From: Tuwongella immobilis
GTDB taxonomy: Bacteria; Planctomycetota; Planctomycetia; Gemmatales; Gemmataceae
NCBI RefSeq assembly: GCF_901538355.1
Contig: NZ_LR593887.1
Location: 6,424,920-6,488,919 of the forward strand
Direction of reading: 5' to 3'
DNA length: 64,000 nucleotides
In this document: one piece after another, positions 1 to 64,000 of the stretch
Position numbering within the stretch: the first letter of the stretch is position 1
Layout: the number at the start of each line of letters is the position of its first letter
Position numbers and translations under genes: made by a program
The notes under the pieces: generated by a model
Told to the model about the DNA's origin: nothing
What the model saw: the letters and a program-made list of their open reading frames with translations, nothing else
Databases searched by the model: none

Positions 1-38
1 GAACAATCCAAGAAATCCCACTTGGAGAACGCAAGACG

Positions 39-1412
39 ATGGCAATCACATTGACGGGCACTGGCGGGCTGTTCACGCGGCTGGGCAAGATCGGCAAGGC
101 GATCCGCGACATCAACACGTTCCAGGGGACCACGGCCCCAGCGTTCATCTCCGGGATCATGGGCCAATACGACTCGCTCCGGCCCGCTGTCGCCGATGTG
201 CCGCCGTTGCAGTCGAAAGTGCAAGGAGATGTCGCGCTGATCCTGCCGACGCTCCAAGCGGTCGCGCGTGAGACGCTCTATCAGATGGTGCTGGCTGACA
301 CTCCATCGGCATCCCTTTCCCTCGAAACACAACTCCGCGAACTCGTCCGACAGATGAACGGCGGCCCTACCACAGTCAAAGCCTCGACGGTCGGCTTGTC
401 AGTGGGTTCGCTGTCGATCGGCTCGCCAAGCTGGAACGGTGTCCTGGTCACCAGCACCAAGCGCGGCGATGGGTTGGTGCAAGAACTGATCATCCCCGAA
501 GTGGGTCGGTTGGTCTGCTCGCAGGATTCGCAGACGGGCGGCGCCACAGCAGGCAACGAGGTGTTCACGTACACCGGCGAGCCCGCATCCACCTCGGCGT
601 GGGACTCCGGCTGGCCGGAAGGTTCCGGCGCGGCAACCAGCCTCACCGCGATCGATGGTGGCGAGGATGCTGGCTTGAATCTGCTCACCAACAGCGACTT
701 CGAGACGTTTGTCAGCAACACGCCATCGCGTTGGGTCTTGGGCGGCGCCTATGCGGGAACGCTGGTTCGAGAGTCTACCGCACAGTTCTTCGATGGTGCC
801 AAGTCGGTCGAGTTCGTCGGCGATGCCACGACCAATCTCCAGATGGAGCAGACGTTCGCGGACTCGATCAATGGCACCAGCAGTGTGCTATTCCCCGAGC
901 GATCGTATGCGATCAATCTGTGGCTGAAGGTCAACTCGGTGCCTGCTGCGGGTGTGATCACGGTCTCGCTGGTCGATGGCAGCGGCACGGTCATCAATGA
1001 TTCGCAAGGGACGGCAAACAGCTTCACGATCTCCGCGCCTGGGCTGACCACCAGTTGGGCCAGTCGAACGGGTGTGTTCCGCCTGCCTCGCGTGCTGCCG
1101 GACGTGGTGAAGCTCCGCATCCGCGCCACCACGGCGATCAGCTCGGGCACATCGGTGTTCATGGACCGCGCCGCGATGGGCAGCATGGTGACGCTGTATG
1201 CAGGTGGCCCGCTGGCCGCGATCTTCAGCGGCAGCTCGAAGTTCATCGGCGGGGATGGCTGGGAGATCACGGCCACGAATGACCGTGGTGGCGCGACGCT
1301 GGGAAGCACGTTCCAGGCTTTGTTCGATCGCCTGTTCGGGACACGGCAGCTTGGCATTTTGTTGCCCAGCGCGGGTAGCCCAACGATCGCTGACACGCTG
1401 ATCACCAGCTAA
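39..1412 (+). CDS. Phage structural protein with jelly-roll-like domain
   Basis: A 457-residue protein of unknown exact role that opens the prophage-like block. No signal peptide or membrane helix is visible. The N-terminal ~100 residues are helical, and residues ~110-210 are rich in Ser, Gly and Thr. Residues ~215-385 read like a carbohydrate-binding beta-sandwich: they start NLLTNSDFE and contain alternating hydrophobic strands such as SYAINLWLKV and VVKLRIRATT. Such modules are common in phage tail or baseplate proteins. The ATG has GGAG (24-27) upstream. The next three genes follow almost without gaps, so this is probably the first visible member of a virion operon. Inference: an adsorption-related or other structural protein. 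A host surface protein is less likely because there is no export signal. Confidence 0.55.
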   Translation: MAITLTGTGGLFTRLGKIGKAIRDINTFQGTTAPAFISGIMGQYDSLRPAVADVPPLQSKVQGDVALILPTLQAVARETLYQMVLADTPSASLSLETQLRELVRQMNGGPTTVKASTVGLSVGSLSIGSPSWNGVLVTSTKRGDGLVQELIIPEVGRLVCSQDSQTGGATAGNEVFTYTGEPASTSAWDSGWPEGSGAATSLTAIDGGEDAGLNLLTNSDFETFVSNTPSRWVLGGAYAGTLVRESTAQFFDGAKSVEFVGDATTNLQMEQTFADSINGTSSVLFPERSYAINLWLKVNSVPAAGVITVSLVDGSGTVINDSQGTANSFTISAPGLTTSWASRTGVFRLPRVLPDVVKLRIRATTAISSGTSVFMDRAAMGSMVTLYAGGPLAAIFSGSSKFIGGDGWEITATNDRGGATLGSTFQALFDRLFGTRQLGILLPSAGSPTIADTLITS

Positions 1413-1423
1413 GGAGTCCGCCT

Positions 1424-1924
1424 GTGGCGATTGAGTATGGGCTACCCACCACCCCACCTGAGGTTCTCGCGGCGGTGGAAACCTGGCTGGTCTCGAAGGC
1501 GATCCTGCCCGCCCACCTGATTTTCGCCACGGTGGCACCGATCGACGAGCTGGAAGGACAGCCACCTGGCGATCGCTTTGTCACACTCGCAATCCCGAAG
1601 CTGACAGCCGCCATGGGCGACCAGATCGGTGGTGGGCGATACCCAGTGACCATGCAGGGCGAGTTGGAAATCACAGCGTGGGCCCGGTTGGACGTCGACC
1701 AATACTTGCGTGCCCGCAATCATCTGCAATCACCACTCGGGGCTTGGGCGTTGGTGGGTTCGATTGCGACCATTGTCCAGACAGACTTCCAGTCGCTGGG
1801 CAAATCGATCCTGGCCGAACCGTTGCGGCTGAAGTCGATTGAAGCGCAGCAGACCAAGACGCGGTCGCTTCACCGGGTGCGGATGACCTTGGAATTTGGT
1901 CTGGTGCTTAAGGTGGCAACATGA
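1424..1924 (+). CDS. Phage protein, possible tail terminator or head-tail joining protein
   Basis: A 166-residue protein starting at GTG 1424, with AGGAG of the ribosome binding site at 1412-1416, 11 bases after the previous stop. The fold looks like alternating alpha/beta with no signal or membrane segment. Its size, and a layout of an N-terminal helix (PPEVLAAVETWLVSK) followed by strands, resemble small phage neck or tail-terminator proteins, but no diagnostic motif was found. The stop overlaps the next ATG in an ATGA (1921-1924), which suggests translational coupling. The role is inferred from context only. Confidence 0.5.
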   Translation: MAIEYGLPTTPPEVLAAVETWLVSKAILPAHLIFATVAPIDELEGQPPGDRFVTLAIPKLTAAMGDQIGGGRYPVTMQGELEITAWARLDVDQYLRARNHLQSPLGAWALVGSIATIVQTDFQSLGKSILAEPLRLKSIEAQQTKTRSLHRVRMTLEFGLVLKVAT

Positions 1925-4470
1925 GTGATGCGATTGAGATCAGCTTGACGTCCTACGATGAATATCGCGGCGGACAGCGTCAACGCAGGAAATTTCATTT
2001 GCCGGATCCCGAACTGGAAGCGGCGGTCAACGCATGGCTGGATGCGGATAATCCTGATGCGGTGTCCGTACTGGATCCGGGCTGGCCAGGTGTGAGCGCG
2101 GTCCATCTCTGCCCGCCTCGTCCGCATGTGCCCAAATCGATACCGCTCAATTGTCTGTATTGGCCAGTCGGCGCGAGCCGATGTGGTTTGTTCCGTGGGT
2201 TGATGGCTCCACAATCGCTGCCTGCTGTTTCAAACACGACGGGTATTGCAACGTGGTTCCTGGAATTTCGCCAGACCCGCGATGGACGGGTGGTGAAAGA
2301 ACTCGTTGTCGAAATGCATCTGGTAAGCGAAATCCCACTGTCTCGGATCGCTCCAGGATTTGTTCTGCTGACATTTGTGGACTATCGTTTCTTTTCCCGT
2401 GGGCGGCTTTACGATCCAGCGGATGCAATAATTGGTTTGCCCTCGTCGTTTCAAAGTGGGATTCCAACCCCAGTCAATCCGGCCAACATCCAATCCGACG
2501 ATTTTTCCACGACGGGGCTTTTAGGCATTTCCGCAGGCGTGGCATTGGACTCTTTGGCTGCCACCAACGCAGGGTTCCGCTCGTACCCATATGTGCTGAA
2601 TAATCGGGAAAACACCGGATCGATTCTGAGCGGTGATCCATACCATCGATTCGTGACCTGGGCTGCTGCAAATGAAGCAGCTGACGCGACGTTCCCACAG
2701 TTTTTTTCGGGCGGCAAAGATCGTGTCCCGCTCGGGCGAATCCGTGGGCGGGACGTTACCACCCCGCTGATAGCGCGTACAAATTTTGGACAGATTGTCA
2801 GGGAGAACGAGACAGGAGAAATCCTGCCGGAAGTGTACTACTGGATGACACCGCAGTGGAATCGACCGGAGGGGTTCATCTATCCGATCGGTCACCAAGT
2901 CTACACGCGGATGAACAACCAGAATGGCAACATCACGTTTGATGTTCTCACCTCGCCAATCACCACGCCACCGACCGTCGATTTCTGGTCGTTGATGCCT
3001 GCAATCCATCGCGATCGGGTGGTGTTCGATCTTCGGGATGATGAGACCGATTGGGCGTTATTCGCTGGGATTGGATCCGCGGCTGAGATCGAAGCGGATT
3101 GGCGGCGGCCTCGATTCTACCGGGAGCGCGTGACGACCACGCCTGACAACATTGCCGCGCTGCAAAAAATTGCTCTTGCCATGCACCGCAATTGGTACGA
3201 ATCGGCAGCGGTGTCATACCACGGGATCATCAATGGATTCGCGGTCATTTCCCCAGACTTGGGGCACGACATCACGTACCATTTCAAACGAGATCATGTC
3301 GCGGTCCACATCTTCAAAAATGTCTTGCAACATCGCCACCGCGTGAATTTAGAACGTGGGGATCAGACCCTGTTTTTGCCTGCGAATATGAACACGCTGG
3401 TGCCAAACCAATCGATTAACTCGCCTCGTGTGCTAACATCAGCCGACCGCTTTGGAATCAACACCACGGAACGGCAATTTTACACAGCCGCATTGCCAAA
3501 CCTTGGACTGTTTGCCGGTGTGTATTCAATCCCTGGCAAATGCATTACTCCAGGCACCGTGGAACGGTACCACTTTTCGGGTGACACTTGGGGCCATATC
3601 ATCCGCGATCTGACCGACGCCACAAATACAGGGCTGATCGGGAAAATCCGACCAGAGATGCTGGCACCCGATGCAGACTGGAGCCGCATCGCAAACAACC
3701 CCGTGTTTATGTATCCCCAAGGTGGGATCGATGGCGGAATGATCCGTCCAGGAACTATCCCTTGGCAGCTCGCGCCGAGTGGCGTGATTCCTGCATCGAA
3801 AATCAGCGGGTTGAACCAAGCGATTCGTGCTTTGTTGCAACTCGACAAGATCAGCAATTCGTTGCTTCAGGACAACGCTGTTTCGCCCAACAAAATCGTG
3901 GCGGGATCCATCACCAGCGCAAAACTGGCAAACAACTCGGTTACGGCGGTCAAGATTGCCGACGGGACGATCACGCTCGACAAGTTCCACCCAAGCATCC
4001 GGGCCGATCTACCCATCCGAGCAATCGAGGTAATGGCTGGCAGCGTTGCAACCTCAGCGTTGGTGGATGAAGCTGTCACCGCCGCAAAACTTGCAGCGGA
4101 GTCGGTTACGACTCCCAAGATTGCACCGGGTGCCATTACGGCTGACAAACTCGCTCCAGGTGTGCTTTCGACTCCGGGTGCTAATTCGGTCGGCACATCC
4201 CAGTTACAGGATGACTCGGTCACTGCTAACAAGCTCGCGGCGGAGTCTGTGACCACTACCAAGATTGCACCAGGTGCGGTTACCAACGCCCAAATGGCGC
4301 CATTGTCAGTGGGCACCGGGCAGTACCAAGGGAATTCGGTCACGGACTTTGCGTTGGCAGCAAACGCAGTCACAACCCCGAAACTGGCGGATGGGGCGGT
4401 GAACGCGGCCAAGATCGCGGCGGGTGCCGCGTTCAAGGTCGGTGACATTCTTCGAGGGGAGACATTCTGA
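1921..4470 (+). CDS. Large phage tail or fibre-like protein with C-terminal VT-KIA repeats
   Basis: An 849-residue protein coupled by ATGA to the gene before it. The first ~620 residues are of mixed composition and match no family I can name. From about residue 640 the sequence becomes a tandem array of short units of the form SVTxxKLAxxSVTTxKIAxGAIT, roughly a dozen in all. This pattern is familiar from phage tail fibres and bacterial surface stalks that form trimeric beta-rich shafts. Two units, KLAAESVTT at 4087 and 4231, are also nearly identical at DNA level, so the shaft has grown by internal duplication. The end (KVGDILRGETF) overlaps the next ATG by one base. Likely role: fibre shaft or host-binding part of the virion. 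Particle assembly itself cannot be seen from sequence. Confidence 0.6.
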   Translation: MSDAIEISLTSYDEYRGGQRQRRKFHLPDPELEAAVNAWLDADNPDAVSVLDPGWPGVSAVHLCPPRPHVPKSIPLNCLYWPVGASRCGLFRGLMAPQSLPAVSNTTGIATWFLEFRQTRDGRVVKELVVEMHLVSEIPLSRIAPGFVLLTFVDYRFFSRGRLYDPADAIIGLPSSFQSGIPTPVNPANIQSDDFSTTGLLGISAGVALDSLAATNAGFRSYPYVLNNRENTGSILSGDPYHRFVTWAAANEAADATFPQFFSGGKDRVPLGRIRGRDVTTPLIARTNFGQIVRENETGEILPEVYYWMTPQWNRPEGFIYPIGHQVYTRMNNQNGNITFDVLTSPITTPPTVDFWSLMPAIHRDRVVFDLRDDETDWALFAGIGSAAEIEADWRRPRFYRERVTTTPDNIAALQKIALAMHRNWYESAAVSYHGIINGFAVISPDLGHDITYHFKRDHVAVHIFKNVLQHRHRVNLERGDQTLFLPANMNTLVPNQSINSPRVLTSADRFGINTTERQFYTAALPNLGLFAGVYSIPGKCITPGTVERYHFSGDTWGHIIRDLTDATNTGLIGKIRPEMLAPDADWSRIANNPVFMYPQGGIDGGMIRPGTIPWQLAPSGVIPASKISGLNQAIRALLQLDKISNSLLQDNAVSPNKIVAGSITSAKLANNSVTAVKIADGTITLDKFHPSIRADLPIRAIEVMAGSVATSALVDEAVTAAKLAAESVTTPKIAPGAITADKLAPGVLSTPGANSVGTSQLQDDSVTANKLAAESVTTTKIAPGAVTNAQMAPLSVGTGQYQGNSVTDFALAANAVTTPKLADGAVNAAKIAAGAAFKVGDILRGETF

Positions 4471-5864
4471 TGAGTGAAGAGTTCAGCGGGCGGATCATTC
4501 TCAGCACCGGCCCAGCTTCGAGGATCGCAACAAAGGCACCACTGTCTGCCGACGGGGAACCGCTTTGGGCGACCGACACCAAGACGCTGTACGTTTGCCA
4601 AGGTGGGAAAGCGATTCAGATCAGCTCGAGTGGCGGACTCGCAACCGTCGCAGTCGCATCGGCTGGCGGGCTGTCGGGCGACGGCGACACGGCGCCTCTG
4701 CGGATCAATTCCACCAACATGCCTGACAATCCGGAACCAGACGCGGCAGCATATTTGGCGATCCTTGGCGGTGATGGTGCCGACGTGGAGCGGTGCAAGA
4801 TTGGAAATATGCTTGAATCTGCGGTGTCTGGTGATGTGACAATCACGGATACCGGGGCGGCGAGTGTCGTTGCCATTCGAGGCGTCAGCGTTGCGGCCAC
4901 CGCGCCATCAACGAATCAAGTGCTCACCTATAACGGCACCGTCTGGACGCCAGCCGCGCTGCCTGCCAGCCCACCGCCGCCGCCAGCCGTGGACGTCGGC
5001 AATATCCCCGGCCCGCTTCGAATTGGTGCCACTGAGACGGTATCGTTTTCGACCAACACGACGATCACTCTCGGAAGCACTACTACCCATCTCCGGTTGA
5101 ATAACACAGCAGGCGCGCTGCGAAATCTGCTCGGGATTACGGGCGGGTCGCAAGGGCGGGTTCTATATGTCACCAATGTCGGCGCCGATGTTGACGTGAT
5201 CCATGTCAGCACGTCTGCGACTGCTGGCAATCGGCTGCTGTCGTGGTCCGGGACATCAAACACCGCTTTCGTCCGTCTTGCGTTCGGCGAGACGATGACT
5301 TTGGTCTATCAGACCAACTGGAGCGGAACGGGGGTGGACGTGTGGGAGGCGGTGGCGGTCACGCCGTTTTCGATCCCCAACGCACGAGTGGTCGGATTGG
5401 GTGCGCTTGCGTTACGAAACACTTTCATCGGCAATGACAATTCGACGGTGAAAACGCTTTCAGTGGCGAACCAAGATCTGACCACGACAAACTGGACCGA
5501 CGCAAGTGGACTAATCACGGACACCCTGCCGGCTGGGCTTTATGACATCACCTTGAATCTACGGTTCAATATCAACTATCCCTCTGGTGGGTTCATCACT
5601 GCTCGGCTGATGGATGATCTTGGCAATGTGGTTCAGGAGTCATCGGCAGACGCGATTCGATTCGTCGCTAATTCAAACCAGAACGGCGTTTCGCTCCAAT
5701 CGACTACGTCGGTAAGCTGGCAAGTTGCTCCTTCTGCAAACCGCACTTACAAAGTGCAATTGCAAACGAGTGTCGCCCACACGTCTGGCCCACCAGCTGT
5801 CACCGCACGGATTTCCAGCGGAACGATTGGAAGGACAACTTTGCTGACGCGCCGTGTCGCGTAA
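4470..5864 (+). CDS. Phage tail-fibre-like protein with tropism-determinant-type N-terminus
   Basis: A 464-residue protein whose ATG shares one base with the stop of the fibre gene before it. Residues 20-50 contain KAPLSADGEPLWATDTKTLYV, the pattern seen at the N-terminus of many phage tail-fibre and major-tropism-determinant-like proteins (DGEPLYATDTKRLYVG type). The middle is Gly, Thr and Ser rich with beta-strand periodicity and a proline run (PASPPPPPAVD). The last ~150 residues look like a beta-sandwich head. There is no C-type lectin hypervariable signature, template repeat or reverse transcriptase nearby, so diversity generation is not supported. Probably the distal fibre or receptor-binding component that works with the repeat protein before it. 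Confidence 0.6.
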   Translation: MSEEFSGRIILSTGPASRIATKAPLSADGEPLWATDTKTLYVCQGGKAIQISSSGGLATVAVASAGGLSGDGDTAPLRINSTNMPDNPEPDAAAYLAILGGDGADVERCKIGNMLESAVSGDVTITDTGAASVVAIRGVSVAATAPSTNQVLTYNGTVWTPAALPASPPPPPAVDVGNIPGPLRIGATETVSFSTNTTITLGSTTTHLRLNNTAGALRNLLGITGGSQGRVLYVTNVGADVDVIHVSTSATAGNRLLSWSGTSNTAFVRLAFGETMTLVYQTNWSGTGVDVWEAVAVTPFSIPNARVVGLGALALRNTFIGNDNSTVKTLSVANQDLTTTNWTDASGLITDTLPAGLYDITLNLRFNINYPSGGFITARLMDDLGNVVQESSADAIRFVANSNQNGVSLQSTTSVSWQVAPSANRTYKVQLQTSVAHTSGPPAVTARISSGTIGRTTLLTRRVA

Positions 5865-5874
5865 TCCCATTTCC

Positions 5875-5930
5875 CCTCGGCAGGAACAATCCAACGTCTT
5901 GACCATGCGAGACGCTGATTCCTGTCGAGG
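5875..5930 (+). promoter_or_regulatory. Hairpin covering the RBS of the following gene
   Basis: Between the fibre gene and the next gene lies an imperfect inverted repeat. The left arm is CCTCGGCAGGAA (5875-5886) and the right arm is TTCCTGTCGAGG (5919-5930), with one G-U pair. A second small stem, CGTCT (5895-5899) / AGACG (5910-5914), lies inside. The right arm contains the GAGG that would serve as ribosome binding site for the ATG at 5938. There is no T tract, so it is not a classical terminator. The arms closely resemble those of the terminator at 8441-8473. A role in translational control is inference. Confidence 0.5.
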
Positions 5931-5937
5931 GTAACCC

Positions 5938-6633
5938 ATGCGAATAATGCTGACCGTCCTCTCTCTGTGCATCCTGCACATCCCCGCACGCGCTGACCCG
6001 ATGATCTCCCTGCCGCCGACGCTCACCGCCCAGCCAGGTCGGCTGCTCCGCATCACGGCAGAGGCACCCGACGCAAAGCTGGTCCGATGGATCGTGACTG
6101 GGGAAGCGGACCTCATCCCACTCAATGAGTCGGGCAAGTCCGCCATCTTCTCGGCTGCGACTTCTGGCACTTACAAAATCGTCGCATACACGGCCAAGGG
6201 TGACATCCCTTCTGAGCCCGCTGTCTGCGTCGTGACCGTGGGCAATCCAACTCCACCGGCGCCCCCGACTCCACCCACTCCGACGCCGCCGACCGACCCG
6301 CTGGCCGCCGAGCTGCGGGCATTGCTCGCGGCGGACAGTTCGCCGGAGAAGGGCAAGCATGTCGAGGCCCTTTGTGAGCTGTACCGGCAGGCACAGGTGA
6401 CGGCTGACGATCCTGCGGTTGGAACCGCGGGGGCGTTGGCCGAGATCCTGAAGCGGTCCAGTGCGGCATTGGTGCCATCAACCGCACTGATCGGAGTGCG
6501 GAAGCGAGTGTCAGAGGTCCTCGGGGAGTCGCTGCCCAGCAACCCTGCTGAGCGATTGACTGCCGAGTCTCGAACTCGGGCAAAAGCGGCTTTCGCCCGA
6601 GCCCAAAAGGCTCTTTGTGAGGTGACAAAGTAA
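5938..6633 (+). CDS. Exported Ig-like protein of the prophage
   Basis: A 231-residue protein with a cleavable-looking signal peptide (MRIMLTVLSLCILHIPARA, cleavage near residue 19). Residues ~22-100 look like a single Ig or PKD-like beta-sandwich, ending CVVTVGNP. A proline-rich hinge (PPAPPTPPTPTPP) follows, then a ~130-residue helical tail with several Ala-rich helices. It starts the exported-protein cassette of the prophage; its stop overlaps the ATG of the papain-like protease by one base (TAATG), so the two are likely made together. The RBS is held in a predicted hairpin. Function unknown; a partner or wall-binding subunit of the protease is a reasonable guess. Confidence 0.55.
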   Translation: MRIMLTVLSLCILHIPARADPMISLPPTLTAQPGRLLRITAEAPDAKLVRWIVTGEADLIPLNESGKSAIFSAATSGTYKIVAYTAKGDIPSEPAVCVVTVGNPTPPAPPTPPTPTPPTDPLAAELRALLAADSSPEKGKHVEALCELYRQAQVTADDPAVGTAGALAEILKRSSAALVPSTALIGVRKRVSEVLGESLPSNPAERLTAESRTRAKAAFARAQKALCEVTK

Positions 6634-7691
6634 TGGCCAAATGGTTCAAAATCCTGGCTGCGATCTTGGGTGCGTTGGCGACGGTTACCGCGGCATTCGT
6701 GCTGACGGTGGCCCCCGTCGATCCCGAACCAGTCGCTGTGCCAGGTGCATTCGGTTGGGTCGCTGACCCTGATGCCGTCGCCGAGGTGGCGAAGGTGCAA
6801 CCATCGCCCACCATCGCCCAGACTCCGGCGGGTGGCGTTCCCGTCGAGTCGCTCCCAGACCATGCGTATCTCTGGGAGTTGGAACGCAACGTGACGGGGC
6901 AGAATCCCCCGCCGCAGAATCAAAAATCGGTCGGTTCGTGCGTATCCTTCGGGACCGCCCGTGCAATCGAGCGGACGCTGGCTGGACAACGGCAGGGCGC
7001 TCCCCCCGTTCGTCTGGTCGAAGAAGTCATCTATGGCGGCAGCCGTGTCGAGATTGGTGGCGGGCGAATCAGTGGCGATGGCAGCATCGGTGCCTGGGCC
7101 GCTGAGTTCGTCAAGCAGTACGGCGTCTTGGAGCGTGGAGCGTATCCCGGATACGACTTGCGATCGTACTCCGAATCGCTCTGCCGTGACTTTGGCCGGC
7201 TTGGTGTGCCCGACCCGCTGGAACCCACTGTTCGCAAGTTCCCGGTCAAGTCGATCACCCAAGTGACGACGTGGACCGAAGCCAAGCAAGCGCTGGCCAG
7301 CCGATATGGCATCGCCATCAGCAGCAGCCAGGGGTTCCAGATGCAGCGAGATTCTCGCGGTATCTGCGGGCCGTTTGGCCGCTGGATGCACTGCATGTGT
7401 TTGGATGGATACCATCGGGACGCGGACGGAACCGAGTACGGTCACATCGAGAACAGTTGGGGAGCCGACGCCCACCGTGGCCCGGTCGGGTGGGGCAACC
7501 CATCCACGGCAGGATTCTGGGCCCGCGCTGATGTCATCGACAAGATGCTTCGCCAGGGCGATTCATGGGCGTTCTCGGATGTCCAGGGATTCCCAGCTCG
7601 CCTCGACTGGCTACTGCAAAACAACCCCAAGGAGCGTGCATATGCCGCTGTTTCCAAGGCTACGGAACCGCATCATCACTCGAATCGTTGA
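6633..7691 (+). CDS. Membrane-anchored papain-like (C1 family) cysteine protease
   Basis: A 352-residue protein. Residues ~5-27 form one N-terminal hydrophobic segment (WFKILAAILGALATVTAAF), a signal anchor or uncleaved signal, so the rest should face the periplasm. The catalytic layout is papain-like: Q97 in NQKSVGSC six residues before C103, as in papain QGxCGSC; H253 in WMHCMCLDGY; and N274 in the signature ENSWG. All four hallmark residues are present, so an active protease is plausible. It sits between an exported Ig-like protein and a holin-like gene, inside a prophage. Phage lysis enzymes usually cut glycan or peptide crosslinks; a papain fold could instead cut wall-associated protein. 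That role is inference. Confidence 0.7.
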   Translation: MAKWFKILAAILGALATVTAAFVLTVAPVDPEPVAVPGAFGWVADPDAVAEVAKVQPSPTIAQTPAGGVPVESLPDHAYLWELERNVTGQNPPPQNQKSVGSCVSFGTARAIERTLAGQRQGAPPVRLVEEVIYGGSRVEIGGGRISGDGSIGAWAAEFVKQYGVLERGAYPGYDLRSYSESLCRDFGRLGVPDPLEPTVRKFPVKSITQVTTWTEAKQALASRYGIAISSSQGFQMQRDSRGICGPFGRWMHCMCLDGYHRDADGTEYGHIENSWGADAHRGPVGWGNPSTAGFWARADVIDKMLRQGDSWAFSDVQGFPARLDWLLQNNPKERAYAAVSKATEPHHHSNR

Positions 7692-7701
7692 GGTAATCGG
7701 G

Positions 7702-8409
7702 ATGAACTTTCTCAGTGGCTACAAGACCTACATCGCCGCTCTGGGACTCGCCGGGCTGGCCCTGTACCAACTCAGCCAGGCCCAATTCGAGCTGGCGATG
7801 CAATCGTTCCTGGCCGCGTTGGCAGCGGCGGGCCTTCGTGACGCGGTGGCGAAATCGACCCCGCCCACGCAGCCCACGAACCCGCCCAGCTCGCCGAGCG
7901 ACCCCAACAAAGAGACGATGATTCTCCCCATCCACCCCGTGACGAAGCTGGGTGTCGCGGCAATCGCGGTGCTGTTCCTCGGCAGCGCGGCAATGGCCAG
8001 CGACCCGGCCACGCGGGCCAAGGTGGCACTCGCACTCGCCCAAGCCCAGGCGAGTTGCAGCGTCGAGGCGATCGAAGCCAAGCCCAAGCCCATGACCTAC
8101 GCCGAAGCCCGAGCGGAGGCCATCCGTCAGAACGTGCCACTGATTGTCTGGGTGGGCCAATCTGCCCAGCCGATGAGCGGAGCGGTGAGTGTAGCGGTGG
8201 ATCAATTCGATGGTGCGGATGGCAAAGCTGTTGTAATCGGCAAGCCCGATGCCGGCGATCTCATGCGATTCCGGACCCTCCCCGGGACGCCGTCAGCGGC
8301 AGCGGTGGCGTTGCAGATCGACTGCCCCGACGGGAAGTGCCCGATCCCAACCAGCGCGGCAATCATCGGTGGGGCGGTGCAATTCTGCCCGACCTGCCCC
8401 CGACGATAA
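7702..8409 (+). CDS. Holin-like segment joined to an exported domain
   Basis: A 235-residue protein. I take ATG 7702, 10 bases after the protease stop, because the upstream extension of this frame runs inside the protease gene. Residues 1-72 (MNFLSGYKTYIAALGLAGLA...) look like a small phage membrane protein: one or two short hydrophobic helices, then a Pro/Ser-rich linker. From residue 73 (ATG 7918) a second signal-peptide-like stretch begins (TKLGVAAIAVLFLGSAAMA, Ala cleavage context). It leads into a ~145-residue domain with four cysteines near the end (DCPDGKCP and FCPTCP). Either this is a fusion or there is a second start at 7918, preceded by AAAGAG. Position after the protease supports a lysis-related or membrane role. 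Confidence 0.5.
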   Translation: MNFLSGYKTYIAALGLAGLALYQLSQAQFELAMQSFLAALAAAGLRDAVAKSTPPTQPTNPPSSPSDPNKETMILPIHPVTKLGVAAIAVLFLGSAAMASDPATRAKVALALAQAQASCSVEAIEAKPKPMTYAEARAEAIRQNVPLIVWVGQSAQPMSGAVSVAVDQFDGADGKAVVIGKPDAGDLMRFRTLPGTPSAAAVALQIDCPDGKCPIPTSAAIIGGAVQFCPTCPRR

Positions 8410-8440
8410 TCGCTGATCTCCGCAAGCAACGATCTCCTTG

Positions 8441-8481
8441 TCACCTCGGCAGTCTTCGCGGCTGTCGAGGTGATTTTGTTT
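8441..8481 (+). terminator. Rho-independent terminator of the exported-protein cassette
   Basis: Stem TCACCTCGGCAG (8441-8452) pairs with CTGTCGAGGTGA (8462-8473) with a single G-U pair and a 9-base loop, followed directly by TTTTGTTT (8474-8481). It lies 31 bases after the stop of the holin-like gene and separates this unit from the head module. Confidence 0.75.
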
Positions 8482-8507
8482 CCCACGCTGCTCATGAACA
8501 ATCCGTC

Positions 8508-9629
8508 ATGAGTACCACTGATCCCACCCTGGAATTCCTCCGCCGATTCAACGACCCGAATCTCTGGGTTGTTGAGCGTGCGGTCCCGATTTTCAAGCCG
8601 CACAAGCGGTCGAAGAAGCTCCCCAACGGGCAGGTGGCTTCGATCGAGGTGACGGCTGGTGACATCCCGGAAATTGCCCAGCAGATGGTCCAACTGGAGC
8701 GAAGCGGAACGCCCGCTCGCATCACCGAAGGCCATCTCAAACCTGATCTTCCCGAATCCATGCAGCCCGATTTGCTTGGGTTCTGTCGCAGTCCACGAGT
8801 GGGTCGATTCGGCCCACAGCAGGAATTGGCGGTCGTCGCAGACCTCTATTACCTGCGAGACAAAGCGGAGCGGGCCAAGCGGTACCCCTATCGGTCGGTG
8901 GAGTATTACCCGCCAACCAAGGAGATCCGTGGTGTCGCGCTGCTCATGCGTGATCCGCAGCTCGATATGGGAATTGTCCATTACCAATTGGAGGTCAACT
9001 CGATGACCAACACACCAGCGCCGGCACCCACCCCGACCCCGGAAGGCGACGAAGCCCTCTCGCCAGCCGAGGAGAAGCTGGCGCAGAAATACTGGAAGCA
9101 TTACATGAAGCAGTATGCCTGGATGGGTAAGGCAGCCGCTCACTATGAAGGTGGCGGTGGTGGTGCCTCCGCAATGCCATCGGCGACCAACGGTGGGATG
9201 CCCGCGCTGTCGGATTCGTCTCCGCCTCCCGCCACTGAAGCCGAGCGGATGCAACGTGATCAGATGGCAGTGCAGTTCCAGCGCATGCAAGCGGAGATGA
9301 CCGCACTGCGGACGCAAGCCGAACGCGAAAAATGCGAACGGCTCGTGATGCAGCTTGAAGCTGAAGGGTACAACCTCCAGCGTGCGGTCGAGGTGCAACG
9401 GCTGTTGCCATTGACCGCAGCAGAACGCACGAACCATCTCGACTATGTGCGTCAGTGCTACTCTCGCCAGCCCGTGGCATCGCCGATCCGCGTCTACAGC
9501 GGCCACGTCGAGACCCCGACCTCAACCGACAATCCCACCGAATCCCAGATGGAAGCGGCCGTGCAGTACATGCGTGACCACAGCTGCGATTGGGATGTGG
9601 CAATCTCCAAGATCATGAAGAAGGGGTAA
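8508..9629 (+). CDS. Putative phage prohead protease/scaffold (Mu gpI-like)
   Basis: A 373-residue protein; ATG 8508 is chosen because it begins the conserved-looking part (MSTTDPTLEFLRRF) just after a terminator. No Shine-Dalgarno sequence precedes it; the upstream bases are GAACAATCCGTC. Residues ~15-165 resemble the protease domain of Mu-like head maturation proteins, with the pattern ITEGHLKPDLPESM then RYPYRSVEYYPP. Residues ~230-310 form a charged coiled coil (EAERMQRDQMAVQFQRMQAEM), typical of the scaffold half of such fusions. It is the first gene of a head module, directly before small decoration-like genes and the major capsid gene. Expected role: internal scaffold and its own cleavage during capsid assembly. 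No catalytic residue was assigned with certainty. Confidence 0.55.
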   Translation: MSTTDPTLEFLRRFNDPNLWVVERAVPIFKPHKRSKKLPNGQVASIEVTAGDIPEIAQQMVQLERSGTPARITEGHLKPDLPESMQPDLLGFCRSPRVGRFGPQQELAVVADLYYLRDKAERAKRYPYRSVEYYPPTKEIRGVALLMRDPQLDMGIVHYQLEVNSMTNTPAPAPTPTPEGDEALSPAEEKLAQKYWKHYMKQYAWMGKAAAHYEGGGGGASAMPSATNGGMPALSDSSPPPATEAERMQRDQMAVQFQRMQAEMTALRTQAEREKCERLVMQLEAEGYNLQRAVEVQRLLPLTAAERTNHLDYVRQCYSRQPVASPIRVYSGHVETPTSTDNPTESQMEAAVQYMRDHSCDWDVAISKIMKKG

Positions 9630-9633
9630 GCCG

Positions 9634-10242
9634 ATGGCAGTTGCAGAATTGGGAGTCTTTGGCGGCAACGGCTTTGGACGCCGAACTGCTACGGCAGGCA
9701 CCGTCATCAACCACGTTGTCCCGCCGCGAAAGCGAGCCTATTCGCGGATCACCACGATGGTGTACACCGCAGCCGGAACGGCCCACACGCTCACCGTGCT
9801 GCGTCCTCTGGGCTCAACGGTACTGTCGGCGGATGCCAGCGCATCCCAAGCGGTGGTCAACGTCCAGGCCAACCCCGGCCCGGCAGGCAATGCTCTGGCC
9901 GCCAACGATTGGGTCATTATCCAGCGCCCCGATGGCACGCTGGTGGTGGACACCGTCAGCAGCATCACTGGCACTGCGATCACGCTGGCGACGAGCTTGG
10001 CTGCCGCCGTGCCAGCGGGTTCCCAACTGTGGATGATGGGCGTGGCTGCGGACACCGATCCCCGCACCGGTTCCGGTCACCCGCAATACAGCGCCCCCGC
10101 TTCGGTCACGACGCGCTACAGCGACGACCTGATCGGCGTGGTGGCCAGCATCGGCAACAACGAGCCGCTGCTCGTGCAATCCAACAACGCCGTGGCGGCG
10201 GGCACCCTGGAGCAGGTGAGCTACCTGCACAGCATCAAGTAA
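9634..10242 (+). CDS. Phage head-associated beta-rich protein
   Basis: A 202-residue protein starting 4 bases after the protease/scaffold stop. It is Ala, Thr and Val rich with many short strands (AHTLTVLRPLG, VVNVQANPG, DWVIIQRPDGTLVV) and no export signal. It lies between the protease/scaffold gene and the major capsid gene, where decoration or head-stabilising proteins usually lie. No family motif was recognised, so the role rests on position and beta-rich composition. Confidence 0.5.
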   Translation: MAVAELGVFGGNGFGRRTATAGTVINHVVPPRKRAYSRITTMVYTAAGTAHTLTVLRPLGSTVLSADASASQAVVNVQANPGPAGNALAANDWVIIQRPDGTLVVDTVSSITGTAITLATSLAAAVPAGSQLWMMGVAADTDPRTGSGHPQYSAPASVTTRYSDDLIGVVASIGNNEPLLVQSNNAVAAGTLEQVSYLHSIK

Positions 10243-10253
10243 GGAGGTGGCAA

Positions 10254-10652
10254 GTGGCTCATACTCGTGTTGCGGGCGGCGACATCTATCCCGCTCGGTT
10301 TGTGCGGCTCGACCCCAGCGCCGATGGGAAAGTGCTCGCTGCTGGGGCAGGCGGATTGGTCTGGGGCATCTCCCAGCCAGGCACCCGCATGCCGCCTTTC
10401 GATGGCTTGGATGACGGCAAGGCGGCAATCGCGGGCGAGAATGTCCGCGTGTTCGGCCCCGGCGAAGACCAGCGGTGCATGCTCGAAATCGGAGCCGATG
10501 TCACGCGCGGCCAACTCTTGAAGTCCGACACCAACAGCAAGGGTGTCCCGGTTTCGGCCAACAACGATGTCTATGGCGCGGTCGCGCTGGCCAGCGGAAA
10601 AGCTGGCGATCTGATCGAGGTTGAGATCCGCATCGGCTACTACGGAGCGTAA
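10254..10652 (+). CDS. Capsid decoration-type protein (DUF2190-like)
   Basis: A 132-residue protein with a GTG start at 10254, supported by a very strong ribosome binding site AAGGAGG at 10241-10247. The layout of short beta strands, with the ending YGAVALASGKAGDLIEVEIR, is typical of small capsid-stabilising proteins of the DUF2190 type (ALxxAxAGxxVxV pattern). It ends 6 bases before the major capsid start. Expected role: trimeric cement on the capsid surface. The family assignment is from pattern only. Confidence 0.5.
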   Translation: MAHTRVAGGDIYPARFVRLDPSADGKVLAAGAGGLVWGISQPGTRMPPFDGLDDGKAAIAGENVRVFGPGEDQRCMLEIGADVTRGQLLKSDTNSKGVPVSANNDVYGAVALASGKAGDLIEVEIRIGYYGA

Positions 10653-10658
10653 TCCCAC

Positions 10659-11729
10659 ATGGCAACGCCACGTTTTCTTTCACCGTACAACGGGTACATC
10701 CCGGCCGCGACTGGCCAGGCGATCGCCTTTGTGCGGGATCCGAAGAAGTTCAAGCTGAACGAATACGCTCAGCTCATCAAGAGTCCGAAGCCGGTCGGGA
10801 TCTACAGCTATCTCGATCCGGACTACGGGACGCGAGTCGTGACGGATGAGGAGTTCGCCTGGGAAGATGGCGACCGCCGACCTCAAAACAATCACAACTT
10901 GGCGAGCTTCAAGTTCGAGTCGTTCCGCTGCAAGCGGCGCAACTATGGCTTCACGCTCGGGTATGAGGCCATCGAAAACGCCGAAGGCAGCTTCGATCCG
11001 AAGATGTTTCACCAAGCGGGCATCCTCACCCAGGCGATGACCAACAAGACATCGCGGGTGATCAAGATGCTCGAAAACCCCACCAACTGGGGCAACAACC
11101 ACGCGACTGCGGATGTGCTCAATGGCGGTTTCGGTGGCTGGGATTTGGCGGCGGCTGACCCCAGTAGCCCGTACTACCTGGCCATCCGCAAAACTCTGAA
11201 CGAAGCCGTCCGCCGCATCGTGCTGATGACCAACGGCATGGTCACCATCAATGACCTGCGGTTGGTGATCAGTCCGGGACTGGCCAAGACCATGTCCGAG
11301 ACGGATGAGATCAACGCCTTCCTCAAGAACAATCAGTTTGGCCTGGGGCAGGTGACCGGCGGTGTGGCGAACCAGAACGAGAACTATGGTCTGCCGCCGC
11401 GGTATGCCAATCTGCCGATCATCGTCGAGGATGCGGTGATCGTCACGTCCCGGCCCAAGGCAAGCGGTGCCCCCGCTGTCATGGACGTGGACCGCACCTT
11501 CATCAAGAGCGATGACAGCGCCATCATCTGCTCGCGCGTAGGCGGTCTGGACGGGAACTACGGTTCACCATCGTTCTCCACCGTGCAGCTCTACTTCCAC
11601 AAGTATGAGCTCACCGTAGAAGGCTTCGATGACCCCGAGAACAAGCGCTACAACGGCAACGTCGTGGATCACTACCACGAGGTCCTCGCGGCTGCACCGG
11701 CAGGTTACCTCATCGAAGGATGCAAGTAA
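10659..11729 (+). CDS. Major capsid protein
   Basis: A 356-residue protein, the usual size for an HK97-fold capsid subunit. No signal or membrane segment is present. It has long mixed alpha/beta stretches: an N-arm (MATPRFLSPYNGYIPAATG), a long helix region around TQAMTNKTSRVIKMLENPTN, and strand-rich parts around PNQFGLGQV and LPIIVEDAVIVTS. The mention-worthy segment TINDLRLVISPGLAKTMSET resembles the VISPxxAxxL pattern of capsid A-domains in Mu-like and related phages. Its place directly after scaffold and decoration genes and before connector genes is the canonical one. There is no N-terminal delta domain, consistent with a separate scaffold gene. Confidence 0.65.
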   Translation: MATPRFLSPYNGYIPAATGQAIAFVRDPKKFKLNEYAQLIKSPKPVGIYSYLDPDYGTRVVTDEEFAWEDGDRRPQNNHNLASFKFESFRCKRRNYGFTLGYEAIENAEGSFDPKMFHQAGILTQAMTNKTSRVIKMLENPTNWGNNHATADVLNGGFGGWDLAAADPSSPYYLAIRKTLNEAVRRIVLMTNGMVTINDLRLVISPGLAKTMSETDEINAFLKNNQFGLGQVTGGVANQNENYGLPPRYANLPIIVEDAVIVTSRPKASGAPAVMDVDRTFIKSDDSAIICSRVGGLDGNYGSPSFSTVQLYFHKYELTVEGFDDPENKRYNGNVVDHYHEVLAAAPAGYLIEGCK

Positions 11730-11732
11730 GCC

Positions 11733-12245
11733 ATGCCGGTGGAAAGCAGCTCCAACAGTTATTGTACGGGCAGCCAACTGTTGGACTATCATGATGCCCG
11801 TCTGGTAGGCGACCTGCTCAGCGATGCGGAGACTCGTATCGCTGAAGGGTCGATTCCCACCAATCCCAAAGTGCTGGCCGCCTTGCGGCGTGCATCCGGG
11901 GATTTGGAGTCTGCCGCGCTGGTCGGTGGCCGGTACAAGGTCACCGATCTCGAGACGCTGACCGGGAACGCACTGGAGTATCGGATCGGGCTGGTGGCCG
12001 ATCTCGCCTTCTGGCACTTGACCAAGCGCCGGTTCCCCGCGACCAAGATCGAGGATGTGACCGGCGCCCAACAAGCAATGGACACGCTCGAACTGCTCCG
12101 GACCGGGGAGCGGATCTTCGGGGTGGTGGAAGTGATGGAAGCCCACAATATGGGCACGGTGGATGTGTCTCAGCCCGTGGATCGGCGACCGACCACGGTG
12201 CAGATGGCCCGGCGATTCTTCGGTCGTCGCAACCATGAGGAGTGA
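11733..12245 (+). CDS. Head-tail connector-like protein (gp36/DUF1320-like)
   Basis: A 170-residue, mostly helical protein starting 3 bases after the capsid stop. The opening YCTGSQLLDYHDARLVGDLLSD matches the layout of phage connector proteins of the gp36/gp6 type, which begin with a short specifier helix (LxxRxGxxxLxxL) followed by an Ala-rich helical bundle. Its position directly after the capsid gene fits. The C-terminal end is strongly basic (RRFFGRRNHEE). Family placement is tentative. Confidence 0.5.
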   Translation: MPVESSSNSYCTGSQLLDYHDARLVGDLLSDAETRIAEGSIPTNPKVLAALRRASGDLESAALVGGRYKVTDLETLTGNALEYRIGLVADLAFWHLTKRRFPATKIEDVTGAQQAMDTLELLRTGERIFGVVEVMEAHNMGTVDVSQPVDRRPTTVQMARRFFGRRNHEE

Positions 12246-12247
12246 CC

Positions 12248-12757
12248 GTGCCCGCATCCATTCACGTCAATGGTCCCGCGCTGATCGCCGTTGGGGCCCA
12301 AGGACTTCAAGGCCAACTTGCCCAGTTGGGCATCAGCGAGGATGGCGTGACCATCCAGCTCAACAACTACGATGACCCCGTGATGACCGATGCCGGCGGG
12401 ATGCGGGTGCCTGTCGATCTCCAAGAGATGGGCCAGGACGCCATCATCCGAATGCGATTGGTGGCCTACGATCTCGCCATTCTGCAGCGCATCCGCAAGC
12501 GGGCCAACGCTGCTGCCGAGGGAGTTGGTCCCAGCGTCGGGCGGCTCATTGCGTCCAACAACCACGGGTTCCGCGTGGCAATCTCTTCCGAGACCGATGA
12601 GCCGTGGCGGTTCTTCTTGTGCTACCCACGATCGGCTCAACAAGTGAAGGTTGGCACCCGGCGCTCGATGTGGGATGTCGAGTTCTATTCGTGGCCGTTG
12701 GTGAACAACCTCAGCACATCCTTTGGAGCGCGGCTCTATGATCACGTTTTTGCGTAA
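12248..12757 (+). CDS. Phage neck or tail protein of unknown family
   Basis: A 169-residue protein. I prefer GTG 12248 over GTG 12242 because GAGGAG at 12237-12242 gives a 5-base spacer only for the later start. The protein is beta-rich (GVTIQLNNYDDPV, AIIRMRLVAYDLAIL, WDVEFYSWPLV) with one helix in the middle (RIRKRANAAAEG), and has no signal or membrane segment. The layout is compatible with a tail-tube or neck protein. Its 3' end overlaps the next gene by 20 bases. Confidence 0.45.
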   Translation: MPASIHVNGPALIAVGAQGLQGQLAQLGISEDGVTIQLNNYDDPVMTDAGGMRVPVDLQEMGQDAIIRMRLVAYDLAILQRIRKRANAAAEGVGPSVGRLIASNNHGFRVAISSETDEPWRFFLCYPRSAQQVKVGTRRSMWDVEFYSWPLVNNLSTSFGARLYDHVFA

Positions 12758-13298
12758 GCTGTTCGGGGGTGGCCCTCTCCGAAGCGAGAAAGAGATCTAC
12801 CGCTATTGGGATGGTCGCCAATGGCAAAATGCCGACCCCATCCGCATCCAACTGAAGCTGGTCGAGATCGGCGGCGACAACTGGACCGACATGCTGCAAG
12901 GCTTGCGAGCCCTCCAGGCAAGCAAACTGCCGCTCACCCCGGCCATGCAAGCCCAGCGCCTGAAACAGGGACTACTCGCTCTGGCGGATGTCGCTGAGCT
13001 GGCTCGCAAGGTCTTTGGGGTGCAACCCTACGGAATGGAGAAGGGCAAAGCGGTGGGCCTGACCGAAGCCGAGTGCTTGGGCCTGATCACCGACTTCTTG
13101 GACTGGGTCGATCATCTGGTCGAGGACGTCCGCCCTTTTGCGAGCTGGCCGGCTGCTACGGAGCTGGCGTTCTTGGACTCGCCGGACGACTCGACTATCG
13201 CACCCTCTGCGGACTCTACTTCGGACGCGGCCTCATCCGAGACTGGTGGAGCAACACCCTCGCCCAAGGATTCGCTCCAATCATCCGAAGTATCGTAG
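12738..13298 (+). CDS. Small helical phage protein, possible tail assembly chaperone
   Basis: A 186-residue protein starting at ATG 12738, with GGAG at 12725-12728; a TTG at 12723 is a weaker alternative. It opens with a short amphipathic segment (MITFLRKLFGGG), then a helical domain to residue ~135 and an acidic, Ser/Asp-rich tail. It overlaps the preceding gene. In tailed phages the gene between the tail-tube and the tape measure is usually the assembly chaperone. Here the tape-measure-like gene lies downstream on the other strand, so the role is only suggested. Confidence 0.4.
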   Translation: MITFLRKLFGGGPLRSEKEIYRYWDGRQWQNADPIRIQLKLVEIGGDNWTDMLQGLRALQASKLPLTPAMQAQRLKQGLLALADVAELARKVFGVQPYGMEKGKAVGLTEAECLGLITDFLDWVDHLVEDVRPFASWPAATELAFLDSPDDSTIAPSADSTSDAASSETGGATPSPKDSLQSSEVS

Positions 13299-13327
13299 CG
13301 GGACTTGACCAATCTGAGTAAACAGCA

Positions 13328-13354
13328 CCGCCCTGGAGGATCATCCCAGGGCGG
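13328..13354. terminator. Terminator hairpin between convergent phage units
   Basis: Perfect 9 bp stem CCGCCCTGG (13328-13336) / CCAGGGCGG (13346-13354) with a 9-base loop. It sits between the stop of the rightward head module (13298) and the stop of the leftward lipoprotein gene (13382). No strong T tract follows on the + strand. It may serve both directions. Confidence 0.6.
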
Positions 13355-13381
13355 CTTGCGTTTCCATGACTCCGGATCGGC

Positions 13382-14104
13382 TTACTTCTTGTTCACCCGC
13401 TTCGGTCGGATGCCCTTTTCCAAGAGCTGCGATGTCACGGCTCGCCACTCTGCATACGCCGCCAGCGTCTCCTTCGTGTAACTTCCTCGCTCCATGTGCC
13501 GATCCAGGTTGCCGAGATTACCGCTGTCCAGAAATGATGCCAGTTCCGTACTCGCGGTCAAACTTTTTGCTCCCTCGAATTTATCCAAAGTTTGATAGAA
13601 CTTGTTGCGGAGCTCAATCTCTGCCTCGGGAGTGGCGCCCTTTCTGGGCTGTGGTGGCTGACTTCGTTCCTCGGGCGGGCGAGTGTACCGACTAAAGTAC
13701 TCAGGGTCTTCCTGCAGCTTCTTTTCCGTGTCTTCTTGGATTGCGTTGAGCCAATCAGACATCGTATTTTGTGGCTTTGGTCCTGGAGGCTGATTCGCTT
13801 CCCTTTGTGGCCATAACCCTTTTGCAAGAATTGAATCCACAGATGCTCGCCATCGTGCATACGCTTGCAAGGATTCGTAGGTGTAGTTCCCTTGACGCAT
13901 GTGTTTATCAACCACGCCGATGCTGGCTCCGTCGAGGAACGAACCGATCATCGCACCTGCATTGAGTTCCCCGTGAACCCCTTCGTGTCGTTTCAGAGTA
14001 TCGAATAATTCCTGTCGATAATACTGCTCGTCTTTGCCCAACTGCTCAACACTTCTGCTGCAACCAACGCCAAGCAGCATCATCGCCATCAATGCCCATC
14101 GCAT
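13382..14104 (-). CDS. Putative prophage lipoprotein with duplicated helical domain
   Basis: A 240-residue protein; ATG 14104 is chosen because AAGGAG lies 8 bases upstream and it begins a short signal sequence ending LLGVGC (C15), a weak lipobox. Two related ~70-residue domains are visible, residues ~28-99 and ~164-234. They share SFLD, a G-x2-G-x2-D-x-HM pattern, G-x-YT-x-E-x-L-x-AYA-x-WRA and a closing KG-x2-P. The linker holds MSDWLNAI (115-122) and DPEYFSRYTRPP (133-144), almost identical to the C-terminus of the tape-measure-like protein three kilobases away. This is the last gene of the leftward unit. Function unknown. Membrane attachment suggests a role at the host envelope, for example superinfection exclusion, but that is speculation. 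Confidence 0.5.
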   Translation of the reverse strand: MRWALMAMMLLGVGCSRSVEQLGKDEQYYRQELFDTLKRHEGVHGELNAGAMIGSFLDGASIGVVDKHMRQGNYTYESLQAYARWRASVDSILAKGLWPQREANQPPGPKPQNTMSDWLNAIQEDTEKKLQEDPEYFSRYTRPPEERSQPPQPRKGATPEAEIELRNKFYQTLDKFEGAKSLTASTELASFLDSGNLGNLDRHMERGSYTKETLAAYAEWRAVTSQLLEKGIRPKRVNKK

Positions 14105-14164
14105 CGCAAAACTCCTTGAATGTGATCGGACCGATGGCAATGATGCTACCACGCCCCAGATCAA

Positions 14165-16072
14165 TCAATCAAGCAGAGACTCTAACAGCCAGTTGTCCCC
14201 ATCACCGGACGTGCCCCAAACCAAATCGCTCGAACGTCCTTTGGTGGCACCAGCAGAGGCAAAGGTGAGCTGTCCATCGCGGCGAATGTATGGCGTCACA
14301 GGCGCGGTGACCTGCACTTGATCCGCGAATGCAGAGACGTAGTGGTAGACACCAGCCACTTCGTAGATGAACGAATCACCATCTGCCGCCAGGCGAACAT
14401 TGCTGACCTCGCATGTTCGGTCCAGCGGAATCCAGTTAGAGTATTCGCCCTCGCCGGGGTTTGGATCGGGCACAACCGGAGGGCTGCCCGTTCGGGCACA
14501 CGACCAGGTGACATCGAGGTAGGTTACGGCAGCCCCCATCTGCAACACGGTCACTCGCTCACCAGGCGATGTTGGGGTCAGCACATGGCGATTGGATTTG
14601 ACACGATAGCGAGACTTGATCGTGTAGTGATCATAGACCCCCGGATCGGGATCTTCGTACCTTGTCGGGATGGCAGGTAACGATGCCACCTCGGTGATGC
14701 TGGTAATCAGGTTGCCGATGCTGGCGATGATTCCCCCGGCGGTGGTCCGCACTTGCACTTGTCCAGTCGGTGCCGATGACGATTCTGTGGCCGCTGTCGA
14801 GTTGGTTGCGAGCCGTCGGCTCTCCGTCCCTTGGGGAGTGACGGGTGGCTTTTCTTGCCCGCCACCGCTCCAGATGCCGCCGGACAGAACCCGTTCTTGC
14901 TGCTGGACATACGCTTCCGCACAGGGATCTTTGAAAGCAAATGCCAGCATACGCAGGAATCCAACATTCCCATCAGTCCCCGGGCCAACTCCGGCAAAGT
15001 TGTATCTGGGCTCTTTCTTGGGATCCCATCCACGGTTATCCCAACGGCTAGTGTCCGCATCTTTGCCAGATAGCCCCAGCAGCGTCGAGGGAGGTTTGAT
15101 CTGCGCTCGAAGCGTGATGTCAACCGTTGGCTCGAACAGGTCTTGCATCACCGTCCCCGCGATCATGAATTGAGAACGGTTGATTTTTCCATTGGTCCCC
15201 AGCGGGTTCGCGAGTTGGAGCTTGGTCATCCCAATTGCGGCGGCTCGCTGCAGAAGTACTGAATAAGGTGTGTTTTTTGCACCGGTCAGTCGCAATTGGA
15301 CTTGACCGTAGACCAACCCATCTGTCCCGGTGGTTTCCAGATACTTGCCGCTTGCCTTGATCGCGGGGTCAGGAGCCATGACAAACTGTTCCACGTCCGT
15401 CATCTCGAAGTCCATCGCAAGCCCGTCGGCTTGCAACGTGTATCGGGTCTGCGATCGAACAAAGCCTGTTGGCACTGCCGGCGTCACGCTCGCTCGCAGT
15501 TCATCAGGCGACTTTCTGACATCGCGTCGCGTGATCATTCGACCGGTTGTGGTCTGCGTGCAAATCCACTTTTCATCAAAGCCCAGCGTTTGTGTCCATC
15601 GGATCGACAGAATCGCTGAGTCTTTTTGATCACAGCCGAGAATTGTTGTCTCGATGGAAAACTCCACCAAGAAAGTCTCGGCCGTGATCTTGTGAGCCCG
15701 AAGCACTTTGGGCGTTGGTCCCTTGGCGATGTCTTTGGTCTCCGATGCGTCCATGTCACCGGTCACATGGATGATGGGCGAATTCCCCACCCCGTACCAC
15801 AGCGTCTTTCGGGGGGTGAGTAACTTGGTTCGGATCGCTGCCAGTTGCACCGCCGGATCGACAGCGCTGCTCAACCCTTGTTGGACGGTCTCCAGCGTTT
15901 TGGTTCCTCGGTCAGCTTGCGCCGTCGGTGCCGTGGAGAGAATCCCCGTCACATGGATTGTGACCGCGAACCCAATCACATCGGTGTTCGTCGGATCGTA
16001 AACCGCCTGCTGCTCAACGGTTTGCGTCGAGATGTACGGGATTTCAATACCGTTGTAGATCAACTTACTCAT
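14165..16072 (-). CDS. Phage tail or baseplate-type protein
   Basis: A 635-residue protein. ATG 16072 is chosen: AGGAGA lies just upstream and the start overlaps the stop of the tape-measure-like gene in an ATGA. The N-terminal ~270 residues are beta-rich and begin MSKLIYNGIEIPYISTQTVE, reminiscent of proteins that pack against the tail tube tip. The C-terminal third carries Gly/Pro/Ser linkers and a final beta domain. No lysozyme or peptidase motif was seen. Following a tape-measure-like gene, a distal-tail or baseplate role is the natural guess. No family was recognised with certainty. Confidence 0.5.
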   Translation of the reverse strand: MSKLIYNGIEIPYISTQTVEQQAVYDPTNTDVIGFAVTIHVTGILSTAPTAQADRGTKTLETVQQGLSSAVDPAVQLAAIRTKLLTPRKTLWYGVGNSPIIHVTGDMDASETKDIAKGPTPKVLRAHKITAETFLVEFSIETTILGCDQKDSAILSIRWTQTLGFDEKWICTQTTTGRMITRRDVRKSPDELRASVTPAVPTGFVRSQTRYTLQADGLAMDFEMTDVEQFVMAPDPAIKASGKYLETTGTDGLVYGQVQLRLTGAKNTPYSVLLQRAAAIGMTKLQLANPLGTNGKINRSQFMIAGTVMQDLFEPTVDITLRAQIKPPSTLLGLSGKDADTSRWDNRGWDPKKEPRYNFAGVGPGTDGNVGFLRMLAFAFKDPCAEAYVQQQERVLSGGIWSGGGQEKPPVTPQGTESRRLATNSTAATESSSAPTGQVQVRTTAGGIIASIGNLITSITEVASLPAIPTRYEDPDPGVYDHYTIKSRYRVKSNRHVLTPTSPGERVTVLQMGAAVTYLDVTWSCARTGSPPVVPDPNPGEGEYSNWIPLDRTCEVSNVRLAADGDSFIYEVAGVYHYVSAFADQVQVTAPVTPYIRRDGQLTFASAGATKGRSSDLVWGTSGDGDNWLLESLLD

Positions 16073-17406
16073 GATTGCTCTCCTGGCGGCTTTGTGTATT
16101 TGCTGAAATATTCCGGATCGGCTGCTTGTTGGCGGCGTCCTTGGTCTGCGACCGCTTGGAGCCAGTCCGACATGACACGTGTGTCGGCTTCTTGCTGATC
16201 GCGTTCTGCACGCGATTTGAACAAGTCCAGCCCGGCGTTGACCGCTTTTGAGATCCACCCCAGCGGGCGAACGGCTTCGGTGATCAGGCTCTGTGCCCCA
16301 CCCATGAGGGTGTTGCCGATGCGTCCCGTCAGTACCTCGATCTCTTTGGTGACATCTTTCCAGTTCTGGTCTTGGCGGCTGAGATAGCCCGCCGAGGAGG
16401 CCAGCCGCTGCCCCTTCTCAAGATCCCGGAGCGTGTCTTGGATTTTGGCACTGGCAAAGATCGCGGCCATCGCCGGTGACACCCCAGCCAGCGCCTTGTT
16501 GTGTTCGAGCATTTCCTTGGTGCCAGCTCGAACCGCCTTGCCAAACTCCAGCAAGGCGCTGGCAGCCGCGACATAGGGCACCGCTTTGCCCGCCAGCCGA
16601 TTGACCGCCCGAGACGCCAATGGGCTGGCCAGCGCCTTGTGGACCGTCGGGGTGATGATCCGGCCGTTCTTGTCGATGTTGGCCCCCCGCGAGATCTGTC
16701 CTCGTCCCGGATCGCGTGGCCGCGCTGCCCCAGTCTGTTGCTGCGGCGCCCCATCATCACCGCCAGTCGATCCCGGCGATTGTGGGCCGCCACCTCCGCC
16801 GCCGCCTTCGCCCGCGCTCCCGCCGAAAGCGCGTGGCTTCTTCATCCGCCGTCCCAACGACTTGGCAAGACTGCTGGACAGCTTCATCACGGGTTGGATC
16901 AGTCGCCGGTTCAGGATGCTGGTCGGCTCGGTTGTCTCCGCCGCGGAGCCACCGAACTTGCTCAGCGCTTTGCCCAAGCGAGCCAGCCCGCGATACCGCC
17001 GTCTCGGGGTGCCATCGCCAGATGACTCCGCCTCCGGCGCGGGAGCTGGTGCGGCTGTTGCCGTTGGGATCGGGGTGCCACTTGCTCCAGCGCGGGCGGC
17101 GGTGATCGAGAGTCGCAAGAACTGCTCGAACATCGTTTGGATGGCAGGTGCGAACTGGATGATCCCAGAGCCACCAGCGCTGGTGGGCGAGTTGGTGGGG
17201 GATGTGGAGTTGGAGCGGGATCGCGGCTTGTCCTCGGGGATCGGCAGCGCGCGCGGCCCCGCTGGGCCGGGGTCTTTCACTCCATACCCACCCTCGGACA
17301 TCTTGTTCAGCTTCTCCAACTGTTCCTCCGACATCCCCGGATGGAACCTGCGGAGCAGATCCTTGCCCGCAATCGTATGCACAGACTCATGCACTTTCGG
17401 CGTCAC
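16069..17406 (-). CDS. Tape-measure-like phage tail protein
   Basis: A 445-residue protein; GTG 17406 is preferred because AAAGGAG lies 8 bases upstream and an earlier start would run into the divergent sigma gene. The N-terminus (TPKVHESVHTIAGKDLLRRF) is followed by low-complexity segments: Ser/Pro rich (~70-90), Ala/Pro rich (~120-140) and a poly-Gly stretch (~210-230). The C-terminal half is helical with hydrophobic patches (AVPYVAAASALLEFG, SPAMAAIFASA). This composition, helical with Ala/Gly and hydrophobic patches, suits a short tape measure. The end, MSDWLQAV...DPEYFSKYTKPPGEQS, is shared with the nearby lipoprotein. It is short for a tape measure, so the tail would be short or the gene reduced. 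Confidence 0.45.
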   Translation of the reverse strand: MTPKVHESVHTIAGKDLLRRFHPGMSEEQLEKLNKMSEGGYGVKDPGPAGPRALPIPEDKPRSRSNSTSPTNSPTSAGGSGIIQFAPAIQTMFEQFLRLSITAARAGASGTPIPTATAAPAPAPEAESSGDGTPRRRYRGLARLGKALSKFGGSAAETTEPTSILNRRLIQPVMKLSSSLAKSLGRRMKKPRAFGGSAGEGGGGGGGPQSPGSTGGDDGAPQQQTGAARPRDPGRGQISRGANIDKNGRIITPTVHKALASPLASRAVNRLAGKAVPYVAAASALLEFGKAVRAGTKEMLEHNKALAGVSPAMAAIFASAKIQDTLRDLEKGQRLASSAGYLSRQDQNWKDVTKEIEVLTGRIGNTLMGGAQSLITEAVRPLGWISKAVNAGLDLFKSRAERDQQEADTRVMSDWLQAVADQGRRQQAADPEYFSKYTKPPGEQS

Positions 17407-17465
17407 GATGGAATCTCCTTTGTCGAGGTGACAGAGGATTGTTCCTGTCGAGCGAGCAAGCAGTC

Positions 17466-17474
17466 TGTTATAAT
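17466..17474 (+). promoter_or_regulatory. Extended -10 promoter of the sigma factor gene
   Basis: TGTTATAAT, a TGn motif (17466-17468) joined to a perfect TATAAT (17469-17474), lies 39 bases before the sigma-factor ATG. The -35 region is poor, as is usual for extended -10 promoters. It lies in the 107-base gap between divergent genes. Confidence 0.5.
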
Positions 17475-17513
17475 GAACGGAATCCCACTTCTTGGATGCA
17501 ACAGTGAGGTTGT

Positions 17514-18134
17514 ATGCCACCACAACCAGCCCGTTCCCGCGCTGCAGCCGACGAGCTGTTTCGGCTCAACCAAGGGCTCGCCATCCAAGCGGCCATCTTG
17601 CTCCGCGACTGTCAGTCGCTCATCCCATTCGATGACTTGAAGCAGATCGCCCTGATGACCCTGTGGCAAGTCTGCCTGAAATGGGATCCGCGCTCCAACA
17701 CCCCGTTCAGCACCTTTGCCTTTACCACCATCAAGAATCGGCTCATCAACGCGATCCGCACGACCCACCGACTGCCATTGGCGGAGCGCGAGGACGATTG
17801 CCCATTGGCATCCGTCCATGACCGGCCAGCGCTGCCCGAGCGAGACCCGGACAGCATGGGAACAATCCGGGAATGGTTGGCCCAACTCGACCAGCCCATC
17901 GATCGGCAAGTGATCATCATGAGCTATGGGCTGGATGGCTGTGGGTATTCGCTCGATCAGATCGCGGCGGGACTGGGGATCAAACGGCGGCAAGTCGCCA
18001 TCTATCTCCGGCGTGCCATGGACAAACTGGCGGTCATCGCGGGGGTGAAAGATGCAGTGGTTAAAGACAAACCAAGTCCGCGTCGAAGGCATGTTGTTTC
18101 ACAGACAGGCGATCTGTTCGCAGACTGTGAGTGA
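17514..18134 (+). CDS. Phage-encoded sigma-70-family RNA polymerase sigma factor
   Basis: A 206-residue protein starting at ATG 17514, after GAGG. Region 2 is clear: FDDLKQIALMTLWQVCLKWD, then FSTFAFTTIKNRLINAIR, the AY-x-I-N-x-ID-x2-R type core and DNA-melting segment. Region 4 follows after a short linker: LDQPIDRQVIIMSYGLDG, then a helix-turn-helix around SLDQIAAGLGIKRRQVAIYLRRAM. The lack of regions 1 and 3 fits an ECF-like or phage late-gene sigma factor. It is divergent from the tail unit and overlaps the ParB-like gene by 83 bases. Likely role: switching host RNA polymerase to prophage promoters; the repeated GAACAATCC upstream motif is one candidate target. Confidence 0.75.
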   Translation: MPPQPARSRAAADELFRLNQGLAIQAAILLRDCQSLIPFDDLKQIALMTLWQVCLKWDPRSNTPFSTFAFTTIKNRLINAIRTTHRLPLAEREDDCPLASVHDRPALPERDPDSMGTIREWLAQLDQPIDRQVIIMSYGLDGCGYSLDQIAAGLGIKRRQVAIYLRRAMDKLAVIAGVKDAVVKDKPSPRRRHVVSQTGDLFADCE

Positions 18135-18576
18135 CTATGCCCGGCGGATGATCCTCGGAGATGAGTTCCCGCCCATCGGGGTGGTTTACGATGGGACCGA
18201 ATACTGGCTCTGGGACGGCTTTCATCGGATGGCGGCAGCGAAGCAAGCGGGCTTGGCCACCATCGCCGCTGAGCTGACAGAAGGCACTTGGCGAGACGCC
18301 CTGCTGTTATCGGTGGGGGCAAATAAAGTGCATGGGCAGCGGCGATGGTGGCCGGATGCTATGCGTGCCGCGGTAATGCTGCTCCAAGACGAGGAGTGGG
18401 GCGCCTGGCCGGATGACCAAATCGCCAAGCTGGTCGGCATCGGGGCCAGCGAAGTCGCCGAACTCCGCCGCTCCCATCCTCGGCTGACGTGGAGCCGCCT
18501 CTCTGGAGGGACCACACGGCGATTGGTCCGCCGCGCCGAAGCGGCCTATGACCCGATGGTGGGAAGAAGGGCATAG
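18052..18576 (+). CDS. ParB-like nuclease-domain protein
   Basis: A 174-residue protein. Residues ~30-75 carry the ParB/Sulfiredoxin fold pattern: FPPIGVVYDGTEYWLWDGFHRMAAAKQAG, in which DGFHR corresponds to the GERR-type box of ParB N-domains. A helix-turn-helix-like segment follows (DDQIAKLVGIGASEVAELRRSHP). There is no dimerisation domain, and it is short compared with chromosomal ParB (~280-300 residues). It starts inside the sigma gene (83-base overlap). Such small ParB-fold proteins in phages can be DNA-binding regulators, nucleases or CTPase-type adaptors; which applies cannot be told here. Confidence 0.65.
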   Translation: MQWLKTNQVRVEGMLFHRQAICSQTVSDYARRMILGDEFPPIGVVYDGTEYWLWDGFHRMAAAKQAGLATIAAELTEGTWRDALLLSVGANKVHGQRRWWPDAMRAAVMLLQDEEWGAWPDDQIAKLVGIGASEVAELRRSHPRLTWSRLSGGTTRRLVRRAEAAYDPMVGRRA

Positions 18577-18581
18577 AAAGA

Positions 18582-18622
18582 CACAGGCCCCTCATGCAGA
18601 AAACTGCCATAAGGGGCCTGTG
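18582..18622. terminator. Bidirectional terminator
   Basis: Perfect 11 bp stem CACAGGCCCCT (18582-18592) / AGGGGCCTGTG (18612-18622) with a 19-base loop. It lies between the stop of the ParB-like gene and the stop of the leftward membrane-protein gene; the leftward exit is followed by a T-rich stretch. Confidence 0.7.
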
Positions 18623-18623
18623 C

Positions 18624-18998
18624 TCAAGAGTTTGCATCACGCGTAAAGTAATAGGTGATGGCACCGCCAACCAAACCAGAGATTACCGGCAACCAAGCAG
18701 TAAACGCAGTCGTAAGCTGTTTGGTTGATTCTACCGCAGAACAAGCGGCTAGAATCGCGAGCAAGATGAAGTAGAGACCAACACTGCCACCGAGAATACC
18801 AACTAACCATGTGGCAAGTTTACTTGCTGTCTCTGCATGATGTTTGACCGGCTCAAACAAAGAGCCTTGACGGACAGGCTCGCTCGGAAAGTCTTGTGGT
18901 GCAGAGATAGAGGAGAAGTCTCTGTTACCGCTTGCTGTAGAGTCTGTTGAAGAGCTAGAGCTGGCCGCAGAAGTTGAAAGGTCCTCGTCGCCACTCAC
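18624..18998 (-). CDS. Small two-helix membrane protein
   Basis: A 124-residue protein with a GTG start overlapping the stop of the gene before it by GTGA. Residues 1-45 are Ser-rich and probably disordered. Two transmembrane helices follow: about 62-86 (ATWLVGILGGSVGLYFILLAILAA) and about 96-117 (AFTAWLPVISGLVGGAITYYF). The C-terminus is short (TRDANS). No family recognised. It is coupled to a ribbon-helix-helix-like protein. Small two-helix membrane proteins at prophage edges can be holins, exclusion factors or toxins of toxin-antitoxin pairs. Confidence 0.55.
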   Translation of the reverse strand: MSGDEDLSTSAASSSSSTDSTASGNRDFSSISAPQDFPSEPVRQGSLFEPVKHHAETASKLATWLVGILGGSVGLYFILLAILAACSAVESTKQLTTAFTAWLPVISGLVGGAITYYFTRDANS

Positions 18999-19240
18999 GA
19001 TTGGACCTTTCGGCGTCTTCGAGATTGCGATACCAGTCGTCGCTCCGATTGTGTTCTTGGATTCCGGACGATGATTTCAGTGAAACCATCCGCTTGTTGT
19101 TCGAGAAACAGTTGTTGAAGACGAAAAGATTCACTCAAGGTCTCAGCGATTGAGCTAAGATCCTTCAGTTTCATCACCTTCTCGATTTCCTCCAATGTTT
19201 TTTGATCAAATCGAAAAGTAATTTCTTTCTTCTCTGCCAT
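18995..19240 (-). CDS. Ribbon-helix-helix-like small DNA-binding protein
   Basis: An 81-residue protein. Residues 6-50 fit a ribbon-helix-helix fold: a short strand (EITFRFDQ), helix A (TLEEIEKVMKLK) and helix B (SIAETLSESFRLQQLF). The C-terminal end is very basic (SERRLVSQSRRRRKVQS). The ATG has AGAGGTG upstream. It is translationally coupled to the two-helix membrane protein. RHH proteins typically bind their own operator as dimers, so autoregulation is likely. It may be the antitoxin or repressor member of a two-gene module. The low-scoring RHH match means another small fold cannot be excluded. Confidence 0.5.
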   Translation of the reverse strand: MAEKKEITFRFDQKTLEEIEKVMKLKDLSSIAETLSESFRLQQLFLEQQADGFTEIIVRNPRTQSERRLVSQSRRRRKVQS

Positions 19241-19778
19241 GGTTCACCTCTCAAAACGAGGTAGAGAATATGACGCATTTCCGAACGTCACATCTCTTTG
19301 CCTTGCTATGACCAGGGTATGCCCCCAACTTTTGGAAGTCAAACCCTTAATACACACTAGTCGTTATATTCGGGACAAACAAGCCGGAAAAAGGTTCACA
19401 AGTGTCATTTCGTGCCTTGTGGTGCTCTACAGTGGTCTGGAGTGGACACTAAGACAATTCACGAATAATCGCAATTTGAGTTGTTATCGAAAGTTGGTCC
19501 CAAACATTCTGATTAATACCAAAAGGAGGGCGTGCGCCGCTTTTTGCGCCACCCGGTTCGGAATTGCTTGTGTTTTGCTTAGAAAACTCGTGATGTGCTG
19601 ATACCTTTAGTATTCGTGGATTTCATCGATTCTTCAAGGGGGAGATGCCCGATTCTTGCAATTGCAACGGGGCACGGGCCACCTTTTGGCGATGCAACGA
19701 TTCTGCGGGTTGTCAGGGGGCATTGCTTGCGCTTATGCTGAAGGAAGACGCGATGATGCAACTGGAGAATCTCCCCCG
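19241..19778. other. AT-richer gap at the prophage edge
   Basis: No convincing gene. A 120-codon rightward open frame (19239-19601) has no ribosome binding site, begins inside the RHH start region and has a Cys/Arg-rich composition, so I reject it. The base composition is clearly lower in GC than both sides, especially 19440-19530. A hairpin-capable segment GGCG...CGCC surrounds a T5 run near 19528-19550. No tRNA, integrase or direct-repeat attachment site was found. It marks the switch from phage to backbone genes. Confidence 0.5.
19314..19342 (-). promoter_or_regulatory. Candidate promoter of the RHH/membrane-protein pair
   Basis: On the minus strand TTGACT (19342-19337) and TACCCT (19319-19314) are 17 bases apart. 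The -35 is near consensus and the -10 is poor. It lies 74 bases before the RHH-like start codon. Confidence 0.3.
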
Positions 19779-20501
19779 ATGCTCGCTTGGCCCGATCTTC
19801 AGCGCCGTGACCGCCAGCCGGAATGGATGGACCAACCGGATTTGGCCCCGGAACTGCACACGGCCGCACTGCGGGGATTGGCCCGACTCAACGCCGTCTC
19901 TGGTGCCGTCGGCATGCTCTGGCGCCCCTTGCGACAATTGGCCCAGCGTCTGAACCGCCCGCTGCGGATTCTCGACCTCGCCGCCGGGGGATGCGATACG
20001 CTCCTGGCATTGGCCCACCGCGCCAAACGGGCCGGATATTCCTGGCATTGGGCCGCCTGCGACCGCTCCCCACAGGCCCGCAACTTGGCACTCGAACAGG
20101 CTGCACGGGCCGGAATCGCGCTCGAATATCACACCCAAGACCTGCTCACGCAACCACTCCCGACCGGGTACGATGTCCTCACCTGCTCCTTATTCCTGCA
20201 TCATTTGAATGAATCCGAGATTATCACCCTGCTGCAACACGCCTCCGAAGCCGCCGGGGAGATGCTTCTGGTCAATGATTTGATTCGCTCGCGGTTGAGT
20301 TATGCGTTGGTCTGGTTGGGTTGTCGGCTGTTGACTCGCTCGCCGGTGGTGCATGTCGATGGGCCGCTGTCGATTCGAGCGGCGTTCACCGTCGCGGAAT
20401 GGCGACAACTCGCGGAACGTGCCGGACTCGCCCCGGTGCAGCAGTCGATCGGCTGGCCTGCTCGCATGCAATTGCAATGGAATCGCCCCCATGACGGCTA
20501 A
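19779..20501 (+). CDS. Class I SAM-dependent methyltransferase
   Basis: A 240-residue protein; ATG 19779 (MLAWPDLQRRD) is chosen with GGAGA ten bases upstream; the frame is open further upstream but without a good start. Motif I is clear (RILDLAAGGCDTLLALA, residues ~65-80), an acidic motif II lies around ACDRSP, and the post-I block reads YDVLTCSLFLHHL, as in UbiE/ubiquinone-type methyltransferases. It overlaps the next gene by 11 bases and so forms one operon with an FAD oxidoreductase and a type III PKS. Probable role: O- or C-methylation of the polyketide product. The substrate cannot be read from sequence. Confidence 0.75.
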   Translation: MLAWPDLQRRDRQPEWMDQPDLAPELHTAALRGLARLNAVSGAVGMLWRPLRQLAQRLNRPLRILDLAAGGCDTLLALAHRAKRAGYSWHWAACDRSPQARNLALEQAARAGIALEYHTQDLLTQPLPTGYDVLTCSLFLHHLNESEIITLLQHASEAAGEMLLVNDLIRSRLSYALVWLGCRLLTRSPVVHVDGPLSIRAAFTVAEWRQLAERAGLAPVQQSIGWPARMQLQWNRPHDG

Positions 20502-21654
20502 GCCAATCGCGTCGCAGTCGGTGGATGTGCTGATCGTCGGGGCCGGGCCTGCGGGTGCGATTGCCGCGCTGCTGCTAGCCCGACGCGGATTCGCGGTTCG
20601 GCTCGTCGATCGGGCGACATTTCCACGCTGGAAAGTTTGCGGATGCTGCCTGAACGCTCGCGCGGTGGCCTCGCTGGAATCGATTGGCTTAGGCCACCTG
20701 CTGCGCGATGCCGGGGCCGTCCCTTTGAACGAATTGGTGTGGGCCATCGGCGAGCGATCGGTGCGATTGCCCCTGGGCGGCGGCCGCGCCATCTCCCGCG
20801 AACGATTCGATGATGGAATCATTGCCGCCGCTCAATCCGCCGGGGCAACATTTCAGCCGGAAACCCGCGTGGAAGCGGGCGAATCCAGCGAATCATTCCG
20901 CCGTGTGTGGTTGCATTCCCCCCACGGAATCGAGTCGATTGATGCCAAAATCGTCATCGCCGCCGATGGCTTGTCCAGTCAATGGCTGCCGGTGACAATT
21001 GCCGCCGGCACACGCATCGGAGCAGGCACCACCTTGCCCGACAGCGATCCATTCTACACGCCAGGACACATTTGGATGGCCACCCATCGTCAGGGGTATG
21101 TCGGCCTGACGCAGTTGGAAGATGGCCGGTTGGATGTGGCGGCGGCGTGGGATCGTGCCGCGCTGCGGGAACTCGGCGGACCGGGACCGGCGGCGGCGAC
21201 CGTGTTGGAATCGGTTGGCTGGCCGATTCCGCGCGGCTGGGAATCCGCCGCCTGGCGAGGCACCCCCGGACTCACCCGCCACGCACGCGAATTGGGCCAA
21301 TCCCGACTCTTTGGCGTGGGCGATGCCGTGGGCTATGTCGAACCGTTCACCGGCGAGGGGATGTCTTGGGCGATTGCCGGCGCGATTGCGCTGGCCCCGA
21401 TTGTGGCATCGGCCGTCGAACATTGGCATCCCGATTCGATCCTGCAATGGTCGCGGAAGTATCATCGGCATGTCGGATCGCATCAGCAGTTATGCCGCTG
21501 GGTCGCCGGGTTGATGCGCCGACCGCGATGGGTGCATTGGACCATCGCCGGGCTTCAGCAGATTCCCGCCATTGCCAATCCCGTGATTCGTCGGCTGCAC
21601 ACCGCACGACCGATGCTCCGCAGCAGTCGCCCGAACAAGGATCGCTCCGCATGA
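20491..21654 (+). CDS. FAD-dependent oxidoreductase of the geranylgeranyl reductase type
   Basis: A 387-residue protein starting at ATG 20491, inside the end of the methyltransferase gene. The N-terminal Rossmann motif is textbook: DVLIVGAGPAGAIAALLLARRG (GxGxxG), followed by the acidic end of strand 2 (VRLVDR). The segment FPRWKVCGCCLN matches the P-R-x-K-x-CGG-like box of geranylgeranyl reductase family flavoproteins. The second FAD motif is LFGVGDAVGYVEPFTGEGMSWAI (GD-x6-P). It is followed by ATGA coupling to the type III PKS. Likely role: oxidation or reduction of the polyketide or its precursor; PHBH-type hydroxylation is an alternative. Confidence 0.75.
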   Translation: MTAKPIASQSVDVLIVGAGPAGAIAALLLARRGFAVRLVDRATFPRWKVCGCCLNARAVASLESIGLGHLLRDAGAVPLNELVWAIGERSVRLPLGGGRAISRERFDDGIIAAAQSAGATFQPETRVEAGESSESFRRVWLHSPHGIESIDAKIVIAADGLSSQWLPVTIAAGTRIGAGTTLPDSDPFYTPGHIWMATHRQGYVGLTQLEDGRLDVAAAWDRAALRELGGPGPAAATVLESVGWPIPRGWESAAWRGTPGLTRHARELGQSRLFGVGDAVGYVEPFTGEGMSWAIAGAIALAPIVASAVEHWHPDSILQWSRKYHRHVGSHQQLCRWVAGLMRRPRWVHWTIAGLQQIPAIANPVIRRLHTARPMLRSSRPNKDRSA

Positions 21655-22793
21655 CTTGTCTTTTGCATGGCATTGGCACCGCCGATTCGGGGAATCCGCT
21701 CTCCCAAGCGGATGCGCTGGGGTTGGCGTTGGGCATCAACGACCGCACCGGCGATCTGGCCCCCTGGCTGCAAGGGATCTTTGACCACGCGGGCATCGAC
21801 CGGCGCAGCATCTGCGTGGGGCCGGAAGTGCTGGCCGACCTGATTCACCGCACTCGCACCACCGATTCGGTATTTCTGCCCAAAGGCCCGGACGATGCCG
21901 TCGGCCCGACCACCGGCGAACGCATGGGCGCATATTGGGAGATTGCCGCCCCAATGGCCACCCGCGCGGCCCAAATCGCACTCGCCGAAAGTGGCGTGCC
22001 CGCGGAATCGCTGACGCATCTCATCACCGTCACCTGTACCGGATTTCGTGCACCGGGATTGGATCATGCGCTGATTCAGAATTTGACGCTGTCGCCGGAA
22101 ATCGAACGCACGCAAGTTGGCTTCATGGGCTGTCATGGGGCGCTGAATGGTCTGCGGGTGGCGAAGGCGTTTACCGAGGCGAACCCGGCGGCGAATGTCC
22201 TGGTGGTGGCGGCGGAAGTCTGCACGGTGCATTATCACTACGGGGACTCCGCGAAGCATCTCGTCGGCAATGCGCTCTTCGCCGATGGTGCGGGGGCGGT
22301 GGTGCTGCGGGGACGCGATTCCGAGCGAGAGATGGAAGGCAACCCCAATCCCAGTCAAGACATCCGCCCAATTTGGCGATTGGCAGCAACCGGCTCCTGT
22401 GTGATTCCCAATAGCGCGGGGGCGATGACCTGGGAAATTGGCGACCATGGCTTTGAAATGACGCTCTCGACCAAAATTCCCGGATTGATCGGCCAGCATT
22501 TGCGACCGTGGCTGGATCGCTGGCTGGAACGGGCTGGGCTGTCCGTCGCGGAAGTGTCCAGTTGGGCGATTCATCCCGGCGGGCCAAAAATTCTCACCGC
22601 CGTCGAAGAAATTCTGCAGCTCACGCGCGAACAAACCACCGTCAGTTGGAACGTGCTGAAGCAGCATGGCAACATGTCTAGCGCGACCGCGTTATACTTA
22701 TTCCAGCGATTGCGGCAGCAAAACGCTCCGATGCCGATGGTGTCGCTGGGCTTCGGGCCGGGAATGGCAGTGGAGGCGGTCCTTTGGCGGTGA
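21651..22793 (+). CDS. Type III polyketide synthase (chalcone synthase-like)
   Basis: A 380-residue protein, the normal size for the family. The start overlaps the oxidoreductase stop (ATGA). The catalytic triad is complete: Cys161 in QVGFMGCHGALNGL, His308 in AIHPGGPKIL and Asn341 in KQHGNMSSATAL. The thiolase-fold glycine pattern LGFGPGMAVEAVLW closes the protein. It condenses malonyl-CoA units onto an acyl-CoA starter to give alkylpyrone, alkylresorcinol or phloroglucinol-type products; which cannot be predicted. With the methyltransferase and flavoprotein it forms a compact three-gene biosynthetic operon. Confidence 0.88.
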   Translation: MTCLLHGIGTADSGNPLSQADALGLALGINDRTGDLAPWLQGIFDHAGIDRRSICVGPEVLADLIHRTRTTDSVFLPKGPDDAVGPTTGERMGAYWEIAAPMATRAAQIALAESGVPAESLTHLITVTCTGFRAPGLDHALIQNLTLSPEIERTQVGFMGCHGALNGLRVAKAFTEANPAANVLVVAAEVCTVHYHYGDSAKHLVGNALFADGAGAVVLRGRDSEREMEGNPNPSQDIRPIWRLAATGSCVIPNSAGAMTWEIGDHGFEMTLSTKIPGLIGQHLRPWLDRWLERAGLSVAEVSSWAIHPGGPKILTAVEEILQLTREQTTVSWNVLKQHGNMSSATALYLFQRLRQQNAPMPMVSLGFGPGMAVEAVLWR

Positions 22794-22908
22794 GATCGTC
22801 CGACATCCCGATTGTCATGGATTCAAAAGCCGAGACTTGAAGCCGCCCGGAAAATATCCCACAATATCGAAACGTATCGAGCCCCCCCCTCGTGATCGGG
22901 ACCGTGCC

Positions 22909-24744
22909 ATGCGAGCGCGATTGACTCTGGAAACAGGAGAAGCGAAACCCGCAATCCTGGACCTCAACCCTGAGCAGCCCATCACGTTAGGTCGGAGCCG
23001 CGACAACAACGTGCTGCTGCGGGATGAGCACGCCAGCCGATTGCACGCACGCATTTACTTTCATGAGACAACTTGGCGGATTCAGGATTTTGGCCTCAAC
23101 GGCACTCGCATCGACGGGCAACGCCTGCAACAAGACGCGCCGCTGGAGCATAATCAGGAAATCCGCATCGGGGAAATTCGCTTTCGGTTTACCCTGCTGG
23201 ATGCCACCCCCGCCTCGGGCATTAGCCGCCTCTCCCGCACCCTGGCAAACACCCTCACGGAACGTCGCACGGTTTCGGATTCCATGGTGGCACTCTCGTC
23301 CACCCGATTGGAATTGGACGAACTCACGACCTTATGCAAATTCATGGCCGGTGCCGTCGAGAAGCACGAACCGCATGAGTTGATCCGCGAAGCGCTGCAA
23401 ATTCTGCTGATTCACACCGGAGCCGATATTGTCGGCTATCTGGGACTGGAATCGAGCGACCCCACGCAGAAAATGGTGCTGCCGGAATCCGCCGCCGTCG
23501 ATGTCGCACTCAGCCGACAACTCACCCGACGGGTGCAACGCGAAGGCAAACCCGTGTGGCTGGGCCGCGACTTGCTGGATCAAGTCAAACCAGGGGAAAG
23601 CCTTGCGGCGATTCAAGACGCCATTTGCCTGCCGCTGAAAGCCGGGAGTCGCACCCTGGGGGCCATTCACCTGATCCGCCCGCGAAGCGTCTTTACCGAG
23701 CGAGCATTCCGATTCGCGGAAGTGCTGACGAGCTTTCTGGCGCAATCGCTCTATTCCTTGCGAGACCGTCGAAAATTGCTGGCGGAGAATCATCGCCTGC
23801 GGCTGAAAGCCCCGCAAGCGGATGACCTGGTCGGCGATAGTCCGCTGATGATGAAATTGCGCTATCAGATGGATCAGGCGGCATCGCTGCAGACACCACT
23901 GCTGATTCTCGGCGAACCGGGCACCGGCAAGCAGTTGGTCGCGCGGCTGATTCACGAGCATTCCAGCCGGGCCGATGCGCCGCTGCAAGTGACCTGCACG
24001 GCGGCGATTTCCCCCTCGATTCTCATGGCCGAACTCGTCGGCTACCGTCCCGGCGCATTCACCGGCGCGGATCGGGAATATGCCGGGGCAATCCAGCGGG
24101 CCGACGAAGGGACGCTGTTCATCGACGAAATCAGCGAATTACCGCTGGATTTGCAAGAACTCCTGGTGAAATTCCTGGCCGGCGAAGGCATCCAACCGTT
24201 GGGCGGCGGCTTCACTCTCAAGCCGGATGTGCGGTTGATTGCGGCCAGCACCCGCAATCTGGAAGTCGAATTGCAGGAAGGGCGATTGCTGCCGGAATTG
24301 CATCAACGCCTCAGCGATTTTACGCTTGTCGTACCGCCACTGCGTGAACATCCCGATGATATTCCCTATCTGACCCAATATTTCTTGGATCAAATCACCA
24401 TCGAATGCCGTCGAACGGTGACACTGACCGAATCGGCGATGAAGCATTTGTTGCGGTATCCCTGGCCGGGAAATGTTCGTCAACTGCGGGCCGTGCTGGC
24501 GAATGCCGTGCTCGCCACGGAATCGGATGTGCTGGACCGAGACGCCTTTGCGCTGGGGCCCAACACGACCTCCACCGATCGGCCACCGAGTTTGAACCTG
24601 GCGCAACTGCAAGCCTGGGCCGTGCGACAAGCCTATCGCCAGGGCGGAGGAATTGCCGCCGCCGCCGAGATTCTCGGCCTGCCCGAAGCGGCCGTGCGTG
24701 AACAATTAAGCCGTAGCGGGTTAATCACCCCCATGACGGAGTAA
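22909..24744 (+). CDS. FHA-GAF-AAA+ sigma-54-type transcription activator
   Basis: A 611-residue regulator; ATG 22909 starts the FHA domain. An FHA domain (~1-95, with LGRSRDNNVLL, ASRLHARI and GLNGTRIDG) should read phosphothreonine. A GAF domain (~150-290) follows, then an AAA+ sigma-54 interaction domain (~305-535) with Walker A GEPGTGKQ, an intact GAFTGA loop at residues 382-387, Walker B GTLFIDEI and an arginine-finger region. A C-terminal Fis-type helix-turn-helix (~575-608, AAAAEILGLPEAAVREQLS) ends it. There is no receiver domain, so the input is probably Ser/Thr phosphorylation plus a GAF ligand. Several Ser/Thr kinases lie in this window. It lies 115 bases after the PKS gene, but control of that operon is untested. 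Confidence 0.85.
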   Translation: MRARLTLETGEAKPAILDLNPEQPITLGRSRDNNVLLRDEHASRLHARIYFHETTWRIQDFGLNGTRIDGQRLQQDAPLEHNQEIRIGEIRFRFTLLDATPASGISRLSRTLANTLTERRTVSDSMVALSSTRLELDELTTLCKFMAGAVEKHEPHELIREALQILLIHTGADIVGYLGLESSDPTQKMVLPESAAVDVALSRQLTRRVQREGKPVWLGRDLLDQVKPGESLAAIQDAICLPLKAGSRTLGAIHLIRPRSVFTERAFRFAEVLTSFLAQSLYSLRDRRKLLAENHRLRLKAPQADDLVGDSPLMMKLRYQMDQAASLQTPLLILGEPGTGKQLVARLIHEHSSRADAPLQVTCTAAISPSILMAELVGYRPGAFTGADREYAGAIQRADEGTLFIDEISELPLDLQELLVKFLAGEGIQPLGGGFTLKPDVRLIAASTRNLEVELQEGRLLPELHQRLSDFTLVVPPLREHPDDIPYLTQYFLDQITIECRRTVTLTESAMKHLLRYPWPGNVRQLRAVLANAVLATESDVLDRDAFALGPNTTSTDRPPSLNLAQLQAWAVRQAYRQGGGIAAAAEILGLPEAAVREQLSRSGLITPMTE

Positions 24745-24798
24745 TTTCCCGAGAAAGTTTCGCTCCCTTTCACCGGGCAAAACGCCCAGGACTTCTTG

Positions 24799-26265
24799 AT
24801 GCGCTTCGTGATGCTGGCTGTCGTGCTGTTGGGTGGGCTGGTGCCTGCCGTGTCGGCACAATCCCCGGCGGAGATGCTCACACTCGCTCCGCCGCCGTAC
24901 AATACAATCACACTGATTAACGTGCAATCGATTCTGGCCACACCGCGCGCCCGTGCGGAAAAGTGGGCCGAACGCGATCACACGGAATACCTGGCCGGGG
25001 CAATTCCGTTCCATGCCTCTGCCCAACGAATTCTCGCCACCAGCGAATTCCGCCAGGGAGTGCGCGACGGCAGCAACACCGGCGTGCTCCTGATTCCGCT
25101 GCAAAAGCCAATGGATATGAACGCGGTCGCCAAGATTGTCAACGGGCAGACCGTGACCATCGCCGAGACAACCGGCGTGCGGACCCAACGCGGGCTCTAC
25201 CTGCTGCCCCTGGGCGAGCAATTGCTGGGCGCAATGCGGACCGACCACCGACCGGAAATCGCCCGCTGGATGGAAAATGTCCGCGAACGCAAGCTGGTCA
25301 ATCCGCCGCGCTACCTCAGTGGCGTGCTGAATCCGCCTGGCAATCAGCAAATTCTCATTGCCGTGGATACCGCCGAACTGTTCGACCCCACCGATGTCGA
25401 AGTCGCCGTCTCGGTCAGCCCCATCGTGGAGAAAGACCGCGAATCCGCCCGACGGGTGACGCGCTACCTGTCCGGCCTGCGGGGTGTGCGGCTGGTGATG
25501 AACATGGTCGATTCGAATATCCGCCTGAATGTCATTCTCGATGGCCGCGATCCACCCAATGTGAAGGCCGATCTGCTCAAGAGCGTGATTGTCGAGTTGG
25601 TCGAACGATCTGGCGCTGGCCTGACCGATCTGCGCTCATCCACGGAAGCAATCGACGGCGTGCGATTCTCGCTGACCTTCAACATTACCGACGATGAACT
25701 GGCCCACATCACCGCGCTGGTGCTGCCGCCGGTGCCGCCGACCAGCGCCTATTCCACCCTGTCCGTGCGAACGGGCGAAGTGCGGGCCGATGTCACCAAG
25801 CGCTACATCGATGCAGCCAATCAAATCATCACCGATCTGAAGAAGCGGTACGATCGGGCCCGCGATTACAACCAAACGGCGCTCTGGCATGACACGGCGG
25901 CCAAGCGCCTGGAAGCCCTGTCGGCGATCAACGTCGAACCGAAGGCCGTCGAGCATGTCATGACCATGGCGAACATGCTGCTGGATGTCGGCGATTCGCT
26001 CCGCGGCGTTCCCGTGCAGATTGCCAAGTTGGAAAGCAACGCCTATGCCTGGGGATTCGGCGGCGGAGTCGGCCACATTCGGCAGCCGTACATTGGCTGG
26101 CGGCGGGTCTACACGCCGGGATTCATCGATACCAACATTGGCCAAATTCGCCAGCAGCAAAATCAGGCCATTGCCGCCGACAAAGCCAATCGCGATCGCC
26201 TGTGGGCGAAGATCGACTCCGAGCGTTCGCAATTGACGCAAATCAAGTGGCAGCAACAGCGATAA
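24799..26265 (+). CDS. Exported planctomycete protein of unknown function
   Basis: A 488-residue protein; ATG 24799 is taken over TTG 24796. The signal peptide is clear (MRFVMLAVVLLGGLVPAVSAQ, cleavage after SA near residue 20). The mature part is mixed alpha/beta without cysteines or recognised motifs. It has a helical central region (~330-400, with ADVTKRYIDAANQIITDLKKRYDR) and a Gly-rich segment (WGFGGGVGHIRQPYIGW) near residue 425. It lies between a sigma-54-type regulator and a Ser/Thr kinase, all on the same strand. Function unknown. Confidence 0.6.
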   Translation: MRFVMLAVVLLGGLVPAVSAQSPAEMLTLAPPPYNTITLINVQSILATPRARAEKWAERDHTEYLAGAIPFHASAQRILATSEFRQGVRDGSNTGVLLIPLQKPMDMNAVAKIVNGQTVTIAETTGVRTQRGLYLLPLGEQLLGAMRTDHRPEIARWMENVRERKLVNPPRYLSGVLNPPGNQQILIAVDTAELFDPTDVEVAVSVSPIVEKDRESARRVTRYLSGLRGVRLVMNMVDSNIRLNVILDGRDPPNVKADLLKSVIVELVERSGAGLTDLRSSTEAIDGVRFSLTFNITDDELAHITALVLPPVPPTSAYSTLSVRTGEVRADVTKRYIDAANQIITDLKKRYDRARDYNQTALWHDTAAKRLEALSAINVEPKAVEHVMTMANMLLDVGDSLRGVPVQIAKLESNAYAWGFGGGVGHIRQPYIGWRRVYTPGFIDTNIGQIRQQQNQAIAADKANRDRLWAKIDSERSQLTQIKWQQQR

Positions 26266-26459
26266 CCCGCCTTGCCGCCGCCCGCACATCCCTGGCCTCG
26301 CCCGATGTTCGCTCCATGCGGTCCATCGCGCGAGGCCAGCGCGATTCCGTCTGGCGATTCCGTCTGGCGATTCTCTGGCAGTGGAATCATCTGGATTTCA
26401 TCAAAATCGCATTGCGAGTTCCCCGGCCGTCCATCATCATTTCCGAAGGTGCCATCGGA

Positions 26460-28724
26460 ATGATTCGCCGGACTTTGGGAAATGTGCCCATGTCGATTGA
26501 CAGCCAGGTGCAACGCTTGCTCCGCCGCTGGGTCGAGGCCACCACGCAGGGGCAGACGCTGACGATTCCGGCATTGTGCGCGGATTGTCCCGAATTGATT
26601 CCCGCCGTCGAACGCGAAATTCTCCGCTATTTGCAAACCCTTACCGAACAAGACAACGTGCTGGGGAACCGTCTCACCAAGTCGTTCCTGATCGGGTCGC
26701 TATCGCGGAATCCAACGGCGGCCATGTCGGTAGCGCTGTCCATGCCGACGACATCGCCCAACATGGGGACGCCAGACCGCCTTTCGCTGGGGGGGTATCC
26801 GCTGCGGGATGTGCTGGGGCAAGGCGGCATGGGCTGCGTCTACCTGGCCGAGGATGAACGCCTGAAGCGGCCCATCGCCATCAAGGTCATGCACGCGCAA
26901 CTCGCGGCCGTTCCCGAAGCGCGAGCGCGATTTCTCCGGGAAGCCCAAGCCGTGGCCCAACTGGAGCACGACCACATCATCACCATCCACCAGGTGGGTG
27001 AAGATGGCGAAATTCCCTTTTTGGTGATGCCGTATCTGCGTGGCGAATCGCTGGAATCCCGACTGCGATCCGCGAATCGATTACCGCCCCTGGAATGCGT
27101 GCGCATCGCCCGCGAAATCGCGGAGGGGTTGGCCCACGCACACGATCGCCAATTGATTCACCGCGACATCAAACCCGCGAATATCTGGCTGGAATCCGAG
27201 CGAAATCGGGTCAAGATCCTCGACTTTGGTTTGGCTCGACCGGGCAACCTCAACGACCGACTCACCAGCGAAAAGACCATCCTGGGCACGCCCGCGTACA
27301 TGTCTCCGGAACAGGCGAACGGCGACGAAGTGGACGGCCGCGCGGATCTCTTTTCCCTCGGCTGCGTGCTGTACGAAATGCTCACCGGCGTGCAGCCATT
27401 CGATGGCCCCACCGTGTACGCAATCCTCTCCGCACTGTCGCAGCGTACTCCCGAACGGGTCGATCGACTCGTGCCGCAGATTCCACGCTCACTGGCCGAT
27501 CTCGTCGAGCAATTGCTGCAGAAATCCCCCGCCGCCCGCCCGAAATCCGCCGCCGAGGTGGTCGAGGCACTGCGGGCAATCGAGGCATCCGCCCCATCGT
27601 CCGGCACCACGCCGCTGCGATCTCGACGTTCCAGCAAGCGGAAGGCCATCGTCATCGGCTCGCTGATCGGCATTCTGGCACTGCTCATCATCGGCTTACT
27701 CACGCTGGGCGGGCCAAGGCCGGAGATGGGGACATCGCCGCCACAACCTCCAACTCCGACGCCAACACCGACGCCGGAACCGCCTGCGATTCCCCAGACC
27801 GACCGCGCGATTGCCAATCGCCTGCTGGAATATGTCGCCTCGCTGAATATCCGCACAGCATCGGGCAAAAACCAGGAGATTTTCGCCGGGAATGTGCTGC
27901 CCGACGAGGCATTTCGCATCATCGGCATCAATCAACTCACCCCGGCCGCGCTGCCGGCAGGATTCCTGGGCGAGACATTTTTGCCGACCATCGAACCGCT
28001 GCCCGAATTGGAGGTGATCCGCAACACGGCAACGCGGCTGAAAGTCGACGATCTTCCGCCCGAACGCTTGCTGAAACTGCGATCCTTCGACACCATCACC
28101 GGCCTGGGAGTGCAAATTCCCTGGACGCCGATTTGGATCGACACGCTGCGAAAATTCCCCAAACTGATTCACCTGCAAATTTCGGGCACCAGCGACTTTG
28201 CGACTCTGGCTCCCCGACTGCGCGAATTCCCAGTCATTAAAACGATGGTGATGTACGATTTCGGTCCCGCCGATTCGCCCGGCTGGAAGGTCATCCCCAC
28301 GCTCAACTGTTCCTACCTGCATCTGTCGCGGTCGGCGATTTCTGCCGAGCATTGGGCCAACCTGCTCAAGAATCCCACGCTGGAATCGCTGATTGTTTCC
28401 ATGGGACCGCTCACCGATGCCCATTTCCAAGCACTTGCAACGCATGGCAACCTGACCATGTTGGCCTTGGAACGCTTTTCGGGCAACCTCACCGCCGCAA
28501 ACGTCGCCGCACTCGCAGGCATGCGACGCGTGCAAATTCTGTCGATCGATCACCCCCAATTCGACGAAGACAAGCTGATGCAACTCGTCGCCTGCCAATC
28601 GCTCATGAGCCTGCGGATCACCAACACTCGAGTGACCCGTCGCGGCGTCGAGGCATTCCTCCAACAGCGGCCCAATTGTCAGGTCGAATGGAATGGCCAA
28701 CGCATCCGCAAGAAACCGACCTGA
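26460..28724 (+). CDS. Transmembrane Ser/Thr protein kinase with leucine-rich-type ectodomain
   Basis: A 754-residue protein if ATG 26460 is used; ATG 26490 is an equal alternative. Residues ~10-60 are a helical planctomycete N-domain. The kinase domain (~113-370) has LGQGGMGCVYLAED, AIKVM, HRDIKPANIWL, DFGLARP and GTPAYMSPEQ, so all catalytic residues are present. A proline-poor linker with SSKRK leads to one transmembrane helix (~397-418), followed by a Pro/Thr hinge (PPQPPTPTPTPTPEPP). The ectodomain (~440-750) has leucine-rich-repeat-like periodicity (LIHLQISGTSDFATLAPRLREFP). A receptor kinase sensing an external ligand is the natural reading. Its possible substrate, the FHA regulator, is encoded two genes upstream. 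Confidence 0.8.
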   Translation: MIRRTLGNVPMSIDSQVQRLLRRWVEATTQGQTLTIPALCADCPELIPAVEREILRYLQTLTEQDNVLGNRLTKSFLIGSLSRNPTAAMSVALSMPTTSPNMGTPDRLSLGGYPLRDVLGQGGMGCVYLAEDERLKRPIAIKVMHAQLAAVPEARARFLREAQAVAQLEHDHIITIHQVGEDGEIPFLVMPYLRGESLESRLRSANRLPPLECVRIAREIAEGLAHAHDRQLIHRDIKPANIWLESERNRVKILDFGLARPGNLNDRLTSEKTILGTPAYMSPEQANGDEVDGRADLFSLGCVLYEMLTGVQPFDGPTVYAILSALSQRTPERVDRLVPQIPRSLADLVEQLLQKSPAARPKSAAEVVEALRAIEASAPSSGTTPLRSRRSSKRKAIVIGSLIGILALLIIGLLTLGGPRPEMGTSPPQPPTPTPTPTPEPPAIPQTDRAIANRLLEYVASLNIRTASGKNQEIFAGNVLPDEAFRIIGINQLTPAALPAGFLGETFLPTIEPLPELEVIRNTATRLKVDDLPPERLLKLRSFDTITGLGVQIPWTPIWIDTLRKFPKLIHLQISGTSDFATLAPRLREFPVIKTMVMYDFGPADSPGWKVIPTLNCSYLHLSRSAISAEHWANLLKNPTLESLIVSMGPLTDAHFQALATHGNLTMLALERFSGNLTAANVAALAGMRRVQILSIDHPQFDEDKLMQLVACQSLMSLRITNTRVTRRGVEAFLQQRPNCQVEWNGQRIRKKPT

Positions 28725-28848
28725 TCGCCGCCCACTCGGGATTCTGAGGAAAAATCGCTGGCGGTCCTGCATGGAACTGGGTATCCTGCCGATAGACGTT
28801 TCGTGAGACGGAATTTCCCACCGCGATTCCATCATTGGAGTTCGCACG

Positions 28849-30231
28849 ATGCTACACGTTTCCATGGGTCAAGCCGGTACCAACTGCGCGGGCATGAGCC
28901 GCCGCTCCGCCATTCGCGCGGGATTGTTCGGCGCAACGGGGCTAAGCCTTGCCGGGCTACTGCGAGCCGAAGCGACATCGCCCAAGCCCACCAATCAACC
29001 GGAGAAATCCGTCATTCTCATCTGGTTGGATGGCGGCCCCAGCCAACTCGAAACGTATGACCCCAAGCCCGGTGCGCCGGTCGAAGTGCGCGGCCCATTC
29101 GGAGCGATTTCCACCAAGCTCCCGGGTGTGCAGGTCAGCGAATTGATGCCGCACACCGCCAAGCGGCTCGACCAAGTGTCGATCATTCGCTCGCTCGCCC
29201 ACGGCACCGGCGACCACTTCGCTGGCGGACACTGGATGACCACCGGCCGATTCGGTGCCACCACCGCCAACAAAGACATCAAATCGCCGTCGATGGGATC
29301 GGTCATCACCCATGTGAAAGGCGGAATCGCCCCGGATATGCCGCCCTATGTCGGGCTACCCGCCGCACAGACCATCTACTTGTATCCCGGCTACATGGGT
29401 GCAGCGTATCTGGGCAACCACCTCGAACCGTTCCAGGTCAACCGCGAAGCGAGTTATCTGGGGGTTGATGATGGCCGACGGGTCAGTTCTCCGCCGTGGC
29501 TCAAGAATTTCGGCAAAGAACGGGCCTCGCTGCTGAGCGATCGGCAATCGCTGCTGACGCAGATTGACCAATTCCGCCGCGATCTCGACGCCAGCCGCAT
29601 GGCCGAGAATCTCGATCAATATCAGCAACGGGCCATTGAGATGATCCTCAGTGGCAAAGCCCGCACCGCGTTTGATTTCGATCAAGAAAATCCGCGACTG
29701 GCCGACCGCTACGGCAGCAGCCCCTGGGCACGCTACACGATGATGGCCCGCCGATTGGTCGAAGCCGGCGTGCGATTTGTCACCGTGGATATGCCCCACT
29801 GGGACGATCATAGCAATCTGGAACGGGGACATGGCCGCAAGGTTCGCGTCGTCGATCAGGCCGTGGGAGCGCTGCTGGACGATCTTCAAGACCGTGGCTT
29901 GCTGGAGACCACCATCGTGCTGGTGATGGGCGAATTTGGCCGCACACCACGCATCAACAAAGGCTTACCCAACGATCCGGTGCCCGGCCGCGATCACTGG
30001 GGGGCCGCCATCAGCGCAATGATCGCCGGCGGCGGAATTCCGCGCGGTGTCGTCGTCGGCAAAACCAACGACAAAGCCGAGTATCCGACCGATCGCGCGC
30101 TTGCACCGGGCAATCTGCTGGCAACCGTCTATCATCATTTGGGCATCGATCTAAATCTGTCGTTCAAAGATCACACCGGGCGACCTGTCCCGATTTTGGA
30201 CGAGAATGAGCCAATCGCTGAATTGATCTAA
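28849..30231 (+). CDS. DUF1501 protein with twin-arginine leader
   Basis: A 460-residue protein of the planctomycete DUF1501 family (alkaline-phosphatase/sulfatase superfamily fold). The leader MSRRSAIRAGLFGATGLSLAG starts at residue 16 and carries RR for Tat export. Family landmarks are visible: VILIWLDGGPSQLETYDPKP, HTGxxH-like block GDHFAGGHWMTTGRFG, RFVTVDMPHWDDHSN and GEFGRTPRIN. The start at 28849 has TGGAG 8 bases upstream. These genes are often paired with DUF1549/DUF1553 cytochrome-like genes in planctomycetes, but none is adjacent here. The precise substrate is unknown; metal-dependent hydrolysis at the envelope is expected from the fold. Confidence 0.8.
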   Translation: MLHVSMGQAGTNCAGMSRRSAIRAGLFGATGLSLAGLLRAEATSPKPTNQPEKSVILIWLDGGPSQLETYDPKPGAPVEVRGPFGAISTKLPGVQVSELMPHTAKRLDQVSIIRSLAHGTGDHFAGGHWMTTGRFGATTANKDIKSPSMGSVITHVKGGIAPDMPPYVGLPAAQTIYLYPGYMGAAYLGNHLEPFQVNREASYLGVDDGRRVSSPPWLKNFGKERASLLSDRQSLLTQIDQFRRDLDASRMAENLDQYQQRAIEMILSGKARTAFDFDQENPRLADRYGSSPWARYTMMARRLVEAGVRFVTVDMPHWDDHSNLERGHGRKVRVVDQAVGALLDDLQDRGLLETTIVLVMGEFGRTPRINKGLPNDPVPGRDHWGAAISAMIAGGGIPRGVVVGKTNDKAEYPTDRALAPGNLLATVYHHLGIDLNLSFKDHTGRPVPILDENEPIAELI

Positions 30232-30258
30232 GTCGTTTGTCGATCGCGGCTTCCGTCC

Positions 30259-30281
30259 ACCATTCGCAAACCGCGAATGGT
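30259..30281 (+). terminator. Hairpin after the DUF1501 gene
   Basis: Perfect 9 bp stem ACCATTCGC (30259-30267) / GCGAATGGT (30273-30281) with a 5-base loop, 27 bases after the DUF1501 stop. No T tract follows, so termination may need Rho, or the hairpin only protects the 3' end. Confidence 0.5.
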
Positions 30282-30313
30282 GAGTCACCGAATTATCCCC
30301 GAAATGACACGAG

Positions 30314-30361
30314 GCCTTCGACAAGGTCGGCCCATCCCTGGCCGTGCCACTTGTCGAAGGC
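30314..30361. repeat. 12 bp perfect inverted repeat in a structured intergenic gap
   Basis: GCCTTCGACAAG (30314-30325) and CTTGTCGAAGGC (30350-30361) form a 12 bp stem with a GC-rich 24-base loop. Loop and flank share the string TCCCTGGCCG (around 30336 and 30447). The 422-base gap 30232-30653 holds no gene: short frames in it have no ribosome binding site and odd composition. The structure leaves room for a non-coding RNA or the 5' leader of mnmA. Confidence 0.45.
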
Positions 30362-30653
30362 GTTCGTGGATGCGGCGCGGACTGGTGTTCGTGCCGCGAT
30401 TCGCGGGCTCGTTCCCCATCCTGCCGCGGTCGATTCGCAAAGCCCTCCCTGGCCGCGAAATCGGTCGAGGCTTCCATCCATGGTTCCCTCGACTGACATA
30501 ACTGATATCGGCACACCAACCGCCGCAACCGCAGCAATTCCCAAAATTCTTGCAACCGGCCCAATCCGCACAACTGGCGATCATTGCGATTTGTGGCATT
30601 GGCACCTACAATGAAGCGTGAGGATTCGGGATCGATCATTGTGGGGAATGTCC

Positions 30654-31757
30654 ATGGCACGGGTCGTGCTGGCGATGAGTGGTGGGGTGGATAGCTCGGT
30701 CTCGGCAGTGTTGCTCAAGCAGCAAGGCCACGAGGTCATCGGCCTATTCATGCGAACCGGCGTGCATACCCCCGAACCAACCTGCGACACCACGCCCGAT
30801 CCCAAAGCCCACAAAAAGGGCTGCTGCTCCGCCGTCGATGCCGGAGACGCCCGCCGAGTCGCCGACCGGCTGGATATCCCCTTCTACGCGCTCGATTTCG
30901 AAGACGATTTCGGCCGCATCATCGATTATTTCACCGACGAATATCTGGCCGGCCGCACGCCCAATCCCTGCGTGATGTGCAATAACTGGCTCAAATTCGG
31001 CAAATTGTGGTCGTTCGGCAAACAACTCGATGCCGACTACATCGCCACCGGACACTACGCCCAAGTCCTCCGCGGACCAACCGGCGACGCCCAACTGCAT
31101 CGCGGCGCAGACCCGGAGAAAGATCAGTCGTATGTGCTGCACGGCATCCGACGCAAACTGCTCGACAAACTTCTGTTCCCCGTCGGCGGATTCCGCAAAG
31201 AAGAAATCCGCGCCATGGCCCGTGACGCAGGACTCAACGTCGCCCAAAAGCCCGATAGCGTCGAAATCTGCTTCGTGCCCGATAACGATCACGCCGGCCT
31301 GATCCGCCGCCGCGTTCCCGAACGCATCCAACCCGGCGAATTCGTCGATCGCCAAGGACACGTTCTCGGCAAACACGACGGCATCGAAGCATTCACCATC
31401 GGCCAACGCAAAGGACTCGGTGTCGCGACCGGCTCCCGACGCTACGTCCTGGAAATTATCCCCGAATCTCGCCAAGTCGTCCTGGGCGACGCCGACGAAC
31501 TCCTCGCACCCGGCCTCGAAGCCTCACGCATCAACTGGCTCATCGACATCCCCGAATCCGGCCTGCGCTGCGAAATCAAAATCCGCTACCGACACACCCC
31601 CGCCCCCGGCACCATCACCGCCACCCCCACCGGCGGCGCGATCGTCCAGTTCGACGAACCTCAATCCGCCATCACCCCCGGCCAAGCCGTCGTCTTCTAC
31701 GACGGCCCCCGAGTCCTCGGCGGCGGCTGGATCGAACACGCCCTCCCCCCCGCATAA
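30654..31757 (+). CDS. mnmA: tRNA-specific 2-thiouridylase MnmA
   Basis: A 367-residue protein, the usual family length; ATG 30654 (MARVVLAMSGG) is chosen because GGGGA lies 6 bases upstream, six bases after an alternative ATG 30648. The PP-loop is SGGVDSSV (residues 9-16). The two catalytic cysteines are in NPCVMCNNWLKF and SVEICFVPDND, and the tRNA-binding loop GHYAQVLRG is present. MnmA adds sulfur to C2 of uridine 34 of tRNA-Lys, Glu and Gln using ATP and a persulfide relay. Codon third positions are strikingly C-rich in the last third of the gene. The stop is followed by a G-quadruplex motif and a structured repeat. Confidence 0.95.
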   Translation: MARVVLAMSGGVDSSVSAVLLKQQGHEVIGLFMRTGVHTPEPTCDTTPDPKAHKKGCCSAVDAGDARRVADRLDIPFYALDFEDDFGRIIDYFTDEYLAGRTPNPCVMCNNWLKFGKLWSFGKQLDADYIATGHYAQVLRGPTGDAQLHRGADPEKDQSYVLHGIRRKLLDKLLFPVGGFRKEEIRAMARDAGLNVAQKPDSVEICFVPDNDHAGLIRRRVPERIQPGEFVDRQGHVLGKHDGIEAFTIGQRKGLGVATGSRRYVLEIIPESRQVVLGDADELLAPGLEASRINWLIDIPESGLRCEIKIRYRHTPAPGTITATPTGGAIVQFDEPQSAITPGQAVVFYDGPRVLGGGWIEHALPPA

Positions 31758-31778
31758 CCACATGCCCCCACATCGTGT

Positions 31779-31803
31779 GGGACACTGGGTGTGGGTGTCA
31801 GGG
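31779..31803 (+). other. G-quadruplex motif downstream of mnmA
   Basis: Four GGG runs at 31779, 31787, 31793 and 31801 with loops of 5, 3 and 5 bases meet the canonical G3N1-7 pattern. They start 22 bases after the mnmA stop and begin a longer G/T-rich, almost C-free stretch to about 31860. The gap 31758-32077 contains this tract and repeat copy A and no gene. Confidence 0.5.
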
Positions 31804-31867
31804 TGTGAGTGGTGTGAGTACGGGATGCTGTATGGGTGAGTGAGTGTGGGACGCTGTCCCACGCCCT

Positions 31868-32028
31868 GGCCAAGGGAACGGCGTCCCCTTGGCGAACCCC
31901 GGCTTCGCTCCGGTCATTTATCGGGGCGATCGGTTGTCTTCGACAATCCGCTCACCCCGATAAATGCTCGGAGCGGGGGCCACGTCTGGGGCGCGCTGGC
32001 GGGGATCTGTCGCTGGCTGACGTCCCCT
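31868..32028 (+). repeat. Structured repeat, copy A
   Basis: About 160 bases with three parts. A small stem comes first, CCAAGGG (31870-31876) / CCCTTGG (31886-31892). A long hairpin follows, ATTTATCGGGG / CCCCGATAAAT (from 31916), with an inner TTGTC/GACAA stem. A conserved segment follows, containing CCACGTCTGGGG and GATCTGTCGCTGGCTGACG. The core 31915-32028 matches the complement of 33245-33357 with 7 substitutions and one indel. It lies 111 bases after mnmA, in the same sense. Confidence 0.8.
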
Positions 32029-32077
32029 GCGCTGGGCTTGTGCGCAGGGATGCGGGTGTTGATTAGGATGCGGTGGG

Positions 32078-32941
32078 TTATTCCAAAATTTCGCCGCCGG
32101 CGGGAGTGACAGTGGCCCAGAAGACGAATTCCGAGACGTTCGGCGCGGTGGTTCGCACACTTCCATCAAACATGGCCGTGAGCATCCCTGCGGGGTGCGG
32201 AGTTTGGGCCAAGTAATATTCGCAATCGCTCGGCCTTGGGGCCAGTTGATAGGTGTACGCACCGTGGCTGCACCCAAGTCGCGGAGGCGTGCCTTTCATG
32301 ATCGGATAGGCGTCGAATTGACCGGAAGTCATCTGACCGTCGGGATAACGAATTTTGTTATCTGCAAATGTTGCACTCCGATCTTTTCCTAAGATCATAT
32401 TTCCTCGATGAATAGCCCAATAAACAGCGATGTTTCGACAGGTCGCATATCGTTCGCCAAACGAATAGGTTTGTGAGGTACCATCGGTGATTTGTTGGAT
32501 CGCGGCGTTGAAGCCAAAACATTGGGCATTCGCGGCGTAGGAACAATCACCGCGATAGTCATCGGAACGGACATAAGTCTTCCAAGAAACGCGTCGCACC
32601 GTTGGATCGGCCGGGCTAATGAATTCTTTCACCAGCTGATCCGGATCATTCTGATAGCTGTGATAAATCGTTCCATTGTTAATATACGGCATCAATGTAA
32701 ACCAGAGAGAATTCAATGTGTTCGGTTCGGGTTGTTCAAAGATCGCAGGGATTTTGCCAGAATGTGAGGTGAGATAATGCTGCAAACCGAGGTTGATTTG
32801 CTTGAGATTGTTCATGGAGTGCATTCGCGCGGCAGCTTCTCGCACTTTCTGAACGGAAGGCAATAGCAGACCAATCAACAATGCCAATATCGCCAAGACG
32901 ACGAGAAGCTCGATGAGGGTGAGTCCATTTCGCCGATTCAT
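32078..32941 (-). CDS. DUF1559 pseudopilin-like protein
   Basis: A 287-residue protein typical of the large planctomycete DUF1559 family; start ATG 32941 is preferred because GGAG lies 6 bases upstream (an earlier ATG at 32953 exists). The N-terminus [18 protein letters not shown] is a type IV pilin/pseudopilin methylation site followed by a hydrophobic helix ([22 protein letters not shown]). The family hallmark [15 protein letters not shown] follows, and the C-terminus carries [18 protein letters not shown], the usual FADGSVR-type block. Base composition is lower in GC than neighbours. It lies between two inverted copies of a structured repeat. Role: minor pilin-like subunit of a type II secretion or pilus-like machine; exact partner unknown. 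Confidence 0.85.
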
Positions 32942-33174
32942 TTCCATCTCCATTGGAAATCGATGGAGCTTATCAATTCAATTCAAATGGATATGTCCCA
33001 TCTCACATCTAAAATTCAATTTGAAATCACAAATAGCCCGATCAAGGCGACGTTCGAGAATAATTCAGATGACCTGCGATTGCAATCGTTAAAGTGCTTT
33101 TTTTCGAGTGTTTCATTCGACGAGTTGTTATGTAAGTTGACGCATGCTGATATGTATAACAAAATCGAGCGAAA

Positions 33175-33199
33175 GCTGCCGACGAACGAAGTTGGCAGC
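33175..33199 (-). terminator. Probable terminator downstream of the leftward DUF1501 gene
   Basis: Stem GCTGCCGAC (33175-33183) / GTTGGCAGC (33191-33199), one G-U pair, loop of 7. Read leftwards it is followed by a T-rich stretch (TTTCGCTCGATTTTG), consistent with termination of the unit coming from 34832. Confidence 0.45.
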
Positions 33200-33244
33200 A
33201 CTCAATCCGCGACATCGCCAAAGTCGGCTGAGAAGTCCCCAAAA

Positions 33245-33404
33245 AGGGGCGTCAGCCAGCGACAGATCCCCGCCAGCAAGCCCCAGACGTGGCCCCCGCG
33301 ACGAGCATTTATCGGGGTGAGCGGATTGACGGAGTCAACCGATCGCCCCGATAAATGCTCGTCGCGAGACGGGGATTGCCAAGGGGCTTCCAAGTCCCTT
33401 GGCC
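33245..33404 (-). repeat. Structured repeat, copy B
   Basis: Complement of copy A. The outer hairpin here is longer, an 18 bp perfect stem GACGAGCATTTATCGGGG with its complement. The inner stem is TTGAC/GTCAA where copy A has TTGTC/GACAA, a paired change. The small CCAAGGG/CCCTTGG stem is conserved. It begins 58 bases after the stop of the leftward DUF1501 gene and reads in that gene's sense. It directly follows a GC-rich tract containing the widespread-type palindrome GGGGCTCTGCCCC. Confidence 0.8.
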
Positions 33405-33461
33405 GGGGTCCAGGGGCAGAGCCCCTGCAACCTCCACGAACTGCCACTCACCGATCAGGAA

Positions 33462-34832
33462 TTAGAACAATTCGCGGAGTGGGGAGACGGCGTAATCGAC
33501 CATGGGGATGGGTCGGCCTTGGGGGCCGGGGAGATCGGTGTGGGGATCGAGTCCGAGGGCTTGGTAGATGGTGGCGGCGATTTCGGCGGGGGTGGTGGGT
33601 CGGGATTTGGGTGCGTAGGCCATTTCGTCGGATTCGCCGATGATTTGGCCGCCGCGGATGGGTCCGCCGCCCATGAGCATGGTCCAGACGCCGGGGTGGT
33701 GATCGCGGCCGCCGGCGGGGTTGATTTTGGGGGTGCGGCCGAATTCGCCGGTGGCGACGACAACGGTATTGCGCAGCAGACCGCGCTGGCTGAGGTCGTC
33801 GAGGAGTGCGGAGTAGGCTTGATCGAAGTTGGGGGCGATTTGGTTGGCCATTTCCTCAATGTCGGTGAATGGTCGGCTACCGTGAATATCCCAGGTGAGT
33901 TCATCGAAGACGGTTTCGAACATATTCACGGTGACGAATCGGACACCGGCTTCGATGAGTCGGCGGGCCATGAGGCAGCATTGTCCGAATCGAGTTCGGC
34001 CATAGCGATCGCGGACGGCGGCGGGTTCTTTTTCGAGTGCGAAGGCTTCGCGGGCTTTGGCGGAGGACATCAATCGATAGGCGAGATCGAAATGATGGTC
34101 CATCTGTTTGGCGGCGGAGCTGGTCTCGAAGGATTTTAAGGATGCTTCGACTTGATCGCGGAGTTTTTGGCGACGTTCCGCACGGACGGGTGGGAGATAG
34201 TCGGGTGGAAGTAAGTCGGGGACTTGGAAATTGGGGACGGATGGATCGGCATTGAGGACGAACGGATCGTGCGGTTTGCCGAGATAGCCGGCGTTTTGTC
34301 CATGGGGCATGTTGCCGCCGGTGCGTCCGATGGGTCGCGGCATCAGGACGTGAGCGGGGAGTTCGCCGCGTCCGCCTTTTTGGTAGCCGAGGACACAGCC
34401 GACGTGGGGGTGTTCGATTCCGCCGGTGAAGAGTCGGCCGGTTTGCATCATTTGATGGCCGGTATCGTGGACAGCGGTGGCGGTATGATACATCGAACGA
34501 ATCAGCGAAAATTTATCGGTATGCGATGCCAATTTGGGGAAGATTTCGCTGATTTGGATGCCGGGCACCTTGGTAGCGATGGGCTTGAATGGGCCACGGA
34601 TTTCGGCGGGCGCTTTGGGTTTGAGGTCGAAGGTATCGAGCTGGGATGGCCCACCGACGAGAAAGAGCATGATGCAATTGACATCGGAATCGGGAGTTTG
34701 GGCGGCTTCTTTGGCGGCGGCGTAGCGTGGCAGGGTGAGTCCCAGCCCGCCGAGAGAGCCGACATGGAGAAAATCGCGGCGGGAGAACCCGTTCCCGGAT
34801 CGCGCGGTTTGCTCAGCATCAAGTCGCAGCAT
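33462..34832 (-). CDS. DUF1501 protein, second copy
   Basis: A 456-residue protein; ATG 34832 (MLRLDAEQTARSGNG) starts the Tat leader GFSRRDFLHVGSLGGLGLTLP. Landmarks of the family are present: CIMLFLVGGPSQLDTFDLKP, the block AVHDTGHQMMQTGRLFTGG, RFVTVNMFETVFDELTWDIHG and GEFGRTPKINPAGGRDHHPG, whose histidines and acidic residues would bind metal. It is only moderately similar to the DUF1501 protein at 28849 and probably not a recent duplicate. It is a lone gene, divergent from lysS. The enzymatic substrate is unknown. Confidence 0.8.
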   Translation of the reverse strand: MLRLDAEQTARSGNGFSRRDFLHVGSLGGLGLTLPRYAAAKEAAQTPDSDVNCIMLFLVGGPSQLDTFDLKPKAPAEIRGPFKPIATKVPGIQISEIFPKLASHTDKFSLIRSMYHTATAVHDTGHQMMQTGRLFTGGIEHPHVGCVLGYQKGGRGELPAHVLMPRPIGRTGGNMPHGQNAGYLGKPHDPFVLNADPSVPNFQVPDLLPPDYLPPVRAERRQKLRDQVEASLKSFETSSAAKQMDHHFDLAYRLMSSAKAREAFALEKEPAAVRDRYGRTRFGQCCLMARRLIEAGVRFVTVNMFETVFDELTWDIHGSRPFTDIEEMANQIAPNFDQAYSALLDDLSQRGLLRNTVVVATGEFGRTPKINPAGGRDHHPGVWTMLMGGGPIRGGQIIGESDEMAYAPKSRPTTPAEIAATIYQALGLDPHTDLPGPQGRPIPMVDYAVSPLRELF

Positions 34833-35029
34833 AATCAGACTCCAGATGCGAAAGATCCTGTCAGAGTAAAGGAACCATCGACGAATCGCAATCATCATCT
34901 GCGGGAAATTTGGCGTGGGGATGGGGACATTTGCGTGCCGCGAACCATCGGGCGTCCTATCATCATCTACAAGTGGTGGCTCCGAAACGCGGAGCGAAAT
35001 CGCCAATCCAATTGCACGAGGGGGTTGCC

Positions 35030-36523
35030 GTGGCGGGCGAGTCGGATCATTCAGAATCGCGTCCAAATCCCAATTCCGGTCCGGTGGACGTACCGCGCAT
35101 CGAGAAATTGCACAAAATCGAAGAATTGGGGCTGGATCCCTGGGGTGGTCGTTTCGACGGGCATCAATCAGTGGCGGCGATTCTGGAGAAACCGTGCGTT
35201 AGCTTCGACGAGAACCCCACGGAAGTGGTGCGTGCCGCCGGGCGGATTGTGCTGCGCCGCAATCAAGGCAAGGTTCACTTCCTGCAATTGTGGGACCAAA
35301 CCGGCCGCATTCAGATCATGATGGGACAGGCCCAAGTCGGCGAGTTGGGTTGGAAGTTGGCCCAGCTTCTGGACTTAGGCGATCTGATTGGCGTGGAAGG
35401 CGTGTTTGGCCACACCCGCAAGGGCGAACCGACCATTCGCGTGAGCGAACTAACGATCCTCAGCAAGTCGTTAGAGCCGCACCCGGAAAAATATCACGGT
35501 CTTTCGGATATCGAATATCGATTGCGGCACCGCTATCTGGATCTCATCTACACGCCCGAGACGATGGAGCGGGCGAAGAAGCGGATTCTGATTCTGCGCA
35601 CCATCCGCAACTACCTGGATGCGCAAGGCTATATGGAAGTGGAAACGCCGGTGCTGCACACCATTGCCGGTGGGGCGGCAGCGCGGCCGTTTGCGACGCA
35701 TCACAACGCCTTGGATATTCCGCTGGTGCTGCGGATTGCCTTGGAACTGCACCTGAAGCGGCTGCTGGTCGGTGGCATCGAGAAGGTGTACGAAATTGGC
35801 CGCGTCTTTCGCAATGAAGGGATTAGCCACAAGCATAATCCCGAATTTACGATGATGGAATTGTACCAAGCCTATGGCGATTATCGCAGCATGATGGACC
35901 TCACCGAAGGGTTGATGGTCGCCTGCGTCGATGCGCTGGGTGGCGGCCGGGAAATTCCATGGGGCGAAAAGACGGTTAAATTCGAGCCGCCGTTCGAGCG
36001 AGCGAAGTATGCCGATCTCTTCTTGCAGCATGTGGGCTGCTCGATGGACGATCCGGCGGCCTGCTTGGAAGCGGCGAAGAAGCATCGCATCGATCCGACC
36101 GGCAAAGAGCATGACGTTCTGGTGAACGATTTGTTCGAACGCTGCGTGGAAGATAATTTGGTCGGTCCCGTGTTTGTGTATGACTACCCGGCCGCGCTCT
36201 GTCCGCTGACCAAGCGCAAGCGGGAAAATCCAGCGATTGCCGAACGATTTGAACTGTACGTTCACGGCATGGAATTGGCGAATGCGTACACGGAGTTGAA
36301 TGATCCGATTACGCAAGAAGCGACCTTCGCTCGGCAGTTGGCCGGATTGAAGGACGAAGATTCCATGGCCAAGATGGATCACGAGTTCGTTTGGGCGTTG
36401 CGGCACGCCATGCCCCCCGCTGGCGGACTTGGCATTGGCATGGACCGGCTGATTATGTTACTGACAAACACGCAAAGTATCCGCGATGTGATTCTGTTCC
36501 CCTTGCTGCGACCCGAGCGATGA
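35030..36523 (+). CDS. lysS: Lysyl-tRNA synthetase, class II
   Basis: A 497-residue protein, typical for bacterial LysS; GTG 35030 is chosen because GAGGGG sits 5 bases upstream and the preceding 40 codons are unlike the family. The anticodon-binding OB domain spans ~60-155. The catalytic domain has motif 2 YEIGRVFRNEGISHKHNPEF and motif 3 GLGIGMDRLIMLL; the family box DVILFPLLRPE ends the protein. It charges tRNA-Lys. It lies 31 bases before an ABC exporter operon and may be co-transcribed with it. Confidence 0.95.
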   Translation: MAGESDHSESRPNPNSGPVDVPRIEKLHKIEELGLDPWGGRFDGHQSVAAILEKPCVSFDENPTEVVRAAGRIVLRRNQGKVHFLQLWDQTGRIQIMMGQAQVGELGWKLAQLLDLGDLIGVEGVFGHTRKGEPTIRVSELTILSKSLEPHPEKYHGLSDIEYRLRHRYLDLIYTPETMERAKKRILILRTIRNYLDAQGYMEVETPVLHTIAGGAAARPFATHHNALDIPLVLRIALELHLKRLLVGGIEKVYEIGRVFRNEGISHKHNPEFTMMELYQAYGDYRSMMDLTEGLMVACVDALGGGREIPWGEKTVKFEPPFERAKYADLFLQHVGCSMDDPAACLEAAKKHRIDPTGKEHDVLVNDLFERCVEDNLVGPVFVYDYPAALCPLTKRKRENPAIAERFELYVHGMELANAYTELNDPITQEATFARQLAGLKDEDSMAKMDHEFVWALRHAMPPAGGLGIGMDRLIMLLTNTQSIRDVILFPLLRPER

Positions 36524-36554
36524 GTTCTTGGCCGCCGCAATGCGTGAGGTGGCC

Positions 36555-37964
36555 ATGTACAAGTTGCTGTTGTGCTCGCGCTATTTATGCACGCGCTATT
36601 TGGCGCTCATCTGCATCATTAGCGTGCTATTGGGAGTGGCAACGCTGATTGTTGTCAACAGCGTGATGAGCGGCTTCAGCAGCAAGTTGAAAGAGCGGCT
36701 GCACGGCTTGCTCTCCGATGTGGTGATTGAATCGCCCAGCTACGGCGGGTTTCCGTTGAAGCCCGCCGAGATGATGAAGATGATCCAGGACTCCCCGGCG
36801 GGCAAGCACATCGAGGCGATGTCCCCCACAGTGGAAGTCTTTGCCATGATGCAATATCGGGTCGGTCCCTCCGAGCCGATCACCCGCGCCATTCGACTCA
36901 TCGGCATCGATCCGGAAAGCCGCTCGGCGGTGGGTGGCTTCTCGGAATTTCTGCTGCGGCAGAAGAATAATCCCAAGCCTGAATTTGAGCTGACCGAATC
37001 GGCCCGCAAGCGCACGGACATGATGCGGCGGCCCGATCCCACTCCGGTGCGCGTCGAAACGCTCGAACCGAATGCCCCTCCCCCGCTCGATCCGCCGCCG
37101 CGTGAAAAGCCCACGCTTTATGGTGCGATCGTCGGGCACGCCATCGCCAGTTTCCGCCAGAAGACCGGCGCGAATCCCAAAGACGTCAAGGATGTCTTCC
37201 TGTTGGAAGAAGGCGACAATATCCTCGTTACCACGGTGGGTGCCCAGGAAATGCTGCCCGTGTTTTCGCACTTCTTTGTCACCGACTACGTCAAGACCGA
37301 GATGAGCGAATACGACTCGAACTATGTGTTCGTCCCATTGACGTACTTGCAACAATTGCGGGCAATGGAAGGGCGCGTGACCAACTTGCAGATCCGGCTG
37401 AAGGATTACCAGTTCGCCCCGGAAGTGGTGGCGACGCTGAAGGAACTCTTCCCCACCCGCGATTACATGGTGCAAACCTGGGAAGACAAACAAGGCCCGT
37501 TGCTGTCGGCCATCGCCGTGGAGCGCGGCATTCTCAACGTGCTGTTGTTCATGATCGTCGGCGTGGCAGGCTTCAGTATTCTGGCGATCTTCTCCATGAT
37601 TGTCGCCGAGAAGACCCGCGATATTGGCATTCTGAAATCGCTGGGCGCATCGCATCGCGGGGTGATGAGTATCTTTCTGACCTACGGCTTACTGTTGGGC
37701 GTAGTCGGTGCGTTGCTGGGGACCGGGCTGGGATTGTGGATCACCGACAATCTCAACGAGATCGAACAATTCCTGGCGAAAATCACGGGCCAGGATATTT
37801 TCCCACGCGACGTCTACTATTTCGATAAGATCCCAACGAATGTCGAATTGAGCAGCGTGGGGTTGGTGAATTTCGGTGCCATTCTGACGGCGGTGATTTT
37901 TAGTTTGGTGCCCGCGATGCGAGCGGCGTATTTGCATCCGGTGCGGGCGCTGCGTTACGATTGA
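36555..37964 (+). CDS. LolC/E-like ABC transporter permease
   Basis: A 469-residue membrane protein; ATG 36555 follows GAGG with a 5-base spacer. The N-terminal helix (LALICIISVLLGVATLIVVNSVMSGF) has the LolC/E and MacB signature, then a long periplasmic domain (~50-325) containing a Pro-rich hinge (NAPPPLDPPPREKP). Three C-terminal helices of the FtsX fold follow (from residue ~325: GILNVLLFMIVGVAGFSILAIF), with the coupling segment EKTRDIGILKSLGAS. It pairs with the ATPase next door. In Gram-negatives this family releases lipoproteins from the inner membrane; only one permease gene is present, suggesting a homodimer. Confidence 0.85.
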   Translation: MYKLLLCSRYLCTRYLALICIISVLLGVATLIVVNSVMSGFSSKLKERLHGLLSDVVIESPSYGGFPLKPAEMMKMIQDSPAGKHIEAMSPTVEVFAMMQYRVGPSEPITRAIRLIGIDPESRSAVGGFSEFLLRQKNNPKPEFELTESARKRTDMMRRPDPTPVRVETLEPNAPPPLDPPPREKPTLYGAIVGHAIASFRQKTGANPKDVKDVFLLEEGDNILVTTVGAQEMLPVFSHFFVTDYVKTEMSEYDSNYVFVPLTYLQQLRAMEGRVTNLQIRLKDYQFAPEVVATLKELFPTRDYMVQTWEDKQGPLLSAIAVERGILNVLLFMIVGVAGFSILAIFSMIVAEKTRDIGILKSLGASHRGVMSIFLTYGLLLGVVGALLGTGLGLWITDNLNEIEQFLAKITGQDIFPRDVYYFDKIPTNVELSSVGLVNFGAILTAVIFSLVPAMRAAYLHPVRALRYD

Positions 37965-38020
37965 GCCATGGGGCGGCCCCAAGGACATTCCATCAGTCAG
38001 GGTCAGGGAGCGACCGAACC

Positions 38021-38767
38021 ATGCTCAAAGCAACGAATCTGCATAAGACGTACCGCCGCGATGCGCACAGCGTGCACGTGATTCGCGGATTGGATCTGGA
38101 AATTCAGACCGGCGAGTTTGTCAGCGTCATCGGTGTCTCGGGGTCGGGGAAATCGACGCTGATGCACCTGTTGGGCACGCTCGATTCGCCGGATCAGGGG
38201 GAGATTCTGCTCGATGGCCGCCGCATCGACAATCTGCCACCATTGGAGCGCGACCAGCTTCGCAATCAAACATTCGGATTCATCTTTCAGTTCTACCATT
38301 TGTTGCCGGAACTGACGATGCTCGAGAATGTGCTGATGCCGGTGATGATTAGCCATTCGTTCTTTGGCTGGATGCGGAAATCACGCATGTGGAAAAAGCG
38401 GGCGTTGGAATTGCTGGAGCGCGTGGGACTGGGCCACCGCATCAAGCACAAGCCCCGCGAATTGTCCGGCGGCGAAATGCAACGCACCGCGATTGCCCGG
38501 GCGTTGATTCAGCAGCCGAAAATTCTGCTAGCGGATGAGCCGACCGGCAACCTGGACCGCGACGCTGGGTTGGACATTATCCAAATCTTGCGTGACTTGA
38601 ACCGTTCCGAGGGAACTTCTATCCTGATGGTGACGCATAACCTGGATATCGTGTCGGAAACCGATCGGGTGGTGCGGATGACCGCTGGGAAAATTGATGC
38701 GCCCAGCGAGCCAACGGAACCCACGTTGAAACTGCACCCCACACCCAATCTTGTGGCCAACTGGTGA
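38021..38767 (+). CDS. LolD-like ABC transporter ATP-binding protein
   Basis: A 248-residue ATPase beginning at ATG 38021, 56 bases after the permease. It has Walker A GVSGSGKST, Q-loop IFQFYHLLPELTMLENV, the ABC signature LSGGEMQRTAIARALI, Walker B ILLADEPTGNLD and H-loop VTHN, all intact. An insertion around MISHSFFGWMRKSRMWKKR is typical of planctomycete members. With the FtsX-type permease it forms an exporter of the MacB/LolCDE class. Confidence 0.9.
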   Translation: MLKATNLHKTYRRDAHSVHVIRGLDLEIQTGEFVSVIGVSGSGKSTLMHLLGTLDSPDQGEILLDGRRIDNLPPLERDQLRNQTFGFIFQFYHLLPELTMLENVLMPVMISHSFFGWMRKSRMWKKRALELLERVGLGHRIKHKPRELSGGEMQRTAIARALIQQPKILLADEPTGNLDRDAGLDIIQILRDLNRSEGTSILMVTHNLDIVSETDRVVRMTAGKIDAPSEPTEPTLKLHPTPNLVANW

Positions 38768-38795
38768 CTGTTCTGGACGAAAAAGCGAGTCTCCG

Positions 38796-39653
38796 ATGAG
38801 CGTGCCGAAGGTTTATATCAACGGGAAATATTACGACAAACCGGACGCCAAAGTGAGCGTCTATGACCACGGCTTGCTCTACGGGGATGGTGTCTTCGAA
38901 GGCATCCGCGTCTACAACAGCAAGGTATTCCGCCACCAGGAACATATCGATCGGCTCTACGAATCGGCCAAGGCGATTGACCTGAAGATTCCGCTCACCC
39001 CGGATGAGATGAAGAAGGCCGTTGAAGACACGGTCACGCTGAACCACAAAAAAGAAGGCTACATTCGCCTGGTGGTGACCCGCGGACCGGGGACGCTGGG
39101 ATTGGACCCGCGCCGCTGCGATCCGAATGTCATCATCATTGTCGATGATATTTCGTTGTATCCGCCGGAACTGTACGAAAACGGCATGCCGATCGTCACC
39201 TCGAGCATCATTCGGAACCACCCGAATGCGCTCTCGCCGCGCATCAAGTCGCTGAACTACTTGAACAACATTCTTGCCAAGATCGAAGCAATTCGCGCCG
39301 GCTGCCTGGAAGCGTTGATGCTCAACGCCAACGGCGAAGTCGCGGAATGCACCGGCGACAACATTTTCGTCATCAAGCATGGCGTGCTGAAAACTCCCGG
39401 CACCGAAGCCGGGATTCTCGAAGGCGTCACCCGCAATGTGGTCATCGAATTGGCCAAGCGGCTCAAGATCGAAGTCAAAGAAGTCGCCCTCACCCGCCAC
39501 GATATTTATGCCGCGGATGAGTGCTTCCTGACCGGCAGCGCGGCGGAAGTCATCGCCGTCACCGCCTGCGATGGCCGCAGCATTGGCACCGGCAAGCCCG
39601 GCCCAATCACCAAGCAACTGCGTGAAGCCTTCCAAGCCCTCACCCGCGAGTGA
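38796..39653 (+). CDS. ilvE: Branched-chain amino acid aminotransferase family (class IV PLP)
   Basis: A 285-residue protein; ATG 38796. The fold-type IV pattern is complete: YDHGLLYGDGVFEGIRVYN, an arginine at IRLVVTRGPG, the PLP lysine in RIKSLNYLNNILAKIEA, and the phosphate-binding EGVTRNVVIELA and FLTGSAAEVIAV. Length and pattern fit IlvE-type branched-chain aminotransferases, which interconvert Val, Leu and Ile with their 2-oxo acids. A D-amino acid aminotransferase or aminodeoxychorismate lyase is less likely. It lies 28 bases after the ABC ATPase gene. Confidence 0.82.
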   Translation: MSVPKVYINGKYYDKPDAKVSVYDHGLLYGDGVFEGIRVYNSKVFRHQEHIDRLYESAKAIDLKIPLTPDEMKKAVEDTVTLNHKKEGYIRLVVTRGPGTLGLDPRRCDPNVIIIVDDISLYPPELYENGMPIVTSSIIRNHPNALSPRIKSLNYLNNILAKIEAIRAGCLEALMLNANGEVAECTGDNIFVIKHGVLKTPGTEAGILEGVTRNVVIELAKRLKIEVKEVALTRHDIYAADECFLTGSAAEVIAVTACDGRSIGTGKPGPITKQLREAFQALTRE

Positions 39654-39800
39654 GTTCGCTCGGAAGTCGCACGCAGTCACGCGGTTGCGTTCACCATCGT
39701 CACCGCCATCTGGATCGGTCGCATTCGCAATTGCCGATGTGACTTATCCCGTTGGCGGTGATTGCCCTTGCGGCCGATCCCGCCAGCGATCACACATGCA

Positions 39801-40844
39801 TCAGACACCATCCGCAAACGCTTGCCGAACGGCATCGCCACGCGGACCGGGCAGATGATCCAGCACACTGCCACGCGCGGCCGACAATTCCAAGCTGGCC
39901 AAACTCGACGCGGCCTCGCCAGTTGCGAGCGCATCCGCAATCCACGCCGCACCTTGCGTCGCATGCTTCACCCAGGCACCGGGCAGCGAATCGAGCGGAA
40001 TCACCGTCAAATGTCGGGATAATTCCGACAGAATTGCCGCCGCCCAATTCGGCTCCACCTCCGGCAATCGGCCCGACCAATAGAGGCGATCGAACGGCAC
40101 AATCGCCCGGCGTCCCAACACCGATGCAAGGATCGATTCCCGCAGCGCATCGCCCGCCAATTGGCGATCCGGCAGCAATCCCGCGCCGCCATCGAACAGA
40201 TCCCGCTTGGTCAACGGGCTGAGCAGATACGCCGCCTCGCCGTCCCATGCGCCACGCGACACCAGCCCCATTGGCCCGCTGGTGCCGCCAACACCATCGA
40301 CAATTTGCCCGGCGTGAACCACCATTAGCGCGGTGAATGCGGAGCCGAGTTCCAGGACGGCAAACGTCGCTTGATTGACGGAATATCCCAATAATCGATC
40401 TTGTCGCAATGCGAGTGCGGCGACACAGACTTTGTCCGGCGTGCCCATGTCGATGCGATGGAGACGGCGATGCGGCGGCACCGTGGGCAGGTGGATAACG
40501 CCGGGCAGAAACATCACCGGCAACCCCGATTCGCAGAGACTGCGGAGCATTGCGGAGAAGCCGCCGATCCCCTGCGATCGACCGCGTTCATCGGGCCGCA
40601 CCAGTGCCATTTCGGCGAGTTCGCGGGGAGTCATTTCCGAGGCGCGGCGCATCGGCACGCCGTAACCGCTTGGCCCGGCAATGAGATCGAACGGGCCGCG
40701 TGCGTGAAGCCACTCGGTGGGAGCGGTGGGATTCTGCCGCAGTTGCTCGGCGGGAATCCGCGTTTGATCGACGACGATTCCGTCTTGCAGAATCAGTAGA
40801 TCCAGCGAACTAGTTCCCGGATCGGTGCCGGCGACACGTGGCAT
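39801..40844 (-). CDS. DUF1464 ASKHA-type kinase-like protein
   Basis: A 347-residue protein; ATG 40844 (MPRVAGTDPGTSSLDLLIL). The phosphate-1 loop TDPGTSSLDL and the later glycine-rich stretch VDGVGGTSGPMG are those of sugar kinase/actin-fold proteins, here of the DUF1464 type sometimes described as butyrate-kinase-like. It is third in a tight leftward operon after the Gemmataceae-domain protein and mtdB (7-base gaps). Its substrate is unknown. The link to tetrahydromethanopterin C1 metabolism is by position only. Confidence 0.65.
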   Translation of the reverse strand: MPRVAGTDPGTSSLDLLILQDGIVVDQTRIPAEQLRQNPTAPTEWLHARGPFDLIAGPSGYGVPMRRASEMTPRELAEMALVRPDERGRSQGIGGFSAMLRSLCESGLPVMFLPGVIHLPTVPPHRRLHRIDMGTPDKVCVAALALRQDRLLGYSVNQATFAVLELGSAFTALMVVHAGQIVDGVGGTSGPMGLVSRGAWDGEAAYLLSPLTKRDLFDGGAGLLPDRQLAGDALRESILASVLGRRAIVPFDRLYWSGRLPEVEPNWAAAILSELSRHLTVIPLDSLPGAWVKHATQGAAWIADALATGEAASSLASLELSAARGSVLDHLPGPRGDAVRQAFADGV

Positions 40845-40851
40845 GGTCGGC

Positions 40852-41550
40852 TCACTCCCAGCCCAGCACGGCATCCAACGCCCAACAGCCGCGAAGATGC
40901 TGCCGTTGCGCCCGCAGATGCTCCAGCAATGCAGATTGATCGCAGCCGACATCTTCGAGGGCATCGGCAAGAATCGGCAGATAGTGATACGTTCGCTCGG
41001 AATAAATCGATCGGGCCAATTCCATCACCCGATGCTGATTGGCCGTGCGCCATTCCGGTTCCATCCGAATCGGCTGCTGCAGATTCCCGAAGATTTCGCC
41101 CAGCAGTTGTTCGTGGGCATGCACTTCCTGATCGATCTGTTCGGGCCGGACCGAAGGCCATTCGGTGACCACATACATCGAATACATGCCTGCCGAAATG
41201 GCGAAGTGCGGCTCATCTTGCAGCACGGGGCGCGACAGGCATTGCGCCACGACACTGGCCGCGTACACTTCCATGGAAAAGAAATAGCGATTGTTGGCCA
41301 GAATCTCCCGTGAGGCGAGATCCACATCGCGAAATGCCTGATAGCGCTCCGCCTCCGTCGCCTCGCCATCGGCGAACCGTTCGGCGATGGTCAGACCTTG
41401 GCGGAGCCGCTCATCGAAGATGCGATTCCAAATGCGTTTGGCACAGGCCACCGCGAACAGCCGTGCTTTGCGTTCGCTGGCGACGTCGCAAAGATGCCGA
41501 ACGTGGGCATTCGGATGCGTGCGATAAAATCGGGTCCAAACGTCGCTCAT
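40852..41550 (-). CDS. Gemmataceae-type helical domain protein
   Basis: A 232-residue, helix-rich protein. The first half has RKARLFAVACAKRIWNRIFDERLRQGLTIAERFADG. The second half has LLGEIFGNLQQPIRMEPEWRT and ends TYHYLPILADALEDVGC and RGCWALDAVLGWE. This pattern recurs in many paralogous Gemmata-group proteins, usually after a TIGR02996-type leucine-rich module. Here it stands alone, without that module. It lies between mtdB and the DUF1464 gene with 7-base gaps. Function unknown. Confidence 0.7.
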   Translation of the reverse strand: MSDVWTRFYRTHPNAHVRHLCDVASERKARLFAVACAKRIWNRIFDERLRQGLTIAERFADGEATEAERYQAFRDVDLASREILANNRYFFSMEVYAASVVAQCLSRPVLQDEPHFAISAGMYSMYVVTEWPSVRPEQIDQEVHAHEQLLGEIFGNLQQPIRMEPEWRTANQHRVMELARSIYSERTYHYLPILADALEDVGCDQSALLEHLRAQRQHLRGCWALDAVLGWE

Positions 41551-41557
41551 AGTGTCG

Positions 41558-42451
41558 TTAGTACGCTTGAGCCAATGCGTAGCACTCCTCGGCATCGATG
41601 AATTGCTGATTGCTCGTGAACAACTGTTGGATGGCGGCCCGATGCACCTTCATTTTGGTATCGCCGACTCCGAGTGCGCCATAGGCGATGACGCCGTCGC
41701 GGTCCATGCCAGCATCGGGCAATTCGATGCCTTCGATTCCAGCGGGTGGAACTCCGTTCAAATCGATGGCGACTTTCAACGTCTTGCTGGTCGCGCGGAG
41801 CTTCTTGGGGAGTAGCACCGTACCGGCTGCCCCGGCGGCGACCACGAGATTGCGGCCATCCAACGCGGCGGGTCCATCACTGGAGGAAGCCGTTGCTACG
41901 GCCGTGAGTTTGGCTCCGGGCACCTGCGCGCGAATGGCAGCGCAGACGGCTTCGGCCCGGTCTTTCTGCCGCGATCCGACCCGCACATCCGCCCCGGCCC
42001 GCGCCAGCAATCGGGCGACCCGCTGCCCCACCGGCCCGGTCCCGCCGAGAATCAGCGCCTGACATTTGGCCAGATCCAGATGCCGCGCCGCCGCTCGAAC
42101 CGCCGCCGCTGCGGTGGTGTTGGCCCCATTGGAATCCAACATCACCGAGACGGAAAGTCCGTACTGCGGAATCAGCGTCTTGCGGACCACGTCGGCGAGC
42201 GCCTCGCCTTGGGCCACGTCACTGCCGCCGATGAAAATGGCAGTGCGGGCCAGCGATCGCGGCGAACGGGTGAAAATCGCCCCATGGACCAAGCCGACGA
42301 CATTCGCGGGGGTCATTCCGCCGTAGCTAAACAGATGCTGCACCCCAGAATCGACCGCCACCACTCGATCGAACACGCTGGGCTGCGGGTCGGTATCGAA
42401 TTGAATCAGAATGCTCGGCTTGTCGGTCGCAGATGAACTGGCGGTGGTCAT
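41558..42451 (-). CDS. mtdB: Methylene-tetrahydromethanopterin dehydrogenase
   Basis: A 297-residue protein, the expected length; ATG 42451. The N-terminal part has ILIQFDTDPQPSVFDRVVAVDSGVQHLFSYGG, the family's substrate-domain pattern. The Rossmann part is ALILGGTGPVGQRVARLLARAG with the following VRVGSRQ, a typical NADP preference. KxxVAIDLNGVPPAGIEG is a family block. It oxidises methylene-H4MPT to methenyl-H4MPT in C1 metabolism; planctomycetes are known to have this archaeal-type pathway. MtdA/MtdB discrimination is not certain. It is first of a three-gene operon. Confidence 0.85.
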   Translation of the reverse strand: MTTASSSATDKPSILIQFDTDPQPSVFDRVVAVDSGVQHLFSYGGMTPANVVGLVHGAIFTRSPRSLARTAIFIGGSDVAQGEALADVVRKTLIPQYGLSVSVMLDSNGANTTAAAAVRAAARHLDLAKCQALILGGTGPVGQRVARLLARAGADVRVGSRQKDRAEAVCAAIRAQVPGAKLTAVATASSSDGPAALDGRNLVVAAGAAGTVLLPKKLRATSKTLKVAIDLNGVPPAGIEGIELPDAGMDRDGVIAYGALGVGDTKMKVHRAAIQQLFTSNQQFIDAEECYALAQAY

Positions 42452-42592
42452 GCCACAAAACTCCGCAGGTGCAGACGAACCACGAAATCCGGTCGCAGCA
42501 AGATCGATGTGCCGATCGATTCGCCGGACTCGTCCCATCATGCGATGGCGCTGCGCCCCCGTCAAGGGGCCGCCCCAAGAAGCCCGCCGCAA

Positions 42593-44221
42593 TCACCGCC
42601 GAAACATCCGCAATAACACGACAATGCCGACCAGGATAATCATGATGGGGATGGCCGCCAGCACTGCCGCCCCCAGACGAAATTGCTGGGTTTCCGAGCG
42701 GACATCCTCCACCACCTGAGTGCGTTTCCGCCGCAATTGGTCCGTGAATTGATGAAGTTGGTTGCGAAATTGCAGTTGTTCGCTGATGTATTCCGGGGAA
42801 TTCACAATCGCCCGCGCCTGCTCCAATCGATTGGCCATAATCGCGGACCACGCATGAGATTCGTACTGAATCAACCGTTGATTGCGAATCGCCAGTTCCT
42901 GAATGACGGCACGCGGCTCCGCATTCCGCGCCGCGAGCGCATTCAGCGATTCGTTGAAATGCTGCAATTGCTGACTAGCGAGCTGGTGCCAATGCGGACG
43001 TTGATCGGGCCGGGAATCCGCAATCGCCAACCGCAACGGATGCACCAACCGCTCGGCCCGGAATCGCAGATTGGCACAATCGTCTAATACCGGCAACTGC
43101 TCATCATGCACCCGCGACACGAGTAACTCGGCACGCTGCACGTTCCAGTTCAGGCCCAGCGAAATCAGCATCATCGTCAAGCAGACAAGCGTCCCAGAAA
43201 TGACACTTCGCGGATACGCACGCGCGGCCCGAATCAGTCGCTGCATGGGGGGCAACGGTCGCACGGAAATCGGCGCGTTGGCCAGGAACGCCTCCAAATC
43301 ACGGGCCAAATCCTCGGCCGACCGATACCGCTTCAACGGTTGTTTTTCCAAACAATGATGACAAATCGCGGCCAAATCTTCGGGAATCTGCGGTTTCAAC
43401 GACCGCAACGGCGGCGGATCGACCTGCATAATCCGTTCGAGCGTTTCCCAATCATTCTCACCCCGAAACGGAGGTTGCCCAATGAGCAGCGTGTACAGCA
43501 TCGCCCCCAGGGCATAGATATCGGTCTGGGCAGTCGCATCGTGGGCATGCCCGGCGGCTTGTTCCGGGGCCATGTACGAAAGCGACCCGATAATCGCCCC
43601 TTTGCGGGTGACCTGATCGGCGGAATCGATCCGCCGGGCGAGACCGAAGTCCGCCACCTTCGGAATCAGATTCACACCCATGAGGATATTGGCGGGCTTC
43701 AAATCGCGGTGGATCACCCCCGCATCATGGGCACACTGCACACCTTGGGCAATGGCCGCCATCATCTTCGCCGCCTCATGCGCGGGCATCGGCCCATGTT
43801 CGATGCGCGTCTGCAAGCTGCCATGCGGGCAATGTTCCATCACCATATATGGCAACGAGTGAATCTCGCCGGATTCGTGCAAGCGAACGATATTCGGATG
43901 TTGAATCCGGGACATGGTTTCGATTTCGATCTGAAACCGCTGGCGATCCAACGCGAAGGTGTGCTGATGCGATGGGACCAATTTGATGGCCACCAGTTGC
44001 TGCGATTCCAAATGCCGGGCCTGATAGACGATGCCCATTCCGCCACGGCCAATTTCGTGCAGCAACTCGTAACCGGGAATTAGCGACGTCGGAAGCCGTT
44101 GCAGCGAAGGCACCATCAACGGTGTCTCGCGGCCCGCTTCCGACTCCGCCGACTCCCGCGTCACGGGCTGAATGTCCGTGTGGTGCGTGCGGTCGCGTGG
44201 ATCTTCGGGGTGGGATGCCAT
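42593..44221 (-). CDS. Ser/Thr protein kinase with two transmembrane helices
   Basis: A 542-residue protein; ATG 44221 (MASHPEDPRDR), GAGGGG upstream. The kinase domain (~50-320) has IGRGGMGIVYQARH, VAIKLV, HRDLKPANILM, DFGLARR and GSLSYMAPEQ, so it is catalytically complete. A helix around ~340-360 (ISGTLVCLTMMLISLGL) and a C-terminal helix ~514-540 (FRLGAAVLAAIPIMIILVGIVVLL) enclose a ~150-residue extracytoplasmic helical domain. It resembles four-helix sensor modules of chemoreceptors. The layout suggests a membrane receptor kinase. It lies 142 bases before mtdB with no obvious coupling. Confidence 0.82.
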   Translation of the reverse strand: MASHPEDPRDRTHHTDIQPVTRESAESEAGRETPLMVPSLQRLPTSLIPGYELLHEIGRGGMGIVYQARHLESQQLVAIKLVPSHQHTFALDRQRFQIEIETMSRIQHPNIVRLHESGEIHSLPYMVMEHCPHGSLQTRIEHGPMPAHEAAKMMAAIAQGVQCAHDAGVIHRDLKPANILMGVNLIPKVADFGLARRIDSADQVTRKGAIIGSLSYMAPEQAAGHAHDATAQTDIYALGAMLYTLLIGQPPFRGENDWETLERIMQVDPPPLRSLKPQIPEDLAAICHHCLEKQPLKRYRSAEDLARDLEAFLANAPISVRPLPPMQRLIRAARAYPRSVISGTLVCLTMMLISLGLNWNVQRAELLVSRVHDEQLPVLDDCANLRFRAERLVHPLRLAIADSRPDQRPHWHQLASQQLQHFNESLNALAARNAEPRAVIQELAIRNQRLIQYESHAWSAIMANRLEQARAIVNSPEYISEQLQFRNQLHQFTDQLRRKRTQVVEDVRSETQQFRLGAAVLAAIPIMIILVGIVVLLRMFRR

Positions 44222-44424
44222 TCGGACCAATCCCCTCACAGTTGGAAGAATCAAACTTCCCACAAATTTCGGACGAGAGGTTTCTTTGGGATACCAAGGC
44301 AGGGGAATGCAGACAATCAAAATTTTCCCGCAGTGGACATTTTCGGGACTCGGGATGGCAAACTGGCCACGCGGTTGCTGAAATTCCCCCGCGTGGCCAG
44401 TCGTGTTCCGTCCACCAACTCGAA

Positions 44425-45420
44425 TCAATACTCGAACGTCGCAATCACCGGCAGGTGATCGGAAATCCCCGTCGCATGATAGTTATTGCCCGTGTAACTG
44501 CGATTCGGACGCGGAATTTGATTGGGATTATTCGGCGTAAAGATCTGCTCGGGCGTGACATACGGCACCGTCGAACCCGCTTTCCACCGCAACCCCGTGG
44601 GACGCAACAACCCCGGCGAGACGATCAGATGATCGATGAACTCCCATTTATTCTGGTACACATACGTCCCTTTGATACCACTGGGCAGTTCCTTGGCCGT
44701 GTTCAGCAGTTGATCGCCGGTACGGGCCGCCGGGTCGGTCACCGCTTTGAGATGATCGCGGATCGACACATTGGTCGGCTCATCGTTGAGATCCCCCATG
44801 ACGATGATGGCCGTATTCGGATCGTCTTTCAGCATCGCATCAATTCGCTTGCGAACGGTTTGCGCAGCGGTGATGCGGGCCGGTTCGGGATTGCCCCGTG
44901 ACGGCCAGTGATTCATCGAAACGACCAACTTTTGCCCCGCCACTTCCAACTCGGCAAAGGTGCTATCGCGGGTCTTATCCGCATCGATGAACACGAATGT
45001 GGAGGCGAGCAGTTTGGCCACTTTGGCATCGTAGAGAATCGCGGTATCAATCCCGCGATCGCTGGGGGAATCCTGATGCACAATGCGATAATCGCGGTTC
45101 AGCGGGGCCAACTCGGTGACGAGCATTTCCAGCACCAGCCGATTTTCGATTTCGCCCAACCCCAGCACGTCCGGCCCTTTGCCGTCGTTCATGGAGCGAA
45201 TCACCCCGGCGAGATTTTTCAGCTTGCGCTTGAGCCGTTCGGGGGTCCACTTCTTTTCCGCGGTCGGGGTGTATTCTTCGTCCAATTCGACTTTCGGATC
45301 ATCGACGGTATCGAATAAATTTTCGACATTCCAACAGGCGACAACGAGTTGGCCCGCCCGCACGGGAGTGGGCCCCAACAGCAGCACCGCCATCAACCCA
45401 ACCGGCAGCCAACGGGCCAT
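44425..45420 (-). CDS. Exported endonuclease/exonuclease/phosphatase (EEP) family protein
   Basis: A 331-residue protein with a signal peptide (MARWLPVGLMAVLLLGPTPVRA). EEP motifs in order: ACWNVENLFD, LGLGEIEN (catalytic Glu), MNHWPSR, GDLNDEP and ISDHLPVIA, covering the metal-binding and catalytic residues of the DNase I/sphingomyelinase fold. Likely an extracellular or periplasmic nuclease or phosphodiesterase. Substrate cannot be decided. It lies 204 bases upstream of the kinase gene on the same strand. Confidence 0.8.
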   Translation of the reverse strand: MARWLPVGLMAVLLLGPTPVRAGQLVVACWNVENLFDTVDDPKVELDEEYTPTAEKKWTPERLKRKLKNLAGVIRSMNDGKGPDVLGLGEIENRLVLEMLVTELAPLNRDYRIVHQDSPSDRGIDTAILYDAKVAKLLASTFVFIDADKTRDSTFAELEVAGQKLVVSMNHWPSRGNPEPARITAAQTVRKRIDAMLKDDPNTAIIVMGDLNDEPTNVSIRDHLKAVTDPAARTGDQLLNTAKELPSGIKGTYVYQNKWEFIDHLIVSPGLLRPTGLRWKAGSTVPYVTPEQIFTPNNPNQIPRPNRSYTGNNYHATGISDHLPVIATFEY

Positions 45421-45450
45421 GATGTCTCGCTTGGTCCCAAGGACCGAAAA

Positions 45451-46287
45451 TTACTTGCGGAATCGAATGCTCTTAAATTCTCGCACACAACCGGTAATTG
45501 CCACTTCCGTCGGAAGTCGTTCGACACTCGAAGCACCAAAGAATCCAACGATTCCATGGGTATGATCTAAAATGTATTGCGCATCTTCCGGTTCGGAAAT
45601 AGGTCCGCCATGGCAGAGCACCAACACATCCGGATTGACCTTCTTGGCGGCATCGTGCATCGCTTGCACGCGCTCCGCGGATTCGGCCAAGGTCAACGCC
45701 GTCTTCGCGCCAATGCTCCCCTTGGTGGTCAACCCCATATGCGGAATCAGCACGTCTGCCCCGGCTTGGGCCATGGCTGCCGCTTCTTCCGGATTGAACA
45801 CATACGGGCACGTCAGCAGCCCGAGTGCATGCGCTTCGCGGATCATGTCCACTTCTTTGCCAAAGCCCATGTCCGTTTCTTCGAGATTCTGACGGAACAT
45901 GCCGTCGATCAACCCGACGGTGGGGAAGTTTTGCACGCCGCTAAACCCCGCCGCTTGCACTTGCCGCAGAAACAATTTCATCACGCGGAATGGATCGGTC
46001 CCGCAGACGCCGGCCAGCACGGGCGTGTTCTGGACAATCGGCAGCACCTCGTGGGCCATGTCCATGACAATCGCGTTAGCATCGCCATACGGCATCATAC
46101 CGGAGAGGGAGCCGCGCCCCGCCATCCGGAATCGCCCGGAATTGTAGATAATGATGAGATCGATTCCGCCAGCTTCGGAGCATTTCGCGGACAATCCCGT
46201 GCCCGCGCCACCGCCGATGATCGGCTTGCCTTGGCTGACCTGGGCACGCAAGCGTTCCAGACATTGTTCGCGTGTGAAGAAGCTCAT
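45451..46287 (-). CDS. TIM-barrel PEP-hydrolase-family protein (Tm-1 C-terminal half)
   Basis: A 278-residue protein covering the phosphoenolpyruvate hydrolase/IGPS-like barrel family. The pattern [40 protein letters not shown] and the ending [20 protein letters not shown] match family hallmarks. Plants and fungi carry this domain fused behind a UPF0261 domain (tomato Tm-1). Here the UPF0261 partner is the divergent gene at 46843. The start overlaps the end of a membrane-protein gene (ATGA). The enzyme activity is not firmly known for this family. Confidence 0.78.
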
Positions 46288-46709
46288 GGGGTTTCATCCT
46301 TTGCCGCGATCGGCGGCGTGGAGAGCGTCGAATTCGGAGAAGCCGCGGCTGCGGTGCCCCCGATGGGAGAGTCAGTCGCCGGGTGTTCCGTCGGCGGTTC
46401 GGAAGGAAGGCCGCCGCTCGATTGCAGTGGCGCGGGTGGAATCACAATCTGCGAAATGTCCCGACGGGGCGGATCGCTCGGTCGTTGTCGCCGCTGCAAC
46501 AGCCATTCAAACAACACCATGACGGTAAGACTGCTGGCGCAAATAACCAGCGGAACACGCCACTTGAGTTGTTGGAACTGCTCGGGATTGGCATCCGGTT
46601 GAGCGGCGAGAAAGAAAATCGCCATTTCCGCGTAGGCATAGCCCATTCCGCCGATGATCAGCAGCGGAATGGCACTGCGCCGCAAGACGCGAAGCCAGAA
46701 TGTTCGCAT
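46284..46709 (-). CDS. Small membrane protein, unknown function
   Basis: A 141-residue protein starting at ATG 46709. Two hydrophobic stretches ([25 protein letters not shown] near 10-35, and [21 protein letters not shown] near 48-70) precede a Pro/Ser-rich tail of about 70 residues, likely cytoplasmic and disordered. Its stop overlaps the start of the TIM-barrel gene, so it is probably co-translated with it. No family recognised. Confidence 0.5.
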
Positions 46710-46773
46710 CGCTCGATTCTCCCGAATTCCCACGCGCCACCAAAGTTGTGGAATTCTTGTTCGCACCAACCCA

Positions 46774-46802
46774 TTGAGATGCCACGACAGACCGTCTAGC
46801 AT
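46774..46802 (+). promoter_or_regulatory. Candidate promoter of the Tm-1-like (UPF0261) gene
   Basis: TTGAGA (46774-46779) and TAGCAT (46797-46802) are separated by 17 bases, a near-consensus sigma-70 pair, 40 bases before the ATG at 46843. It lies in the 133-base gap between divergent genes. Confidence 0.4.
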
Positions 46803-46842
46803 GACAACCCGGAACTTCGTCTTGCACGATCGGGGAACACCC

Positions 46843-48063
46843 ATGCCTGTGTTATTGATTGGAACGCTGGATACCAAGGGGGACGAATTGGGGTTCGTCC
46901 GAGATCGGCTCCAAGAAGCGGGAATTGCCACGCTGGTGGTGGATGTCGGGTCGCTGAATCCGCCGCGGATCGTCCCGGATCTGACGCGGGAAGAGGTATT
47001 CCGCGCCGCGAAAACCACGCTGGCAGAAATTCAACGGCAAGGCGATCGCGGACACGCCGTCACGCAAGCCGCAGCCGGAATCACCGCCATCGCCAAACAG
47101 TTCGCCCAACAGGGGCAACTCGACGGCATTCTGGCACTGGGCGGCTCTGCGGGCACCACCATCGGCACCGCCGCCATGCGGGCACTGCCATACGGAATCC
47201 CGAAAATCATGGTCAGCACCCTGGCCAGCGGGCAAGTGAGTCCGTTTGTTGGCGTGCGTGACATTGTGATGATGCACTCGGTGGTGGATATTTCCGGGCT
47301 GAATCGGCTCAGCAAACTGGTGCTGGGCAACGCCGCTCAAGCGATGGCCGGGATGGTGCGTGCCGCCAGCGAAACCCGCCGCCGCGCCGAAGCCGATCCC
47401 AAGCCGCTCATCACCGCCACCATGTTCGGCGTCACCACCCCATGCGTGGAAGCTGGCCGCGCGATTCTCGAATCCCACGGCTACGAAGTGCTGACCTTCC
47501 ACGCCACCGGCGTCGGCGGCCGCACCATGGAAGCCCTGATTCACGATGGACTCATCACCGGCGTGCTGGATGTGACCACCACCGAACTGGCGGATGAACT
47601 CGTCGGCGGAGTCCTCACCGCAGGCCGAGATCGCCTGACCGCCGCCGCCATGAAGGGCATTCCGCAGGTGATTTCGGTTGGCGCGCTGGATATGGTCAAT
47701 TTCGGCCCCCGCGCCACCGTGCCCGAGAAATTCCGCGATCGACGATTCTATCAGCACAACGAAAATATCACGCTGATGCGCACCACCCCGGAAGAAAACG
47801 ACCAACTGGGCAAAGAAATCGCCGAAAAAGCCTGTGCCGCCTCCGGCCCAACGACGATCGTGCTGCCCCTGCGCGGCGTCTCCGCCATTGATGCTGAAGG
47901 CAAGCCATTCTGGTGGCCGGAAGCCGATCAAGCCTTGTTCCAAAGCATCCGCAACTGGATCAGCAGCGACGTGAAATTGGTGGAACTCGACCTGCACATC
48001 AACGACCCCGCCTTCGCCACCGCCATTACCCAGGAACTGCTCACCCAGCTCCGCAAGGGATAA
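46843..48063 (+). CDS. UPF0261 / Tm-1-like ATP-binding protein
   Basis: A 406-residue protein of the Tm-1-like family; ATG 46843 with the start MPVLLIGTLDTKGDELGFVRD, the typical opening. Other landmarks: ILALGGSAGTTIGTAAMRALP, MVSTLASGQVSPFVG, MHSVVDISGLN and VTTTELADELVGG. It binds ATP in known homologues. In plants and fungi it is fused to the TIM-barrel domain encoded here by the divergent gene at 46287. The biochemical role is not settled. Confidence 0.85.
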   Translation: MPVLLIGTLDTKGDELGFVRDRLQEAGIATLVVDVGSLNPPRIVPDLTREEVFRAAKTTLAEIQRQGDRGHAVTQAAAGITAIAKQFAQQGQLDGILALGGSAGTTIGTAAMRALPYGIPKIMVSTLASGQVSPFVGVRDIVMMHSVVDISGLNRLSKLVLGNAAQAMAGMVRAASETRRRAEADPKPLITATMFGVTTPCVEAGRAILESHGYEVLTFHATGVGGRTMEALIHDGLITGVLDVTTTELADELVGGVLTAGRDRLTAAAMKGIPQVISVGALDMVNFGPRATVPEKFRDRRFYQHNENITLMRTTPEENDQLGKEIAEKACAASGPTTIVLPLRGVSAIDAEGKPFWWPEADQALFQSIRNWISSDVKLVELDLHINDPAFATAITQELLTQLRKG

Positions 48064-48166
48064 CGGCGGGGTTTTCGCCGTGGCGGGCGGTGGATGGTGG
48101 ACAGCGGCGGGGTTGTTGGTGACAATAGCGGAACGGGGCGATTCCACGGTTTGCGAGAATGGGAAC

Positions 48167-49702
48167 ATGGTCAAAGTTCGCACGACTCCGGCGTCTGAGC
48201 CCGGCGCGGGGACGGTCCCGCCGACCAGCAGCGGGGGCACTCCCGATCTGCCTGCGGGAACGCCGCCCAAGCCGCCCGCCAAACCGCCAACCGGCACCAG
48301 TCCCGGCACGGGCACCGCCGAGGCACCCCGCTCCATCCGTCGGCTGATCCTCCTGCTCGGAGTGCTGGTCATTCTGCTCACGGTCGTTATTTCAACGGTC
48401 GTCTTGCCGAATTGGAAGGCATCGCGAGCGTTGGCGCAGGCCAAACAATTGCTCGAACGCAATGATTTGCAACCCGCGTTGGACCAATTGCAAATCGCGG
48501 ATGCGGCCCGGCCCGATCATGCCGAGACGTTGTATTTGCTCAGCCAGACATTCCGCCGATTGGAACGCATTCCCGCATCTGTGGAAGCCCGCGAAAAAGC
48601 CCGCAAACTCGGATGGATTCCCGAACTGATCCAGATGGAAGACGAGTTGCAGCGGCTGTTGGAACGCGGCCCCGACGATGCCACCATGAAACGCATGCTC
48701 GCGTATGTGGAAGTCGATCATCCCGAAAAACGCGTCATTCTCGATGGCTTGGCCCGCAGTCTGAGCAATGCGGTCTATCTCAACGAGGCATCGATTGTGC
48801 TGACGCGGTGGACGACGCTGTTCCCGGATGACTGGTTGGCGTATCGGTTGCGGGGGGAGTTGTCCGAGTCGTTTGGCGATCTCGACAAGGCGCTGGAAGA
48901 TTATCGCAAGAGTGCGGAAGTGCGGCCGGATCGAGTCGAATCGCAGATTCGGCTGGCGGTGACGCTCGCTCGTCGGCGAGAAGATTTCGCCTTGGCGAAA
49001 GAACTGCTCGATGCCGCCTCCAAGAGCGACCCCACGAATGCGGAATTGCTCGAAGGGTTGGCCCGATGTGCGTGGAACGACGGCAACAGCGACCAGGCGC
49101 GGGCGTTTCTGGATCGGCTGCAAGCGACGCATCCCGATCATGTGCCGGGGTATCTGCTGCGGGCAACAATCGACCTGGCGGATAATCTCCCGAACGAATC
49201 GCTGAAATCGCTGAAACTGGTGCAAGCTCGCCTGCCCAATCAGCGGGAGCTGCTCTATTTGCTGTCACAAACCTACGACCGTCTCAATCAGCCGACGGAA
49301 GCGAAACGCTATGCGGATCGGGTGCAGGAGATCGAATCAGCGAATCGGGAAATCCTCACCCTCATCAAGCAGCTATCGGAAAAACCAGCGGATGCGCCGC
49401 TTCGCTTTCGCATTGGTGAACTCGGCATGAAGACCGGGCAGTTGGATCAGGCAGTGAGTTGGTATCAGAGTGCGCTGGCGGCCGACCCCAATTACAAACC
49501 CGCTCAGGAAGCACTGGCCGCGTATTTTCAAACGCATGTGCTGGGTGGTGCGGCTCCGCAGGCGGGTGCCATGTTGGGGCAACCGGGCACAAGACCGCAA
49601 CCGGGGCCGCAACCGGGGATGCCTTCGCCGACTGGTCCAGTGCCACCAGCGACGAATCCGAAGCCGCCGCTGGTCGGTCCCCCGGCTCCGCCACGCTCGT
49701 AA
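48167..49702 (+). CDS. Membrane-anchored tetratricopeptide-repeat protein
   Basis: A 511-residue protein; ATG 48167. A Pro/Thr/Gly-rich cytoplasmic head (~1-55) leads to one transmembrane helix (~58-80, LILLLGVLVILLTVVISTVVLP). A run of about nine helical repeats of TPR type follows (~85-460). Clear units include ALAQAKQLLERNDLQPALDQL, YRLRGELSESFGDLDKALEDY and FRIGELGMKTGQLDQAVSWY. The C-terminal end is Gln/Pro rich. Such proteins scaffold envelope complexes. Partner unknown. Confidence 0.75.
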   Translation: MVKVRTTPASEPGAGTVPPTSSGGTPDLPAGTPPKPPAKPPTGTSPGTGTAEAPRSIRRLILLLGVLVILLTVVISTVVLPNWKASRALAQAKQLLERNDLQPALDQLQIADAARPDHAETLYLLSQTFRRLERIPASVEAREKARKLGWIPELIQMEDELQRLLERGPDDATMKRMLAYVEVDHPEKRVILDGLARSLSNAVYLNEASIVLTRWTTLFPDDWLAYRLRGELSESFGDLDKALEDYRKSAEVRPDRVESQIRLAVTLARRREDFALAKELLDAASKSDPTNAELLEGLARCAWNDGNSDQARAFLDRLQATHPDHVPGYLLRATIDLADNLPNESLKSLKLVQARLPNQRELLYLLSQTYDRLNQPTEAKRYADRVQEIESANREILTLIKQLSEKPADAPLRFRIGELGMKTGQLDQAVSWYQSALAADPNYKPAQEALAAYFQTHVLGGAAPQAGAMLGQPGTRPQPGPQPGMPSPTGPVPPATNPKPPLVGPPAPPRS

Positions 49703-49985
49703 CCCGTTCCCTATCCGTAGGTTACGGAATCGAATTGAGAACCGCGTGATGTCACGAATCGGAACGGAAATGTGCTGCATCCAAGGGATATTCCGGGATG
49801 ACTCGAAATCCGGAATGATGAAAACTGGAAGAGAATCACGCGGTTGATTGACACGATGGATTCCGGTTCCCTACACTGAGGGATACTCACCGATCACGTC
49901 CCCTTTGGCGACTCGCTGCCCGAAGGTGGGCGTGCAACCCATTTGCTGACTCTCGCCGCGAATGGCTCGAAAGGATGGTCGATTC
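49703..49985. other. Leader region of the cytochrome c peroxidase gene
   Basis: No gene. Besides the promoter at 49848-49877, the 108-base leader to the ATG contains GCCCGAAGGTGGGC, a small stem (49918-49931). No riboswitch was recognised. Confidence 0.4.
49848..49877 (+). promoter_or_regulatory. Sigma-70-like promoter of the cytochrome c peroxidase gene
   Basis: A perfect TTGACA (49848-49853) and TACACT (49872-49877) are spaced 18 bases apart, in the gap before ATG 49986. Confidence 0.5.
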
Positions 49986-51506
49986 ATGAAGAAGACGCAT
50001 TGGCTGATGGCGACTGCCGCTGCCACGTTGGTGGTGGCTGGGCTGACGCTGACCAGCCGCACTCCCGAAACGGTGGCGGCGGACGCCCCCACGAATCTGG
50101 ATTGGATGGTGGCAGACGCCTCGCTGAAGACTCCGTTTGCCAGCGAAGTGCCCATCACATTCGTCACCCGCAATCAAAATCAAAAGCTGTGGGATTCGCT
50201 GCCGCAATTTTGGAACGCGGGCACCGAGACGGTTGCCGATCCGCTGACCGGCAAGCAAGTTACGCGCAAGATTGTCCAAATCAAGCTGCCGCTCGGCCTG
50301 ACCCAAGCTCCCAGCATTCCGGCCGAAAATGCCATGACGTTGGATAAGTTCGTGCTGGGCAAGAAGCTCTATTTCGATCCGATTCTGTCCAGCGATAACA
50401 CCGTGTCGTGCGCCTCGTGCCACGATCCGGAAAAGGGCTACTCGGATCAAAGCACGACTTCGACGGGGATCTTCGGCAAGAAGGGCGGCATGAACGCCCC
50501 GACCGTGCTGGTGTCGGCCTACAATCGCTTCCAATTCTGGGACGGTCGCGCCGCCTCGCTGGAAGAGCAATCGCAAGGCCCGCCGCAAAACCCGGTCGAA
50601 ATGTTCGATGGCAAGTCGGCAAACGCCTGGCATGCCGCGGTTCTGCGCATCCGCTCGAAGCCGGAATATGTCGCCGCGTTCCAGAAGGTCTTCGGGACGC
50701 TGCCGACTCGCGACACGGTTGCCAAGGCGATTGCCGCCTATGAGCGCACCGTGCTGGCCGCCAACTCGCTGGTCGATCGCGCGGAAGTGGCTATGCGTGC
50801 CCGCGTCGAAGATGAAGAATCGACCGATTACACGTTGAAGGCCGAAGATGTCGCCACGGTGATCAAAGAAGCGATCGCCAAGAAGGACAGCAATGCCCTC
50901 TCGGCCATCGATTTCGATCCGAACACGGACATGGACAAGATCAACGATCTGGCCAAGTCGATCAGCAACGGCAAGGCGCTGTTCTTCGGCAAGGCTCGTT
51001 GCAGCAGCTGCCATGTGGGTGACACCTTCACCGATCACGATTTCCACAATCTGGGTGTGGGCGTGAAGGATGGCCAATTGCCGGATTCGCAAGTGGGCCG
51101 CATCGGTTCGCAGCCAACTGGCCACAAGAACTTTGCCGCCATGGGCGCGTTCAAGACGCCGACCGTGCGTGGTCTGTTGGGCACCGCCCCGTATCTGCAC
51201 GATGGCAGCGAACGCACCCTGGAAGCGGTCGTCGATTTCTATGATCGCGGTGGCAACGCCAACGAATTCCTGGATCCGAAGATGCGCGACGTCGATGCCG
51301 AAGCCGCCTACATCAAGGCCAAGGCCGAAGGCACGACCTACAGTGGCCCGGAAGTGGTGCTGTGTGGCCCGAACAAGACGCCGATCGTGCCGCGCAAGCT
51401 CAATCTGACCGCATCGGAAAAGAAGGATCTGGTGCTGTACATGAAGGGTCTGCAAGGCGATCCGGTTGATCCGATCGTCGCCAACCCGGAAGTGATGCCG
51501 AAGTAA
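49986..51506 (+). CDS. Dihaem cytochrome c peroxidase (CcpA/MauG family)
   Basis: A 506-residue exported protein; ATG 49986 (MKKTHWLMATAAATLVVAG, signal peptide, AKGGA-type RBS). Two haem c sites: CASCH at residues 142-146 and CSSCH at 339-343. The family blocks GKKLYFDPILSSDNTVSCASCH, TVLVSAYNRFQFWDGRA and GAFKTPTVRGLLGTAPYLHDG are present. It reduces hydrogen peroxide in the periplasm, or acts as a MauG-like oxidase. It is longer than E. coli-type CCPs (~350-470), with an insertion between the haem domains (~255-325). Confidence 0.88.
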   Translation: MKKTHWLMATAAATLVVAGLTLTSRTPETVAADAPTNLDWMVADASLKTPFASEVPITFVTRNQNQKLWDSLPQFWNAGTETVADPLTGKQVTRKIVQIKLPLGLTQAPSIPAENAMTLDKFVLGKKLYFDPILSSDNTVSCASCHDPEKGYSDQSTTSTGIFGKKGGMNAPTVLVSAYNRFQFWDGRAASLEEQSQGPPQNPVEMFDGKSANAWHAAVLRIRSKPEYVAAFQKVFGTLPTRDTVAKAIAAYERTVLAANSLVDRAEVAMRARVEDEESTDYTLKAEDVATVIKEAIAKKDSNALSAIDFDPNTDMDKINDLAKSISNGKALFFGKARCSSCHVGDTFTDHDFHNLGVGVKDGQLPDSQVGRIGSQPTGHKNFAAMGAFKTPTVRGLLGTAPYLHDGSERTLEAVVDFYDRGGNANEFLDPKMRDVDAEAAYIKAKAEGTTYSGPEVVLCGPNKTPIVPRKLNLTASEKKDLVLYMKGLQGDPVDPIVANPEVMPK

Positions 51507-51669
51507 GAATGTCGGCCCTCGGAATTCGTGACCGCACGAATCCACCCAGCCGGACAGCCGTTGGCCTGCGAAAGTTCGTGGGCCGGGGCTGTCCGGCTGT
51601 CATTTCGTTTGGTATGCTCCCTTCCATGCTTCGGTTCCTCGCCTGTCGCGGCCAAGGGAGTCTTCTGCC

Positions 51670-52458
51670 ATGTCCGAATCGATCACCATCGCACCGCTTC
51701 AGCCCTACGAACGCCGCGTTCTCGGCGTGCTGGTCGAAAAAGCGCTGACCACGCCGGAATCCTACCCGCTCACGCTCAATGCCTTGGTGAACGGTTGCAA
51801 TCAGAAAAGCAATCGCGACCCGGTGACGGATCTGGCCGACGATGAGGTCGAAGATGTGCTGCCCGCCCTGCAAAAGCGGTTGGAAGTGATCAAACTTTCC
51901 GGCAGTAGCCGCGTCGAAAAGTATCGTCACGATTTGTACGAATGCTGGAAAGTCAATCAAACCGAACTCGCCATTCTCGCGGAACTGCTGCTGCGCGGCC
52001 CGCAGACCGAAGGCGAGTTACGCGGGCGAGCGAGCCGCATGCTGAAAGATGGCATCGCCGATCTCGATCAACTGCGCGATGCCTTGCGACCACTCGTGAA
52101 TCGCGGGTTGGTGGTTTACCTGACCCCGGAAGGCCGTCGCGGTACGATTCTCACCCATGGCCTGTACCCGCCCGCGGAGATGGCCGGCCTGAAAGCGAAA
52201 TTCGCGGGCGGAATCCCTGCCGAAACCGCATCCCCAAGCCCCAGTCGCAGTTGCGGCAGCGGCAGTGCATCCGCCCCGCCCCCGAGTCCCTCCAGCGGAC
52301 CGAGCATCGCCGAACAGATTCGCCAAGCATTGGCCCCGCTCCAAGACGAACTCGCCGCCAGCCGCGACCGCATCGCCCAACTCGAACAGCAACTCGCCCG
52401 GGTGCAACGGGATTTAACCGCGTTGCAACAATCGTTGGGAATCTCGCCCGGAATGTAA
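51670..52458 (+). CDS. yceH: YceH/UPF0502 (DUF480) winged-helix protein
   Basis: A 262-residue protein; ATG 51670. The opening LQPYERRVLGVLVEKALTTPESYPLTLNALVNGCNQKSNRDPV is the family signature, followed by the second winged-helix domain (ELAILAELLLRGPQTEGELRGRASRM). The C-terminus carries a Ser/Pro linker and a coiled coil (DELAASRDRIAQLEQQLARVQRDL) that extends beyond the usual ~215 residues. Function in the cell is not established. Confidence 0.9.
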   Translation: MSESITIAPLQPYERRVLGVLVEKALTTPESYPLTLNALVNGCNQKSNRDPVTDLADDEVEDVLPALQKRLEVIKLSGSSRVEKYRHDLYECWKVNQTELAILAELLLRGPQTEGELRGRASRMLKDGIADLDQLRDALRPLVNRGLVVYLTPEGRRGTILTHGLYPPAEMAGLKAKFAGGIPAETASPSPSRSCGSGSASAPPPSPSSGPSIAEQIRQALAPLQDELAASRDRIAQLEQQLARVQRDLTALQQSLGISPGM

Positions 52459-52609
52459 CAAGCTGCCTATTTTTCCAAAGATGGATTCCGTCCGAGATAA
52501 CGAACCTAGCAACTCCGGGATTGCTCGGGTATATTATCATCGTCATCTTCTCGTTTCGGGTTGAATCTCGCATCTCAACCCGCATCATCGTGACAGGGAG
52601 TCCCAGGGA

Positions 52610-55600
52610 ATGGCCATCAATGTGGACTGTCCCGGGTGCGGCAAGGAACTGGCCGTCCCGGAGAATGTGCGCGGCAAGAAGATCCGCTGCACCAACTGCG
52701 AAACCATCTTTGTCGTTCCAATGCCCAAGTCACCATCCCGTACCCGCTCCGAAGCGGCGGATGACGACGACGACGCACCCAAGCGCAAACCTGGCACCAG
52801 CAAAACCAGCGTTCGCGCGCGGTTGGATGAACTCTCTGCCAGCTCGTCCAATCGACGCAAGAAACAGCGTGATGATGACGACGATTTTGACGATGAAGAA
52901 GTCGAAGTCGGCAGCCGACGATCGGCCCGGGACCGCGAAAATCCAATGATGGCCCAATTGATGATTGGTGGCGGGGCCGCCGTCATTCTCATCGTTGGCG
53001 TGGTGATCTTTTTCTTGACCGGCTCGAAGTCGAAGCCGCAAGATCCCGCATTTGCGCAAAACAATCCGAATTTCCCGCAACCGAACTTTCCACAGCCGAA
53101 CTTCCCACAACCGAATTTCCCGCAACCGAATTTCCCGCAACCCAATATTCCCGAGCCGAATTTCCCGGCGATTCCGGAACGCAAAATCCCCGAGATGCCG
53201 CAGCCGGAGATGAATCCAGCGGATGTTCTGAATGGCTTTCCGCCCGATGTCCGCGATCAGATGCTCAAAGACATGCCGCCGGAACTGCGGAAGAATTTTG
53301 AAAATCAGTTGAAGAACGGCAAAAACACGCCGCCGGCTCCGCGTCCCAATCGTCCGAACAATCCGCTGCTGCCTCCCGACCCGTTCGGTGGCAACGCCAA
53401 GGAAAATATCGACCTGACCGATTGGGTGGTGACTGCCGACCCGACCACCACGAAGGTGGACCTGCCCGAGAAGATGCCAAGCATTGCCGCCCCGATTCCC
53501 AGTTCGGGCAATGTCCTCTTCCCCGGTAGCCCCAGCCCGTTCTTCGTCACGGGCACCCTCCGCACCTTCGGGAACAGCCCAACCAGCATCGGCGTCTGGG
53601 ACATTCGGACGGGCAAACTCGCGGGCCGACTCGACGGCAAACTCGAACTCGACGAACCCGCCGCCATCAGTCCTGATGGCAAAATGATCGCGGCCAAAGC
53701 CGGCGGCTTCACCGGCAAATTCGTCGATGTCTACGATTTCAAAGCGAAGAAAGGGATCCGTCGAATTGAATTTGACGGCAACTGGGGCCCCGAGTGGGTC
53801 GAATTCGCCAACGATAACAAGGCCGTCGCAACCGTTCACAACGGCAAAGAGGGTCGCGTGCTGGATGTTTGGTCGATCGAAACCGGCGACCTGCTCCATT
53901 CGATCAACCTGAAGGAAATCAATTTCACCAAAGAACATGCCGCCATGAGCCCCGGCCATCGCTATGTCGCCACGGCGGATGACAAACGGCTCATCATTCT
54001 CGATCTCAAAGAAGGCAAAGTCGCGGGCGTCAAACCCTTCCCGCTGATCGGCGAACAAGGATTTGGCAATCGGATGGAATGTCAAGGAATCGCCTGGTCC
54101 GAAGATGGCAAAGAAATCACCGTCGCGCTGGGCAATCGCTTCGCCCGCGAAGGCGGCTGGCATCTGGCCGTCTGGGATGTCGTGAAGGGGGATGAACTCA
54201 CGACCGTCGATATTTCGGACACCGAACTGAAGAATTTCTTCCAGAATTACAAAGGTCCGGGAGTGGAATATCTGCCCAAGGGGAACGGTTGGCTGTTGAA
54301 CGGCCAATACGTTGTCGATCGCGAAAGTGGAGCGATTGTTGAGAAGCTGTTCTTTGCACCCAACGATCATAACCCCGCTCAGCGACGGCTGTTAGCCAAC
54401 GGTGTCATCCTCACCGCCGAAGGCGATCACAGCGCCCGCCGCATGATGGGCCGACAATTGGATATGAAGAAGATCGACACCGCAACAGCTGCGGCCAAGG
54501 CCGGACAAAAGGAACTGGGCGATGCCAAGCCGGGCGATTTAGCCGGTGCCAAGTCGATGCCTGCCAAGGCTGGTGCCTGGACGCTCAATCTGCGGGAACC
54601 GAAACTCGCTCGGGCGTTCTCGGGTGTGCCGCTCAAATCCAAGGCGGCGGAAATCATCGGCTTGTACTTCGCGCGGCCGGAGCGGGCCCAAGCGGTCTGC
54701 ATCAGCGTCGGCGAACTCCAACAGCCGTACATCCACAAGGCGATTCGTGTGGATCGCTTCGATCTCAGTTCGCGCAAGCTGCTCAACAGTTTCGAGATTC
54801 CTGGCCCGGCTAAATCGATCAAACTGCCGTTCCAAGCTGTCGCCGATTTCAGCGATGAAGGGTCGGTCGTGGCATTCCGGCATCCGCAAACGCTCTCCCG
54901 TGTCGATCTGTTTACCAGTGCGGATGGGAAGCATTTGCTCGGCCTAACTCCTTATGCTGCCGATCGTTCCGATGTGGAATGGGTCGGCCTGATTGGTGAC
55001 AAGCAGTTGCTCACGCTCGGCACCAACGGCAAACTCATCTCTTGGGACACAACCACCGCCAAGGCCACGTTCCAATGCGGCGGCAACTATCAACAGCCGT
55101 TGATTTTCAGTCCTTCGAAGAAATGTTTGGCCGCGTACAACAGTCATGGCATCGACTTCATCGATACCGCAACCGGCGAAATCAAAGGTGCCGTCGAACT
55201 GCCTGCGGGGAATTTCGTGCCGGTGCCCAATTCGTTCCCCGGTCAGAATGCCAATCGTCAGGTGGTTGGCGCATTCGATCTGGAAGGGGCCCGTTTCGCC
55301 GCAGTCGTCCCCACAACAGAGAAGCAGATTGTGGCTCTGTTCGACCTGCGAGACGGCAGCAAAACCAAACAATTCGAGACCGATGCCACCGACACCACCT
55401 ATTTGCAGTGGACATCCAGCGGATTCCTGCTGCAAAACGGCCGCTCGGTGATTGATCCGCATCATGAGTGCATCGTCTGGAACTATGACAATCCTTGGAA
55501 ATATCCTCTGGCGCGGACCTCGCCGGATGGCCGTCAGTGGGTGGCGGTTGGTGTCAATGCCGGGCCGAACCAAGAACAGGTGACGTTCAGCGGGATGGAA

Positions 55601-56233
55601 TTGCCGGACGCTCAACTGGCCGCGAATTTGAACGCCTCGCACCAGCCGGATGTGGAGAAACTGCTAGGCAAAGGTGCGGTCATCAGCGTTCAAGTCAACG
55701 CGCCTGGCCCAGCGAAAGCGGGTGCGAACTACGCGGGAGAAATCGCGCAAGCGATGTCGCAAGCCCTTCGTGCGCGAGGGTATGAGGTGCAAGCGAATGC
55801 GGCCATGAAGATGGTCGTCCAAGCGAGCGAAAGCCCCACGGGCGAAACCGCGACCATCTACGAAGTCACCGACCGTTCGCCGTTCGGTGGCCCGCGCTTC
55901 TTCCGACCGCCGATTCCGTTTGGCGGACCGCTCGGCAATCGTCCGCCGGACGGCAAGGCAGTTGCCACGATCAGTCTGCCGAAAGTCGATTCGTCGGTGC
56001 GGATCACCGATGCCGCCGGGCAAGTGGTGTACGAGAATAAGCAAGTTCTCAAGTACGGTGACACCTTCACCCGCGATTTCAAGAACGGTGAGGATTACGC
56101 CACCGCGCTTTCAGGCGATGTCTGGGGGTTCTTCCGCGGGCACGTCACGAATTTGCGCATCCCAACGCTGGTACTTCGACAACGTGGGACGATTCTGAAT
56201 CTGCCCGGCCAATCCGCGCTGCCCAGCCGTTGA
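52610..56233 (+). CDS. Large zinc-ribbon, transmembrane, propeller-type protein
   Basis: A 1207-residue protein; ATG 52610 after AGGGAG. N-terminal zinc ribbon (~1-37): CPGCGKEL then CTNCETIFVVP. A charged Arg/Asp-rich region leads to one transmembrane helix (~121-141, MIGGGAAVILIVGVVIFFLTG). Next is a pentapeptide-type tandem array of NFPQP (~154-185). The bulk (~285-1010) has beta-propeller-like repeats (GVWDIRTGKLAGRL, LDVWSIETGDLLHSI, SWDTTTAKATFQ). The C-terminal ~180 residues form a separate mixed domain. This architecture, zinc ribbon plus WD40-like blades, is frequent in Gemmataceae. The role is unknown. A 5' leader hairpin (GGGTTGA/TCAACCC, 52558-52581) precedes it. Confidence 0.75.
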   Translation: MAINVDCPGCGKELAVPENVRGKKIRCTNCETIFVVPMPKSPSRTRSEAADDDDDAPKRKPGTSKTSVRARLDELSASSSNRRKKQRDDDDDFDDEEVEVGSRRSARDRENPMMAQLMIGGGAAVILIVGVVIFFLTGSKSKPQDPAFAQNNPNFPQPNFPQPNFPQPNFPQPNFPQPNIPEPNFPAIPERKIPEMPQPEMNPADVLNGFPPDVRDQMLKDMPPELRKNFENQLKNGKNTPPAPRPNRPNNPLLPPDPFGGNAKENIDLTDWVVTADPTTTKVDLPEKMPSIAAPIPSSGNVLFPGSPSPFFVTGTLRTFGNSPTSIGVWDIRTGKLAGRLDGKLELDEPAAISPDGKMIAAKAGGFTGKFVDVYDFKAKKGIRRIEFDGNWGPEWVEFANDNKAVATVHNGKEGRVLDVWSIETGDLLHSINLKEINFTKEHAAMSPGHRYVATADDKRLIILDLKEGKVAGVKPFPLIGEQGFGNRMECQGIAWSEDGKEITVALGNRFAREGGWHLAVWDVVKGDELTTVDISDTELKNFFQNYKGPGVEYLPKGNGWLLNGQYVVDRESGAIVEKLFFAPNDHNPAQRRLLANGVILTAEGDHSARRMMGRQLDMKKIDTATAAAKAGQKELGDAKPGDLAGAKSMPAKAGAWTLNLREPKLARAFSGVPLKSKAAEIIGLYFARPERAQAVCISVGELQQPYIHKAIRVDRFDLSSRKLLNSFEIPGPAKSIKLPFQAVADFSDEGSVVAFRHPQTLSRVDLFTSADGKHLLGLTPYAADRSDVEWVGLIGDKQLLTLGTNGKLISWDTTTAKATFQCGGNYQQPLIFSPSKKCLAAYNSHGIDFIDTATGEIKGAVELPAGNFVPVPNSFPGQNANRQVVGAFDLEGARFAAVVPTTEKQIVALFDLRDGSKTKQFETDATDTTYLQWTSSGFLLQNGRSVIDPHHECIVWNYDNPWKYPLARTSPDGRQWVAVGVNAGPNQEQVTFSGMELPDAQLAANLNASHQPDVEKLLGKGAVISVQVNAPGPAKAGANYAGEIAQAMSQALRARGYEVQANAAMKMVVQASESPTGETATIYEVTDRSPFGGPRFFRPPIPFGGPLGNRPPDGKAVATISLPKVDSSVRITDAAGQVVYENKQVLKYGDTFTRDFKNGEDYATALSGDVWGFFRGHVTNLRIPTLVLRQRGTILNLPGQSALPSR

Positions 56234-56250
56234 TTGCCGCCGGAAGCGCC

Positions 56251-56292
56251 GACGGCCCCGGAATTGGTCTCACGACTGATTCCGGGGCCGTC
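56251..56292. terminator. Strong bidirectional terminator
   Basis: Perfect 14 bp stem GACGGCCCCGGAAT (56251-56264) / ATTCCGGGGCCGTC (56279-56292), 14-base loop, between two convergent genes (stops at 56233 and 56315). Confidence 0.75.
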
Positions 56293-56314
56293 TCGCATTT
56301 CCATCTCACGCCGA

Positions 56315-59038
56315 TCAGAGCAAACCACGCTCGAAGTTGGCCGCATGCCCATACGGCACATCCTGCCCGGATCGCAGCAGCCGCAGCCGATCCCGCACCT
56401 CAATGGCATCGTACTTGCGGAAAATGAAGTCCGCCCGCACGCGAATCGCTCCCAATTTCATGGATGCCAGCCGACTCGCTAAGCAGAATGCCCCGCGATT
56501 CAGCACAATCGTGCGGCAGTGATAATCCAGCGCCGTCACCTGCTCGCCATGGCTGGAAGTCATCTCCATCGATTCAAAGCGGCAATTCGCCTTGCCGGGA
56601 CAACCACCAATCAGATTCGCATAGGCACACGATTCTGCCATGAACATCGGCGTATCTTGATGCACAATCAGGGTTGCCGCCTCGCGGAATTCGCTCACCA
56701 ACGTGCGAATATTCTTCAACCCATCTTCCGGCGAGAGCGTGAATCGGGAGACGCCCAAATCACGCAACTGCTGTGCTGCCAAGCGGTTAATCACATAGAC
56801 GGACCAATCGGCGGCCAGATCCATCGTGGCGGGCACCCGCTCGGTCGGATTCAGCCCCAGATACGACCACGCCGACCAATTGCCCGCCATCCAGCGATTC
56901 CAACCCGCCGCACGGAACTTTTCAATCTTCGCACGAATGGCCTTCTCTTCCCAGGCCCGTGTGACCGCCGGCAGCGCCAGCCGAATGCGATCGCGGCCCA
57001 CACGTTCGGCCCACAGTTCGAGCTTGCTGGCCAAGGTCGCAGGGTGGTCGCGGGCGATGTCGATGCTGATTTCGTCGAGATCGCTCCAATCATCGGCCGT
57101 CAGTTCATCCAGCATGGTGATGCGATCAACGTGCAGACTCCACCGGGCATCGGTCGGCTGCGGCGCGGCGGCCTTCTGAATCGCCGCCGGAACCGTTGTC
57201 TCGGCAAGGACTTGCTGCGTGCGATGCTTCCAACCGGCGGTCAACTCCGCATCCAACGCCGCACAGAGATCCCGCCGCAGGGCATTCAATTTCGAGACTG
57301 GCACAAACGCCTGCGCCGGATTGTCAAACTGCCAATTCCGCCGCTCGAAACGCGTCTGCCCCAATTTATCGAAGGTGCGATCGACCGCTTCGGCCATCGC
57401 ATTCAGATCCGATGCCGCAACAAACGGTCCCGCAAGGGTTTGCGTCACGGCAATCGAACGCTGCCAATCGGCTTGCGGCTCGGCAAGCGTGGCCGTCACT
57501 GTCAACCCATCCGCTGTCAGCGTCGCCGTCAGGTGAATGGGCACCCGCACCCGAAATTGATCAGGCTTCGGTTTATTGTACCGATATTTCTGCTTCACAT
57601 CCTGCGACGATGAGCAGTAAACCGTTGCGCCAGTTGGAATTACGGGCGGATGCTCCGGCAGGGTCACTTCCACGAGCGCCCCGGCGGGCGACTCCAGCAC
57701 CTCGCGGCGGGTATCGCCACTTCGCCGATCGCGGCTGCGCTCGATGACGACGAGCTTCTCGACCGCAAAGCCAAACGGCCGCCCCTGACTGGGCAGGTCG
57801 ATTTGAATGCCGTCGTGCTTTTGCAGCGGGCGATCGCTGCGGAATCGCACGGTATCCTTGCCAACCCGCTCGACGGTACCAATCTTGGTGCCCCGATGGC
57901 CGACCGTGTCCCGATCCGCAACCTCTTTATCCCGATGGGATTGCATAAACAGCCGCGTCCAGGGTCGGCTAAACACGGTCTGCAAATCCGCTTCGATATT
58001 TGGTCGCTCGGCGGTGTCCAGCGTGCCATCAATCAGACGACGATAATAATCCGTCGTGGTCGCCACATACAGCGGCGATTTCTTCCGGCCTTCGATTTTG
58101 AAGCACGAAACGCCTGCCGCACGCAACGCGGGGAGATGATCCGGCAACGCCAGATCCTTCATCGAAAACGGGAATCCCTGGGACGGGTCGCGGCGGACGG
58201 GGGTGCCGTCGCGCAGTTCCATGGGTGCATTGTCAACGGTGAAGGTATCGCGGCAGGAGTAGTTGCATTTGCCGCGATTCCCACTGCGGCCCGTCGTCTG
58301 CGAGCTGAACAAGCACAAGCCACTATACGAATAACACAGGGCACCGTGGATGAAAACTTCGGTTTCCACGCCGGCGGTGGCGGTGATATCGCGAACTTCC
58401 TCGAAGGTCAGTTCGCGGGCCAGCACCACCCGAGGGAATCCCAACTGTTTGAGCGTTTCCGCGCCGGCTCGATTGTGGACGGCCAACTGCGTGCTTGCGT
58501 GTAACTCCAGATTGGGAAAGTAGTTGCGCACCAATCGATAGACGCCCATATCTTGAATAATCAGGGCATCGACACCGATTTCGGCCAACCCCGCGACGGC
58601 CTCGATGAGTTCCGGCAGTTCGTCTTGGCGGATGAGGGTGTTGATGGTGACAAACACGCGGCGGCGGGGCGTGAGCGCGTGCGCATAGGCGGTGATGGTA
58701 TCGATATCTTCCAGCGAGAAATTTTCGGCTTCGGCGCGGGCGGAAAATTTCTTCATGCCCAGAAAAATCGCGTCGGCCCCGAAATGGAAGGCGGCGTAGG
58801 CGGCTTCGATTCCGCCAGCGGGGGCGAGCAATTCGCCGGGGGCCGCAGCGCGGGCGGAGTCCGCGGCCACTTCCGGGAGTTCCAGCGGCATTTCCGGATG
58901 CAGCGGGTTGTAATCGCCTTGGGCTTCCAACGGCTCAGCGGGGGTATAGCCCTGCCATTCGGGGGCGGTCGGTTCCGATGCCGCGACATCCGCAGAATTC
59001 GGGGCGAGTGGCAACGGAATCGTCACAGGATCAGCCAT
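56315..59038 (-). CDS. U32 family protein, RlhA/collagenase-like
   Basis: A 907-residue protein. The U32 domain starts near residue 45: PGELLAPAGGIEAAYAAFHFGADAIFLG. The central landmark is VFIHGALCYSYSGLCLFSSQTTGRSGNRGKCNYSCRD (several cysteines, residues ~235-275), which in family members helps to bind an iron-sulfur-like or metal site. A DUF3656-type domain follows, and a cysteine-rich C-terminal block has ANLIGGCPGKANCRFESM. Homologues include RlhA, involved in hydroxylation of 23S rRNA C2501, and proteins annotated as collagenases. RNA modification is the likelier role; it is longer than E. coli RlhA (~650). The Pro-rich N-terminus is unusual. Confidence 0.85.
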   Translation of the reverse strand: MADPVTIPLPLAPNSADVAASEPTAPEWQGYTPAEPLEAQGDYNPLHPEMPLELPEVAADSARAAAPGELLAPAGGIEAAYAAFHFGADAIFLGMKKFSARAEAENFSLEDIDTITAYAHALTPRRRVFVTINTLIRQDELPELIEAVAGLAEIGVDALIIQDMGVYRLVRNYFPNLELHASTQLAVHNRAGAETLKQLGFPRVVLARELTFEEVRDITATAGVETEVFIHGALCYSYSGLCLFSSQTTGRSGNRGKCNYSCRDTFTVDNAPMELRDGTPVRRDPSQGFPFSMKDLALPDHLPALRAAGVSCFKIEGRKKSPLYVATTTDYYRRLIDGTLDTAERPNIEADLQTVFSRPWTRLFMQSHRDKEVADRDTVGHRGTKIGTVERVGKDTVRFRSDRPLQKHDGIQIDLPSQGRPFGFAVEKLVVIERSRDRRSGDTRREVLESPAGALVEVTLPEHPPVIPTGATVYCSSSQDVKQKYRYNKPKPDQFRVRVPIHLTATLTADGLTVTATLAEPQADWQRSIAVTQTLAGPFVAASDLNAMAEAVDRTFDKLGQTRFERRNWQFDNPAQAFVPVSKLNALRRDLCAALDAELTAGWKHRTQQVLAETTVPAAIQKAAAPQPTDARWSLHVDRITMLDELTADDWSDLDEISIDIARDHPATLASKLELWAERVGRDRIRLALPAVTRAWEEKAIRAKIEKFRAAGWNRWMAGNWSAWSYLGLNPTERVPATMDLAADWSVYVINRLAAQQLRDLGVSRFTLSPEDGLKNIRTLVSEFREAATLIVHQDTPMFMAESCAYANLIGGCPGKANCRFESMEMTSSHGEQVTALDYHCRTIVLNRGAFCLASRLASMKLGAIRVRADFIFRKYDAIEVRDRLRLLRSGQDVPYGHAANFERGLL

Positions 59039-59191
59039 AGTGCAAGCGACTCAACGGAGAATAATCAGCGGGGGCATCTCACGGCACCAAGAACCGATTA
59101 TTGTAAGCCGATCGCGTTCATTTGGGTAGATACCCGAAGGCGGATTCAGGACACGCCGGGGCGAATCGGGGCGGATGGGAGCGGATTCGGG

Positions 59192-61519
59192 TCACTCCCG
59201 GGCAGATTGATCCCATTCGATCTGCGAGGGGGGCAGCTCGATTTGATCCGGTTCGGCCTGATCGCGGAACTCCGACTGCGTGACCGTCAAGCGAGCATCG
59301 CCGGTGGCACGAATCGCACGCCGATTGTGCAGAATCTGACAGCGTTCGAGTACCACCGTTGCGGGTTTCGCGGAGGACTCGTTGGGCGGGATTTCGGCAG
59401 GCAGGGCGAGCATCGCCACGGCCGTGGAGCGCATCCCAGTCAACTGACATTTGCGGAGCAGCACATTCGCCCCGTTGCTGACCCGCAGCCCATCTCCGGA
59501 CGAATCGCGGAGCTGGCAATTGGTCAACCACAGATGCATTTTTCCCGAGGTGTGAACGAGCGCATGCCCATTCGCGGTGCGGGCCCAATCGCAACGATCG
59601 GCAATGAGGTGGGCATCGTTCACGGAGATGAGCGCGGCCCCGGAATCGGCCAAATGCACCTGGACCAACTCGGCTTTGCACCCCGATTGAAGCCGCAACG
59701 CGGAATCGCTGGTCTGGATGATTTCGCCAAACTGAAGCTGAATCCGGGCCTGTTGCTCGCCAACCAATCCCGGTCCATTCCAATTGCCCAAAATCCGCGA
59801 ATGATGCCAATGCAAATTCGCCTGCTCGCCTCGGACGCGGATCACCGGGGCCGATGGTGAGGGCTGACTGCGATTTCCGCGCACCAGCGAGCAGCCTTCC
59901 AAGGTGGTGGTGCCGTCATCGATCTGGATGCAGGTGCCGCGTAAACCACGCAGCGACAAATCGCGCAGCAGCACCATCTTGCCACGCGAGCGAATGCCAA
60001 TTTCGCCAGTCAATTCCAGTCGCACCGTCCCCGGCGACGCCGCCACCAGCGAAATCGAGCGGTCGATTTGCAATTCGGATTCGGAATAGTGGCCCGGCTC
60101 GATGCGGATGGTCGTATCATCCGGCGCATCCGCCAGCGCATCCCGAATCCGCGCGTACTGCCCCGCTTGATTGCCCACAATTCGGATCGTCGCAGTCGCA
60201 GTCGCCGATTGATTCATGCCTATTTGCGGATTCGGGGGCGGATTCGACTGCGACTTGGGGGTCACCTTCGGTCGCTCGGCCCGTGATGGCGATTCCCCCG
60301 CAACGGGCGACGTGGAGATTGGGCGGTGCCATTCCTGGGCGAGTCCCAGACCGATGCCGATTCCGGTGCCCAACAAGGCCGTGCCGCCCAACACCACTGG
60401 CCACGCCCATCGCCCCCGGAATCGCGGATTCGGTGGAATGGGAGATTGCGAATCGAGACATTGTTCGAGTTCGGTTGCCACGGCCAGCCGCTCGGTACCG
60501 CGTTCCGCCGGGGATTTGGCCAGCAAGCGTTGCAGCAAGTTCGCCAGCTTCGCGGGCAGATCCGGGCGCAGTGTCCGCAGATCCGGCGGCGGCGCATGCA
60601 CGATTCGCTCCACCGATTGCGACCAATCCAACGACTCTTCCAAGACGCCAAATAGCGACCGTCCGGTCAACAAATGCACCGCTGTGGCGGCGAGCGCGTA
60701 CCAATCGGCGGCGGGGCCCACCAAATGCGGCGATTGAATTTGCTCGGGCGGCAGATACGCGAGCGTTCCCCCCATCGTCGCGCTGGGTGCGATGTCGCGA
60801 TCGGGAAAAGGCTCCACTTGCCGGCACCAGGCGACGCCAAAATCGATGAGTTTCACGCCCAACGTCGGGTGAATCAGCAGATTCATCGGGTTGATGTCGC
60901 GATGGATGATCCCCTGCTGATGGCAGTGGTGCAATGCAGTCGCCGCCTCCACCAGCCACCGCACGACTTGGTTGACCGGCAAGGGGTGATGCCGTCGCCA
61001 GCGAGTCAGCAACCGCTCGCCGGGAATCCATTCCAACACCAGGAACGGGAATCCATCCAGTTCGTCGCTGTCCATAATCTGCACAAGATGCGGATGATGC
61101 AACCGCCCGAGAATTTGTCCTTCACGGATCATCCGTTGAACCAATCGGGGGCTTCCGCGATGCTCAGGCCGCAACACTTTCACGGCGACGGTTGCCCCCG
61201 ATTGCCGATGCACAGCCTCGAAGACAATCCCCACCGCCCCGATTGCCACCTGTCGCACCAGGCGATAGCGAGGATGCCTGCGAAAGGCGCTGGGAAGTGC
61301 GGTGGCGATTCCTCCCAGCGGATCGCAGGCATCGGCGAGTTTTTTCACAAACCCATCATTGGGCAAGGTTTGCAACTGACTCATGCACTGCGGGCAACCC
61401 TCCAAGTGGGCGGCGATCCACTCGGCCTCGGTCAAGGAAACGGTGCCTTGGGAGAACGCCGCGAGTTGCTCCCATTCGGGATGCTCGGCAATCTCGCGCA
61501 TCGGGGCAAACTGAGCCAT
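59192..61519 (-). CDS. Zinc-finger Ser/Thr kinase with beta-helix ectodomain
   Basis: A 775-residue protein; ATG 61519 (AGGAG 7 bases upstream). The N-terminus has an anti-sigma-type zinc site HLEGCPQC (H38, C42, C45). The kinase domain (~82-350) has VAVKVLR, HRDINPMNLL, DFGVAW and GTLAYLPPEQ. The usual Lys of HRDxKPxN is Asn here and the glycine loop is reduced (AIGAVGIVFEA), so activity is uncertain. One transmembrane helix (~375-397) follows, then a right-handed beta-helix ectodomain (~440-760). It resembles pectate-lyase-type repeats with LVRGNRSQPS, RIQLQFGEIIQTSDSALRLQSGC and related rungs. A receptor kinase for carbohydrate or wall polymer is plausible. Confidence 0.75.
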   Translation of the reverse strand: MAQFAPMREIAEHPEWEQLAAFSQGTVSLTEAEWIAAHLEGCPQCMSQLQTLPNDGFVKKLADACDPLGGIATALPSAFRRHPRYRLVRQVAIGAVGIVFEAVHRQSGATVAVKVLRPEHRGSPRLVQRMIREGQILGRLHHPHLVQIMDSDELDGFPFLVLEWIPGERLLTRWRRHHPLPVNQVVRWLVEAATALHHCHQQGIIHRDINPMNLLIHPTLGVKLIDFGVAWCRQVEPFPDRDIAPSATMGGTLAYLPPEQIQSPHLVGPAADWYALAATAVHLLTGRSLFGVLEESLDWSQSVERIVHAPPPDLRTLRPDLPAKLANLLQRLLAKSPAERGTERLAVATELEQCLDSQSPIPPNPRFRGRWAWPVVLGGTALLGTGIGIGLGLAQEWHRPISTSPVAGESPSRAERPKVTPKSQSNPPPNPQIGMNQSATATATIRIVGNQAGQYARIRDALADAPDDTTIRIEPGHYSESELQIDRSISLVAASPGTVRLELTGEIGIRSRGKMVLLRDLSLRGLRGTCIQIDDGTTTLEGCSLVRGNRSQPSPSAPVIRVRGEQANLHWHHSRILGNWNGPGLVGEQQARIQLQFGEIIQTSDSALRLQSGCKAELVQVHLADSGAALISVNDAHLIADRCDWARTANGHALVHTSGKMHLWLTNCQLRDSSGDGLRVSNGANVLLRKCQLTGMRSTAVAMLALPAEIPPNESSAKPATVVLERCQILHNRRAIRATGDARLTVTQSEFRDQAEPDQIELPPSQIEWDQSARE

Positions 61520-61558
61520 GGCTATGCTCCTGGCACCGCTCCTGCGAATCCGAATCGA

Positions 61559-64000
61559 TCAGCCCACAAACACCCCAAACGCAGTCGGCAATCCGCCAAA
61601 CGATAAATCATCCGAAGGGCTGGTGGACAAGGTATTGCCCAGTGACCGAAACACGCGGACGCCCGGCGATTGGCCCTCGCCGCTGCCGGTGATCAGATCG
61701 AGTCGGCCATCGCCGTCCACATCCTTGACGGCCAACCGCACCCCGCCCCGCTCCTCGGCATCGAATGCGAATAAGTTCGCAAACGAGTTCGCAATGGCGG
61801 CATCGGACCCGGATGCGAGCAAATCGCTGTAGCGAATCGAGAGCACCCGCGGCCCGCCGCCCGGACCACCGCCAAAGACCAATTCCCCGCGACCATCGCC
61901 ATCGAAATCGCCGACCGTGACAAACGCCCCGTTTCGCAGGGTGGATTCGAACGCAAAGAAATCGTTGACCAACCGCGATGGCGACCCGTTGGTCACGCTG
62001 GCCCCGCTGAAAATGGCAATCCGCGGACCGCCGCCGAACCCCGCCGAGACGACCAATTCCGCCTGGTTATCGCCATCCAGATCGCCGACACCGACGCGTG
62101 CCCCACCTCGGAAATTCGGATCATCGATGCCGAAATAGTCGGCCAGTTGGATGAGCTGGCCGCCGTTGAGTTGGAAGACCCGCACACGCGGCCCGCCGCC
62201 CAAATCGGGGGTGACAATGATCTCATCGCGGCCATCACCATTAATGTCGCCCGCCGCGACAAACAGCCCGACATTGACCAGATTTTCGCCCGGAAAAAGA
62301 TCGGTGATCCCGAGTAAATCGCCGCCGTTGGCCCCGAGGATCCGCAGGAATCCGCCGCCGCCCGGCCCCGTGACCACGGCCTGATCCGCTTGGCCATCGC
62401 CGTCAAAATCCCCGACCGCCCCCCGCACCACGCCCCCGATTCCCGGAAACGCCCTGAACGACCCCGTCTGCGATAACCCACCCCCCGGCTGCGTAACATA
62501 CACCTGCACATTCACCCCGACAATCACCACCAACTGCTGATCGCGTGGCGGAGTCGGACGCGAATTCACCGCAATCGTCACCGTTGCGGAGGATGTTCCC
62601 CCCCGTCCATCCGTGATGGTATAAGTGAACGAATCGGTGCCAATAAACCCGACATTCGGCGTGTAGATGACTTGGTTGCCCGACTGCGAAACTTGCCCAT
62701 TGGCAGGTGCGGTCACCGACTGCAACGCGAGTGGGTCGTTATCGGGATCCGAATCGTTTTGCAGAACCGGAATGACAATCGAAATCCCAGCCGATGTCGA
62801 TGCCAAATCCGCATTCGCAACCGGCGACGCATTTCCACTCCCGTCCGGCGGTGGTGGCGGTGGCGGTGGCGGTGGCGGCGTGAGTGGGATTCCCAGACTG
62901 ACACCGGTTCCATCGTATAACACGTTATTCCCTGCGACGCTCAGTTCGGTGAATTCACGGGTGCGACCAGCTTTGGCGTCGATCAAACGATACGAGTCGT
63001 TGAGTTGAAACCCCGTACCGACCGGCACCGCTTCGAGTTTCCCTGCCAGAATCGCGCCCCCATCGGTCGTGAGTCTGCCGAATCCCCCGGCTGCACTGCC
63101 ACCCGAGATTTGCGTATTGAAGGTGCCGCGATTGTCGAAGGCTCCCGTCAGGCTGAGCACACTCCCAACGCCTAGCGACAACGTCCCCTGATTGGTGAGC
63201 GAGGATAGTCCCAAATCGGTGCCGCCACGCAGGTTGAGCGCCCCTGCGGTGGTGATGCCGGTGAGCGGAACAAACGCACCAGCCGTCGTGTTATTGACCA
63301 CAACGGTCGCACTGGGATCGCCAAGGGTGAAATTCGCGGCAAGAGCCGTGATTTCGCGGCTAAAGCGAATTTGCCCGTTGGCATTGCTGGTGTAAGTGCC
63401 CCCGTTGAGCACACCGTTGCCGTCCAAGTTCGTGAGATTGCGGGCATCCAGCGTGCCCCCCGTCGCACGCAATTCGCCGATGTTGGTGAAGGTGCCGCGA
63501 GTCGTGATGGTGCCGCCGCCGTTGGAGTGAATCAGCCCGTTGTTGATGGTCTTACCAGTATTCCCAACGAACCCGCTCAGACCACTGACGGTGATGCCGC
63601 TCCCAATGGTGAGGGTGCCGGACCCGGCGGCGTACAGGCCGTTGTCGCTTACCCCGCTGAACACCACCGACCCGGTGCCGTTGAGCGTCTGGCTGCCGGT
63701 GAACGACAGTTGCCCCCTGGAGAAGTCTCTCCCGAGGTCGGCCGTGCCGTTCAGCGTCAGCCCGCCGGCACCGATGACCGCCACGTACGTGTCGACAAAA
63801 TTGTCGAACCCGACCCGCAGCAGACCGTTCACTGTCACTCCGTCCAACACACCACCGTCGTCCACGAATACGGGCCGGTCGACCGTCACCCCGACCAGCC
63901 GGCCGATCCCGCCGACACGTAGGGAGGCGTTCGCTCCGATCGGCACGGTCCCAGGCCCGGTGATCGTCCCGGCCAGGAACAGGGTCCCACCGTTCGCGTC
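61559..64000 (-). CDS. FG-GAP / Ig-repeat surface protein (N-terminus cut by window)
   Basis: 813 residues are visible; the frame is open to the window end, so the true start is to the right of 64000. The visible part begins with beta-rich, autotransporter-like passenger repeats (GGTLFLAGTITGPG, TLNGTADLGRDFSRGQLSFTG, LTIGSGITVSGLS). A poly-Pro stretch (~TPPPPPPPPPP) comes next, then a cadherin-like/Big domain (DSDPDNDPLALQSVTAPANG and DSFTYTITDGRGGTSSATV). At least five FG-GAP units close the protein (GDFDGDGQADQAVVTGPGGG, AGDINGDGRDEIIVTPDLGGG, GDLDGDNQAELVVSAGFGGG). A calcium-binding surface or secreted adhesion protein is likely. Confidence 0.8.
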   Translation of the reverse strand, partial: DANGGTLFLAGTITGPGTVPIGANASLRVGGIGRLVGVTVDRPVFVDDGGVLDGVTVNGLLRVGFDNFVDTYVAVIGAGGLTLNGTADLGRDFSRGQLSFTGSQTLNGTGSVVFSGVSDNGLYAAGSGTLTIGSGITVSGLSGFVGNTGKTINNGLIHSNGGGTITTRGTFTNIGELRATGGTLDARNLTNLDGNGVLNGGTYTSNANGQIRFSREITALAANFTLGDPSATVVVNNTTAGAFVPLTGITTAGALNLRGGTDLGLSSLTNQGTLSLGVGSVLSLTGAFDNRGTFNTQISGGSAAGGFGRLTTDGGAILAGKLEAVPVGTGFQLNDSYRLIDAKAGRTREFTELSVAGNNVLYDGTGVSLGIPLTPPPPPPPPPPPDGSGNASPVANADLASTSAGISIVIPVLQNDSDPDNDPLALQSVTAPANGQVSQSGNQVIYTPNVGFIGTDSFTYTITDGRGGTSSATVTIAVNSRPTPPRDQQLVVIVGVNVQVYVTQPGGGLSQTGSFRAFPGIGGVVRGAVGDFDGDGQADQAVVTGPGGGGFLRILGANGGDLLGITDLFPGENLVNVGLFVAAGDINGDGRDEIIVTPDLGGGPRVRVFQLNGGQLIQLADYFGIDDPNFRGGARVGVGDLDGDNQAELVVSAGFGGGPRIAIFSGASVTNGSPSRLVNDFFAFESTLRNGAFVTVGDFDGDGRGELVFGGGPGGGPRVLSIRYSDLLASGSDAAIANSFANLFAFDAEERGGVRLAVKDVDGDGRLDLITGSGEGQSPGVRVFRSLGNTLSTSPSDDLSFGGLPTAFGVFVG

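Follow-up and report, generated by a model that had tools for sequence, protein, structure and literature searches.

Which task a prophage might assign to a protease of the papain family is the question raised by three adjacent genes of the planctomycete Tuwongella immobilis. An earlier note on this DNA had proposed that the phage leaves its host by means of the protease. In the window, i.e., the whole stretch of 64,000 nucleotides that was analyzed, the three open reading frames (ORFs) of 231, 352, and 235 amino acids were all present at positions 5938 to 8409, the third one (7702 to 8409) as an in-frame part of a longer mechanical ORF (7306 to 8409). All parts of the cassette lie on the plus strand. 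The sequence TAATG at 6631 to 6635, in which the stop codon of the first gene overlaps the start codon of the second, confirmed the coupling of these two genes. At the end of the unit, a terminator-like hairpin of 15 pairs followed by TTTGTTT was found at 8440 to 8474, with a folding energy of -26.2 kcal/mol. The rho-independent terminator postulated earlier is supported by this hairpin and its T-rich tail, but not by the frequency of the pattern, which by itself was without significance (2 sites in the scan compared to 1.9 expected in shuffled sequences).

The prophage setting of the cassette is real. Terminase and portal genes lie upstream, the left end of the prophage carries an integrase gene (with a score just below the cut-off), an S24-type repressor gene, and KilA-N, tail-fibre families were matched at 1921 to 4470, and a weak match to a major head protein was obtained at 10659. 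Within the window, the cassette thus occupies a late-operon position between tail-fibre and head genes, suggesting late expression.

The three encoded proteins

The second gene (6633 to 7691) clearly encodes a papain-family (C1) cysteine protease, judged by family match and structure model, and proteolytic activity is predicted for it. Residues 93 to 279 matched the Pfam family Peptidase_C1 (PF00112) with 27.7 bits at a cut-off of 20.7 (E 3.5e-6). In the structure model (pLDDT 89.7, pTM 0.82) the confident region consists of a single protease domain, and a separate wall-binding domain is absent. The best solved structure was xylellain 3ois (Z 23.3, rmsd 3.0 over 243 residues, 18% identity), pro-papain 4qrx reached a Z of 21.3, and all 50 structure matches listed were C1 peptidases (Z 19.3 to 23.3). 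The four papain hallmarks named in the earlier note were confirmed: Q97 (codon 6921 to 6923) as the papain oxyanion-hole glutamine and C103 (6939 to 6941), H253 (7389 to 7391), and N274 (7452 to 7454) as the catalytic residues. Among 207 aligned sequences, the histidine was invariant, the cysteine was present in 205 (the other 2 having gaps), and asparagine was found in 195 and glutamine in 12 at the position of N274. The column of Q97 contained glutamine in 164 cases, arginine in 31, alanine in 9, and gaps in 3. In the divergent members inspected, a glutamine is located one place later than the position of Q97. The fold match and the conservation support the predicted placement of C103, H253, and N274 in a papain active site, so that the expectation of a papain fold was borne out. 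A chance ORF or a spurious motif was ruled out by the Pfam match, the structure, and the family-wide conservation. No Pfam match of the protease to PF12386 (C71 pseudomurein endoisopeptidase) was obtained at E ≤ 1. A hydrophobic helix at residues 2 to 21 (6636 to 6695; hydrophobic from residue 7) is predicted as an N-terminal anchor by the model. The previous description of a membrane-anchored protease holds for the copy in the window, but not as a family trait, as such an anchor was found in only 34 of the 157 viral relatives that are not located at a contig end.

The first gene (5938 to 6633) encodes a protein of 231 amino acids whose model (pLDDT 93.2) comprises a signal-like start (residues 1 to 19), an Ig-like domain (approximately 20 to 103), a proline-rich linker, and a C-terminal five-helix domain (approximately 121 to 230), in agreement with the predicted export and the Ig-like character noted before. 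Structure matches of the Ig domain included phage SU10, Big_2, and lambda gpV domains. Chagasin (I42), representing Ig-fold inhibitors of papain-like proteases, was absent from the matches listed for the model of the Ig-like protein (P0001).

The third gene (7702 to 8409), whose product of 235 amino acids shares 96% and 85% identity with the sister copies L038 and L039, respectively, encodes a protein composed of two parts. The short "GYKTY" membrane piece (7702 to 7866) has no family match, was seen only in this prophage group, and is missing from eight aligned relatives of other genomes. The exported domain (7918 to 8409), which begins with a separate in-frame ATG and has a signal-like stretch, is the conserved part and the sole part in these eight relatives; its profile was related to others in the comparisons g3/g25 (E 4.4e-14) and g3/g6 (E 3.6e-9). 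Neither the whole protein nor either part matched a holin family. Of the former characterization as a holin-like protein with a second export signal, the membrane topology and the signal-like stretch therefore stand, but the protein falls into two separate parts, and the membrane piece is holin-like by topology only.

Relatives, gene neighborhoods, and replacement of the papain gene

Relatives were found in 38 of 99 genomes (own genome included), and three scans of IMG/VR gave 182, 41, and 56 matching stretches. The cassette is widely shared among phages and prophages, which had been posed as a check of the earlier proposal. A search for relatives in cultured phages, with the protease as the only query against 50,697 phage records, gave none at E ≤ 0.01. 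Neighbors were counted at 196 loci, after 12 of 208 had been dropped for want of a called protease; these counts carry noise from a simple gene caller, with wrong-frame calls in some loci (L490; L036 18002 to 19834). A membrane or signal-like stretch was present in 392 of 673 same-strand genes (58%) at offsets -2, -1, +1, and +2 compared to 81 of 921 (9%) at offsets 6 to 10 on either side. Family v1, that of the Ig-like protein, was located directly 5′ of the protease gene at 95 of the 196 loci, and v1, v6, or v7 was located there at 152. Profile comparison revealed a C-terminal helical region common to v1 and v6 (E 3.3e-6) and to v1 and v7 (E 9.4e-6), with only E 0.0074 for v6 and v7 directly. 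The small v2 protein was encoded within five genes at 56 of 132 loci whose protease has no N-terminal membrane stretch, but at none of 50 loci whose protease has one, both counts being uncorrected for relatedness. Comparison of the small proteins with holin families (best phrog_4898, E 0.019) and Rz-like families (best phrog_456, E 0.064) was unconvincing. With genes named by eye, the module is preceded by tail-like genes in L132, L134, and L239, a large phage, and in L188 it is flanked by prohead-protease-like genes on one side and capsid genes on the other. A role as prohead protease is not favored, as a separate candidate, also named by eye, adjoins the cassette in this head-slot clade.

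The papain gene can be replaced by another locus. Of 80 capsid-related loci, 27 had at least 5.2 kb upstream and were judged in a six-frame recount: the papain gene was found in 18, a gene for a 290-amino-acid protein in 9, and both or neither in none, and v3 was kept in all 27. Of 31 records of the 290-amino-acid family, none matched the papain alignment and 27 matched Trypsin_2; the gene for the exported trypsin-like protease lies directly 3′ of the 290-amino-acid gene. Of the four records without this gene, three have their contig end no more than about 115 bases past the 290-amino-acid gene; in the fourth (L506), a further 1 kb of sequence contains no trypsin-like gene. The 290-amino-acid protein is a candidate papain-like protein by its sequence, having an invariant Gln-Cys spacing of six and a His-Ala-Val motif that give it a papain-like look; its profile comparison with the papain family was weak (E 0.0084 over 60 columns), no Pfam family was matched, and PADLOC gave no match at E ≤ 0.1. 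The trypsin-like protein of L410 matched RT-Protease_XI (E 1.4e-9) as well as defense models of three further kinds, matches that were taken to reflect the shared trypsin domain. As the papain gene is swapped one for one for a locus that also encodes a protease, trypsin-like and exported, the slot seems to require a protease.

Nine of 40 genome loci, e.g., L055, L059, L057, and L074, had no detectable phage neighbors, a sorting based on a limited set of viral proteins that will miss unfamiliar prophages. L055 and L059, from two genomes of one genus, are complete three-gene copies at the same chromosomal place, next to genes for NIF3, DUF480, and peptide deformylase. For their protease, dN was 0.135 and dS 0.861 (dN/dS about 0.16), and the corresponding ratios of about 0.14 (Ig-like protein) and 0.12 (NIF3) were similarly low; the pair is under purifying selection. 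Lone proteases were found beside HIT and RNase HII-like genes in L052 and L054. In the tree, genome and IMG/VR copies interleave: the source label changes 16 times, with prophages counted under the genome label. The purifying selection on chromosomal copies outside prophages shows that hosts, too, can retain the cassette.

Possible functions of the module

Our preferred reading, which we hold with about even confidence, is that the cassette is a late module of the phage and acts on the envelope of the host; most likely, it serves Planctomycetota phages as their exit (lysis) module. In the prophage of the window, the protease would reach the periplasm via its own N-terminal anchor. In most viral relatives, which have no anchor, it would presumably cross after a small membrane protein, acting as a putative holin, has opened the inner membrane. 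In the periplasm, the protease may cut envelope proteins, with or without the peptide stems of peptidoglycan. The upstream exported protein keeps its C-terminal helical domain, whereas its front end varies between an Ig-like domain and a membrane helix; its probable role is to hold, guide, or restrain the protease.

No murein-degrading enzyme was recognized in the three window proteins. PF01510, PF13539, PF00959, PF01464, and PF05257 were each found in none of 42 papain-bearing IMG/VR records (2.88 Mb), which may be fragments. A modest control with 50 random records (1.14 Mb), covering PF00959, PF13539, and PF01510, yielded 4, 1 (below its cut-off), and 0 matches, respectively; the contrast of 5 of 50 to 0 of 42 for these three families gave a Fisher p of 0.06 per record and 0.002 per base. 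The late position, the envelope-directed gene cluster, the lack of a recognized murein hydrolase, and the replacement by a trypsin-type locus lend indirect support to the protease-based exit proposed earlier, but its premise, comparatively little peptidoglycan in planctomycetes, is out of date: PMC4432640 reports a typical, lysozyme-sensitive peptidoglycan wall. As the wall is lysozyme-sensitive, a protease by itself should not suffice. Further points against this reading are the lack of a recognized holin or spanin, the chromosomal copies that persist under purifying selection without detectable phage neighbors, the record L506, and the cultured planctomycete phage reported to exit without lysis (PMC10945688). 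It appears rather improbable to us that in Planctomycetota phages the cutting of envelope proteins replaces murein hydrolysis instead of assisting it, with a swappable enzyme class and with machinery adopted by host chromosomes.

The complete chromosomal copies in L055 and L059 with their low dN/dS, the interleaving in the tree, and the single proteases in L052 and L054 would also fit a moron of benefit to the host, i.e., an envelope-remodeling or secreted protease unit carried as phage cargo for surface change or phage exclusion, with no role in lysis. We regard this as conceivable but doubtful, since numerous phage contigs carry the module, in late-operon positions and accompanied by several small membrane proteins, and since the three window proteins matched no known defense family in PADLOC at E ≤ 0.1. 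Genes carried as cargo usually have a patchy distribution even in closely related phages, whereas all 27 judged capsid-related phages carry the papain gene or the other protease-bearing cassette at the slot.

An ordinary endolysin of unusual fold, cutting peptidoglycan stems or cross-links as part of a normal holin-endolysin-spanin set, is unlikely, as the nearest kin of the protease are true C1 proteases, which cut proteins, and the confident model holds one protease domain and no separate wall-binding domain. Moreover, the enzyme of the cassette that takes its place is trypsin-like, a class that is not known to cut murein. Nevertheless, no other murein hydrolase of the five families covered was found, and some viral structure matches bear the names Lysin A, N acetylmuramidase, and Peptidoglycan binding-like. 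Papain-type folds do occur in lysins, namely, in CHAP and amidase families (PMC10318531) and in the N5 domains of mycobacteriophage Lysin A (PMC3314691), and the thiol enzymes PeiW and PeiP open pseudomurein (PMC4592898). Very unlikely in our estimation is a protease that is packed in the particle as a virion or entry factor or that frees budding particles from a surface layer. One clade has the gene between prohead-protease-like and capsid genes, but it also has the separate prohead-protease candidate seen by eye, and its neighbors have signal-like starts and membrane helices, which are unusual for virion proteins. Exit without lysis, by chronic release, is reported for one cultured planctomycete phage in PMC10945688; however, that report concerns a different phage.

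Comparison with known systems

In the literature searched, with preprints and most subscription journals outside its scope, no description of a lysis module of planctomycete tailed phages was found. Planctomycetes are diderm bacteria with an odd envelope, and the module supplies named genes for study. If the protease does the work, the known lysis systems would be joined by a new way of exit, and this would indicate that the envelope of planctomycetes contains load-bearing proteins. The module could also be a marker of planctomycete viruses in metagenomes and a tool for opening planctomycete cells.

With peptidases of family C1A (papain, PF00112; xylellain 3ois), the window protease shares the fold, the catalytic Q/C/H/N, and a Pfam score above the cut-off, but it is phage encoded, has a recurrent upstream partner gene and, in the window copy, an N-terminal anchor, and is only 18% identical. 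A papain-type lysis enzyme, judged unusual in the earlier note, is indeed unusual but not unheard of: a papain-family domain is part of a phage lysis protein in the case of mycobacteriophage Lysin A N5 (PMC3314691), and Lysin A of phage Indlulamithi was among the structure matches of the protease (E 6.2e-4). Domains of the N5 type are located in modular endolysins, whereas here one protease domain is accompanied by separate exported partners. PeiW and PeiP of methanogen phages are likewise phage thiol enzymes opening a nonstandard wall (PMC4592898), but they belong to another family, C71 (PF12386; PMC10318531). The module resembles holin-endolysin-spanin cassettes in its late position, its small membrane proteins combined with one enzyme, and its compact, coupled genes; it differs in that five murein-hydrolase families were found in 0 of 42 records and no holin or spanin family was recognized.

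Active site and partners of the papain-family protease

Re-reading of the sequence bore out the three reading frames of the cassette (window 5938-8409, plus strand), the TAATG coupling of the first two and the catalytic residues assigned in an earlier note. Pfam Peptidase_C1 covers residues 93-279 of the protease P0002 (6633-7691) with a score exceeding the curated cut-off. Its AlphaFold2 model, built with 50 sequences (pLDDT 89.7, pTM 0.82), has xylellain 3ois as top structure match in VIA-align (Z 23.3, rmsd 3.0, 243 residues), followed by pro-cathepsins, pro-papain and other C1 enzymes with Z 19-22. When 207 protease relatives were aligned, the Cys103 position held Cys in 205 and a gap in 2, the His253 position His in 207/207, and the Asn274 position Asn in 195, with Gln replacing it in 12; the Trp276 position did not vary. 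At the Gln97 position, 164 relatives had Gln, 31 had Arg, 9 had Ala and 3 were gapped, and the divergent members inspected had Gln one place later. The designation "membrane-anchored" fits the window copy, which has a predicted hydrophobic helix at residues 2-21, but is not general among the viral relatives, 34 of 157 of which showed an N-terminal membrane stretch (simple scan; relatives at contig ends left out).

Family searches gave no convincing match for the exported Ig-like protein P0001 (5938-6633) or the third protein, P0003 (7702-8409). In the P0001 model (pLDDT 93.2), a proline-rich linker connects an Ig-like sandwich (about residues 20-103) to a C-terminal domain of five helices (about 121-230), and its overall pTM of 0.58 means that the mutual placement of the two domains is not fixed by the model. 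Structure comparison shows the Ig part to be similar to the phage Ig-like domains of SU10 (Z 11.3) and lambda gpV (Z 10.0) and to a Big_2 domain (Z 10.0). In other clades, the gene directly upstream of the protease (-1) encodes a membrane-anchored protein (family v6 or v7) in place of the Ig-like family v1. Profile comparisons revealed a C-terminal helical region common to v1 and v6 (E 3.3e-6, probability 88%) and to v1 and v7 (E 9.4e-6, probability 83%); the direct v6/v7 comparison was weak (E 0.0074). We infer that this helical domain is the constant partner of the protease. P0003 comprises a short membrane piece and a separate exported domain, fused or overlapping, and all eight relatives aligned from other genomes contain the exported domain only. 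A CPDGKCP-like cysteine motif in P0003 (window 7918-8409) is also seen in large phages, at the end of exported proteins whose genes lie downstream of the protease gene (cluster 10, e.g., L243:4791-5132).

The cassette unit ends with a 15-pair hairpin and T-rich tail at 8440-8474; a terminator pattern scan found 2 sites versus 1.9 expected, which is chance level by pattern alone. The left end of the prophage lies upstream of the window (G000:C1:6424920-6488919), where genes for an integrase (27.0 bits, cut-off 27.1), an S24-type repressor, KilA-N, terminase (E 5.1e-100) and portal (E 6e-28) were found. Inside the window, a tail-fibre gene (1921-4470) is followed by the cassette and then by a putative major head protein gene (10659-11729; weak match to phrog_1005, E 5e-4), and gene 17514-18134 matches phage sigma-factor families. 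Three minus-strand genes in the right part of the prophage (13382-17406), one lipoprotein-like and two large, gave no Pfam match (E <= 0.01) or PHROG match (E <= 0.1).

Distribution and gene neighbourhood of relatives

Four copies are present in the window's genome: the window copy, L038 (95% identity), L039 (96%) and a more distant one at 54%. L038 is part of a sister prophage whose structural genes resemble those around the window copy, and L039 is preceded by different genes; compared with the window protease, dN/dS was 0.035/0.298 for L038 and 0.050/0.197 for L039. At L038:14532-15669, two extra called genes separate the third gene of the cassette from the prophage genes that follow. Matches occurred in 38 of 99 genomes searched, the window's included; G019, the genome of locus L048, is placed in the same family as the window's genome. 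Three scans of the virus contig collection IMG/VR returned 182, 41 and 56 stretches encoding a relative, with 80 of the 182 listed in the first and possible overlap of the three sets. Among 84,980 species genomes, 31 loci with a relative were found, 29 of them in records named as planctomycetes; the other two are L270 and L283, the latter labelled Proteobacteria. The protease had no match among 50,697 annotated phage records. In three genomes (L076, L078, L079), the papain-module element adjoins a very long (about 2,170-2,180 codons) uvrA-like gene, in surroundings with terminase-like and "NYKTY" membrane genes (named by eye).

Genes were called in 208 loci (175 IMG/VR loci, L005, L006 and 31 genome loci), and the protease was called in 196 of these, 169 of them viral. 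The -1 gene belonged to v1 in 95 cases, v6 in 29, v7 in 28 and v4 in 3, and lay outside the named families in 41. Same-strand genes had a membrane or signal-like stretch in 135/182 cases at -1, 85/167 at -2, 105/175 at +1 and 67/149 at +2, or 392/673 pooled versus 81/921 at offsets 6-10 on both sides. Recurrent small families are v2 (at +1, often with a C-terminal membrane stretch), v3 (often with two hydrophobic stretches), v4/v40 (N-terminal membrane stretch and coil) and v11; scanning of representatives gave no convincing holin family match. Family v2 occurred within five genes of 0/50 proteases with an N-terminal membrane stretch versus 56/132 without, kinship ignored, a mere hint that its presence goes with proteases lacking this stretch.

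The gene order is tape-measure-like, tail-like genes, v4, v1, protease, v2 on the siphophage-like contigs L132 and L134; tail-fibre-like genes, v11, v3, v9, v6, protease, v12 in the large phage L239; and terminase-like, portal-like, prohead-protease-like, v3, v7, protease, v13, v25, capsid in the L188 clade. Outside the window, all genes named here as head or tail genes were so assigned by position and look of sequence rather than by family searches. A divergent papain module (L225-L251 group, e.g., L239:6320-10118) is found on phage contigs up to 238 kb, and a representative of its downstream small membrane family (L230:11978-12229) matches Transglycosylase associated protein PF04226. Cluster 14 (20 proteins from L101 and other loci) is metallophosphoesterase-like by eye, with 15/20 encoded two genes upstream of the protease.

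Amidase_2, Peptidase_M15_4, Phage_lysozyme, SLT and CHAP each matched 0 of 42 papain-bearing records (2.88 Mb; possibly fragments), which include L005, a record not independent of L039 because the two are identical over 10 kb. The control consisted of 50 random IMG/VR records (1.14 Mb) out of a listed 80, and three families were run on it: Phage_lysozyme matched 4/50, Peptidase_M15_4 1/50 (below its cut-off) and Amidase_2 0/50. For these three families, the difference gave p 0.002 per base and a marginal p 0.06 per record.

Replacement at the capsid slot

The best 80 loci among 278 relatives of the L188-type capsid protein were subjected to a six-frame profile search. Upstream sequence of >=5.2 kb before the capsid gene was present in 27 loci. 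Of these, 18 had the papain gene and 9 a 290-aa gene in the same place, none had both or neither, and v3 was kept in 27/27. The 53 loci with less upstream sequence comprised 24 with papain, 9 with the 290-aa gene, none with both and 20 with neither, the last being too short upstream to judge. This count supersedes that of a gene caller (16 papain, 3 without, n = 19), which missed loci.

With one 290-aa protein as query, 29 loci were retrieved from IMG/VR, giving 31 records together with L424 and L448. The papain alignment matched 0 of the 31, in a run without its own positive control; a related papain profile did detect papain genes among the 80 capsid loci. In most loci an exported trypsin-like-domain gene follows 7-84 bases after the 290-aa gene, an overlapping secondary match taking the place of the spacing value in L498-L501. 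Trypsin_2 matched in 27/31 records; in three of the other four the contig stops at the 290-aa gene or within about 115 bases, and L506 continues for 1 kb without a trypsin-like gene. The trypsin-like protein of L410 matches PF13365 (E 1.7e-21), and His, Asp and GDSGGP can be made out in it by eye. The 290-aa family, encoded beside the trypsin-like protease (e.g., in L410:5639-7285), has no Pfam match. Its 19 full-length sequences share an invariant Gln-Cys six apart and an invariant His-Ala-Val, motifs that look papain-like, but profile comparison with the papain family was weak (E 0.0084). One protease-bearing cassette thus replaces another at the capsid slot. This swap is the strongest indirect evidence for proteolysis as the function of the module.

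Host copies and the role of the module

Two genomes of one genus carry the whole three-gene cassette between NIF3 and DUF480/peptide-deformylase genes, in a non-prophage chromosomal setting (L055:8962-11311, L059:8675-11024). Between them, dN/dS is 0.135/0.861 for the protease, 0.143/1.03 for the Ig-like protein and 0.238/1.31 for the third protein, compared to 0.108/0.884 for NIF3; the cassette is under purifying selection. It can therefore persist outside phages, and a host-kept cassette may be either the original source or a domesticated function in lysis or in the envelope. A FastTree of 207 sequences (167 from IMG/VR and 40 from genomes, prophages counted as genome) implies no fewer than 16 switches between these two source labels and does not decide the direction.

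An alternative reading makes the module a cargo cassette of benefit to the host, and another makes the enzyme a papain-fold endolysin cutting murein peptides. The module is best explained as an exit module attacking envelope proteins, because its papain-type enzyme is intact and comes with an exported partner that recurs and a cluster of small membrane proteins, its positions are those of late operons, no murein hydrolase is recognised, and protease is replaced by protease. The supporting argument of the earlier note, a protein-rich envelope with little peptidoglycan, must be softened, as planctomycetes do have a peptidoglycan wall (PMC4432640). Even with such a wall, phage exit could still require a protease against proteins of the surface layer or outer membrane. 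Elsewhere, this task falls to spanins.
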